Shown: positions 1 through 37,637 of the stretch, one piece after another
Position numbering within the stretch: position 1 is the first letter of the stretch
Layout: every line of letters starts with the position of its first letter
NCBI GenBank assembly: GCA_001768975.1
Contig: MEND01000188.1
Span: 1-37,637, forward strand
Direction: 5' to 3'
Origin: Bacteroidetes bacterium GWA2_31_9
Lineage (GTDB): Bacteria > Bacteroidota > Bacteroidia > Bacteroidales > GWF2-33-38
DNA length: 37,637 nt
Notes under the pieces: generated by a model
Databases searched by the model: none
Seen by the model: the letters and a program-made list of their open reading frames with translations, nothing else
Told to the model about the DNA's origin: nothing
Made by a program: the position numbers and the translations under genes

Positions 1-42
1 AAAATTCAAATGTACAGGGATTTTATATTATAATTGATTTAG

Positions 43-693
43 GATGCCTATATAACCGAAAATATTTTCGATGAATTAATCGGAAAACTTTCACCGTTGA
101 TGAAATACCGCGATTCGGTTATACCTCTTGGACTTGCCAGATACAATTTCAACGACATTATTTATTCCAAAGAAAAAGTTGAGTTTGGACCACAACACGA
201 ATCGGTAAGCATTACACGATACAAAGAATTGGTAGAAGAAAAAATTAATGCATTACTTTCGTCGAATCCTATTTTACAAAAACTTAAGCAGGGAAAATTA
301 CTTAATCAGACTGAATCTGAACAACTGGCTGAAGCATTGCATAACGAACATCCTCACATTACTATTGATTTGCTTCGTAAAGTTTACAATCATCGCAAAG
401 CTGAAATTGTTCAATTTGTAAAACATATATTGGGAATTGAAAAACTCGAAACTTTTCCCGATTCTGTTTCCAAATCATTTGATAAATTCATCACAGAACA
501 TACTTACCTAAACAGCCGTCAGTTAGATTTTCTTAAATTATTACAAAGCTTTTTGATAGAAAAAGGCGATGTAGAAAAACGAGATTTAATTACAGCACCA
601 TTTACACAAATTCACCCTGATGGTATTAGGGGTGTTTTCTCCAATAAAGAAATAGAGGAGATAATTTTATTCATTAAACAAATAGCAGCATAA
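43..693 (+). pseudogene. hsdR: HsdR C-terminal remnant (type I restriction subunit)
   Basis: The frame encodes about 216 residues matching the C-terminal helical domain of EcoEI-type HsdR; the ending, with its FTQIHPDGIRGVF segment, is typical of that family. HsdR is the ATP-driven translocating and cutting subunit of type I restriction enzymes and is normally 750-1100 residues, so the helicase and nuclease parts are absent. Going upstream, this frame meets TAG at 40-42 and TAA at 31-33. It starts as DAYITENIFDELIGKLSPL; a TTG at 97 or ATG at 100 could serve as a start but would give only a fragment. It ends 1 base before hsdM. Either hsdR is broken here, or a frameshift or rearrangement lies at the left edge. 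The family call is fairly sure; its status depends on sequence outside the window. Confidence 0.72.
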
Positions 694-694
694 T

Positions 695-2272
695 ATGCTT
701 ACACAAACTCTTAAAAGTAAAGTTGCCGCACTTTGGGATAAATTCTGGAGTGGAGGTATTTCTAATCCTCTGAATGCAATTGAGCAAATTACCTATTTGC
801 TTTTTATAAAGCAACTTGACGAAACCGATAAACGAAAAGCAAGTAATGCTGACTTTCTGGGCGAAAAATACAAATCAATTTTTTCAGGAAAATATTTTCC
901 TCCCGGAGTTGACGATAAAGACGAAAAAAACGCTATTGAAAAAGAAACATTACGCTGGAGTTACTTTACCCGTATGCCAAGCGAAGAAATGCTGTTACAA
1001 GTACAAAGCCGAGTATTTCCCTTTATTAAGCAACTCGAAGAAGTAAATTCTTTTTTTACAAAACACATGGCAAATGCAGCTTTCCTTATACCAAGCGGAA
1101 GAATGCTCACCGAAGCTACCAAAACCATTGACGAAATTTATAAAGAACTCGAAAAAGAAAACCGTTTTATTGATGCACAGGGCGATTTTTACGAATATCT
1201 GCTTGATGCCTTACGCAGTTCAGGCAAAAACGGACAATTTCGCACACCACCACATATTATAGAACTTATTGTTGAATTAGTTGAACCAAAACTTGGAAAC
1301 CGTATTGCCGACCCTGCAAGTGGCACAGCAGGTTTTTTATTGGCTGCATACAAATATCTGATTACACAATTTACAAGTGATAATTATATCGCAGAAGATG
1401 ATAACGGTTTTAAACGTGGTACTCTTGCCGATAAATTAGTTGACGAAAAAGCAAAGAAAATGCTTAACGAAGACACCTTTTTTGGTTTTGATATAGACCC
1501 GACAATGATTCGTATTGGGCTGATGAACTTGATGATGCACGGCATAACTCAGCCAAAAATTGACTATAAAGATACATTAAGTAAACACTACAACGAAGAC
1601 AATGCCTACGACATTGTAATGGCAAATCCGCCCTTTACAGGAAGTATTGACAAAGGCGACCTAAATGAAACATTTACTGTTGCTACTACAAAATCTGAAT
1701 TGCTTTTTGTTGAACGTATTTACAAAATGCTACGTATGGGCGGAACTGCCGGAGTTGTTGTGCCACAGGGAGTTTTATTTGGAAGTGGAAACGCATTTAA
1801 AGATATTCGCAAAATCTTGATAAACAAATGCGAACTGAAAGCAGTTATAAGTATGCCAAGCGGTGTATTTAAGCCTTATGCAGGAGTTGCAACAGCTATT
1901 TTGGTTTTTACAAAAGGCGGCGAAACCAATAATGTGTGGTTTTACGAAATGCAAGGCGATGGTTACAGCCTAGACGATAAACGAAACCCATATTTAGGAA
2001 CTGACGGCAAACGAGATTTTGGCGATTTGCATTTAATTATTGATGCTTTCCGTAAAGGTAATTCAAAAAAAGAAAGCGATCGCAGCCTGAAACATTTCTT
2101 TGTTCCGAAAAAGGAAATCGAAGAAAACGATTACGATTTAAGCCTGAGTAAATACAAAGAGGAAGTTTATGAAGAAATTGTGTATGAAAACCCTGAATTT
2201 ATTATTGCTAAACTCGAAAGCATTGAACTTGAAATATCAAATGGAATAAAGGAGCTTAAAGAGATTTTATAA
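695..2272 (+). CDS. hsdM: Type I restriction-modification DNA methyltransferase HsdM
   Basis: This 525-residue protein is the N6-adenine methyltransferase subunit that, with HsdS, methylates the host recognition site. An HsdM N-terminal helical domain spans about 10-140. The catalytic domain follows, with the SAM-binding motif DPASGTAGFL at 206-215 and the catalytic NPPF at 311-314. Length and motifs are normal, so it should be active. The ATG lies 1 base after the hsdR-frame stop, and its own stop is immediately followed by the next gene's ATG, which suggests translational coupling through the operon. It forms the methylating core of the type I system; with hsdR apparently truncated, it may act as a methylase only or alongside the downstream nuclease genes. 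Confidence 0.96.
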   Translation: MLTQTLKSKVAALWDKFWSGGISNPLNAIEQITYLLFIKQLDETDKRKASNADFLGEKYKSIFSGKYFPPGVDDKDEKNAIEKETLRWSYFTRMPSEEMLLQVQSRVFPFIKQLEEVNSFFTKHMANAAFLIPSGRMLTEATKTIDEIYKELEKENRFIDAQGDFYEYLLDALRSSGKNGQFRTPPHIIELIVELVEPKLGNRIADPASGTAGFLLAAYKYLITQFTSDNYIAEDDNGFKRGTLADKLVDEKAKKMLNEDTFFGFDIDPTMIRIGLMNLMMHGITQPKIDYKDTLSKHYNEDNAYDIVMANPPFTGSIDKGDLNETFTVATTKSELLFVERIYKMLRMGGTAGVVVPQGVLFGSGNAFKDIRKILINKCELKAVISMPSGVFKPYAGVATAILVFTKGGETNNVWFYEMQGDGYSLDDKRNPYLGTDGKRDFGDLHLIIDAFRKGNSKKESDRSLKHFFVPKKEIEENDYDLSLSKYKEEVYEEIVYENPEFIIAKLESIELEISNGIKELKEIL

Positions 2273-3394
2273 ATGGATAACATTCAGAAATTAACTACAC
2301 AAATTTTTGAAGTTCACCAATACTTTAAAAATTATGCAAATAAGCAAATTAATAATGCCCTTACATTGCGTAATTGGCTTGTGGGATATTATATAGTTGA
2401 GTATGAGCAAAAAGGAAAAGACAGGGCAGATTATGGCGAAAAAACACTTAAATCCTTATCAGGCAAGTTAAGCGAAAAAGGATTAAAAGGCTTTTCAGAC
2501 CGTAATTTAAGATTGTACCGCCAGTTTTATCAGGAATATCCACAGATTTGGCAATTCATCATTGCCAAATTTCAAAATTCAGATAATCAGATAGATAAAA
2601 TTTGGCAATTGCCAATTGCCAAATCCCATCAAGAGAAAAAAAATACAGATATTGGTATCGAATCTATGCCTGTTGAAATTTTAATAGATAAATTAAGCTA
2701 TACCCACTTTATAGAACTTATAAAAATTGCAGAACCGCTAAAACGAACTTTCTACGAATTGCAAATTATTAAAAACAACCTTACGGTTGAGCAATTACAA
2801 CGAAGTATTAACAGTATGTTGTACGAGCGAACCGGATTGAGTTCCAATAAAGAAGCGGTTTTGAAAAAGCATACAAACGAAAGTTTGATGCAACTACCAG
2901 ACATTATCAAAAATCCATATATACTCGATTTTCTTGGGATTGAAGAAAAGTCTGAATATTCCGAAACCGAACTGGAACAGGCAATTATAAATCATTTACA
3001 AAAATTTCTGATTGAGTTGGGACGTGGCTTTTGTTTCGAAGCCCGCCAAAAACGAATTACATTCAACAACCGACATTATCGTATTGATTTGGTTTTTTAT
3101 CACCGTATTTTGAAATGCCATGTATTGATTGATTTAAAAATGGGAGAGTTTGACCATTCCGATGCAGGGCAAATGAATTTGTATCTGAACTATTATAAAG
3201 AAAACGAAATGAGCCAGTACGATAACCCTCCGGTTGGAATTATTCTGTGTTCGCAAAAAGACAATGCTCTTGTGCATTATGCCACAGGCGGACTACCACA
3301 GGAAGTTTTTGTGAGCCGCTACCTGCTTCAGTTGCCTTCCGAAGAAGAACTGAAAAAACTTATAAACGATGAAATAAAACAACATGAAGTTTGA
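2273..3394 (+). CDS. DUF1016 / YhcG-like PDDEXK nuclease domain protein
   Basis: This 373-residue protein has an N-terminal DUF1016 domain (about 10-165) and a C-terminal PDDEXK-like nuclease domain (about 225-360). The catalytic pattern is visible as YRIDLVFYH (D272) followed by LIDLKMGEF (D287-L-K289). The usual E-x-K is D-x-K here, which still fits the family. The linker around 90-120 holds two related peptides, IWQFIIAKF and IWQLPIAKS, coded by repeated TTTGGCAATT-type DNA. The ATG abuts the hsdM stop with no gap, and the 3' end overlaps hsdS by 11 bases. DUF1016 genes are often inserted in type I loci between hsdM and hsdS; their role is not settled (inferred DNA nuclease or accessory defence factor). 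Confidence 0.9.
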   Translation: MDNIQKLTTQIFEVHQYFKNYANKQINNALTLRNWLVGYYIVEYEQKGKDRADYGEKTLKSLSGKLSEKGLKGFSDRNLRLYRQFYQEYPQIWQFIIAKFQNSDNQIDKIWQLPIAKSHQEKKNTDIGIESMPVEILIDKLSYTHFIELIKIAEPLKRTFYELQIIKNNLTVEQLQRSINSMLYERTGLSSNKEAVLKKHTNESLMQLPDIIKNPYILDFLGIEEKSEYSETELEQAIINHLQKFLIELGRGFCFEARQKRITFNNRHYRIDLVFYHRILKCHVLIDLKMGEFDHSDAGQMNLYLNYYKENEMSQYDNPPVGIILCSQKDNALVHYATGGLPQEVFVSRYLLQLPSEEELKKLINDEIKQHEV

Positions 3395-5177
3395 AAAATT
3401 TAAAAATATAATTACTGATAATACTTCAAATTATTACAAAATTAATAAAGAACATTATTTGTCTAGTGGTCAGTATAAAATTATAGACCAAGGTAAAGAT
3501 TTTATTGGAGGTTATACAAATGATAAAAATTTAGTTATAGAAACTAAATATCCCGTTATAATTTTTGGTGACCATACAAGGATATTTAAATATATAGATT
3601 TTCCTTTTGCAATTGGGGCTGATGGAGTAAAGGTTTTACATGTAAATCAGAACAATGCCTATCCTAAATATATCTATTATTATTTAAAATCGGTTAGACT
3701 TCCAAATGCAGGGTACAGTAGGCATTTTAAATTTTTAAAGGAATTTGAATTACCTGTACCAGAAAAACTCGAAGACCAAATAAAAATCTCCACTATTATA
3801 AGCAAAGCCGAAACCCTTATAAAGCAACGCAAAGAAAGCATTGATTTGTTAGATGTGTTTTTGAAAAGTACTTTTTTGAAAATGTTTGGCGACCCGATTA
3901 AGAATGAAAAAAATTGGAATTTTGATTTGCTTGGTGATTCAGCAATAAAAATAACAGATGGAGAACATCTAAGCCCTAAGTTAACACAGGAGGGTTTTTA
4001 TATAATTATGGCAAAAGATGTTTTGGATGACAAAGTGGATTTTACTCAAAATAATTTTGTTTCAGAGCCAGACTTTATAAAATTCACTAAGAAGTGTAAT
4101 CCTGAAAATGGAGATGTTCTATTAGTAAGTAGAGGTGCAACTATTGGGAGGTGTGTAGTCGTGCATGTAGATAAACCTTTCTGTTTAATGGGAAGTGTCA
4201 TTCTTATTAAACCTAATAATAATAAACTGACAGGAACATTCATTAACTATCTTTTTAAAAATGATTCATTATACAGGAAGTTGATTGTAACGTCAGGTTC
4301 AAGTGCACAACAAGCAATTTATATTGCAGGACTGAAGAAAGTTAAAACGATTGTTCCACCAATTGAACTACAAAATCAATTTTCCAAAATTGTTAAGAAA
4401 GCAGAATCACTTAAACAACAACTTAAAAATGGCTTAAATGAATTGGAACAGCTTTATGGCTCACTGAGCCAAAGGGCGTTTGAAGGGGAGTTGGATTTGA
4501 GTAAGGTTAATATTGAAAAAAGTGAATTTAATCTGGTTACACAAAAAGAAAAGTACCCTGAAATAAACAATGAAATACTAAAAGTAATTGAAGCTGCTAA
4601 TTCTATAACTAAACAATTTGAGAAGGTTACTGAAATTGAAAAAGTAGCTAATAGGTTTAATAAATACTTTGAAAAATGGGAAAATCTTAACAAGCCGTTT
4701 AAAAGCCTTCCAAAAATACCACCTGCAATAATAGAAGCACAACAACGTATTGAAAAGATTCAATCTATATTTACTGAAAACTCTAAAACAAAAGATAAGC
4801 TTTCATGGGATAAAGTTTCATCCAAACAAATAGCACGTTTGATTAGAGAAAAATATTGGGATGAAGAGAAGAATTGCAGTTTTCATATAAATTGTGAAAT
4901 GCTTTTCAGATTTTTAAACGAAGAACATATCATATTTCCCTACTATCATTCTTCAGAAGAATTAAAGATGAATTCAAAATTGAATGAAGCTGATGATTTT
5001 AAATCATTGATATTTTATGCATTAAAAAATGAGAATCCTTATTTGAGACTGAATCAGTTTTTTTATAATGGCGAAGAGGAAAATTTCACATTAAATATTA
5101 CATCTGAAGATTATGAGTTAATTAAAAATAAAACAAAAGAAGAGCGATCGGGTATATATTTTACAATTGCAAAATGA
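3384..5177 (+). CDS. hsdS: Type I specificity subunit HsdS with long C-terminal extension
   Basis: The 597-residue product is the DNA-recognition subunit. The first target-recognition domain spans about 1-128. A conserved helical spacer follows (about 129-171, ending FLKMFGDP), then the second recognition domain (about 172-325, with the typical GDVLLVSRGATIGR) and the second spacer helix (about 326-372, ending SLSQRAFEGEL). HsdS is usually 380-450 residues. Here about 220 extra residues (375-597) follow, mostly charged and helical, with no domain I recognise. The first domain lacks the usual N-terminal lead and may be compact. The start overlaps the DUF1016 gene by 11 bases and the end overlaps the ATPase gene by 4 (ATGA). 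The extension may dock the downstream ATPase; that is inference. Confidence 0.93.
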   Translation: MKFEKFKNIITDNTSNYYKINKEHYLSSGQYKIIDQGKDFIGGYTNDKNLVIETKYPVIIFGDHTRIFKYIDFPFAIGADGVKVLHVNQNNAYPKYIYYYLKSVRLPNAGYSRHFKFLKEFELPVPEKLEDQIKISTIISKAETLIKQRKESIDLLDVFLKSTFLKMFGDPIKNEKNWNFDLLGDSAIKITDGEHLSPKLTQEGFYIIMAKDVLDDKVDFTQNNFVSEPDFIKFTKKCNPENGDVLLVSRGATIGRCVVVHVDKPFCLMGSVILIKPNNNKLTGTFINYLFKNDSLYRKLIVTSGSSAQQAIYIAGLKKVKTIVPPIELQNQFSKIVKKAESLKQQLKNGLNELEQLYGSLSQRAFEGELDLSKVNIEKSEFNLVTQKEKYPEINNEILKVIEAANSITKQFEKVTEIEKVANRFNKYFEKWENLNKPFKSLPKIPPAIIEAQQRIEKIQSIFTENSKTKDKLSWDKVSSKQIARLIREKYWDEEKNCSFHINCEMLFRFLNEEHIIFPYYHSSEELKMNSKLNEADDFKSLIFYALKNENPYLRLNQFFYNGEEENFTLNITSEDYELIKNKTKEERSGIYFTIAK

Positions 5178-6970
5178 AATTAATCAGTGTAAAAATAATT
5201 GGTAAAAATTTTCGGAGCTTATCGGCAAATAAACTTTATTCCTATAATTATACATTTGAATCAGAAAAGCTTTCTACTAAAATATTTGCAGGGTTAAATG
5301 GTAGCGGTAAATCTAATTTTCTGGAATTGTTTTCTGAGATTTTCTATTTTTTAGAATTATGCCAACTTGATACTGTTTCAAATAATGAAAAAGCTACAAA
5401 AAATTTTGGATTTGAAATACAATATTATTTGCCAATTTCCAAAATAGATTTTGAAAAATTATTTGAAACCGAGATAAATGATTCAGTTGAATCTTATATA
5501 AAAGATAATTTACATTTAACTCAAAACAATAGAGAGGAGTTTATTAAAATACATTATAATGAAATTGATGAGTTTGAAAAATTTGTATGGAATCAATTAT
5601 CAAGTTTATTAAGAGATAATCATATACACGTAAGAATTAGCAAGAGATTAGGTGAAAAACCCGAATATTCAATACAAACAAATGATGAATACAAAATATA
5701 TCGTTTAATTGAAAATAACAAAGAAAGTATTTTACCTAAGAAAATAATTGCATACACATCTGGTCAAAACGAGTTATTAAGTAATCCGTTTTACAAGCTT
5801 AAATATCATTACTTCAAAATATTTGAAAATAAAAAGAAGATTGAAGATGGAGACCAGTTGGCAGATAATCATCGAATGTTTTTTCTTGATTACAGTAATA
5901 ATTTTTCCATTTTTATTGCAAATATGTTGCTGGCTGATGATTTAAAAATTAGTTATCTTAAAGAAATATTAGAAATTAATGATTTACAATCATTTAGAAT
6001 AACCCTAAATACAAATGAACTTTATAAAAAGGTCATTCTTAAAAATAGAAGAATAACTGTAAATCTTCTAAAATTAAAACAATGTGCAACAACATGGGTA
6101 GAAAAAAATGTAGAAGAACATAATTTATTAATTCTTGATTTTTTTGTAAATCGGGCAACCAAAGATGCTTTTAAATTTCACTTTGGCTCAGCATTTAACT
6201 TATTTAGTTTTTTTTATGAACTCGAAATATTTAATCTTTATCAGGTTGATGAAAATACCAGAAATTCTATGCTACAGGTTCATAAATCATATAATGTAAA
6301 TGATGAATCTTCAAAACCAGACCCATCAAGGCTTACATTCAGAATAGAAAAAATAATAATTAGTAAAAACTTAGGCAAAGATAAACCACCAGCAGAAATT
6401 TATTACAAAGCACTCTCCGATGGTGAACACCAGTTTATAGAAGTACTTGGCACAGTTTTAATGATGGAACAACCTGGCTGTTTGTTTCTCCTCGATGAAC
6501 CCGATACGCATTTTAATCCAAAATGGAGGGCAAAACTTATTCAGCTTTTAAATTATATGGCAGCCACCTCATTTGACAGTGAAGGCAATGTTGAGAAGGT
6601 AAGAAGTCAGGAAATAATATTAACCACACATTCGCCTTTTGTTATTTCAGATAGCAATAAGGAGGATGTGTACAAATTCGACAAAATAAATGGAGAAGTA
6701 AGATATATTAATCCTAAAATTGAAACCTATGGAGCATCAATGAGTTTGCTCTTACAGGAAATTTTCGACAGAAAAATTTCAATTTCAGATTTATCAAATA
6801 CTGAACTTGAAAAACTTCGTACTGAAATTAAAGAACTTAAATCAAATGATGCAATTAAAGAAAAAATTGAAGAGACTAAAGAAAAGCTCTTAGATTTTGG
6901 CGAAAGTATCGAAAAATTCGATATGTATAGCTTTCTTAGACACATTGAAAAAGAGATTGAAAGCAAATAA
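5174..6970 (+). CDS. Restriction-associated AAA/SMC-type ATPase (PtuA-like)
   Basis: This 598-residue protein has an ABC/SMC-type ATPase head split by a long insertion. Walker A is GLNGSGKSN at 40-48, the signature-like LSDGEHQ at 414-420, Walker B FLLDEPDTHF at 438-447, and the switch histidine in TTHSPFV at 484-490. All key residues are present. The end, about 530-598, is a charged coiled coil. Proteins of this kind occur as 'restriction system-associated AAA ATPase', and as the ATPase of Septu (PtuA) when paired with an HNH nuclease. It overlaps hsdS by 4 bases and the HNH gene by 1, so all three are probably translated in step. It probably senses phage or damage and controls the nuclease. 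The ATPase call is sure; the Septu assignment is inference. Confidence 0.88.
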   Translation: MKLISVKIIGKNFRSLSANKLYSYNYTFESEKLSTKIFAGLNGSGKSNFLELFSEIFYFLELCQLDTVSNNEKATKNFGFEIQYYLPISKIDFEKLFETEINDSVESYIKDNLHLTQNNREEFIKIHYNEIDEFEKFVWNQLSSLLRDNHIHVRISKRLGEKPEYSIQTNDEYKIYRLIENNKESILPKKIIAYTSGQNELLSNPFYKLKYHYFKIFENKKKIEDGDQLADNHRMFFLDYSNNFSIFIANMLLADDLKISYLKEILEINDLQSFRITLNTNELYKKVILKNRRITVNLLKLKQCATTWVEKNVEEHNLLILDFFVNRATKDAFKFHFGSAFNLFSFFYELEIFNLYQVDENTRNSMLQVHKSYNVNDESSKPDPSRLTFRIEKIIISKNLGKDKPPAEIYYKALSDGEHQFIEVLGTVLMMEQPGCLFLLDEPDTHFNPKWRAKLIQLLNYMAATSFDSEGNVEKVRSQEIILTTHSPFVISDSNKEDVYKFDKINGEVRYINPKIETYGASMSLLLQEIFDRKISISDLSNTELEKLRTEIKELKSNDAIKEKIEETKEKLLDFGESIEKFDMYSFLRHIEKEIESK

Positions 6971-8055
6971 TGATTTACGCTTATAAATATTTATCTCATA
7001 AGATTGAAAAATTTCATGAAAACATTGCTTACTTCTTTGAGCAAATGTTTAAGCATGATTTGGCTGTATATAATGATGATGTTTTGTTTAAAGCAGATTT
7101 CAAAATAATTATTAATGATTCTAACAAATTAGTTGGTAATTTTAAGGAAATTACAGAGAAATATCATAAATTAAGTAATGCTGATAAAAAAACGATTCAG
7201 GATGCATATAAAAACAATTGTGAAATTGAACATTTATGTAATAATACAGGAGCTTATAAACCTGTAAAATATACTGAAATTAGCGATACTGCTTTTAGGA
7301 AGGTATTGAAAGATTTTTTAACAGAACTTTGGGATGAATATTATTTTGTTAATTCAATTAAAGATAATTTCGGAACAATTCAGGAACATTTTACAGCTTT
7401 TAAAAAACATCAGACTGCTAAAGTTTGCCCATTTTGTGGATTATTACCATTAAAACCGTCAACAAGTATTCATAGAAATGCTTATGACCATTATATTCCA
7501 AAATCATTGTATCCGTTTGTTTCAGTGAATTTCAAAAATTTATTTCCAATGTGCAATGAATGTAATAGTGATGAAAAGAAACAAACTGATACTCCGTATA
7601 ATAATAATTTGTGCAGAAGGAAAGTTTTTTATCCATTTGATACTTTTTATGATTCCAGTAAACTTGAAATATCAATAACTGCAAATCATGTTTTTAAATT
7701 TAAAAATATTAATCAGGTATTAGAAGAAAATGATTGGGATTTAGCCATTTTGCTGGCTGGAATAGAAGACCCAAGATTAGTTTCTTGGGATGAGATTTTT
7801 TGTATAAAAAGACGATATAAAGAAAATTTAATTGATTATCAAATTACGTGGTTCGATGATTTTGTAGTAAAACGTTACATAGAAAATACAAAAGATGGTT
7901 TACATTATAACAGATTTAAAGATATATTATTAGACGAAGCAAAATCACAAATTAAAGATAATCCATTGAGCGTGTTACGATATGTATATTTTAACTTTCT
8001 ATTCTCCTTACCTGATTTTGAAACCAGATTAATTGAAACTATAAACGTTAAATAA
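6970..8055 (+). CDS. HNH endonuclease (PtuB-like effector)
   Basis: This 361-residue protein carries a zinc-supported HNH fold at about 150-200: CPFCG (C153, C156), then the catalytic YDHYIPKS (D173-H174), FKNL (N190), and MCNECN (C195, C198, N199). These are the expected metal-binding and catalytic residues of a DNA or RNA nuclease. The flanking 1-145 and 205-361 are helical with no known domain. Its ATG shares one base with the stop of the ATPase gene, the same adjacency as ptuA-ptuB in Septu defence. It is longer than the PtuB proteins I know, so it may be a relative rather than a true PtuB. The likely role is the toxic or antiphage nuclease of the locus. Confidence 0.85.
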   Translation: MIYAYKYLSHKIEKFHENIAYFFEQMFKHDLAVYNDDVLFKADFKIIINDSNKLVGNFKEITEKYHKLSNADKKTIQDAYKNNCEIEHLCNNTGAYKPVKYTEISDTAFRKVLKDFLTELWDEYYFVNSIKDNFGTIQEHFTAFKKHQTAKVCPFCGLLPLKPSTSIHRNAYDHYIPKSLYPFVSVNFKNLFPMCNECNSDEKKQTDTPYNNNLCRRKVFYPFDTFYDSSKLEISITANHVFKFKNINQVLEENDWDLAILLAGIEDPRLVSWDEIFCIKRRYKENLIDYQITWFDDFVVKRYIENTKDGLHYNRFKDILLDEAKSQIKDNPLSVLRYVYFNFLFSLPDFETRLIETINVK

Positions 8056-8066
8056 AACCTTTTGCA

Positions 8067-8555
8067 ATGGCTTTAATTGATGATATTAATAAATATGGCG
8101 GTTTAACTAAAATAAAAGAATTTTATGAAAAGCTGTCCTTTGCTGAAGCAATTGAAAAAGCTTCTTCAGGAATAAATCCAAATGGAAAGATGGATAGGCA
8201 TATGTGTCATATTGGTTATAAAGTATGCAACCAAGGATATGAATTATTAAAAAATGACGAAAATAAGATTCAAAATTGTCTATGTTTTGAAAAATTAATT
8301 GAAATAACAAATAACCTCACAAGCATTCAAGGATTAGGCGATTTATGGAGTTACGATACTGCTTTACGAATAGGGTTCAATTTGGGAGTTTATCCAAACA
8401 AAGTATATGTACATGCAGGAGTAAGAAAAGGTGTTAAAAAAATAGCTCCTAATATTAAAATAAAAAGAAAAATGGATTTAAGCCAATTTCCTGCTGAAAT
8501 GCAAACTTTAACACATTATGAAGCAGAGAATTTTCTTTGTATTTATGGTAAATAA
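8067..8555 (+). CDS. Hypothetical protein with LGDLWSYDTALRIG segment
   Basis: A 162-residue soluble protein begins 11 bases after the HNH gene on the same strand and so probably belongs to the same transcript. The middle (about 88-130) contains the phrases QGLGDLWSYDTALRIG and NKVYVHAGVRKGVKK, which look like a conserved helix-hairpin-helix-like or small DNA-binding core. The N-terminal half has three cysteines and a histidine (around HMCHIGYKVC). No signal peptide or membrane segment is seen. I do not recognise a named family. Its position suggests an accessory or regulatory part of the defence locus. Confidence 0.72.
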   Translation: MALIDDINKYGGLTKIKEFYEKLSFAEAIEKASSGINPNGKMDRHMCHIGYKVCNQGYELLKNDENKIQNCLCFEKLIEITNNLTSIQGLGDLWSYDTALRIGFNLGVYPNKVYVHAGVRKGVKKIAPNIKIKRKMDLSQFPAEMQTLTHYEAENFLCIYGK

Positions 8556-8569
8556 TTTATTGGTTAATT

Positions 8570-9337
8570 ATGTTATATAATATTAGTTATAAAAAAACGG
8601 ATTTCGATTTATCAACTAAAAGTGTAAGAATATATGGCTTAAATAAAAAGAGATTGAATGAATTTATAATCAAATATGAGAGAGGGATAGACAATTTTTT
8701 CTATTGTGGAAAAAGCTATTACATTGGAAGTATTTTAGAAATTAAAGTATATGATACCTCTTATAAAGATGGGATTACAAAAGAAGGGATTGATGATTAT
8801 ATTATTAAAAATACGAAAATTTTTGCGGTATCTTTATCGGAATTTGGTATTGATGTAACTGATGAATTTATAAAAGGACCTTTTGGCTTTAAAAAAGAAA
8901 CAAATGAATTATTAACTATTACAAACAAAACTTTGTCCTACATAGATTTAACTCGAGTTGAAGAATTAAAAAACATAACAAACCCAAATTTTGATTTAAA
9001 AAAACTAATTCGATTATGCGAAGAGTTAAATATTGCTTATCAAAATACATGTTATTATTCTGTTGGTGCTTTAGTTAGAGCAATTATTGACCACTTACCA
9101 CCAGTTTTTCAATTTAAGAATTTTGATGAAGTAGCTAATAATTATAAATCAGAAGGAAATTCAAGGAGTTTTACAAATTCAATGAAGCATCTGAATAGCC
9201 CTATGAGGTTTATATCTGATGCTTCTATTCATTCTCAAATAAGAAAATCAGAAATTTTACCTAACGAAACTCAAATTGATTGCAAAAAAGAATTGGATGT
9301 ATTATTGGGAGAAGTTATTAGGGTTTTGAAATTGTAA
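8570..9337 (+). CDS. Hypothetical protein, last gene of the defence cluster
   Basis: This 255-residue protein starts 14 bases after the previous gene. Residues 1-120 are beta-rich. The C-terminal part, about 150-255, is helical, with the phrases RAIIDHLPPVF, SFTNSMKHL, IHSQIRKSEILP and LDVLLGEVIRVLK. That C-terminal arrangement resembles domains at the ends of various uncharacterised accessory-region proteins, but I cannot name the family. There is no signal peptide or membrane segment. It is followed by non-coding sequence and a gene fragment on the other strand, so the cluster ends here. Confidence 0.72.
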   Translation: MLYNISYKKTDFDLSTKSVRIYGLNKKRLNEFIIKYERGIDNFFYCGKSYYIGSILEIKVYDTSYKDGITKEGIDDYIIKNTKIFAVSLSEFGIDVTDEFIKGPFGFKKETNELLTITNKTLSYIDLTRVEELKNITNPNFDLKKLIRLCEELNIAYQNTCYYSVGALVRAIIDHLPPVFQFKNFDEVANNYKSEGNSRSFTNSMKHLNSPMRFISDASIHSQIRKSEILPNETQIDCKKELDVLLGEVIRVLKL

Positions 9338-9340
9338 ACA

Positions 9341-9499
9341 TCACCCCGCCACCAACCCATTCAACCTCACCAAATTAACCACATCCTCATAATTATACCT
9401 CAGCACAAACTGCCGATTATAAGGATTATGCCAGTCTTCGGCAAGTTTGAAAATATTTGATTTATAGCGGGTCTGGCTACGCTTAACCATCTTTTGCAT
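9341..9499 (-). pseudogene. Short gene remnant, unrecognised
   Basis: The minus strand carries a 52-codon frame from ATG to TGA. Its peptide reads like a real protein end, with phrases such as NIFKLAEDWHNPYNRQFVL and YEDVVNLVRLNGLVAG. Just upstream (18 bases before the ATG) the frame is closed by TGA, so it looks like the 3' scrap of a longer gene. I do not recognise the parent family. It lies between the defence cluster and tRNA-Ser, a place where mobile-element debris is common. Confidence 0.35.
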
Positions 9500-9840
9500 G
9501 GTTGAGGTTTTACTTCAATCGATATTATGTTGAAAGGCTTTGCCTTACAAAAAGCAAAATAACAAAATTTCAAAACCACAGTCATAACTTATGTTTAGTA
9601 TCAGAAAAATCAGCTAAAGCCTGATATAATCACTATGAAGCATAAATGTTTTTTTTGTTTCCATAAAAATTTAATATTATAATGTTAAAACTATGCAAAC
9701 AAAAGCAGTTTAAAAAATGCAATACGCTGCAATACAGTGAATAAGAACATGCTTCAGTGTCCATAAAAATTATTTTTCTATGGACCCTGATTTGTCTTTA
9801 AGATTTGTCTGTTTTTTGCTTATTTCGCAAAAGTAAAAAA
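9500..9840. other. Non-coding spacer with a small hairpin
   Basis: No convincing gene is seen. The only structure is an imperfect inverted repeat at 9760-9784 (TCCATA ... TATGGA with an A/T-rich centre). The stretch separates the end of the defence cluster from the tRNA-Ser terminator. Confidence 0.4.
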
Positions 9841-9870
9841 GCCCGAAAATCAGTGATTTTCAGGCTTTTT
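9841..9870 (-). terminator. Rho-independent terminator after tRNA-Ser (bidirectional)
   Basis: A near-perfect stem (GCC, one mismatch, GAAAATCA pairing with TGATTTTC, GGC) has a very short loop. On the minus strand it is followed by a T-run, 20 bases past the tRNA 3' end. On the plus strand it is followed by TTTTT, so it could also stop reading from the defence cluster. Confidence 0.8.
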
Positions 9871-9890
9871 CTTTATTTTGCTTTTTGTTT

Positions 9891-9981
<91 letters not shown>

Positions 9982-9989
9982 TGAGCCTA

Positions 9990-9997
9990 CAAAATTA
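9990..9997 (-). promoter_or_regulatory. Promoter -7 box for tRNA-Ser
   Basis: The minus strand reads TAATTTTG, a full match to the Bacteroidota -7 consensus TAnnTTTG, 9 bases before the tRNA 5' end. No good TTTG is seen at the -33 position. Confidence 0.55.
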
Positions 9998-10126
9998 AAA
10001 GAAATAAACAATTTAAACTATATTTTCAAAATTTAATGTTATTAAAATTTAATAGTTTTTAATTATTTCGCTTCATAATATTTTTAATTTTACAAAGTTA
10101 TTTTAAAGAATTAAAACATCAATAAT

Positions 10127-10882
10127 ATGAACAACTTAGCAAAAGTAAATGAGCTTGAAGGATTAACAAATGAAATATCACAACTAATTTGGCACATTAA
10201 GAAAAATAATACTGAAAATATTGAAATTGAAATAGATTTGTTGATGCAAAAATTCAGAACAGCTTATGATAATTGTTTGGCATTAAAATATTCTCCAAAA
10301 AATATTGTTGAAATTGAGACCAAAGAGCCAGAATTAAAAACTGAACAAAAACTTGAGTATTTTGAACCTGTTATTGAAAAAATATCTATCACCGAAAAGA
10401 TAGAGCCTGAACAAGTTATTGAAAAAGAAATGATTCAAGAACCAATAGTTGAAAATGTTGTAGTGAAAGAAGAAGTATCAGAAATTGAAATTGAAAAGGA
10501 AAAACCAATAATAGAAAATATAAGTCAAACAACACCTGAGAAATTGCTTAAAAAGGAAAATGAAATAATCGCCGATATGTTTGAAAATAAGCGATCTATT
10601 AATGAAAAAATAGCTCCAAACAAACGAGATTTAGCAACAAAATTTAAGGATAATCCTATAAAAGATATTAATTCGGCAATAGGACTTAACGATAAGTTTC
10701 TTTTTATCAGAGAATTATTTTCGAATAATGGAGAAATATATTCTAATGCAATTGAAAAATTAAATAGTTTTGAAAATCTTGATCAGGCAATGCAATTTAT
10801 TAATACTGAATTTCATTGGGATGCTAAAAATCCTACTTTTAATAAGTTTTTAGAATTGGTTTATCGAAGATATATTTCGTAA
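10127..10882 (+). CDS. Conserved hypothetical protein, charged repeat-rich N-terminus
   Basis: This 251-residue cytoplasmic protein has three parts: a short helical start (1-65), a low-complexity region rich in Glu, Ile, Lys and Val (about 65-150, repeating EKI-EPE-like units), and a compact C-terminal domain (about 180-251). The C-terminal domain contains INSAIGLNDKFLFIRELF and ends FLELVYRRYIS. That domain is common in Bacteroidota hypothetical proteins; no function is known to me. The middle is probably an unstructured linker. The gene stands alone, divergent from tRNA-Ser. Confidence 0.8.
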   Translation: MNNLAKVNELEGLTNEISQLIWHIKKNNTENIEIEIDLLMQKFRTAYDNCLALKYSPKNIVEIETKEPELKTEQKLEYFEPVIEKISITEKIEPEQVIEKEMIQEPIVENVVVKEEVSEIEIEKEKPIIENISQTTPEKLLKKENEIIADMFENKRSINEKIAPNKRDLATKFKDNPIKDINSAIGLNDKFLFIRELFSNNGEIYSNAIEKLNSFENLDQAMQFINTEFHWDAKNPTFNKFLELVYRRYIS

Positions 10883-11482
10883 GAAATGCTACTAAAACTA
10901 CAAAACTATAAATCCCAAAATTTGTACCGATATTTCGGAAAAATAAATACTATCAGCACAATAGCTTTAGAGAAATTTTGTGTTTTTGTGCTTCCGATAA
11001 ATCGGAACAACTTGTCCCGACTTTTCGCATGGGCGTTAACTTAATAATTAATTTTATGCTATAATGCAGAATATTACAGATATACAACTATTAAAAACAA
11101 GTTCCTTTGGGAACGTAATGTTGGTAGAAAATAACATCCCCTCTAATTTGAATCTCTTTAGGGATGAAATATTGTCTTTAAAATCAATATTATATTTCGT
11201 ACCTACGGCACTTTTATGTGGGGCTAAATTTCCTTCTACCAATATTTTGTCCCTAGCGGGACAAGTTAAGTTCACCCCGTTGGATAGATAATAATAAATA
11301 TTGTACTTTTATTAAAATTTGTTATCCAACGGGGTGAACCCTGTTAGATAGCTAATTTAAAAGAACGAAAAAAAATGAAAGAATTATCTATCAGGGTAAA
11401 CGCCAATGCGACTTTTCGGAAAGTCTTTGTGGCAAAATTTTTTTTTTCAGGGTTGACTTATTAATAACAAAATTATATTTAG
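10883..11482. repeat. Non-coding region of stacked inverted repeats
   Basis: No real gene is seen in these 600 bases. They hold several inverted repeats: TCCGATAAATCGGA near 10995; GTTCCTTTGGGAAC at 11101-11114; TTGGTAGAA at 11121-11129 with its complement at 11234-11242; GTCCCTAGCGGGAC at 11249-11262; and a perfect 17-base pair of arms at 11270-11286 and 11323-11339. Weaker arms follow (CCCTGTTAGATAG near 11340 against CTATCAGGG near 11387). Short open frames here on both strands are by-products of the repeats. This looks like an interspersed palindromic repeat. Confidence 0.65.
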
Positions 11483-12757
11483 GTGAAATTATTGTTTATT
11501 CTTATTGTGTTTTTTGTCTTTTTATTAAAGATTATAAATGCACAGGATATAAATTATGCTCGTAAAATTATAGACGAACTTACTTCTGAAAAATATCATG
11601 GAAGAGGATACACTTTTAATGGGGATAAAAAAGCTGCAAAATATATTGCAAATCAGCTCAAAGAAAATAATGTCAATCCGTTAGGAAGTAGTTATTTTCA
11701 GGCATTTAATTTAAATGTAAATACATTTCCATCAAAAATTAAATTGAAAATAGGAGATATTGAATTAAAATCAGGAATAGATTTTATGATTTCTCCAGTA
11801 TCAAAAGGTTTTAACGGCGATTTTGAAGTTTTTGTTATAGACAGTACGCTTTTGAATAATGACTATGATTATGTAAATATACTGACAAATGATTGTAAAA
11901 ATAAATTTGTCATAATTGACACTACTGGAGTTAATAACAAGGAGCGAAAAGTAGGAATTTTGGATTTAGCAAAAATCAATAAATTTGAAGCTAAAGGGAT
12001 TATAATTGTAGCAAAAAAAATAATGTACTCGGTATCAACAATTGAGTCAAGTTTTTGCAAAATTTATATAACAAGTAGTGCATACTATAGGCTAAAATTG
12101 CCAATAAAGAGCCTTGAAATTAAATGTAAAAACAAGTTTCTCGAAAACTATGAAACGCAAAATGTAATAGGCTTAATTTCAGGCAAATCAGATTCTTTAA
12201 TTGTATTTACATCACATTACGATCATTTGGGAACAATGGGATCGGATGTTTTTTTTCCTGGAGCCAACGATAATGCAAGCGGAGTTTCAATGAATCTTAA
12301 TCTATCAAAATATTTTGCAGATATTGACACGCTTAAATATTCTGTTGCATTTTTATTTTTTAGTGCTGAGGAAGCTGGCATACTTGGCTCTAAATATTTT
12401 GTTGAACATCCTTTGTTTCCATTAAGTAAAATAAAGTTTCTTATTAACCTTGACCTTGTTGGAACAGGCGATGATGGTATTTGTATTGTAAATGGTGCAG
12501 TTTTGAAAAGGGAATTTGAATTATTCAACAAAATTAATGAAGATGAAAAATTAGTTTCTGTTGTTAAAGCACGTGGAGAAGCTGCAAACAGCGATCATTA
12601 TTTTTTCTATAATTCTGGAGTTAAATCAGTTTTTATTTATACACTTGGAGGGGTTGCTGAGTATCATAATCCATTGGATATTAGCAAAACTCTGCCCTTA
12701 ACACGATACAATGAATTATTTAAATTATTAACCGAATTTGTAAGACTTTATGAGTAA
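11483..12757 (+). CDS. Secreted M28-family zinc aminopeptidase
   Basis: This 424-residue peptidase starts at GTG and has a signal peptide (about 1-20, cut after INA). A protease-associated-like insert is possible at about 100-215. The M28 catalytic domain (about 225-424) shows the expected zinc ligands and catalytic residues: SHYDH (H245), GANDNASG (D263), SAEEAG (E296/E297), NLDLVG (D324) and EYHNPLD (H395). It should release N-terminal amino acids from peptides in the periplasm or at the surface. The 3' end overlaps rsmI by 8 bases, so the two are probably co-transcribed. The upstream region holds only repeats. Confidence 0.92.
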   Translation: MKLLFILIVFFVFLLKIINAQDINYARKIIDELTSEKYHGRGYTFNGDKKAAKYIANQLKENNVNPLGSSYFQAFNLNVNTFPSKIKLKIGDIELKSGIDFMISPVSKGFNGDFEVFVIDSTLLNNDYDYVNILTNDCKNKFVIIDTTGVNNKERKVGILDLAKINKFEAKGIIIVAKKIMYSVSTIESSFCKIYITSSAYYRLKLPIKSLEIKCKNKFLENYETQNVIGLISGKSDSLIVFTSHYDHLGTMGSDVFFPGANDNASGVSMNLNLSKYFADIDTLKYSVAFLFFSAEEAGILGSKYFVEHPLFPLSKIKFLINLDLVGTGDDGICIVNGAVLKREFELFNKINEDEKLVSVVKARGEAANSDHYFFYNSGVKSVFIYTLGGVAEYHNPLDISKTLPLTRYNELFKLLTEFVRLYE

Positions 12758-13424
12758 GCTTTATATAATACCAACACCTATTGGAAACCTTGAGGATATT
12801 ACTTTAAGAGCTTTAAGGATTTTGAAAGAAGTAGATTTGATTTTGGCAGAAGATACTCGTGTTACTAAAAAACTATTAATACATTTTGGAATTGAAAAAA
12901 GTGTTCAATCGTATCATTCTTTTAATGAGCATAAAGTAGTTGGTCAGTTAGTTAACAAGATTCAATCTGGCGTTGTAACTGCCTTAGTTTCTGATGCTGG
13001 AACACCTGGAATTTCTGATCCAGGTTTTTTAATTACAAAACATTGTTTAGAAAACAATATTAAGGTTGAATGTTTGCCTGGAGCAACAGCTTTTGTTCCA
13101 GCTTTGGTAAAATCTGGGTTTGCTTCAGATAGTTTTTGTTTCGAAGGATTTTTACCACAGAAGAAAGGCCGACAAACAAAACTAAAAGAATTAGCACTTG
13201 AAAAACGTACAATAATTTTGTACGAATCTCCTCATAAAATATTAAAAACCTTAGCTCAAATAGTTGAATTTTTTGGCGAAGATAGAAATGTTTCTGTTTC
13301 CAGAGAATTAACAAAAATTTATGAAGAAACAATAACTGGAAATATACAAGAAGTTTTAAAATATTTTTCTGAAAAACAAATACGTGGGGAATTTGTATTG
13401 ATTATTGAAGGAGTAAAAAAATAA
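12750..13424 (+). CDS. rsmI: 16S rRNA (cytidine1402-2'-O)-methyltransferase RsmI
   Basis: This 224-residue tetrapyrrole-methylase-fold enzyme 2'-O-methylates C1402 of 16S rRNA using SAM. Family marks are the start LYIIPTPIGNLEDIT, LILAEDTR near 30-37, SDAGTPGISDPG near 90-101, LPGATAFVPAL, and the ending GEFVLIIEG. It is slightly shorter than the E. coli protein but complete. The gene overlaps the peptidase stop by 8 bases. Confidence 0.97.
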   Translation: MSKLYIIPTPIGNLEDITLRALRILKEVDLILAEDTRVTKKLLIHFGIEKSVQSYHSFNEHKVVGQLVNKIQSGVVTALVSDAGTPGISDPGFLITKHCLENNIKVECLPGATAFVPALVKSGFASDSFCFEGFLPQKKGRQTKLKELALEKRTIILYESPHKILKTLAQIVEFFGEDRNVSVSRELTKIYEETITGNIQEVLKYFSEKQIRGEFVLIIEGVKK

Positions 13425-13429
13425 ATATT

Positions 13430-13618
13430 ATTTATTTTCAACTGGTTCAAAATAAAACGCATAATAAAATTTCCACTTTAGCACAAACAGCAAATAAAAG
13501 AATACATGCAAGCAGACAATTCATTAGAGAAATAAAAAACGACAAAATAACTAAAGAATGGCAAACAACTAATATGTGTGGTCTTATGCAAGAACTAGGT
13601 GTAATCCCAAAACAATAA
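13430..13618 (+). pseudogene. Gene-end remnant, unrecognised
   Basis: One plus-strand frame is open from 13409 to a TAA at 13616-13618 and reads like protein (for example NKRIHASRQFIREIKNDK, then MCGLMQELGVIPKQ). It has no start codon before a late ATG near 13574, and an in-frame TGA lies inside rsmI at 13406. It may be the tail of a degraded gene. I cannot name the family. Confidence 0.3.
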
Positions 13619-13668
13619 TAATTATTTTCAAAATTGTAAAAGCAGCATCACAACTTGTTAAATCAACA

Positions 13669-14154
13669 ATGACACATACGTTTAAGGCTACAATAGATAT
13701 AATTGGAATAAACCCTTTCGTTTATGTACCTGAACAAATTCTGAAAGAAATATTCGCTCAGTCTGGAAAAGACAAAGGTCATATTCCTATTGCTGTTTTT
13801 ATAAACAATAAAAAACATCAACAAACATTGGTTAAATTCAGTGGCGATTGGAGGTTATACATTAATACTACCATGCTTAAAAATTCGCCCAAACGAGTTG
13901 GTGAAACAATTGATATTGCCATTGAATTTGACCCTTCCGACAGAACAATTAAACCTCACCCTGATTTTTTACTTGCTCTAAACCAAAATACAGAAGCAAA
14001 ACAAGCGTTTGAAAGCTTATCGGCTTCGCGACAAAAGGAAATTATTCGCTACATTTCGTTTTTAAAGTCTGTTGAAAGTGTAACAGCGAATGTGCAAAAA
14101 GCAATAGGTTTTTTAACTGGCAAAAACAGGTTCGTTGGCAGGGATAAACCATAA
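13669..14154 (+). CDS. DUF1905 / YdeI-like (bacteriocin-resistance-like) protein
   Basis: I chose the ATG at 13669 (161 residues, MTHTFKATIDIIG). A longer in-frame start at 13576 would add 31 residues that overlap the remnant above and look non-coding. DUF1905 covers about 3-95 (NPFVYVPEQ, GDWRLYIN, IDIAIEFDPSDR). A YdeI/OmpD-associated helical tail covers about 105-161 (FESLSASRQKEIIRYI). Proteins of this family are small and cytoplasmic, and in some bacteria are linked to peptide or bacteriocin tolerance. The role here is not known. It ends 44 bases from the convergent MuiA-family gene. Confidence 0.82.
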   Translation: MTHTFKATIDIIGINPFVYVPEQILKEIFAQSGKDKGHIPIAVFINNKKHQQTLVKFSGDWRLYINTTMLKNSPKRVGETIDIAIEFDPSDRTIKPHPDFLLALNQNTEAKQAFESLSASRQKEIIRYISFLKSVESVTANVQKAIGFLTGKNRFVGRDKP

Positions 14155-14198
14155 ACTATTAAACCTTTAAACTCTTCAACTCATCAACCCATCAACTA

Positions 14199-15881
14199 TT
14201 AAAAATACCTCATCTTTTGCGATCGCTTTGCCTCATTTGCATTATACAAAGGCTTGCTTTTTGGATATTTTATTGAATAAATTAGATTTATTTTTTCAGA
14301 TTTTCCGGGTTCTAAATTTAAATTCCAAACAAGTTTTCCTGAAAGCAAATCTTGTTGTGCATTTGAAATATTTGTAATTTCGGTTTCAATTTCACTATCC
14401 TGACTTACAGGAACTTGATCCTGAATTTCAATCTGAATAGCTAATTTTCTGTTGTTTTTTACAATAATTTCATAAGCCTGAGTTTCTTTACGTTTCGATC
14501 CAATTAATTTTGTGCTACTAAAATCTTTTTGTTTAACTCTTGAAACATATACTTTACTATCTCTACCTAATGAAAAGTCGAGTGTATCGCTGGCATTACG
14601 AGTATAAATAAACGATTTCCCAATAAAAGTTCCTGCATAAAAAACATTAGCATAACCCTCAACCAAATCAAGGTCTTGCCATCCTGTAACTCTTGCAAGT
14701 AAAAAAGCAGCTTTTTCTTTTTTAGGAATAGCAAAATGCTGATAAGTTGCAGGAAGGTTATATTCCACTACATCAACTAAATAAGGCTTATCGTCAGATG
14801 GAATTGTATATTTTGTTTTAATATCAAACTCGGCACTTAAAACTGAAACTTCAACCACATCGAATTTTTTAGATATACTTTTTTCAGATTGTTCCAATAG
14901 AATATCTGCTTTATAATCAAAATTTGCAATAGTTTGTTGTGCTTGTGACTGTAATTCCTGATTATATAAACCAGCTTTTGAATAGTCGTTATTAGTGCTG
15001 TAATATCCTGTATTGTTGTAGTTTAAATACCAAGGCGAAAGCGATGGTTTTGTTGCACTTGAGTTTGGATCGGCGGTTGACAATTTCATTTTAACATTTT
15101 TCCATTCAATTCCGGTATTATTATAAACCTGAGCTCTGTAAATTAGCATAATAGGTTTGTCAATATCTTCAGCTTTTAAATCGTAAATAGGAGTCCATCC
15201 GGCATCGCTTACCAAGTACTTTAATTCAATTGTTGATGTGTCGGCTTTTTCAGAATTTACAAGAATTGTAATTTCGTTTCGTTCGAAGCTATATACAGCA
15301 TTTAACTCCACTAACTCTCTTGATAATTTCGACTTATATAATTCTAATTCTGCAAGTTTCAACGAAAGAGCTGAATATTTCGTGTTAATTTCGTTCATCC
15401 TTAAACGGAAAAAATCGGCTGCTTTTTGAAGTTCCAAAACCGATACACCATTATTTTGACCAGCTAAAGATTGGTTTTGTAAAATCATTTCTTTTTCTAT
15501 AACAAAAGCTCTATTCTCGTCATCAATAGCAGTTATTTTTTTCTCAATTACTTTTAACGAGTCTTTAATTTTAGTGATTTTTTCTTCTTCCTGCTCGTTT
15601 GTTAAATAGTCAATTTTGCTCGAAATGGCAAGAATCGCAACATCATTTGTGGCAGAAACTCTTATTGACGAAACGTTTAATTTCGACGAAAGTCCTTCAA
15701 AGATTAATTTATTACGACCTTTAACAAGACTAATATTTTTAAGCCTTGTTTCTTCAACTCCATCAAGATAAACAACTAAATTGTTTATGTCGGTTTTTAG
15801 ATTATAAACTTTTTCAGATTGAGAAAATAATTCCGATAATGTTAATATGCTTAACAAAATAAAAGCAAAATATTTTTTCAT
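14199..15881 (-). CDS. MuiA-family (DUF4139/DUF4140) exported protein
   Basis: This 560-residue protein has a signal peptide (about 1-20, ending LFSQ). An N-terminal DUF4140 beta domain (about 27-125) contains VVYLDGVEETR. A coiled-coil pair lies at about 95-200, and the DUF4139 beta domain at about 215-550 contains YLVSDAGWTPIYDLKA. The order and length match the 'mucoidy inhibitor MuiA' family common in Bacteroidota, probably located in the periplasm or outer membrane. The biochemical function is unknown. It is transcribed alone, convergent with the DUF1905 gene; a 22-base palindrome lies 60 bases upstream. Confidence 0.88.
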   Translation of the reverse strand: MKKYFAFILLSILTLSELFSQSEKVYNLKTDINNLVVYLDGVEETRLKNISLVKGRNKLIFEGLSSKLNVSSIRVSATNDVAILAISSKIDYLTNEQEEEKITKIKDSLKVIEKKITAIDDENRAFVIEKEMILQNQSLAGQNNGVSVLELQKAADFFRLRMNEINTKYSALSLKLAELELYKSKLSRELVELNAVYSFERNEITILVNSEKADTSTIELKYLVSDAGWTPIYDLKAEDIDKPIMLIYRAQVYNNTGIEWKNVKMKLSTADPNSSATKPSLSPWYLNYNNTGYYSTNNDYSKAGLYNQELQSQAQQTIANFDYKADILLEQSEKSISKKFDVVEVSVLSAEFDIKTKYTIPSDDKPYLVDVVEYNLPATYQHFAIPKKEKAAFLLARVTGWQDLDLVEGYANVFYAGTFIGKSFIYTRNASDTLDFSLGRDSKVYVSRVKQKDFSSTKLIGSKRKETQAYEIIVKNNRKLAIQIEIQDQVPVSQDSEIETEITNISNAQQDLLSGKLVWNLNLEPGKSEKINLIYSIKYPKSKPLYNANEAKRSQKMRYF

Positions 15882-15941
15882 GGTATAATATTTTAATAAT
15901 TAAAGCTTTAAATATAATAAACAATTTTTATTATTTATAAA

Positions 15942-15963
15942 TAAGATAAAAATTTTTATCTTA
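15942..15963. repeat. Perfect 22-base palindrome
   Basis: TAAGATAAAAA is followed directly by its own complement. It lies 60 bases upstream of the MuiA-family start. It could be an operator, or a bidirectional A/T-rich hairpin between that gene and the repeat element to its right. Confidence 0.5.
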
Positions 15964-15993
15964 CTTTAGAAAGTTTTACTTTAGAAATCTATA

Positions 15994-16131
15994 ACAATAG
16001 TTCGGCATATTTTTATTTATAAAGGGCTAAAGCCCTGAGTTTGTATGTTTTAATTAACAATACGACCTAAAGGACGTGGCAACCAAAATACCTTTTTATA
16101 TGTTTATTATAAAAAAATACCGAACTATTGT
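15994..16131. repeat. MITE-like element, 138 bases, imperfect inverted ends of about 28 bases
   Basis: The left end begins ACAATAGTTCGG (15994-16005) and continues into an A/T-rich arm. The right end is the complement (CCGAACTATTGT, 16120-16131), with similar A/T arms inward. The interior has AGGGCTAAAGCCCT at 16023-16036 and a CGACCTAAAGGACGTGG hairpin near 16063. No open frame is present. The form is that of a small non-autonomous element or interspersed palindromic repeat; no clear target duplication was found. Confidence 0.6.
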
Positions 16132-16140
16132 ATAAATGAA

Positions 16141-16146
16141 AAGGAG
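16141..16146 (+). promoter_or_regulatory. Shine-Dalgarno sequence of lpxK
   Basis: AAGGAG sits 4 bases before the lpxK ATG. A strong site like this is uncommon in this phylum and supports the chosen start. Confidence 0.55.
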
Positions 16147-16150
16147 ATAA

Positions 16151-17266
16151 ATGAATTTAACACGAAAAAAATTTGCTATAATACTGTATCCTATTTCATT
16201 GATTTACGGTTTTATAGTGTCTGTCAGGAACTGGCTTTATAATGCAAGTGTGTTTAATGAGCAAGAATTTAATATTCCAATAATTTCGGTTGGAAACATT
16301 ACAGTTGGAGGAACCGGAAAAACACCGCATTCAGAGTATATTATAAGTAATCTGAAAAAAGACTTTAATATTGCATTGCTTAGTCGTGGCTATAAAAGAA
16401 AAACAAGAGGATTTTTTTTATCAGACATAAACTCAACGGTTTTTGATATTGGAGATGAACCTTTGCAGATAAAAAATAAATTTCCTGATATTCAGGTTGC
16501 TGTATGTGCAAAAAGGGTTAACGGAATCAATCAGCTATTAAAACATGATACCGAAAAAAAACTTGATTTTATTATTCTTGATGATGCATACCAGCACAGA
16601 GCTGTAAAAGCCGGAATATCAATTTTGTTGATGGATTTTAATAATCCGATTTATGAAGATTATATGTTGCCTTTTGGAAATTTAAGAGAAAAATTTCATG
16701 AAAAGTATCGTGCTAATATTGTAATTGTAACAAAAACTCCTGCTGGAATTAAGCCAATTGAAAGAAGAATTATTGAAAAAAATCTGAATTTATTTCCATA
16801 TCAATCGCTTTATTATTCTACAATAAAATATGGAAATTTATATCCTTTATTTAATTCCGAAAATCAATTATCTGACTCTGAATACAACAAGTTTGATTGT
16901 TTGGTAGTTACAGGAATTGCAAATCCCGATACTCTTTACAAACACTTAAAAGGCTGTTTTAAATCTATTCAAAAAATTAAATATGCTGATCATCATTTTT
17001 TCAGCAAATCTGATGTTGAACAAATTGCTCAGGAATTTACAGAAATCGTATCGTCAAACAAGATAATTATTACAACAGAAAAAGATGCTATTCGATTTAA
17101 GAATAGTAATTATCGAGACTTATTAATAAATTTGCCAATATTTTATATTTCTATAGAAATTGAATTTTTACAAGAAGATGGTATAACCTTTAATAATCAA
17201 ATAATTAATTATGTTAAAAAGAATAAACGAAGCGACAAAGTTCATTCAAGAGAACACAAGTTTTAG
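16151..17266 (+). CDS. lpxK: Tetraacyldisaccharide 4'-kinase LpxK
   Basis: This 371-residue inner-membrane kinase phosphorylates the lipid A precursor (disaccharide-1-P to lipid IVA). An N-terminal hydrophobic segment (about 8-28) serves as the membrane anchor. The P-loop region is SVGNITVGGTGKTP at about 46-59, followed by LLSRGYKRKT and LDDAYQHRAVK (about 141-151), all diagnostic. The last 18 codons overlap the next gene in another frame. Length is normal for Bacteroidota LpxK. Confidence 0.96.
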   Translation: MNLTRKKFAIILYPISLIYGFIVSVRNWLYNASVFNEQEFNIPIISVGNITVGGTGKTPHSEYIISNLKKDFNIALLSRGYKRKTRGFFLSDINSTVFDIGDEPLQIKNKFPDIQVAVCAKRVNGINQLLKHDTEKKLDFIILDDAYQHRAVKAGISILLMDFNNPIYEDYMLPFGNLREKFHEKYRANIVIVTKTPAGIKPIERRIIEKNLNLFPYQSLYYSTIKYGNLYPLFNSENQLSDSEYNKFDCLVVTGIANPDTLYKHLKGCFKSIQKIKYADHHFFSKSDVEQIAQEFTEIVSSNKIIITTEKDAIRFKNSNYRDLLINLPIFYISIEIEFLQEDGITFNNQIINYVKKNKRSDKVHSREHKF

Positions 17267-18020
17267 CCCTGAAGTTGGAATTATTTTAGGAACTGGATTG
17301 GGTGGACTGGTTAACGAAATCGAAATAAATCATACATTAAACTATACAGATATTCCAAATTTTCCTATTTCAACCGTTGAGGGGCATAAAGGAAGATTAA
17401 TATTCGGGAAACTTGGAGGAAAAAATGTGGTCGCAATGCAAGGTCGATTTCATTTTTACGAAGGGTACTCAGCTGCAGAAGTAACTTTCCCTGTTAGAGT
17501 TATGAAAATGCTTGGCATAAAATTTTTATTTGTATCGAATGCCAGTGGTGGAGTAAATCCCGATTTTGAAATTGGCTCATTAATGATTATTAACGATCAT
17601 ATTAATTTAATTCCAAGCCCATTGATTGGAAAAAATATTGACGAACTAGGTCCTCGTTTTCCTGATATGAGTAAACCTTACAGCAAAGAGCTTATTGATT
17701 TGGCTTTGACAATTGCAAAAGAACAAAACATAAAAGTTCACACTGGTGTTTATTGCGGAGTTACTGGTCCTGCGTTGGAAACTCCTGCCGAATATAAGTT
17801 TTTCAGAATTATTGGCTCTGACACAATCGGAATGTCAACAGTTCCTGAAGTTATTGTTGCCCGACACATGAATATTCCATGCTTTGCAATTTCAATTATT
17901 ACTGATCTTGGAGTTCCCGGAAAAATAATTGAAGTAAATCACGAAATAATTCAACAAGTTGCCGAAAAACAAGAACCCAAAATGACGTTGATTATGAAAT
18001 CTTTAATTTCGAGGATATAG
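17211..18020 (+). CDS. Purine nucleoside phosphorylase, trimeric (PNP) type
   Basis: The 269-residue enzyme splits inosine or guanosine with phosphate to base plus ribose-1-phosphate. The family marks are GIILGTGLGGL (about 23-33), the phosphate-binding VEGHKGRL, MQGRFHFYEGY, SNASGGVNP (purine site), and IGMSTVPEVIVARH with MST for ribose binding. The start MLKRINEATKFIQ fits the usual N-terminal helix, so the 56-base overlap with lpxK appears real rather than a wrong start. The product is cytoplasmic, in purine salvage. Confidence 0.95.
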   Translation: MLKRINEATKFIQENTSFSPEVGIILGTGLGGLVNEIEINHTLNYTDIPNFPISTVEGHKGRLIFGKLGGKNVVAMQGRFHFYEGYSAAEVTFPVRVMKMLGIKFLFVSNASGGVNPDFEIGSLMIINDHINLIPSPLIGKNIDELGPRFPDMSKPYSKELIDLALTIAKEQNIKVHTGVYCGVTGPALETPAEYKFFRIIGSDTIGMSTVPEVIVARHMNIPCFAISIITDLGVPGKIIEVNHEIIQQVAEKQEPKMTLIMKSLISRI

Positions 18021-18045
18021 ATTTTTGTGTTATATCAATTGCCTG

Positions 18046-18177
18046 AATTAGTGTCTGTATTTATAGTCCAGTTTTGAAACTGATTACACTAATTTTCACT
18101 AATCTTTTCGTGTAAATTGGTGCAATTCGTGTCAATAAATTTATTAGTGTATTGAGTTTATAGACAGACTTTAATTA
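18046..18177. repeat. Short inverted-end repeat element (132 bases)
   Basis: The left end is AATTAGTGTCTGT followed by A/T-rich sequence and TATAGTC. The right end, read as complement, is TAATTAAAGTCTGTCTATAA. These ends resemble those of the elements at 19221-19373 and 35621-35773. The interior (ACACTAATTTTCACTAATC and so on) is different and non-coding. Confidence 0.55.
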
Positions 18178-18247
18178 AATAAAATTGCAACAAATATTTA
18201 AATCTCTCGTAAAATAAATGTTTTAATAAAAATTTAAACATTACAAT

Positions 18248-19195
18248 ATGAAATTAAATTTACTTATTTTATCATTTTTTGCATTATCACTAACAATGCA
18301 AAATGCAACATCACAGCCTCTTATAAACCCCGATTTTGAAACTTGGACAAATGACTTTCTCGTTCCATCAGCAATGAATCCTAATAGTGGAAACAATACA
18401 TTTGGTTGGTGGGATTATAACTATTTTAACAGTGGAATCGCTGGTAGTAGTCCTATTTCATTAACCAGAGTAACAAATCCAGTATATTCTGGAACTTATG
18501 CTGTTCGTTTAGAAACTGTAGTTTATACTCCAACTTCATGGAATATATATAAAACATGGGGATATCCATTTATTTTTCACGAATATAACGACACTTTAGG
18601 AATTTTATTTAATGGAAAAGTAAATGTAAATAATCAAACATTTGTACCCGGAATTGCTTGTGCTCAAAAATTAACACAATTCAAATTCAATTATCAATAT
18701 CAACCAAATGGCAACGATACTGCTGAGTGTAGAGTATTATTGTTAAGTGCTGGTACTCCAGTTGCAGGGGGTACATTTAAAACAGGAGTTGCTACTTCAG
18801 GATGGCAACAAGCAACTATTGATTTTATTTATGTTAATGGATTAACACCTGATACATTATTTATAATTTTTAGTTCTTCAAGTCTTGATTATGCTCCTAG
18901 AGCTGGAAGTGTTTTGTGGATAGATAATGCAAGTTATAGTTATCCAACAAGAGTTGAACAAGTGCTAGTAAAAGAAAACGATATATTTATTTCTCCAAAT
19001 CCTTCGAATGGGGTTTTTACTGTTCAGAGTCAATCTAAAAACTCAAAAACTATTGACGTTTATAATTTACTTGGAGATAAAATTTATTCAACTTCAAGCA
19101 ATAAAGTTGATATTTCACAATCACCTAAAGGGGTGTATTTTGTAAGACTAAACGATGGCGAAAGAAATTTTACTAAAAAAATTGTTGTTCAGTAA
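18248..19195 (+). CDS. Secreted protein with T9SS type A sorting domain
   Basis: This 315-residue protein has a signal peptide (about 1-22, ending ATSQ). A beta-sandwich-like module (about 26-232) opens NPDFETWTND and resembles the jelly-roll or carbohydrate-binding-like parts of surface proteins. The C-terminal sorting domain (about 245-315) has the marks ISPNPSNGVFTV, IDVYNLLGDKIYS, GVYFVRLNDGE and ends KKIVVQ. That domain directs export through the type IX secretion system and surface attachment. The cargo function is unknown. The gene stands alone between two repeat elements. Confidence 0.9.
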   Translation: MKLNLLILSFFALSLTMQNATSQPLINPDFETWTNDFLVPSAMNPNSGNNTFGWWDYNYFNSGIAGSSPISLTRVTNPVYSGTYAVRLETVVYTPTSWNIYKTWGYPFIFHEYNDTLGILFNGKVNVNNQTFVPGIACAQKLTQFKFNYQYQPNGNDTAECRVLLLSAGTPVAGGTFKTGVATSGWQQATIDFIYVNGLTPDTLFIIFSSSSLDYAPRAGSVLWIDNASYSYPTRVEQVLVKENDIFISPNPSNGVFTVQSQSKNSKTIDVYNLLGDKIYSTSSNKVDISQSPKGVYFVRLNDGERNFTKKIVVQ

Positions 19196-19220
19196 AGTTT
19201 AGTGAAACTTTCAAAAAAAC

Positions 19221-19373
19221 TTAATTAGAGTTTGTCCATAATGTCCGATTTCATCGTTATTCTCGACCTTCAAATCAGTCATGTACTGAAGTACACTCCT
19301 GATTTTCAGCTCATCGAAACCTCGAACTCGAACATTCTGTTTCAAACTCTTGGCTTTAAGGACAGACACTAAT
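19221..19373 (+). repeat. 153-base interspersed element, copy 1
   Basis: The left end is TTAATTAGAGTTTGTCCATA and the right end is its imperfect complement (GACAGACACTAAT). Copy 2 at 35621-35773 is the same length and orientation and differs at only 6 bases by eye. No transposase is present. This is MITE-like. Confidence 0.8.
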
Positions 19374-19393
19374 CAAAATGGGATTCCTCAAAA

Positions 19394-19415
19394 ACAGATG
19401 GGTTAACCCATCTGT
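19394..19415. repeat. Perfect 22-base palindrome
   Basis: ACAGATGGGTT is followed directly by AACCCATCTGT, centred on GTTAAC. There is no T-run after it on the plus side, so it is probably not a simple terminator of the T9SS gene. Confidence 0.5.
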
Positions 19416-19547
19416 TAGAGCCAAGCTGTAGTCAAAAAAACTTAATTAATGTGAATAACAGTTTTGAAGAATAAAATAGACTGTTTGATTTCAATGAATA
19501 AAGTTTAAATATTTATTTTGAAATGTATAAACTAATAATGTAAAATA

Positions 19548-21152
19548 ATGTGTTGTAAAAAGAAATTTAAATTTAAAGAAAGTTGTCAATTTTATGATTT
19601 ATACTCTAAAAACAGTTTAGATTTACCACTCGATGATAATGAACTATGTGTTTTTCATAGTAATAATATAAAATGGCAAAAAGAACATGGTTTTACAAAG
19701 GAACTTAAAAAATATATTTCTATAGCTAATAAAGATGATAGTATTGAAACCATTTCTTTTGCAGGTTGTAATTTTGTCAGTAAAAATTATTCGCCAGAAA
19801 TTGAGGGTATTTTGGAAATATGTAATATTAAATTTTTAAAATTTATTGAATTTTCTGAAGTCAATTTTATTGCCGAAACCATTTTTAAAAATTGTTCATT
19901 TTCGAAAGGAATATATTTTTCAGGAACAAAGTCAAATGGGCTATCATTTATTGAAAATAGTTTTGACAGTATTCAAATAGATAACTGTTTAAATACAAAA
20001 GATATAATATTCTTAAGGAGCATTTTAAATAAAGAGTTTAGTATGCTGAATTGTGAGATACATGGACAGTTCATTATTGGGGAATGTGAAATGCTGGATC
20101 ATATTTCATTTCGAAGAGTTATATATAAAGTTCATACTTATTCACAGGAAGAGTTAGAACCAATTTACTTACCTGTACATTTTTATGACATAAAATTTAA
20201 GAAAGGGTTTAAATTTTTTGAGTGTAAATTTGAGATTGGACTCAATATTGAAAACTGCGAATTTAATAGTAATTGTGAGTTTGTTGATACTTTATTTTCA
20301 ATACATGAGCCAGTAAAATTTGAAAATATTATAGTAAATGATAATTTATACTTTGTTGGTAGTGAGGGAAATAAATTATTTAATTATATTTCATCGCTAG
20401 ATTTAAAAATTAATGGAAAAGTATATTTTGAAAATGTAAATTTAATTTATTTAGATGAAAAGAGTTTTACATCTATAAAATTATTTGAAAAACAACAAAA
20501 AGTGAATATTGGAAAAGGTTGCCTTAAGTACAAATATCGAACACATGAGAAGCTATTAAAAATAAATAATGACTTACAAAATCTTGTAATTGAGTTTATT
20601 CAAACTTTTGTAACATTTTTTATAAAACACAATGGAAAAAATCTTGGATTTGAAATTTTACATAAAGATAGTGAAAAAGTAATTTATTATTATTTCTCTG
20701 ACCAACAAGATATAACACAGGAAGAATTTGAAAAACAATTAGAAAAAACAGAAATTGATTTGTGGTCATTTATTAGAAATCCTGAAATACTATATAATGA
20801 AAACATCCTAAGGTCAGAAAAAGAAGGAAAATCTAAAGATTTAAAACAAGTATTAAATACTAAATTTATTGAAAAATTTATTTATGCTAAAGATGCCTTG
20901 GTAAATTCAATGAGTTTGTTTTTTAAAATTGGTGCAAGAATTCAGCATAAAAAAATAACTGAAGATGAAATATCAAAAATTATTAGTTCAATACACTTTG
21001 GAGAAAGCGAATCTGATATTAATGGAAAAGTAATTTACCAAATAATTATCAACAACTATAACAATCAGCAGCTTATTGGTGTTAATAAAAATAATATTGA
21101 AATTAACGGAAATAATAATATTGCAATTCAGAAAAATAGTATGTCTAAATAA
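19548..21152 (+). CDS. Pentapeptide-like beta-helix protein with C-terminal GNNNI motif
   Basis: This 534-residue protein has no signal peptide. The N-terminal segment has a cysteine-rich start (MCCKKKFKFKESCQFY) followed by a LCVFHSNNIKWQKEHGF region, an opening I associate with pentapeptide-repeat proteins. About 60-310 consists of imperfect short beta units (FKNCSFSKGIYFSG, FKFFECKFEIGLNIENCEF), consistent with a right-handed beta helix. About 330-500 is helical and charged. The end is Asn-rich and finishes INGNNNIAIQ (519-528) plus 6 residues. The same motif occurs twice in the next gene, 11 bases away. The function is unknown; the layout suggests a signalling or accessory defence protein. 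Confidence 0.78.
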   Translation: MCCKKKFKFKESCQFYDLYSKNSLDLPLDDNELCVFHSNNIKWQKEHGFTKELKKYISIANKDDSIETISFAGCNFVSKNYSPEIEGILEICNIKFLKFIEFSEVNFIAETIFKNCSFSKGIYFSGTKSNGLSFIENSFDSIQIDNCLNTKDIIFLRSILNKEFSMLNCEIHGQFIIGECEMLDHISFRRVIYKVHTYSQEELEPIYLPVHFYDIKFKKGFKFFECKFEIGLNIENCEFNSNCEFVDTLFSIHEPVKFENIIVNDNLYFVGSEGNKLFNYISSLDLKINGKVYFENVNLIYLDEKSFTSIKLFEKQQKVNIGKGCLKYKYRTHEKLLKINNDLQNLVIEFIQTFVTFFIKHNGKNLGFEILHKDSEKVIYYYFSDQQDITQEEFEKQLEKTEIDLWSFIRNPEILYNENILRSEKEGKSKDLKQVLNTKFIEKFIYAKDALVNSMSLFFKIGARIQHKKITEDEISKIISSIHFGESESDINGKVIYQIIINNYNNQQLIGVNKNNIEINGNNNIAIQKNSMSK

Positions 21153-21163
21153 TCATTCATAAT

Positions 21164-21451
21164 ATGAAAACTAAAATAATAATAATTATAAATGTGTTTG
21201 CATTTATAATCGCTATATTGTGGTATTATAAAACTAATTGGGATTTTGAACCTTTAGTAACAATGCTTACTTTATTGGGAGTGTTAATAAGCATGATAAT
21301 ATATAAGAAAATTGGCAATGTAAAAAATCAAATTAAAATTCAAGGGAACGAAAACATAGCATTTCAAAAAGGTCAAAATATTAACGATGAAAAAGATGTT
21401 TCAAATAATGCAAATATTGAAGGAAATAATAATATTGTTTCCCAGAACTAA
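21164..21451 (+). CDS. Small membrane protein with two GN[NE]NI motifs
   Basis: This 95-residue protein has two hydrophobic helices (about 4-21 and 29-47) and a polar tail. The tail contains IQGNENIAFQ (59-68) and IEGNNNIVSQ (85-94), matching the terminal motif of the upstream protein. It is 11 bases downstream on the same strand, so the pair is probably one transcript. It is a plausible membrane-bound partner (effector or anchor) of the beta-helix protein; this is inference from motif sharing. Confidence 0.72.
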   Translation: MKTKIIIIINVFAFIIAILWYYKTNWDFEPLVTMLTLLGVLISMIIYKKIGNVKNQIKIQGNENIAFQKGQNINDEKDVSNNANIEGNNNIVSQN

Positions 21452-21544
21452 AAGTAAATTTTGTTTTGAATTTACAAAATTGAAAAACGGCAAATAAAAT
21501 AATAATTCCTAAACAATGATAATAATACAGCCAGGCTCTAACAC

Positions 21545-21592
21545 GTGGTTAATGCAATTGCTCCGCTAACGCTACGCAACAGCATTAACCAC
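21545..21592. repeat. Long-loop hairpin with perfect 11-base arms
   Basis: GTGGTTAATGC (21545-21555) pairs with GCATTAACCAC (21582-21592) across a loop of 26 bases. It lies between the small membrane gene and the convergent yifB end. It could be an interspersed repeat or a terminator-like structure, but it lacks a T-run. Confidence 0.5.
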
Positions 21593-21663
21593 TTCTCCGT
21601 TTAATACGAAACACGTACTCTCTTTTGGAAAGGAAGAGAAGTCTGAACCTCAAAAACTCGAAT

Positions 21664-23202
21664 TTATCCAGCCCAGCCCTCTCTATCCAAACTTCTATAT
21701 TGAATAGCTTCGGCAAGGTAATGTGGCTTTATTTCTTTGCTATTATCAAGGTCGGCAATAGTTCGAGATACTTTTAAAATCCTATCGTAAGCACGTGCAG
21801 ATAATCCTAATTTTAGAATTGCATTTTTCAATAATAATTCTCCAGGTTTATCGATAGTACAAAACTCACGAATCATTTTAGATGACATTTGTGCATTGCT
21901 ATATACACCAGTAATTTCTTTGAATCGTTCTTCCTGTATTTTTCGTGCTTCAATAACTCTGGTTCTTATAGATTCGCTTGGCTCTGTAGGTCGGTTATCG
22001 GTAAGTTTATCAAATGAAACAGGAATTACTTCAAGATGAATGTCAATTCTATCTAGCAAAGGACCAGAAATTTTGCTTAAATATTTTTGTACAATTCCGG
22101 GCGAACAAACACAATCTTTTTCGGGATGATTGTAAAATCCACAAGGACAAGGATTCATCGAAGCAACAAGCATAAAACTTGCAGGATATTCGACAGTAAA
22201 TTTTGCTCGAGAAATTGTAACAATTCTATCTTCAAGCGGTTGACGCATTACTTCTAAAACAGTTCTTTTAAATTCGGGAAGTTCGTCTAAAAATAAAACT
22301 CCATTGTGAGAAAGCGAAATTTCGCCGGGTTGAGGAAATGCTCCACCACCAACCAAAGCTACATCCGAAATTGTATGATGTGGCGACCGAAAAGGTCGGG
22401 TTGTCATTAATGAACTTGTTTTATCAAGTTTGCCTGCAACAGAGTGAATCTTAGTTGTTTCGAGTGCTTCGTGTAACGAAAGTGGAGGAAGTATTGTTGG
22501 AATTCTTTTAGCAAGCATGGTTTTTCCAGCTCCGGGAGCACCTATCATAATAATATTGTGTCCACCGGCAGCTGCTATTTCTAAAGCTCGTTTAACATTT
22601 TCTTGCCCTTTTACGTCCGAAAAGTCTGTTTGATAATGATTTACGGTTTCAAAAAATTCATCTCGTGTATTTACAATAGTTTTTTCGAGTTTATTTATTC
22701 CATTAAAAAAGTCGATAACTTCTTTAATATTTTCAACTCCATAAACGTCTAAATCGTTAACTACAGCAGCTTCACGAGCATTTTGCTTTGGTAAAATAAG
22801 ACCTTTATATTTTTCAGCTCTTGCTTGAATAGCAATTGGTAAAGCTCCTTTCATTGGCTGAATTGAACCATCGAGAGATAATTCACCCATTACAACAAAT
22901 TCGTGCAATATATCGAAATTAATTTGTTCAGAGGCAGCCAACATTCCAATTGCCAGAGGTAAATCATAAGCCGAGCCTTCTTTACGAATATCGGCAGGAG
23001 CCATATTTATTATGGTTTTTTTTTGTGGCATTTTCAAATCGTTTGTTTTCAGAGCCGATTCAATTCTCTGAAGACTTTCCTTAACAGCATTATCGGGCAG
23101 TCCGACAAGAAAAATACCAACGCCTCCGGTTACATTAACTTCTATTGTAATTGTAATAGCATCAATGCCATGAACAGCCGAGCCAAAAGTTTTAACAAGC
23201 AT
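21664..23202 (-). CDS. yifB: YifB/ComM-family Mg-chelatase-like AAA+ ATPase
   Basis: This 512-residue protein has an N-terminal Lon-substrate-like ChlI domain (about 20-145, GSAYDLPLAIGML). The AAA+ core (about 190-400) has Walker A GAPGAGKTMLAKR and Walker B LFLDELPEF. A C-terminal lid with YRSLDR follows. ComM homologues act as helicases that aid integration of DNA taken up in transformation; in Bacteroidota the role is less studied. It starts 2 bases after gmhA. Confidence 0.95.
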   Translation of the reverse strand: MLVKTFGSAVHGIDAITITIEVNVTGGVGIFLVGLPDNAVKESLQRIESALKTNDLKMPQKKTIINMAPADIRKEGSAYDLPLAIGMLAASEQINFDILHEFVVMGELSLDGSIQPMKGALPIAIQARAEKYKGLILPKQNAREAAVVNDLDVYGVENIKEVIDFFNGINKLEKTIVNTRDEFFETVNHYQTDFSDVKGQENVKRALEIAAAGGHNIIMIGAPGAGKTMLAKRIPTILPPLSLHEALETTKIHSVAGKLDKTSSLMTTRPFRSPHHTISDVALVGGGAFPQPGEISLSHNGVLFLDELPEFKRTVLEVMRQPLEDRIVTISRAKFTVEYPASFMLVASMNPCPCGFYNHPEKDCVCSPGIVQKYLSKISGPLLDRIDIHLEVIPVSFDKLTDNRPTEPSESIRTRVIEARKIQEERFKEITGVYSNAQMSSKMIREFCTIDKPGELLLKNAILKLGLSARAYDRILKVSRTIADLDNSKEIKPHYLAEAIQYRSLDREGWAG

Positions 23203-23204
23203 AA

Positions 23205-23783
23205 TTACAGATTAAGTTTCAGCTCAACATACTGAATAAGTGAATGAATAATTTTGATATGAATTTCTTGAGTTCGGTCCGAAAATTCGTAAAATGGTGC
23301 ACGAATTTCGACTGTGCTCAATTCGGCTAACTTTCCGCCATTTTTCCCTGTTAGTCCTATAACTAACATTCCTTTTTCAAGTGCAGTTTCAACAGCTTTA
23401 ATTATATTTTCAGAATTTCCGCTTGTGCTAATTGCCAGTAAAACATCGCCTTTGTTTCCAAAACATTCAATCCAACGCGAAAAAATATGAGCAAAACCAT
23501 AATCATTTGCAACACAAGTTAAATATGCAGGGTCGGAAATTGCAATTGCAGGAAGCGGACGACGTTTTTTGCGAAAGTTACCAGTCATTTCTTCTGCAAA
23601 GTGCATTGCATCGCTCATTGAGCCACCGTTTCCACATGAGATTATTTTGTTTCCATTATTTATTGCTTCAGCAATTAAATCTCCAGCTTTTTCAATTTTT
23701 TTAAAATTATCAGAATCGCTAAGAAAGTTATCTAATAATAGTTTTGAATTATTCAGCTCGGAAATTATTGTGTCTATTGTCAT
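23205..23783 (-). CDS. gmhA: Phosphoheptose isomerase GmhA
   Basis: This 192-residue SIS-domain enzyme converts sedoheptulose-7-phosphate to mannoheptose-7-phosphate, the first step to ADP-heptose for lipopolysaccharide. The length equals that of E. coli GmhA. Marks are SCGNGGSMSDAMHFAEEM (about 49-66, substrate loop with the conserved Glu), ISTSGNSENI, and the C-terminal TQEIHIKIIH with catalytic His. It sits in a minus-strand run between the 55-residue gene and yifB. It could also serve glyceromannoheptose pathways of surface glycans. Confidence 0.93.
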   Translation of the reverse strand: MTIDTIISELNNSKLLLDNFLSDSDNFKKIEKAGDLIAEAINNGNKIISCGNGGSMSDAMHFAEEMTGNFRKKRRPLPAIAISDPAYLTCVANDYGFAHIFSRWIECFGNKGDVLLAISTSGNSENIIKAVETALEKGMLVIGLTGKNGGKLAELSTVEIRAPFYEFSDRTQEIHIKIIHSLIQYVELKLNL

Positions 23784-23799
23784 TTTTCATTTTTAAAAT

Positions 23800-23967
23800 T
23801 TATTGCTCAATGGTTTTCTTCTTTTTTGCAATTGTTAGTTTAACAAATTGTTTATTTTTCAATTTGCTTTTTCTAATAAATTCGCTAATTTCTAACCTTT
23901 CAATGTCGGTTAATGGTGGACTTTGAATAATAAAATCTACACCTTCCGGTTCTTTAATTAATCCCAT
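23800..23967 (-). CDS. Small 55-residue protein paired with the GNAT-like gene
   Basis: ATG at 23967 to TAA at 23800 encodes 55 residues, starting MGLIKEPEGVDFII and containing LTDIERLEISEFIRKSK. It is hydrophilic with a lysine-rich end and no membrane segment. The ATG is 3 bases past the stop of the GNAT-like gene, so the two are clearly coupled. The codon pattern and tight placement support a real gene. I recall similar small proteins following this GNAT type in other Bacteroidota, but cannot name the family; a toxin-antitoxin relationship is possible. Confidence 0.78.
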   Translation of the reverse strand: MGLIKEPEGVDFIIQSPPLTDIERLEISEFIRKSKLKNKQFVKLTIAKKKKTIEQ

Positions 23968-23970
23968 TTT

Positions 23971-24495
23971 TTATATTTTAAAATATTTTTCAACTAAAAT
24001 TCTTGCAGCATGAGATTCAATAATCATTCTTTGATTTTTAAAATGGCTTGCTCCTAACGTTTTTTTATAATGTTCAATAAGTCTTGTTTTTGCAGTAAAT
24101 GCAACGTATCCATCAAAACCTTTCTGAAAAGATACTTTGCAAGCATAAGCTACTAAATTTCCAGCTACACCTTCATAAATTTTTTGTTTTCCAATATTGA
24201 AAGTCGCACTTTCTAAAAGATTCATAAAAATATGATCATGCTCTATAGATATACTTAAAAGTCCTTGTATAATATTATAGTTGTTTACAATAGAAAGTTT
24301 ATATACTTCTTTTTTTATATCATCAAATTCTGATTTCCAATTGAATTTCCAACTATTTTTTACAATACTCTTTAAATCTGTTTTATTCAAACGAATAATT
24401 TCGGTTTGAAAACTATCGCCAGAAATTGTGTTAAGAATGGAGTTAGTAAGCCTATCTATAATAAAATTTTGTTCTATATTTTTTTTACTTTCCAT
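23971..24495 (-). CDS. GNAT-like acetyltransferase-fold protein
   Basis: This 174-residue protein has an N-terminal region (1-60) of unclear fold. A central beta strand pair follows (NYNIIQGLLSISIEHDHIFMNLLES). The segment YEGVAGNLVAYACKVSFQKGFDGYVAF (about 108-134) matches the acetyl-CoA loop and following helix of GNAT proteins. Next comes LIEHYKKTLGASHF, typical of the GNAT C-terminal strand region. Substrate is unknown. It lies 14 bases after the outer-membrane protein gene and 3 bases before the 55-residue gene. Confidence 0.75.
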   Translation of the reverse strand: MESKKNIEQNFIIDRLTNSILNTISGDSFQTEIIRLNKTDLKSIVKNSWKFNWKSEFDDIKKEVYKLSIVNNYNIIQGLLSISIEHDHIFMNLLESATFNIGKQKIYEGVAGNLVAYACKVSFQKGFDGYVAFTAKTRLIEHYKKTLGASHFKNQRMIIESHAARILVEKYFKI

Positions 24496-24509
24496 TATTC
24501 AATTATGCA

Positions 24510-25067
24510 TTAATTAAATCTATAATAAAGTGCCAATTCACCAGTAAAAAATAATCTTTCAAAAGTATTGTATTGAGCGTAGCCACCCATAATATTTAAA
24601 GTAACTTTTTTTGTTGTACTAAATTCAAAACCAACACCAATTCCAGAGTTAATAATATCTCTTACTTTTGTATAATTTTCAGCATTATATTGATATTGAC
24701 TTGTTAATGGATTATATTCATAATCACCCCTTTGCTTTTGAAAACTAGTATGTAAAATATGATTTCCAAAGTATGCGTAAAATGCAGTATATTTACTTTC
24801 ATTGATATTGTAAAGAAATGTCATTCCTGCACTTATAAATGCTTCTTTACCATAGTTTTCATAATATGGTGCTAGATTTATTTGAAAACCAATTTTTTTA
24901 GGAAAATACCTATATGAAACACCAAGCCCTGTTGTAAATCCTGCTCCAATTCCTAAAGAGTGTTTATACAATTTTTGGTATTCTGTATTTTCAACTTTTG
25001 ATTGTTCTTGGGCAATAATAGATAGAGAATAAATTCCTATCAAAACGATTACTAATAATGATTTCAT
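24510..25067 (-). CDS. Small outer-membrane beta-barrel-like protein
   Basis: This 185-residue protein has a signal peptide (about 1-19, ending IIAQ). Repeated amphipathic strands follow (LGIGAGFTTGLGVSYRYF, FQINLAPYYENYG, VTLNIMGGYAQY) and it ends in an aromatic strand (ALYYRFN). The pattern fits an eight-strand outer-membrane barrel of the OmpX/porin-like kind. It is the first gene of the minus-strand run with the GNAT, small-protein, gmhA and yifB genes, under the promoter at 25085-25115. Confidence 0.82.
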   Translation of the reverse strand: MKSLLVIVLIGIYSLSIIAQEQSKVENTEYQKLYKHSLGIGAGFTTGLGVSYRYFPKKIGFQINLAPYYENYGKEAFISAGMTFLYNINESKYTAFYAYFGNHILHTSFQKQRGDYEYNPLTSQYQYNAENYTKVRDIINSGIGVGFEFSTTKKVTLNIMGGYAQYNTFERLFFTGELALYYRFN

Positions 25068-25084
25068 ATGTTTTAAATTTTATA

Positions 25085-25115
25085 CTAAATTAGAATAAAG
25101 GCTTGACTTTTCAAA
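25085..25115 (-). promoter_or_regulatory. Bacteroidota-type promoter for the outer-membrane/GNAT/gmhA run
   Basis: On the minus strand, TTTG is followed by exactly 19 bases and then TAATTTAG, one mismatch from the TAnnTTTG consensus. It ends 17 bases before the ATG of the outer-membrane gene. Confidence 0.6.
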
Positions 25116-25165
25116 ATTAACACAATTTTAAAGCATATTTTCATAAAAACTATTAGAAATAATCA

Positions 25166-25173
25166 TATATTTG
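25166..25173 (+). promoter_or_regulatory. Promoter -7 box for the NfeD/flotillin pair
   Basis: TATATTTG is a full match to TAnnTTTG, 25 bases before the NfeD-like ATG. No clean -33 TTTG is seen. Confidence 0.5.
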
Positions 25174-25198
25174 AAAAAACAACTAAACAAGTAAAAAT

Positions 25199-25789
25199 AT
25201 GTTTGCAAATTTCTCCGAATGGTGGGATGTACTTACTGTTATTGAAAAAATATATTGGATTATCGCAATACCATTTTCAATAATTTTTCTGTTCCAAATG
25301 GTTATGACTTTTTTTGGAGGAGATGTTGATGATGGTATAGCTTTAAGCGGTCATACCGATGTAGATGTAGATGGCGATTCGGGAATTGTCTTTCAATTTA
25401 TTACAATAAAAAATCTGATAGGCTTTTTTACTATTTTTTCGTGGATAGGAATTGCTTGCTTAAAAGCTGGTTTTTCTAATCCAATATCCATTGTTGTTTC
25501 AATTGTAAGCGGCATTTTAATGATGGTTATTATGGCATCTATTTATTATTTTATGAGTAAACTTTCAGAAAGCGGAACATTGAACATTAAAAATTCTGTA
25601 GGAAAACAAGGCGAAGTTTATTTATTTATTCCTGCAAAACGTAGCGGAAAAGGAAAAGTCAACATTAATGTACAAGGCTCTGTAAGAGAATTTGATGCAA
25701 TAACCGACGACGAAAACGAAATTCAACGTGGAGCTTTAATTACAGTAGTTGATGTTATTGAAAGTAATATTTTGTTGGTGAAAAGATAG
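25199..25789 (+). CDS. NfeD-like membrane protein (flotillin partner)
   Basis: The 196-residue protein has three membrane helices (about 17-38, 68-88, 92-118), an acidic loop (GGDVDDG...DVDVDGD, about 40-62), and a C-terminal OB-like beta domain (about 128-196, VGKQGEVYLFIPA...). This is the layout of short NfeD/YuaF/YqiJ proteins, which accompany flotillins in membrane microdomains. The flotillin gene follows 181 bases later on the same strand, which supports the call. Confidence 0.8.
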   Translation: MFANFSEWWDVLTVIEKIYWIIAIPFSIIFLFQMVMTFFGGDVDDGIALSGHTDVDVDGDSGIVFQFITIKNLIGFFTIFSWIGIACLKAGFSNPISIVVSIVSGILMMVIMASIYYFMSKLSESGTLNIKNSVGKQGEVYLFIPAKRSGKGKVNINVQGSVREFDAITDDENEIQRGALITVVDVIESNILLVKR

Positions 25790-25792
25790 ATG

Positions 25793-25910
25793 TTAGAAAT
25801 TAGAAGTTAGAAGATTGCGAGTTTCCGTCATTGCGAGGTACGAAGCAGTATATTAGGAGTTAGAACTTAGAAAGTGAATTTTTGTGTCTTTGTGTCTTAG
25901 TGGCAAAAAA
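25793..25910. other. Degenerate repeat-like spacer
   Basis: The gap between the NfeD-like and flotillin genes holds TTAGAAATTAGAAGTTAGAA-type short repeats and two copies of ATTGCGAG near a GAGGTACGAAGCA phrase, often seen as interspersed junk in Bacteroidota. No gene is seen. Confidence 0.35.
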
Positions 25911-25970
25911 GGAAAAATAGAAATTTGGTATATTGAAAATCGTAAATTATTAAACCCTAAATATTAAATT

Positions 25971-27389
25971 ATGGAACAGTATTTTGTTTTAGCTATTGTA
26001 GCAGTAATATTATTTGTATTTATTCTGATTTTCTCACTTTTCAGACGATACAAAAGATGTCCATCCGACAGAGTTTTGGTAGTTTATGGAAAAGTTGGCA
26101 AAGGAACTCGTGAAGGTGGTCTTTCTGCCAAATGTATTCATGGTGGAGCCGCATTTATTTGGCCCATTATTCAGGCTTACGAATACATGACTTTAACCCC
26201 TATTTCAATTGAAGTTAATTTAACAAATGCACTTAGCCGACAAAACATCAGAGTTGATGTTCCTTCACGTTTTACAGTTGGTATTTCAACCGAACCGGGT
26301 ATTATGGAAAATGCTGCTGAAAGACTTTTAGGACAAAATCAACAACAAATTCACGACCTTGCTAAAGATATAATTTTCGGTCAGCTAAGGCTTGTTGTAG
26401 CAACTATGGATATTGAGGAAATTAACAGCAATCGTGATAAATTTCTAGCAAATGTTTCATCAAACGTTGAACAAGAACTTAAAAAAATCGGGTTAAAGCT
26501 TATAAACGTTAACGTTACCGACATTAAAGACGAATCGGGCTATATTGAGGCATTAGGAAAAGAAGCAGCATCAAAAGCAATTAATGATGCCAGAATTACA
26601 GTTGCCGAAAAAAATCGTGATGGTTCAATTGGTGAAGCAAATGCGTTTCAAAATCAAAGAGTTAAGGTTGCTGAGGCTGATGCAACAGCCGTTGCCGGTG
26701 AAAATATGGCTAAAGTTACTATAGCAAATTCAAATGCCGAAAGACGTGAAAAAGAAGCTGAGGCTAACCGAAAAGCAATTGCTGCCGAAAAAGTTAAAGA
26801 AGCAAATGCCCTTGAAGAAGCGTATTCGGCTGAAAAAAATGCTGAAACAATAAGAGCAGCCAGAGATAAAGCAACCCAAGTAGCCGATGTTGTTATTCCT
26901 GCCGAAGTAGAAAAACAAAAAATGGAAATCGATGCCGAAGCAAAAGCTGAGCAAACTCGCCGATTAGCAAAAGGTGATGCCGATGCAATATTCTTAAAAA
27001 TGGAAGCCGAAGCTAAAGGTATTTATCAGATTTTAAGCAAACAAGCCGATGGGTTTGAAATGCTAGTAAAAGCTGCTGGAAACAATTCTAAAGACGCTGT
27101 TATGCTTATGATTGCCGATAAATTGCCAGAGCTTGTTAAACATCAGGTTGAAGCAATTAAAAATATTAAAATTGATAAAATTACTGTTTGGGATTCGCTT
27201 GGTGGTGGAAAAGATGGAAAAGGCACTTCAACAGCAAACTTTCTTTCAGGAATGTTAGGTTCTATACCGCCTTTTGAAGATGTTTTTAAAATGGCAGGAA
27301 TGCAATTGCCCGATTACTTAAAAGGAAAAAATCCCGAAAATATTGCCACTGACATAAAAAGCGAAGATGTGACTAATAAAAATGAATAA
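25971..27389 (+). CDS. Flotillin / YqiK-like SPFH protein
   Basis: This 472-residue protein has an N-terminal membrane helix (about 5-26), an SPFH/band-7 domain (about 28-210, with PSDRVLVVYGKVGKG and a conserved VDVPSRFTVGIS core), and a long Ala/Glu-rich flotillin coiled coil (about 210-370, with repeated EA units). A short tail follows. Flotillins form membrane microdomain scaffolds affecting secretion, fluidity and signalling. The stop is 3 bases from the convergent RemB-like gene stop, leaving no room for a terminator. Confidence 0.92.
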   Translation: MEQYFVLAIVAVILFVFILIFSLFRRYKRCPSDRVLVVYGKVGKGTREGGLSAKCIHGGAAFIWPIIQAYEYMTLTPISIEVNLTNALSRQNIRVDVPSRFTVGISTEPGIMENAAERLLGQNQQQIHDLAKDIIFGQLRLVVATMDIEEINSNRDKFLANVSSNVEQELKKIGLKLINVNVTDIKDESGYIEALGKEAASKAINDARITVAEKNRDGSIGEANAFQNQRVKVAEADATAVAGENMAKVTIANSNAERREKEAEANRKAIAAEKVKEANALEEAYSAEKNAETIRAARDKATQVADVVIPAEVEKQKMEIDAEAKAEQTRRLAKGDADAIFLKMEAEAKGIYQILSKQADGFEMLVKAAGNNSKDAVMLMIADKLPELVKHQVEAIKNIKIDKITVWDSLGGGKDGKGTSTANFLSGMLGSIPPFEDVFKMAGMQLPDYLKGKNPENIATDIKSEDVTNKNE

Positions 27390-27392
27390 TAA

Positions 27393-28982
27393 CTAAATAA
27401 AATCTAACGATCTATTAAAAATATTAGTCCGGATTCCAAAATAAATAAGATTTGAGTTTTTTTCTACAGAATAGTAAGAATTTGTACGCTTTACTACCGA
27501 AACAAATAATCTACAATTAATAGCTGGATTTATTAAATATGATAATGTTGCAGTATAATATTTAGTCGTTGTTTTAAGTCCTTGTAAGAAATTTGAACTT
27601 TCGTAATTATCGAAATAGTTAAATAAATTTCCTCCAAAATTTATCCCAGCAGAGTCATTTCCCATGGTGAAATTATTATAGCCTAGTTCAATTCCAAAAT
27701 CTTTAAATTTATAATTGATTTTAAGAACCAATTCTTTCAAATTTGCTCCAGCTGGATGTGCAAGTGGCATATTAAAATGTGTATAGTTCTGTCGAATAAT
27801 ATCATGAGAATATGTAAAAGGATTAACTCTATTATATTCACAAAGCAAAAATAGCCTCTTTATATTAAACGGTTTGAATATTTTAATACCAGCCTGATAA
27901 CCAGTCTTATTCTGATTAAAATCTTTCCCAAAAGTGTAATCATCAACCACCAATTGACCATAAAGTTGAATATTTTTCTGCGGTATTATTTGAATATTAA
28001 AACCAAGTAATACATTATTACTATCGTTAAAACCATAGTTAATTGCTTTATAAAAAATTAAAGGATTAAAATAATTTGGTTTAAACTTATTGTTATATCC
28101 AATACCTGACGTTTTCCAAACTGTTCCTTCAAATAATCCAACTTGTAAATATTTATTCACGATAATATTTAAATAGCTAAACGAGCCATGATTTCTGTTA
28201 TATACTATTGTTTTTGTATCGAATGAAGAAATTTCCTGAAACGAATTCATCATATACATATACTGAATACGTTTGTTTTGAAACAAAAATTTCAAAAATG
28301 GATATGCTGCAGAATAATCAGATAAAAGTAATGAACGATGTCCATTTCCGATAAAGTTTTTGCCATGTCCAAATTGAATACTAAAATTATCGACAGGAAC
28401 ATAATTTATATATGAATTAGAATAAGAATAGTCATACCCAGAACCTTTAAATATTCTAAGTCTTGCAAGTCCAGGCATTACATGATTATTTTTTATATAC
28501 TCTTTCATATAATCTGGAACAAAAGCCTGATTTTCAACAGCAAGAGTTTGAAAATAAAATCGTTTGCCAATTTGACCTTTTATGATAACACCTCTTGAAT
28601 TAGTTGATAATATTGAGTCAGTAGTAAAGTCTTTTCCTTTTTCAAAATCAACAATTACATTTGCTTGTATTATAAAATCCTTTGTTTTTCCAATAACCAA
28701 ATCTTCTGTCCTAAGTTTTTTCCATAACCATTTATGTTTTAATTTGCTCAGAATAAGGCTGTCTCTTCCAAATAAATAGAAAATAGAATCTGAATTAATT
28801 TTTGTATTTAAGTAATGAGGCTCTAGTGGTTTTAAAGATCCGTGAATACTTAAATGCTTGTAGTTTATATTCTCTTCTAAATCAGAATAAATAAATAAAT
28901 CAAAAGGAAGATTTGTGTTTTGAGCCTTTAAAAATGAATATGAGAATATCAGTATAAAAAAAGTAAAATATTTGATCATCAA
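27393..28982 (-). CDS. RemB/Wzi-like outer-membrane beta-barrel protein
   Basis: This 529-residue protein has a signal peptide (about 1-20, ending FLKAQ). A helical/polar region (about 25-150) precedes a long beta barrel (about 150-529). Family-like phrases are FSIQFGHGKNFIGNGHRSLLLSDYS and INYKFKDFGIELGYNN. The GHGKNFIG... phrase is typical of the Bacteroidota capsule-assembly Wzi-like group that includes gliding protein RemB. Two Met codons begin the frame; either could be used. It starts 2 bases after a WecA-type transferase gene, linking it to surface polysaccharide export or attachment. Confidence 0.75.
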   Translation of the reverse strand: MMIKYFTFFILIFSYSFLKAQNTNLPFDLFIYSDLEENINYKHLSIHGSLKPLEPHYLNTKINSDSIFYLFGRDSLILSKLKHKWLWKKLRTEDLVIGKTKDFIIQANVIVDFEKGKDFTTDSILSTNSRGVIIKGQIGKRFYFQTLAVENQAFVPDYMKEYIKNNHVMPGLARLRIFKGSGYDYSYSNSYINYVPVDNFSIQFGHGKNFIGNGHRSLLLSDYSAAYPFLKFLFQNKRIQYMYMMNSFQEISSFDTKTIVYNRNHGSFSYLNIIVNKYLQVGLFEGTVWKTSGIGYNNKFKPNYFNPLIFYKAINYGFNDSNNVLLGFNIQIIPQKNIQLYGQLVVDDYTFGKDFNQNKTGYQAGIKIFKPFNIKRLFLLCEYNRVNPFTYSHDIIRQNYTHFNMPLAHPAGANLKELVLKINYKFKDFGIELGYNNFTMGNDSAGINFGGNLFNYFDNYESSNFLQGLKTTTKYYTATLSYLINPAINCRLFVSVVKRTNSYYSVEKNSNLIYFGIRTNIFNRSLDFI

Positions 28983-28984
28983 AT

Positions 28985-30040
28985 CTAATCCTTGTTTGAT
29001 TTCTGTTTACGATAAATATAAACAAGTGAATTGGAAAATATGAAAGCTAATAATGAAATTAGAACAATTAAATAATAATTTCCAAGCCAATCCATTAAAA
29101 AGGAGAATATTACAAAAAATATTGAAATCATTGAAAGTAAGATAGTCGATTGCGAATGCGATAGATTTAGCTTTAATAAAATGTGATGAATGTGATTTTT
29201 ATCTGCATGAAAAGGAGACCTTTTTCGCAATATTCTGATTGTAAAAACTCGAAGCATATCAAAAAGAGGAACAATTAAAATTCCAATTACAATTGCAGGT
29301 CCAGAGAATAATTTAAAATCGGTTGTTAAATGTTCATTAATATCAATCATTTTTATTGCTAGTATCGATAGCATCAAACCAAGTAGCATTGAGCCAGTAT
29401 CTCCCATAAAAATTTTTGAAGGAGTAATATTAAATCGTAAGAATGCAACTAACGATCCAAGTAAAGCAAACGAAACAATAGATAATTGCTTTGTTTCATC
29501 TGTATAATAAAACCATGTTCCAAAAGCTATACATGCAATAGCTGTCAAACTTGCAGATAAACCATTAATACCATCTATAAGATTTACGGCATTAATAATA
29601 ACCAAAATAACAAAAATAGAAAAGATAATACTCATGTATTCAGGTATTTCATAAATCCCAAAAATGCCAGAAAAGCTCGATATTCTTATTTTTCCCCAAA
29701 CAGTTATAATGATAGCAGAAATTAGTTGCCCTATAGCTTTTTTTCGTGGAGATAAAGTCACAATATCATCTTTAATACCTATTCCAAAAATTACGATTAA
29801 TGCAGCTAAAATATACTGTAATTGCCATAATTTTGAAAAGTCAGTCCAAAATGAAACTGAAAAAATTAAACCTGCAAAAATTGCTAATCCGCCAAGTGTA
29901 GGGACACTAGTTGAGTGGCTTTTTCTTGCACCTGGTTCATCAAATAAGTTTTTGACTTTAGCAACATAAATAATTGATGGAATCGCAATGTATGTAATTG
30001 CAAAAGAAGTAAGAAAACTAAATAGAAGTAATTTTAACAT
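28985..30040 (-). CDS. WecA/TagO-type undecaprenyl-phosphate sugar-1-phosphate transferase
   Basis: The ATG at 30040 gives 351 residues (MLKLLLFSFLT). An upstream TTG at 30049 is part of the promoter box and is unlikely as a start. There are about ten membrane helices. The MraY/WecA family marks are present: GIKDDIVTLSPRKK, NAVNLIDGINGLSASL, the catalytic MGDTGSMLLG, and the cytoplasmic HADKNHIHH. It transfers HexNAc-1-phosphate to the lipid carrier to begin O-antigen, capsule or teichoic-like glycans. The gene stop is 2 bases before the RemB/Wzi-like ATG. Confidence 0.93.
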   Translation of the reverse strand: MLKLLLFSFLTSFAITYIAIPSIIYVAKVKNLFDEPGARKSHSTSVPTLGGLAIFAGLIFSVSFWTDFSKLWQLQYILAALIVIFGIGIKDDIVTLSPRKKAIGQLISAIIITVWGKIRISSFSGIFGIYEIPEYMSIIFSIFVILVIINAVNLIDGINGLSASLTAIACIAFGTWFYYTDETKQLSIVSFALLGSLVAFLRFNITPSKIFMGDTGSMLLGLMLSILAIKMIDINEHLTTDFKLFSGPAIVIGILIVPLFDMLRVFTIRILRKRSPFHADKNHIHHILLKLNLSHSQSTILLSMISIFFVIFSFLMDWLGNYYLIVLISLLAFIFSNSLVYIYRKQKSNKD

Positions 30041-30046
30041 ACATCG

Positions 30047-30054
30047 CAAATATA
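30047..30054 (-). promoter_or_regulatory. Promoter -7 box almost touching the WecA start
   Basis: The minus strand reads TATATTTG (full TAnnTTTG match) with only 6 bases before the ATG at 30040. If used, transcription would start at or within a few bases of the ATG, a leaderless message. Confidence 0.45.
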
Positions 30055-30218
30055 TGATAAAATAATTTAGATGTAAACTGTATTATATTGTTATATGTTC
30101 ATCATTTAGGCAATTTCAAGTTTATTTGACAATCGGTATAATTTTATTGATTAAAATTAAAATTTGTAGTGCCATTTATTTATTTTTATGGATTCATTTA
30201 TATTATTATTAGAAATTA

Positions 30219-31349
30219 ATGCAGTTTAAAGATATTATAGGACAGTCAGAAGCAAAGAAAAAGCTTTTAAATGCTGTAAAAGGGAATAGGGTGAGTCACT
30301 CTGTGTTGTTTTTGGGACCCGAAGGTTGTGGAAAGCTAGGATTAGCAATTGCTTATGCACAATATATTTCGTGTGAAAATAAGACAGAAGAAGATTCTTG
30401 TGGGGTTTGTAAGTCATGTTTAAAATTTAATAAACTTGTTCATCCCGATTTGCATTTTGTTTTTCCGGTTTTTAAAACTAAAAAAATTACAAAAGATCCA
30501 ATTAGTGATAATTTTATAAATGAATGGAGGGAGTTTGTTCTTCAAAATCATTATTTTTCTTTAAATCAATGGACAGCTCATATTGCTGATAGTGAGAATA
30601 AACAAGCAATAATTAGTGTTAATGAAAGTAGCGAAATTATTAAGAAGCTTTCTTTTAAAACTTTTGAATCAGAATACAAAGTAATGATAATATGGTTTCC
30701 TGAAAAAATGAATAAAGAAGCCTCAAACAGACTTCTTAAAATATTGGAAGAACCTTATGAGAAAACTCTATTTATTTTGGTATCAGAAGATTCTGGGCAT
30801 ATTATTCAAACAATTTTATCTAGAACACAATTATTTAAAATTTCTAAAATAGATGATTATAGCATTGTTAATTATTTGATTGACAAACATTCAATTGAAG
30901 AATCTGAAGCTGTTAATATTGCAAAACTATCTCACGGAAATATAATTAATATGTTTCAAATTTTGGGCTCAACAGAAAACAGCACTAAGTTTCTGGAGGA
31001 TTTTTCTACAATGATGAGAACAGCGTTTAAAGCAGATACTATTGAAATAAGCAACTGGGCTAAAGAAATTTCTAAATCTGGTCGAGAAAAAATCAAAGAA
31101 TATTTAGTTTATAGTTTACGAATGATTCGGGAGAATTATCTTATGACTAATAATATTCCAGATTTAGTAAAATTGACTGGTGGAGAGACCGAATTTTCAA
31201 AAAAATTCCATCCTTTTATTAACAGTAGAAATGTTCCAATAATTTATGAAGAGATTAATAAAGCATATTATCATATTGAGCGAAATGGTAATGCAAGCAT
31301 TGTTTTACTTGACTTAGCTTTAAAAATTATGCAGAATATTAAAAATTGA
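30219..31349 (+). CDS. holB: DNA polymerase III delta-prime subunit
   Basis: This 376-residue clamp-loader subunit is part of the complex that loads the beta clamp. The AAA+ fold spans about 1-230, with HSVLFLGPEGCGKLGLA as a modified P-loop. A Cys-rich zinc module (C52...CGVCKSC, about 52-66) is typical of DnaX/HolB. It has RLLKILEEP (about 172-180) and SRTQLFKI as the sensor region. Helical domains follow. It is transcribed alone, divergent from the WecA-like gene. Confidence 0.92.
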   Translation: MQFKDIIGQSEAKKKLLNAVKGNRVSHSVLFLGPEGCGKLGLAIAYAQYISCENKTEEDSCGVCKSCLKFNKLVHPDLHFVFPVFKTKKITKDPISDNFINEWREFVLQNHYFSLNQWTAHIADSENKQAIISVNESSEIIKKLSFKTFESEYKVMIIWFPEKMNKEASNRLLKILEEPYEKTLFILVSEDSGHIIQTILSRTQLFKISKIDDYSIVNYLIDKHSIEESEAVNIAKLSHGNIINMFQILGSTENSTKFLEDFSTMMRTAFKADTIEISNWAKEISKSGREKIKEYLVYSLRMIRENYLMTNNIPDLVKLTGGETEFSKKFHPFINSRNVPIIYEEINKAYYHIERNGNASIVLLDLALKIMQNIKN

Positions 31350-31429
31350 GTTCAGAAAAGCAGGAAATAGATTCTTTTTACTCAGAAAACTCTAACAAAT
31401 AAAAAACAACTGTCAGGTCAATTTGCTTG

Positions 31430-32338
31430 CTACTTCAATTCAAAAGTAGAAGATCCAATCTGAACGCCATCAATAAAAATATCAACTAAATATTTACCAG
31501 GAATTAATTCCTCTTTATTTGCCCAAAAAATGCACATATTTACAGTTTTATTCTGATAATCGACTTCTCGTTTAGCTGAATAAACAATTTTTCCACCTTG
31601 AAAATCAAAAGTATTATTTTCAGAATCGGCCAATACTAACTCGTCGGGTCGGGCAATTCTCAGATAAACATTTCTTGCACCAGTAGGAGCTAAATCGTTT
31701 TCTAACAAATTAAAACATACTTGAATTTTTTCAACCTTACTCGCTTTTGTAACTTCTTTTCCTCTTTTATTTATTGGAAGGGGAATCAGATTTGATACTT
31801 TGATAACAGATCCTCTAGTAACCTTGTCTGATAAGTCTTCGTTTGTTTTTGTTAGTTTACTGTTTACATCTTTTGCTTTAACAAATTCTGTTTTTACCTT
31901 TATATTTTCGGCAGTAAGTACCTGATTTCTTATGTTTAATGAATCTATTTGAGTAACAAAACTTTTCATTATATCTCTTAAAGTTGTAAGTTCTTTTTTG
32001 TATTGAGCAATCTGATATGCTGATGCACTTTTAACTTTCTTTATTTCTTCAATTAAGGTTTTAATCCTTTCTTGCTCGCTTGCAAGTTTAGCATTTATAG
32101 TATCGTTTGTAGTTAGTAACTCGTCATATTGACTTAATAAAGAATTTAATTCTTCAGATATTTGATCCTTTTCAGTATTCGTATCTTCTACTTTAACAAC
32201 AAGGGTTTTGCTAATTTGAGTTTCTTGGTAATAAAGCCAAGCTGTAATTGAGTTTGTAATTAATAATAAAACTATAATTACAATAAAAATTGAATTTTTC
32301 TTGTCTTTTACTGTGTTTACTGGTGTTGTGTTTTCCAT
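31430..32338 (-). CDS. Coiled-coil membrane protein, unknown function
   Basis: The 302-residue protein has one N-terminal membrane helix (about 16-37). A long coiled coil (about 45-180, many Glu/Lys/Leu/Thr) follows, then a C-terminal beta domain (about 195-302, VCFNLLENDLAPTGARNVYLRI, WANKEELIPGKYLVDIFIDG). This looks like a periplasm-facing conserved Bacteroidota protein. I do not know its role. No neighbour suggests one; holB converges on it. Confidence 0.75.
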   Translation of the reverse strand: MENTTPVNTVKDKKNSIFIVIIVLLLITNSITAWLYYQETQISKTLVVKVEDTNTEKDQISEELNSLLSQYDELLTTNDTINAKLASEQERIKTLIEEIKKVKSASAYQIAQYKKELTTLRDIMKSFVTQIDSLNIRNQVLTAENIKVKTEFVKAKDVNSKLTKTNEDLSDKVTRGSVIKVSNLIPLPINKRGKEVTKASKVEKIQVCFNLLENDLAPTGARNVYLRIARPDELVLADSENNTFDFQGGKIVYSAKREVDYQNKTVNMCIFWANKEELIPGKYLVDIFIDGVQIGSSTFELK

Positions 32339-32435
32339 ATTTATAAATTGGATTTTATTTTTAACGATGTAAAAGTAAAGATATTTTAAAAAAAATGGTA
32401 ATGTTTTGGACTTTTATGTTCACAATAAATGTTTA

Positions 32436-32475
32436 CAAAAAAATAAGCTCACACATAAATTCAATGTGTAAGCTT
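32436..32475 (-). terminator. Rho-independent terminator after the ankyrin gene
   Basis: On the minus strand, AAGCTTACACAT pairs with ATGTGTGAGCTT (one mismatch, 7-base loop) and runs into ATTTTTTT. It lies 26 bases past the ankyrin stop. Confidence 0.75.
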
Positions 32476-32500
32476 ACTTTATTAAAAATTTAAAAACTGA

Positions 32501-33232
32501 TTATTTCCAAATTTTTCTTCCTTTTGGAGCTTTCGCACCTTTTGTTTTTAAATATTCTAAAACTTCAGAAAAATTTCCATCGCTTGCCATAGAAGCAGCA
32601 TTTTCGGTAATCATAACACTTCCATCAGCATGTTCGCGAATTTCGTTAATTTCGGCACCTGCTTCAACAAGAGCTTTTACCATTTCAAGATTCCCTAGTT
32701 TTGCAGCGTTCATAAGTGGTGTATATGAAATTTTACTTTTACCACGTTTATTTACATCGGCTTTAAGTGCAATTAATTTTTTTACAAATTCTAATTTGTT
32801 TCTTTCTGCTGCATAAGCTATTGCAGTATGGCCTCCACCGCCAACTACGTCCAACTCAGCTCCTTTTGCTACTAATAAATCTATTATTGCTAATGATTTT
32901 CTAGTTGATGCTGTATCCCCCATAAATGAATAACATAAAGTTATTAAAGGTGTTTGTCCAAATCTATTTTCAGAACTAACTTCAGCACCTTTATCTAATA
33001 AATACTGTACTATTTCGATGTTAATAAGCTGACAAGCAGCGTGTATTGGATAATTGTTTTGAATTTTATCCTTATACACTTTGTTTACATCGGCATTTTG
33101 TTGTTCAACTGCAATTTTAACATTGTCTAACATTCCACTTGTAATAGCGTCACTTAGAGTTTTTTGTGGGTCTTGTGATTGAGCAAAAAAAGAAATAAAA
33201 CAAAAAATAGAAATAAATAATTTAGTTTTCAT
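32501..33232 (-). CDS. Secreted ankyrin-repeat protein
   Basis: This 243-residue protein has a signal peptide (about 1-19, ending FFAQSQ). About five ankyrin repeats follow (about 45-235). Clear ones have YPIHAACQL, FGQTPLITLCYSF, HTAIAYAAERNK, YTPLMNAAKLGN, and loops of AGAEINE type. Ankyrin repeats bind other proteins; export suggests a periplasmic or surface role. It lies 19 bases downstream of the secreted gene at 33252-34109, so the two are probably one operon. Confidence 0.88.
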   Translation of the reverse strand: MKTKLFISIFCFISFFAQSQDPQKTLSDAITSGMLDNVKIAVEQQNADVNKVYKDKIQNNYPIHAACQLINIEIVQYLLDKGAEVSSENRFGQTPLITLCYSFMGDTASTRKSLAIIDLLVAKGAELDVVGGGGHTAIAYAAERNKLEFVKKLIALKADVNKRGKSKISYTPLMNAAKLGNLEMVKALVEAGAEINEIREHADGSVMITENAASMASDGNFSEVLEYLKTKGAKAPKGRKIWK

Positions 33233-33251
33233 AGAGTTTAAAATTTATAGA

Positions 33252-34109
33252 TTAATTAATAGTGACTAGTTCGACTTTAGTTGTTACTAAAATTTTTTGT
33301 GAATTATAAAATAATACTTTAACGTAAGTTCCTAATTCGGGTACAAACCACGCTTCAATAGGAGTAACTTTGTAACCTTCTTCATTATCAGCCATTTTGT
33401 CGGCCATTTTTTCTGATTTCTTGTTCATCTTTTTTGATACTTTTTGATTTTTTTTATCAAGAAATTTATCTTCTGACGAAGCTGAATAAGACACAACTGT
33501 ACGCATCCACATTTCATAATCAATTTTGTATGCAGTATATTCTTTACCCATAAAAGTAATTTTTTCTTCAGCGGCTACTACTGCATTCACAAAATAGTGA
33601 GACCATGTTCCCATTCCAAAATTTGAATTAACTATATCTGAATGTAATGTAGCTGTTGTATATCTGTAATTGCCTAAAACATAAGATGATGTTTTATAAG
33701 CTTCTTGTCGGCTTGATGATGAAAATGAATTAGTTGTAAATTCTGAATAACTTAATAAAGAATCTCCAACTTTAGGGTGAAGTGGTATTTTACATACACC
33801 AAATATTGAATATCCAGTTGTATCAGCACCAGTTACAATATATTGAGGACTTTCTCCTTTATAAATTTGTATAGTGTCGTTTTTACATATATAATATGAC
33901 TTTATTTCATAAGCTCCGCTTTTATAAACTGAATATATTCTTTCGCCTTCTTTATAAACCGAATAATCAACTTTAGAAGTGCCATTTATTAAATAATTTA
34001 ATGCTTTTGCATTTTCTATTGCAATAGAACTACATGTTTGATTATATGCGTTATATGAAAATAAACACATTATTATAACTGTTGCTAAGTACTGTAAATA
34101 ATTTTTCAT
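33252..34109 (-). CDS. Secreted hypothetical protein with lysine-rich insert
   Basis: This 285-residue protein has a signal peptide (about 1-23). The beta-rich body includes a YSIFGVCKIPLHPKVGDSLL region. An insert, about 218-244, is very rich in Lys and Met (KKMNKKSEKMADKMADNE). The ending includes IEAWFVPELGTYVKVLF, reminiscent of DUF3108-type periplasmic proteins, though that match is weak. It is the first gene of a likely two-gene operon with the ankyrin gene. Function is unknown. Confidence 0.72.
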   Translation of the reverse strand: MKNYLQYLATVIIMCLFSYNAYNQTCSSIAIENAKALNYLINGTSKVDYSVYKEGERIYSVYKSGAYEIKSYYICKNDTIQIYKGESPQYIVTGADTTGYSIFGVCKIPLHPKVGDSLLSYSEFTTNSFSSSSRQEAYKTSSYVLGNYRYTTATLHSDIVNSNFGMGTWSHYFVNAVVAAEEKITFMGKEYTAYKIDYEMWMRTVVSYSASSEDKFLDKKNQKVSKKMNKKSEKMADKMADNEEGYKVTPIEAWFVPELGTYVKVLFYNSQKILVTTKVELVTIN

Positions 34110-34311
34110 TTGTGAGTTTTAAATTTTTTTTAAAATTACTTATTGTTTATCTCTTTTAAATACAAACCTTATGATTTTTATTAAATGATATTTATTGACT
34201 ATTAAATGATTTCTTTCTGTTGACAAACAGCTGTTTTTTGCTGACTAATAAAATTAATTATGTCGGTAATAGTACTGATTTGTAGGAGTTAATCTACTAA
34301 AAAAAGCCTTT

Positions 34312-35580
34312 TTACTTTATAGGACAATGCTCAATACATCTACCACAACTCAGACATGTTGCTTTATTTGGTGTATAGTCGGAGTGAAATTTGAATTTTA
34401 TAAGACTTATCAATGTTAATCCGAAAACGAGACCAATAAATGCTCCCAAAATCCAGCTTCCAATATAAAAACTTTTTAAAATTTCAGAAGCCTCTGCTAT
34501 TACCATTTCCTTTGTTTTTCCTGATTCTTTAAATGTTGCTATTTCAATTGCATCTTTATTTTTAAGACCGTAATTTGTATTATTTACTAATTCATCGGCG
34601 AGTATAACTTTTTTGTTTACAATTGCCAGATTTTCGTGAAAACTAGCTCCAATAAAACCGCCTGCAACAACTAAAACCGGAACTATAAAACTCAATAAAA
34701 AGAATCGCCTTACAGATGTTTCTGTTTTTTCTTTTTCTTTCAAAAAGGTTGGTTTATTGATAGCTTCAAATGGACATGAATTTTCGCACAATTTGCAATT
34801 GATACATTCTTTGGGAGTTATTGTCATGTGTTTGAATGAAAATCTACTGACAAGGTTTAGAATTGCTCCGTAAGGGCATAAAAATCGGCAATATGGACGT
34901 GCTATGAAAATTCCAATTATCAAAAGAATTGCCCCAATACCGAACATCATAAATGTAGCATCGAAGCGGAAAAAACCTACAAAAGGGTCGTATCGGCAAA
35001 TTATAAAATCTGTGCCTGTGGCTGCATAAATAATTGATAATCCGAGATATATAAATGGAATTATGCCTAATGCTTTTTCGAGCCACAATTTTATAGCCAT
35101 TGGACGAAATGCAAAAATATCTTGAATTGCTCCAAGTGGACAAATTCCGGCACAAAAAGTTCGTCCGAAAAAAAGTGTATAAAGCAATGGAATTATAAAA
35201 AACAATAATGCCGAAATTGGTATGCTATAAGCTGAATTGAAAAGGGCAAGTGTTACATTTTGAACCGAGCCAACCGAGCAAATACAACCTTCGCGATAAA
35301 ATCCAAAATATAAAACCGCAAAAACCGACATCCAGAAAACTCCTCTACGTGAACGTTTTTTCAGAATAAACCATGTAATTAATGAAAGGCTGGCAATCAA
35401 AACAAAAATATCGAGATATTCGAGTATTTCGGCTCTTGGTGCAGGTGTTACTGTATGAGGTTGAACGTGTCCTGATTCAAATTCTGGTTTTGGGAAACGC
35501 TTGATTGCATAAGAATTGAAAGACTGAATAGAAAGTAGGATTACTGAAAATAGTAGTAATGTTTTGATTAATGTTTGCAT
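34312..35580 (-). CDS. Polyferredoxin-like membrane protein (NosR/NapH type)
   Basis: This 422-residue protein has about six membrane helices. A first one (about 5-23) may act as a signal anchor. The CICSVGSVQNV, RTFCAGICPLGAI and RPYCRFLCPYGAI segments place paired CxxxCP motifs at membrane edges. Two 4Fe-4S motifs of the CxxCxxCxxxCP form follow: CINCKLCENSCP (about 260-271) and CLSCGRCIEHCP, the latter ending two residues before the stop. This layout matches NapH/NosR-like electron-transfer proteins of Bacteroidota. No reductase partner is seen here. The direct electron acceptor is unknown. Confidence 0.85.
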   Translation of the reverse strand: MQTLIKTLLLFSVILLSIQSFNSYAIKRFPKPEFESGHVQPHTVTPAPRAEILEYLDIFVLIASLSLITWFILKKRSRRGVFWMSVFAVLYFGFYREGCICSVGSVQNVTLALFNSAYSIPISALLFFIIPLLYTLFFGRTFCAGICPLGAIQDIFAFRPMAIKLWLEKALGIIPFIYLGLSIIYAATGTDFIICRYDPFVGFFRFDATFMMFGIGAILLIIGIFIARPYCRFLCPYGAILNLVSRFSFKHMTITPKECINCKLCENSCPFEAINKPTFLKEKEKTETSVRRFFLLSFIVPVLVVAGGFIGASFHENLAIVNKKVILADELVNNTNYGLKNKDAIEIATFKESGKTKEMVIAEASEILKSFYIGSWILGAFIGLVFGLTLISLIKFKFHSDYTPNKATCLSCGRCIEHCPIK

Positions 35581-35620
35581 AATTTATTTTAACACATTGG
35601 AATACATAATTACATGGTAA

Positions 35621-35773
35621 TTAATTAGAGTTTGTCCATAATGTCCGTTTTCATCGTTATTCTCGACCTTCAAACCAGTCATGTACTGAAGTACACTCCT
35701 GATTTTCAGTTCATCGAAACCTCGAACTCGAACATTCTGTTTCAAACTCTTGACTTTATGAACAGACACTAAT
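35621..35773 (+). repeat. 153-base interspersed element, copy 2
   Basis: It is the same length and orientation as copy 1 at 19221-19373, with 6 differences by eye (about 96% identity). The inverted ends are TTAATTAGAGTTTGTCCATA and the imperfect complement AACAGACACTAATTA. It separates the polyferredoxin-like gene from the ATPase/DUF4276 pair. Confidence 0.8.
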
Positions 35774-35781
35774 TATAGCTA

Positions 35782-36357
35782 TCAAAAATTATTTTGTATA
35801 AAAATACTTAACCCATTTACAAACTGTCCAAAGCTTGTAGATTTATTATTTTCAATGGTTATAATAGGTGATATAATTCTCGCTCCTTCAACTTTTTGAA
35901 AAAGAGGAATAATGCGTTTTATTTCATCGTAAGAATTTAAATTATCTGGATTACGAAATTTTGCTTTATTTTTATATTTTTTAGAATTAAATTTTGGATA
36001 TGCCATTTGCAAAGTATCCATATCTCCTAAATACCAAGACTCCAATTCTCGACAAACAATTCTTATTAAATATTTTAAGTTATTACATTTTGGTTCACAG
36101 AGACTTTGTAATTCTTTTTTAAGTAATATGCAATCATTACTATCTTGATCTTGTAAAATCACTATCCCAACAGGAATATTTAAATTATTAAAAGCTCTAA
36201 TTTTATGTGGGATTGATTTTTTTAAATCTGATTTTCCTTCGTGAGATCGTAAAAAATAATGTTCATTTAGTTTAATATTTTCGGGCAGAATTCTAGGTAA
36301 TAAATTTTCAAGAAAAACTTTCATTGAATATTCTTCAAGCAAAAATTCAATTCTCAT
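35782..36357 (-). CDS. DUF4276 TOPRIM-like protein
   Basis: I chose the ATG at 36357 (191 residues, MRIEFLLEEYSMKVFL). A GTG at 36384 would overlap the ATPase end. TOPRIM-like marks are the N-terminal Glu (LLEE, about 6-9), the DQDSND phrase (about 87-92) giving D-x-D, and RELESWYLGD (about 120-129) with a Glu. DUF4276 proteins often follow an AAA ATPase in defence-rich regions, like a split OLD-type ATPase-TOPRIM nuclease. It starts 10 bases after the ATPase stop; a repeat element lies just downstream. Confidence 0.85.
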   Translation of the reverse strand: MRIEFLLEEYSMKVFLENLLPRILPENIKLNEHYFLRSHEGKSDLKKSIPHKIRAFNNLNIPVGIVILQDQDSNDCILLKKELQSLCEPKCNNLKYLIRIVCRELESWYLGDMDTLQMAYPKFNSKKYKNKAKFRNPDNLNSYDEIKRIIPLFQKVEGARIISPIITIENNKSTSFGQFVNGLSIFIQNNF

Positions 36358-36367
36358 ATTTTCATTT

Positions 36368-37567
36368 TTAAGCTCTTGGCCCACTTCCTTTTAAATAATT
36401 TTGTTTCCATAACGAACCTAATAAATCTCCTTCATTTATTAACTTTACTAAAATAGGGTCATCTTTTGCTCGTATTATTTTAGAATAGCCCTTTTCTTTT
36501 GATAGCCAAAAAAGCTCTTCAATATTCAAAGCATTAACAAAATCAGGTGAATGTGATGAAATAAAAACTTGTCCTCCACGTAATGAATAATCTCTAAACT
36601 CTTCAGCTAATTCAACTAATATTTCAGGATGTAAAAAGTTTTCAGGTTCTTCTACACATAATAATGGAAATGGCTGAGGGTCGTTTAAAAGAATTAAATA
36701 TGCAAACATTTTTATAGTTCCGTCAGATACATATCGAGAAATAAATGGGTCTTTAAATGTCCCATCTTGTATTTGTAAAACAATTCTGCCATCAATAGTT
36801 TCGGTTGCTTCAACTTTTGAAACACCAGGAATTCTTTGTTGCATTTTTTTTAAAATACTTTGAAAATTCTCTGGAAAATTTTCATAAATATATTTTGTTA
36901 CTTGTGCTAAATTATTTCCATTTGTAGATAAATGTTCACTAACTCCTGTATCAGTAATAGTTTGAGCAGCTTGAATTTGAAAATTTGAAACATACCAATT
37001 ATCTAAAAGTTTTCTGAAACTACTAATCGCTTTAAATTTTTGAAATTGCCCAAGTCCTTTTAATGCAAGTATATCAGGAGAATCTAACTTTTGTTCTTCT
37101 CTTTTTTCTTTAAATTCTTGTTTTGCTATTTCAAACTCATCTTCATTTATAATCGCATTTCCTATTCCATCTGAAAAATCTAAAAATTTATATGGCTTTC
37201 CAGTTTGACCTCTTCTATAACTTAAAATTTCTTTTGTAACAATTGGCTGATTATTTTTTAATCCTATTGATAATTCATAAGTAATTAGAGGTTGTTTTTT
37301 TCCATCAACAGAATCATTTCTAAATTTAATCTCAAATTCAATATCGCCAGTACAATCTCGTGATAATACTTCATTATAACCACCTCTTTTATTTAATGAA
37401 GTTTTAACATTATTTTTTAAAGAATCGCTTAAAAAACCAAACACATCAAATAATGTAGTTTTGCCAGTACCATTTGCTCCTAAAAAAACGCACATATTCG
37501 GGAGGTCTCTTATTTCAACATTTTGAAGTGCTTTATAATTTTTTATTCTAATTTTTTCAATTTTCAT
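36368..37567 (-). CDS. AAA_21-type ATPase paired with DUF4276
   Basis: The ATG at 37567 gives 399 residues (MKIEKIRIKNYKALQ). A longer start at 37588 lies inside the promoter's -7 box and is unlikely. The RecF/SMC-like head has Walker A FLGANGTGKTTL (about 28-39), signature-like SRYVSDGTIKM, Walker B LLCVEEPENFLHPE, and the switch ISSHSPDFV. It has a Glu-rich middle insertion. With the following TOPRIM-like gene it resembles an ATPase-nuclease defence pair. The end KGSGPRA is common in this ATPase group. Confidence 0.9.
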   Translation of the reverse strand: MKIEKIRIKNYKALQNVEIRDLPNMCVFLGANGTGKTTLFDVFGFLSDSLKNNVKTSLNKRGGYNEVLSRDCTGDIEFEIKFRNDSVDGKKQPLITYELSIGLKNNQPIVTKEILSYRRGQTGKPYKFLDFSDGIGNAIINEDEFEIAKQEFKEKREEQKLDSPDILALKGLGQFQKFKAISSFRKLLDNWYVSNFQIQAAQTITDTGVSEHLSTNGNNLAQVTKYIYENFPENFQSILKKMQQRIPGVSKVEATETIDGRIVLQIQDGTFKDPFISRYVSDGTIKMFAYLILLNDPQPFPLLCVEEPENFLHPEILVELAEEFRDYSLRGGQVFISSHSPDFVNALNIEELFWLSKEKGYSKIIRAKDDPILVKLINEGDLLGSLWKQNYLKGSGPRA

Positions 37568-37585
37568 AAAAATATCACATTTTTT

Positions 37586-37616
37586 CAAAAATAGTCAGTA
37601 ATTGTAAGATAACAAA
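37586..37616 (-). promoter_or_regulatory. Bacteroidota consensus promoter for the ATPase/DUF4276 pair
   Basis: The minus strand has TTTG, exactly 19 bases, then TATTTTTG, a full match to TTTG-N19-TAnnTTTG. The -7 box ends 18 bases before the ATG at 37567, implying a short leader. Confidence 0.75.
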
Positions 37617-37637
37617 ATAATTATTGGTTTACTTATT

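Follow-up and report, generated by a model that had tools for sequence, protein, structure and literature searches.

At the right end of the window, which spans positions 1 to 37,637 of contig MEND01000188.1 of Bacteroidetes bacterium GWA2_31_9 and is probably a whole contig, an ABC ATPase gene and a DUF4276 gene lie adjacent to each other on the minus strand, with the ATPase gene first. The locus raises the question of whether these two genes form a defence unit and how such a unit would act. It is fairly probable that the two genes make up an anti-phage unit belonging to the HEC-01 type of PADLOC, a split-OLD-like, ATPase-gated TOPRIM nuclease that would arrest infected cells. The system is an already catalogued candidate for defence, found here at a new location. 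For DUF4276, the analysis adds firmer support for the TOPRIM assignment and an as yet unexplained division of its acidic residues into two patterns.

The gene pair and its ATPase

The following features are found in this part of the window:

35622..35775, no strand assigned: MITE-like repeat of 154 bp with imperfect terminal inverted repeats and TAATTA at both ends
35782-36384, minus strand: DUF4276 ORF as listed, with a GTG start at 36384
35782..36357, minus strand: TOPRIM-like partner of family DUF4276 (PF14103), likely start ATG 36357
36368-37588, minus strand: ATPase ORF as listed, with a TTG start at 37588
36368..37567, minus strand: ABC ATPase gene with an SMC/OLD-type head, the PADLOC HEC-01 ATPase, likely start ATG 37567
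37586-37616, minus strand: Bacteroidota-type promoter match TTTG-N19-TATTTTTG, a consensus match only

Judged by sequence, the listed starts of both ORFs are probably too long. Homologues of the ATPase open with MKIEK and those of the DUF4276 protein with MRIEF, which makes ATG 37567 and ATG 36357 the likely starts. The listed TTG of the ATPase falls within the -7 box of the promoter match, and the listed GTG would make the DUF4276 ORF overlap the ATPase gene. The promoter pattern searched was TTTG-N19-TAnnTTTG, the -33/-7 consensus of the Bacteroidota. The window contains two occurrences of it where 0.80 would be expected, and 21 of 100 shuffles reach two, so that the match by itself is weak, its window-wide frequency not being clearly above chance; it counts because it lies on the right strand about 18 bases before the likely ATPase ATG. 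The pair had been credited with its own consensus promoter, and what stands of this is a match that makes a plausible ATPase promoter, by position only.

Both genes are genuine. The ATPase matches the PADLOC HEC-01 model PDLC04144 over nearly its full length (E 1.3e-176, residues 8-405) and Pfam AAA_21 with an E value of 2.9e-27. The partner likewise matches the HEC-01 model PDLC04143 nearly end to end (E 4.8e-49, residues 12-195), and its PF14103 score of 54.4 bits passes the Pfam gathering cut-off of 30.2. On these models the pair is assigned to HEC-01 (Hma-embedded candidate 1), a candidate system already catalogued by PADLOC; both proteins fit, no difference appears among the features tested, and the window copy is an ordinary example of the pair. 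PADLOC gives no mechanism for HEC-01, and no published mechanism was found in the open literature searched. The same kind of search found no paper on DUF4276, which, being restricted to open literature, is no proof of absence from print. A Desulfovibrio piger paper mentions HEC-01 only as detected (PMC12724379), and an excerpt of another paper states that some HEC systems were verified later (PMC12409356), with no such statement found for HEC-01.

The ATPase carries all the head motifs ascribed to it by the sequence-only reading: the Walker A motif GANGTGKTT, the signature SDGT, the Walker B motif EEPE, and the H-loop HS. Their core residues, G37, N39, G40, G42, K43, S288-T291, E314-E316, H346, and S347 (counted from the TTG start), are invariant in all 28 aligned ATPases. 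The structural model of the protein gives matches with Z scores of 19-21 overall, at about 21 with SMC heads, 20.8 with PtuA (9nnb_D), and 20.2 with Rad50. The heads of OLD, AriA, and Gabija are absent among the best 50 structural matches listed, which excludes nothing; the ATPase also matches the PADLOC AriA models (E 2.6e-26).

The DUF4276 protein and its relatives

The partner is predicted to adopt a TOPRIM-like fold, as seen from its AlphaFold model (pLDDT 89.5) and a ranking by VIA-align 2 over the 1000 top-ranked Foldseek chains. The best match is BpOLD (6nk8_A; Z 11.0, rmsd 4.1, 171 residues), followed by the XccOLD entries 6njv (Z 10.9), 6njx (10.7), and 6njw (10.5), and the region matched in these class 2 OLD proteins is the TOPRIM region with its helical part. 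Next are PH0156 (2p62; Z 9.8) and a Helicobacter protein (6mtz; Z 8.7), while TsOLD (6p74) reaches Z 8.5. AriB (8v46_D; Z 7.9 over 149 residues) and GajA (8jq9; Z 7.2) lie near the background of unrelated Rossmann-like folds, which score Z 7-7.8; these two matches alone therefore prove little, and only the OLD rows and the two uncharacterised proteins stand clear. A plain Foldseek search with the model gives nothing at an E value of ≤0.001, with lumazine synthases on top (best E 0.04), and a sequence search of the PDB with the protein, as a single sequence or as a profile, gives no useful match.

The acidic residues were compared in an alignment of 52 DUF4276 proteins, comprised of 25 proteins from the HEC-01-like set and 27 of the 30 PF14103 loci, in which counts refer to sequences and not to independent events. 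The Glu and the D-x-D pattern proposed for the partner are both present in the window protein. In the family, E17, D79, E113, and E115 are kept in 52/52 members, whereas D81, the second Asp of D-x-D, is found in 27/52, the other 25 bearing a different acid, so that the expected conservation of TOPRIM residues gives a mixed picture, holding for the Glu and the first Asp but only in part for the second. Two residue patterns are seen: E-E-x-[ST] with D-x-D (E18 and D81 without E21; 26/52) and E-G-x-T-E without the second Asp (G18 and E21 without D81; 25/52). One protein of the 52 combines G18 with D81. In BpOLD, as described in an excerpt of PMC6755086, metal A is bound by E400, D455, and D457 and metal B by E404, T506, and E508, with assistance from K562. 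The order of acids in DUF4276 (E, D, then E-x-E) parallels E400, D455/D457, and T506-x-E508 of BpOLD in that excerpt, a correspondence of sequence order only and not of superposed coordinates. In contrast to BpOLD with its E404, the window protein has no acidic residue four positions past E17 (M21). K164, a Lys in 41/52 members, is a candidate for the role of K562. A further position, P146, is a proline in 52/52 members and is followed by Asp or Glu in 51/52; it has no known role.

Among known systems, class 2 OLD proteins and GajA of Gabija share the combination of an ABC ATPase with TOPRIM, and the best structural match of the partner (Z 11.0) comes from this group, but both parts are fused in one protein there, in contrast to the two genes of the window pair. 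Gabija consists of a fused ATPase-TOPRIM protein and a helicase, the UvrD-like GajB, and the term Gabija-type, under which the pair had been described as a split OLD/Gabija-type ATPase-nuclease, is therefore too specific; on the visible side, the window pair has no helicase gene next to it but that of a 4Fe-4S protein, and the contig ends on its other side. The split ATPase/TOPRIM arrangement itself is retained on the basis of family models, predicted fold, and conserved acids. PtuA of Septu shares its ATPase fold with the window ATPase but works with the HNH-type nuclease PtuB, in place of which the window pair has a TOPRIM protein. PARIS (AriA-AriB; proposed class 4 OLD), with separate adjacent ATPase and TOPRIM genes as in the window, is a nearer architecture than Gabija. 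Its effector differs, since AriB is not among the 13 PADLOC families matched by the partner at an E value of ≤1, in a library that presumably contains an AriB model.

Published accounts of relatives support the ATPase-gated TOPRIM layout (PMC12839542, PMC10568477). A passage of the review describes PARIS as an ATPase and a TOPRIM protein on separate genes (PMC10568477). According to parts of PMC12839542, Ocr is sensed in PARIS by the ATPase, which then sets AriB loose on tRNA, and BREX loci repeatedly contain OLD ATPases linked to TOPRIM that act as backup effectors. IbfA, a homologue of HEC-04 in which ATPase and TOPRIM are fused, lowers phage productivity, as stated in an excerpt of PMC12111858.

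For the window pair, a multistep mechanism analogous to these layouts is proposed. Here, the ABC ATPase with its SMC/Rad50/OLD-type head would dimerise on ATP and act as sensor and gate, and the DUF4276 protein, a putative metal-dependent nuclease of TOPRIM fold, would be held in a complex by the ATPase or recruited to it. Infection would change the state of the ATPase and open the gate, whereupon the TOPRIM protein would cut nucleic acid, and the cell would no longer support the phage. As the closest fold matches are OLD DNA nucleases, DNA is slightly favoured over tRNA as the predicted substrate. In a PARIS-like alternative, the ATPase would hold the TOPRIM protein until a phage anti-restriction protein is sensed, and the released nuclease would then cut host tRNA. 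The PARIS-like placement of ATPase and TOPRIM on two genes and the presence of AriB among the fold matches are in line with this alternative, whereas the nearer fold of the OLD DNA nucleases and the missing AriB model match in the partner at that cut-off argue against it.

Pairing, spread, and defence loci

The pairing of the two genes looks obligate. An ATPase gene lies directly upstream on the same strand in all 30 PF14103 loci read, and a DUF4276 neighbour is detected in 23 of 29 ATPase loci, the titles of which name Bacteroidota, Nitrospirae, Cyanobacteria, Lachnospiraceae, and others. The six loci in which the partner was not detected (L034, L035, L037, L039, L041, and L042) include one ending at the match as well as broken or distant ATPases. 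DUF4276 is without a functional name, yet PF14103 occurs in 56 members of a 296-genome sample of the phylum (0 of 14 controls); the TOPRIM fold, as predicted, and the defined conserved acids turn this catalogue entry into a testable ATPase-gated nuclease. Among 99 genomes searched, relatives and the genome itself, the DUF4276 partner is found in 5, and none was detected in G001, a genome of the same genus that is 79% complete. The genome of the window also carries a second, divergent ATPase and DUF4276-like pair (locus L104, 6720-8207 and 8204-8842 on contig C17), which matches the HEC-01 models with E values of 1.5e-91 and 9.8e-25; its TOPRIM Glu motif seems to be IADGSSD, with Asp replacing Glu.

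On plasmids, 233 records contain ATPase matches, with an identity of less than 60% in 232 of them, and the partner occurs in 8. Such tight two-gene cassettes, one of them between conjugation genes and mobF, could also be read as a toxin-antitoxin-like addiction pair in which a DUF4276 toxin is silenced by the ATPase for plasmid upkeep, and the Pfam AAA_21 model is labelled putative AbiEii toxin. However, none of the 29 ATPase loci is titled plasmid, and an ATPase of 400 residues is not a small antitoxin; this reading is considered very improbable.

Five annotated plasmid loci, picked by eye from the match list, were opened, and three of them lie inside defence loci. On Synechocystis pSYSM, the pair has a cysteine desulfurase on one side and a phosphorothioation-associated methyltransferase on the other (Dnd locus); on Meiothermus pMtWR-220, it lies within a type I restriction-modification (R-M) operon, adjoining the R subunit; and on plasmid C of E. 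coli S30, a distant HEC-01 pair is found between pglX and pglZ of BREX-1. Pseudanabaena pPSE7367.01 and Pseudomonas pGLE121P3 show no obvious defence genes beside the pair. The HEC-01 models also recognise distant pairs that lie within other defence loci. The PADLOC assignment and these homologous pairs lend indirect support to the suggestion that the pair may be a defence unit; its expected place in defence islands applies to the homologues in BREX, type I R-M, and Dnd loci and not to the window copy, which lies in no visible island.

A wider scan covered 138 neighbour proteins of ≤900 aa, taken from up to four genes a side at 19 of the 29 ATPase loci, and a control of 141 proteins drawn from 19 regions placed arbitrarily in same-phylum genomes. 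The neighbours matched 41 PADLOC families at 1e-20, compared to 5 in the control, a count of families and not of proteins. Type III methyltransferase models by themselves account for many of the rows, and the cysteine desulfurases among them (SspA, DndA) may be housekeeping enzymes. For three proteins in each set, the only match is to a generic ATPase model (mad3), and the neighbour loci span several phyla, whereas the control comes from one. Of nine large neighbours (>900 aa), scanned without a control set, three match PADLOC: an SNF2-type helicase in L014, a C3a139-like protein in L032, and JetC in L039. A second look at 10 proteins, 9 of which were already in the set, gave 3 matches, two of them homologous to each other. 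The scan is suggestive of defence surroundings and is not a statistic. In L039, the JetC-like (Wadjet) gene (3304-6681, E 0) lies close upstream of the HEC-01-type ATPase at 8139.

That such pairs recur within BREX, type I R-M, and Dnd loci is consistent with an effector that backs up restriction as an additional layer. For the PARIS-like alternative, BREX and type I R-M are the loci in which an anti-restriction guard would make sense, an argument made for PARIS in BREX in a passage of PMC12839542; even so, tRNA cutting of this kind by the window pair is possible but doubtful. A cellular maintenance pair of ATPase and TOPRIM protein, serving DNA repair or the cell cycle without a defence role, would suit the SMC/Rad50-type head and the window copy outside any visible island, and an archaeal OLD-family ATPase, Cran1, has a role in the progression of the cell cycle and apparently none in defence, according to an excerpt of PMC12796447. 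This explanation is improbable given the very patchy spread, with no copy found in the same-genus genome, the ATPase family on plasmids, and the pairs inside three kinds of defence locus. Beyond the anti-phage unit favoured for the window, it is tentatively proposed, as a rather speculative view of the family, that DUF4276 is a large group of stand-alone TOPRIM effectors always travelling with an OLD-type ATPase. Its two active-site designs would share E, D, and E-x-E and trade one metal-ligand acid for another. They might act on different substrates (DNA or tRNA) and, as interchangeable effectors, back up restriction, BREX, and phosphorothioation systems.

The repeat and the genomic site

The pair had been described as bounded by a repeat element and hence portable. 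The repeat is real, but it sits just past the DUF4276 stop codon, on the downstream side of the pair only, with the contig end at 37637 on the other side. Its terminal inverted repeats agree at 14/18 positions, counted by eye, and its 61-aa ORF matches no family above the cut-off. With 52 whole or partial matches across the genome, it is a genome-wide, MITE-like element, and its role as the vehicle of the unit is unproven; the conclusion of portability drawn from it is not upheld. The patchy distribution of the pair is better evidence for mobility. A second copy in the window lies at 19221-19373, and most copies read show TAATTA or TATTTA at both ends. The repeat was not found in the same-genus genome G001 or in G002, G022, and G037, and G014 has three related matches of 75-88%.

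Two further signals were considered. An inverted repeat of 15 bases around the pair (35783-35797 and 37612-37626) is put down to chance, since other AT-rich matches about as long are present, for example, 14/14 at 36250/37406. Base composition gives no signal of foreign origin, with 26.7% G+C in the pair compared to 29.7% in the window, a difference of about one standard deviation (2.7 among 1.8-kb windows).

The functional scan of window genes covered the pair and 34312-35580, its neighbour on the visible side, which encodes a 4Fe-4S (iron-sulphur) membrane protein, not a defence protein. The segment 32499-35565 of the window aligns with contig C17 of G001 at 82% identity. Past the aligned segment, a 215-aa gene is followed in G001 by a gene identified by its cysteine pattern as coding for a 4Fe-4S protein; the counterpart of the latter gene opens contig C91 of the window's genome. 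It follows from the aligned flank and this counterpart that the two genomes differ in the interval holding the pair and the MITE-like repeat. On C91, the interval between two conserved genes measures about 6 kb, compared to about 0.4 kb in G001. It is filled by two very large ORFs of 749 and 1118 aa (locus L108, 821-6439), which, by reading, look like secreted proteins.
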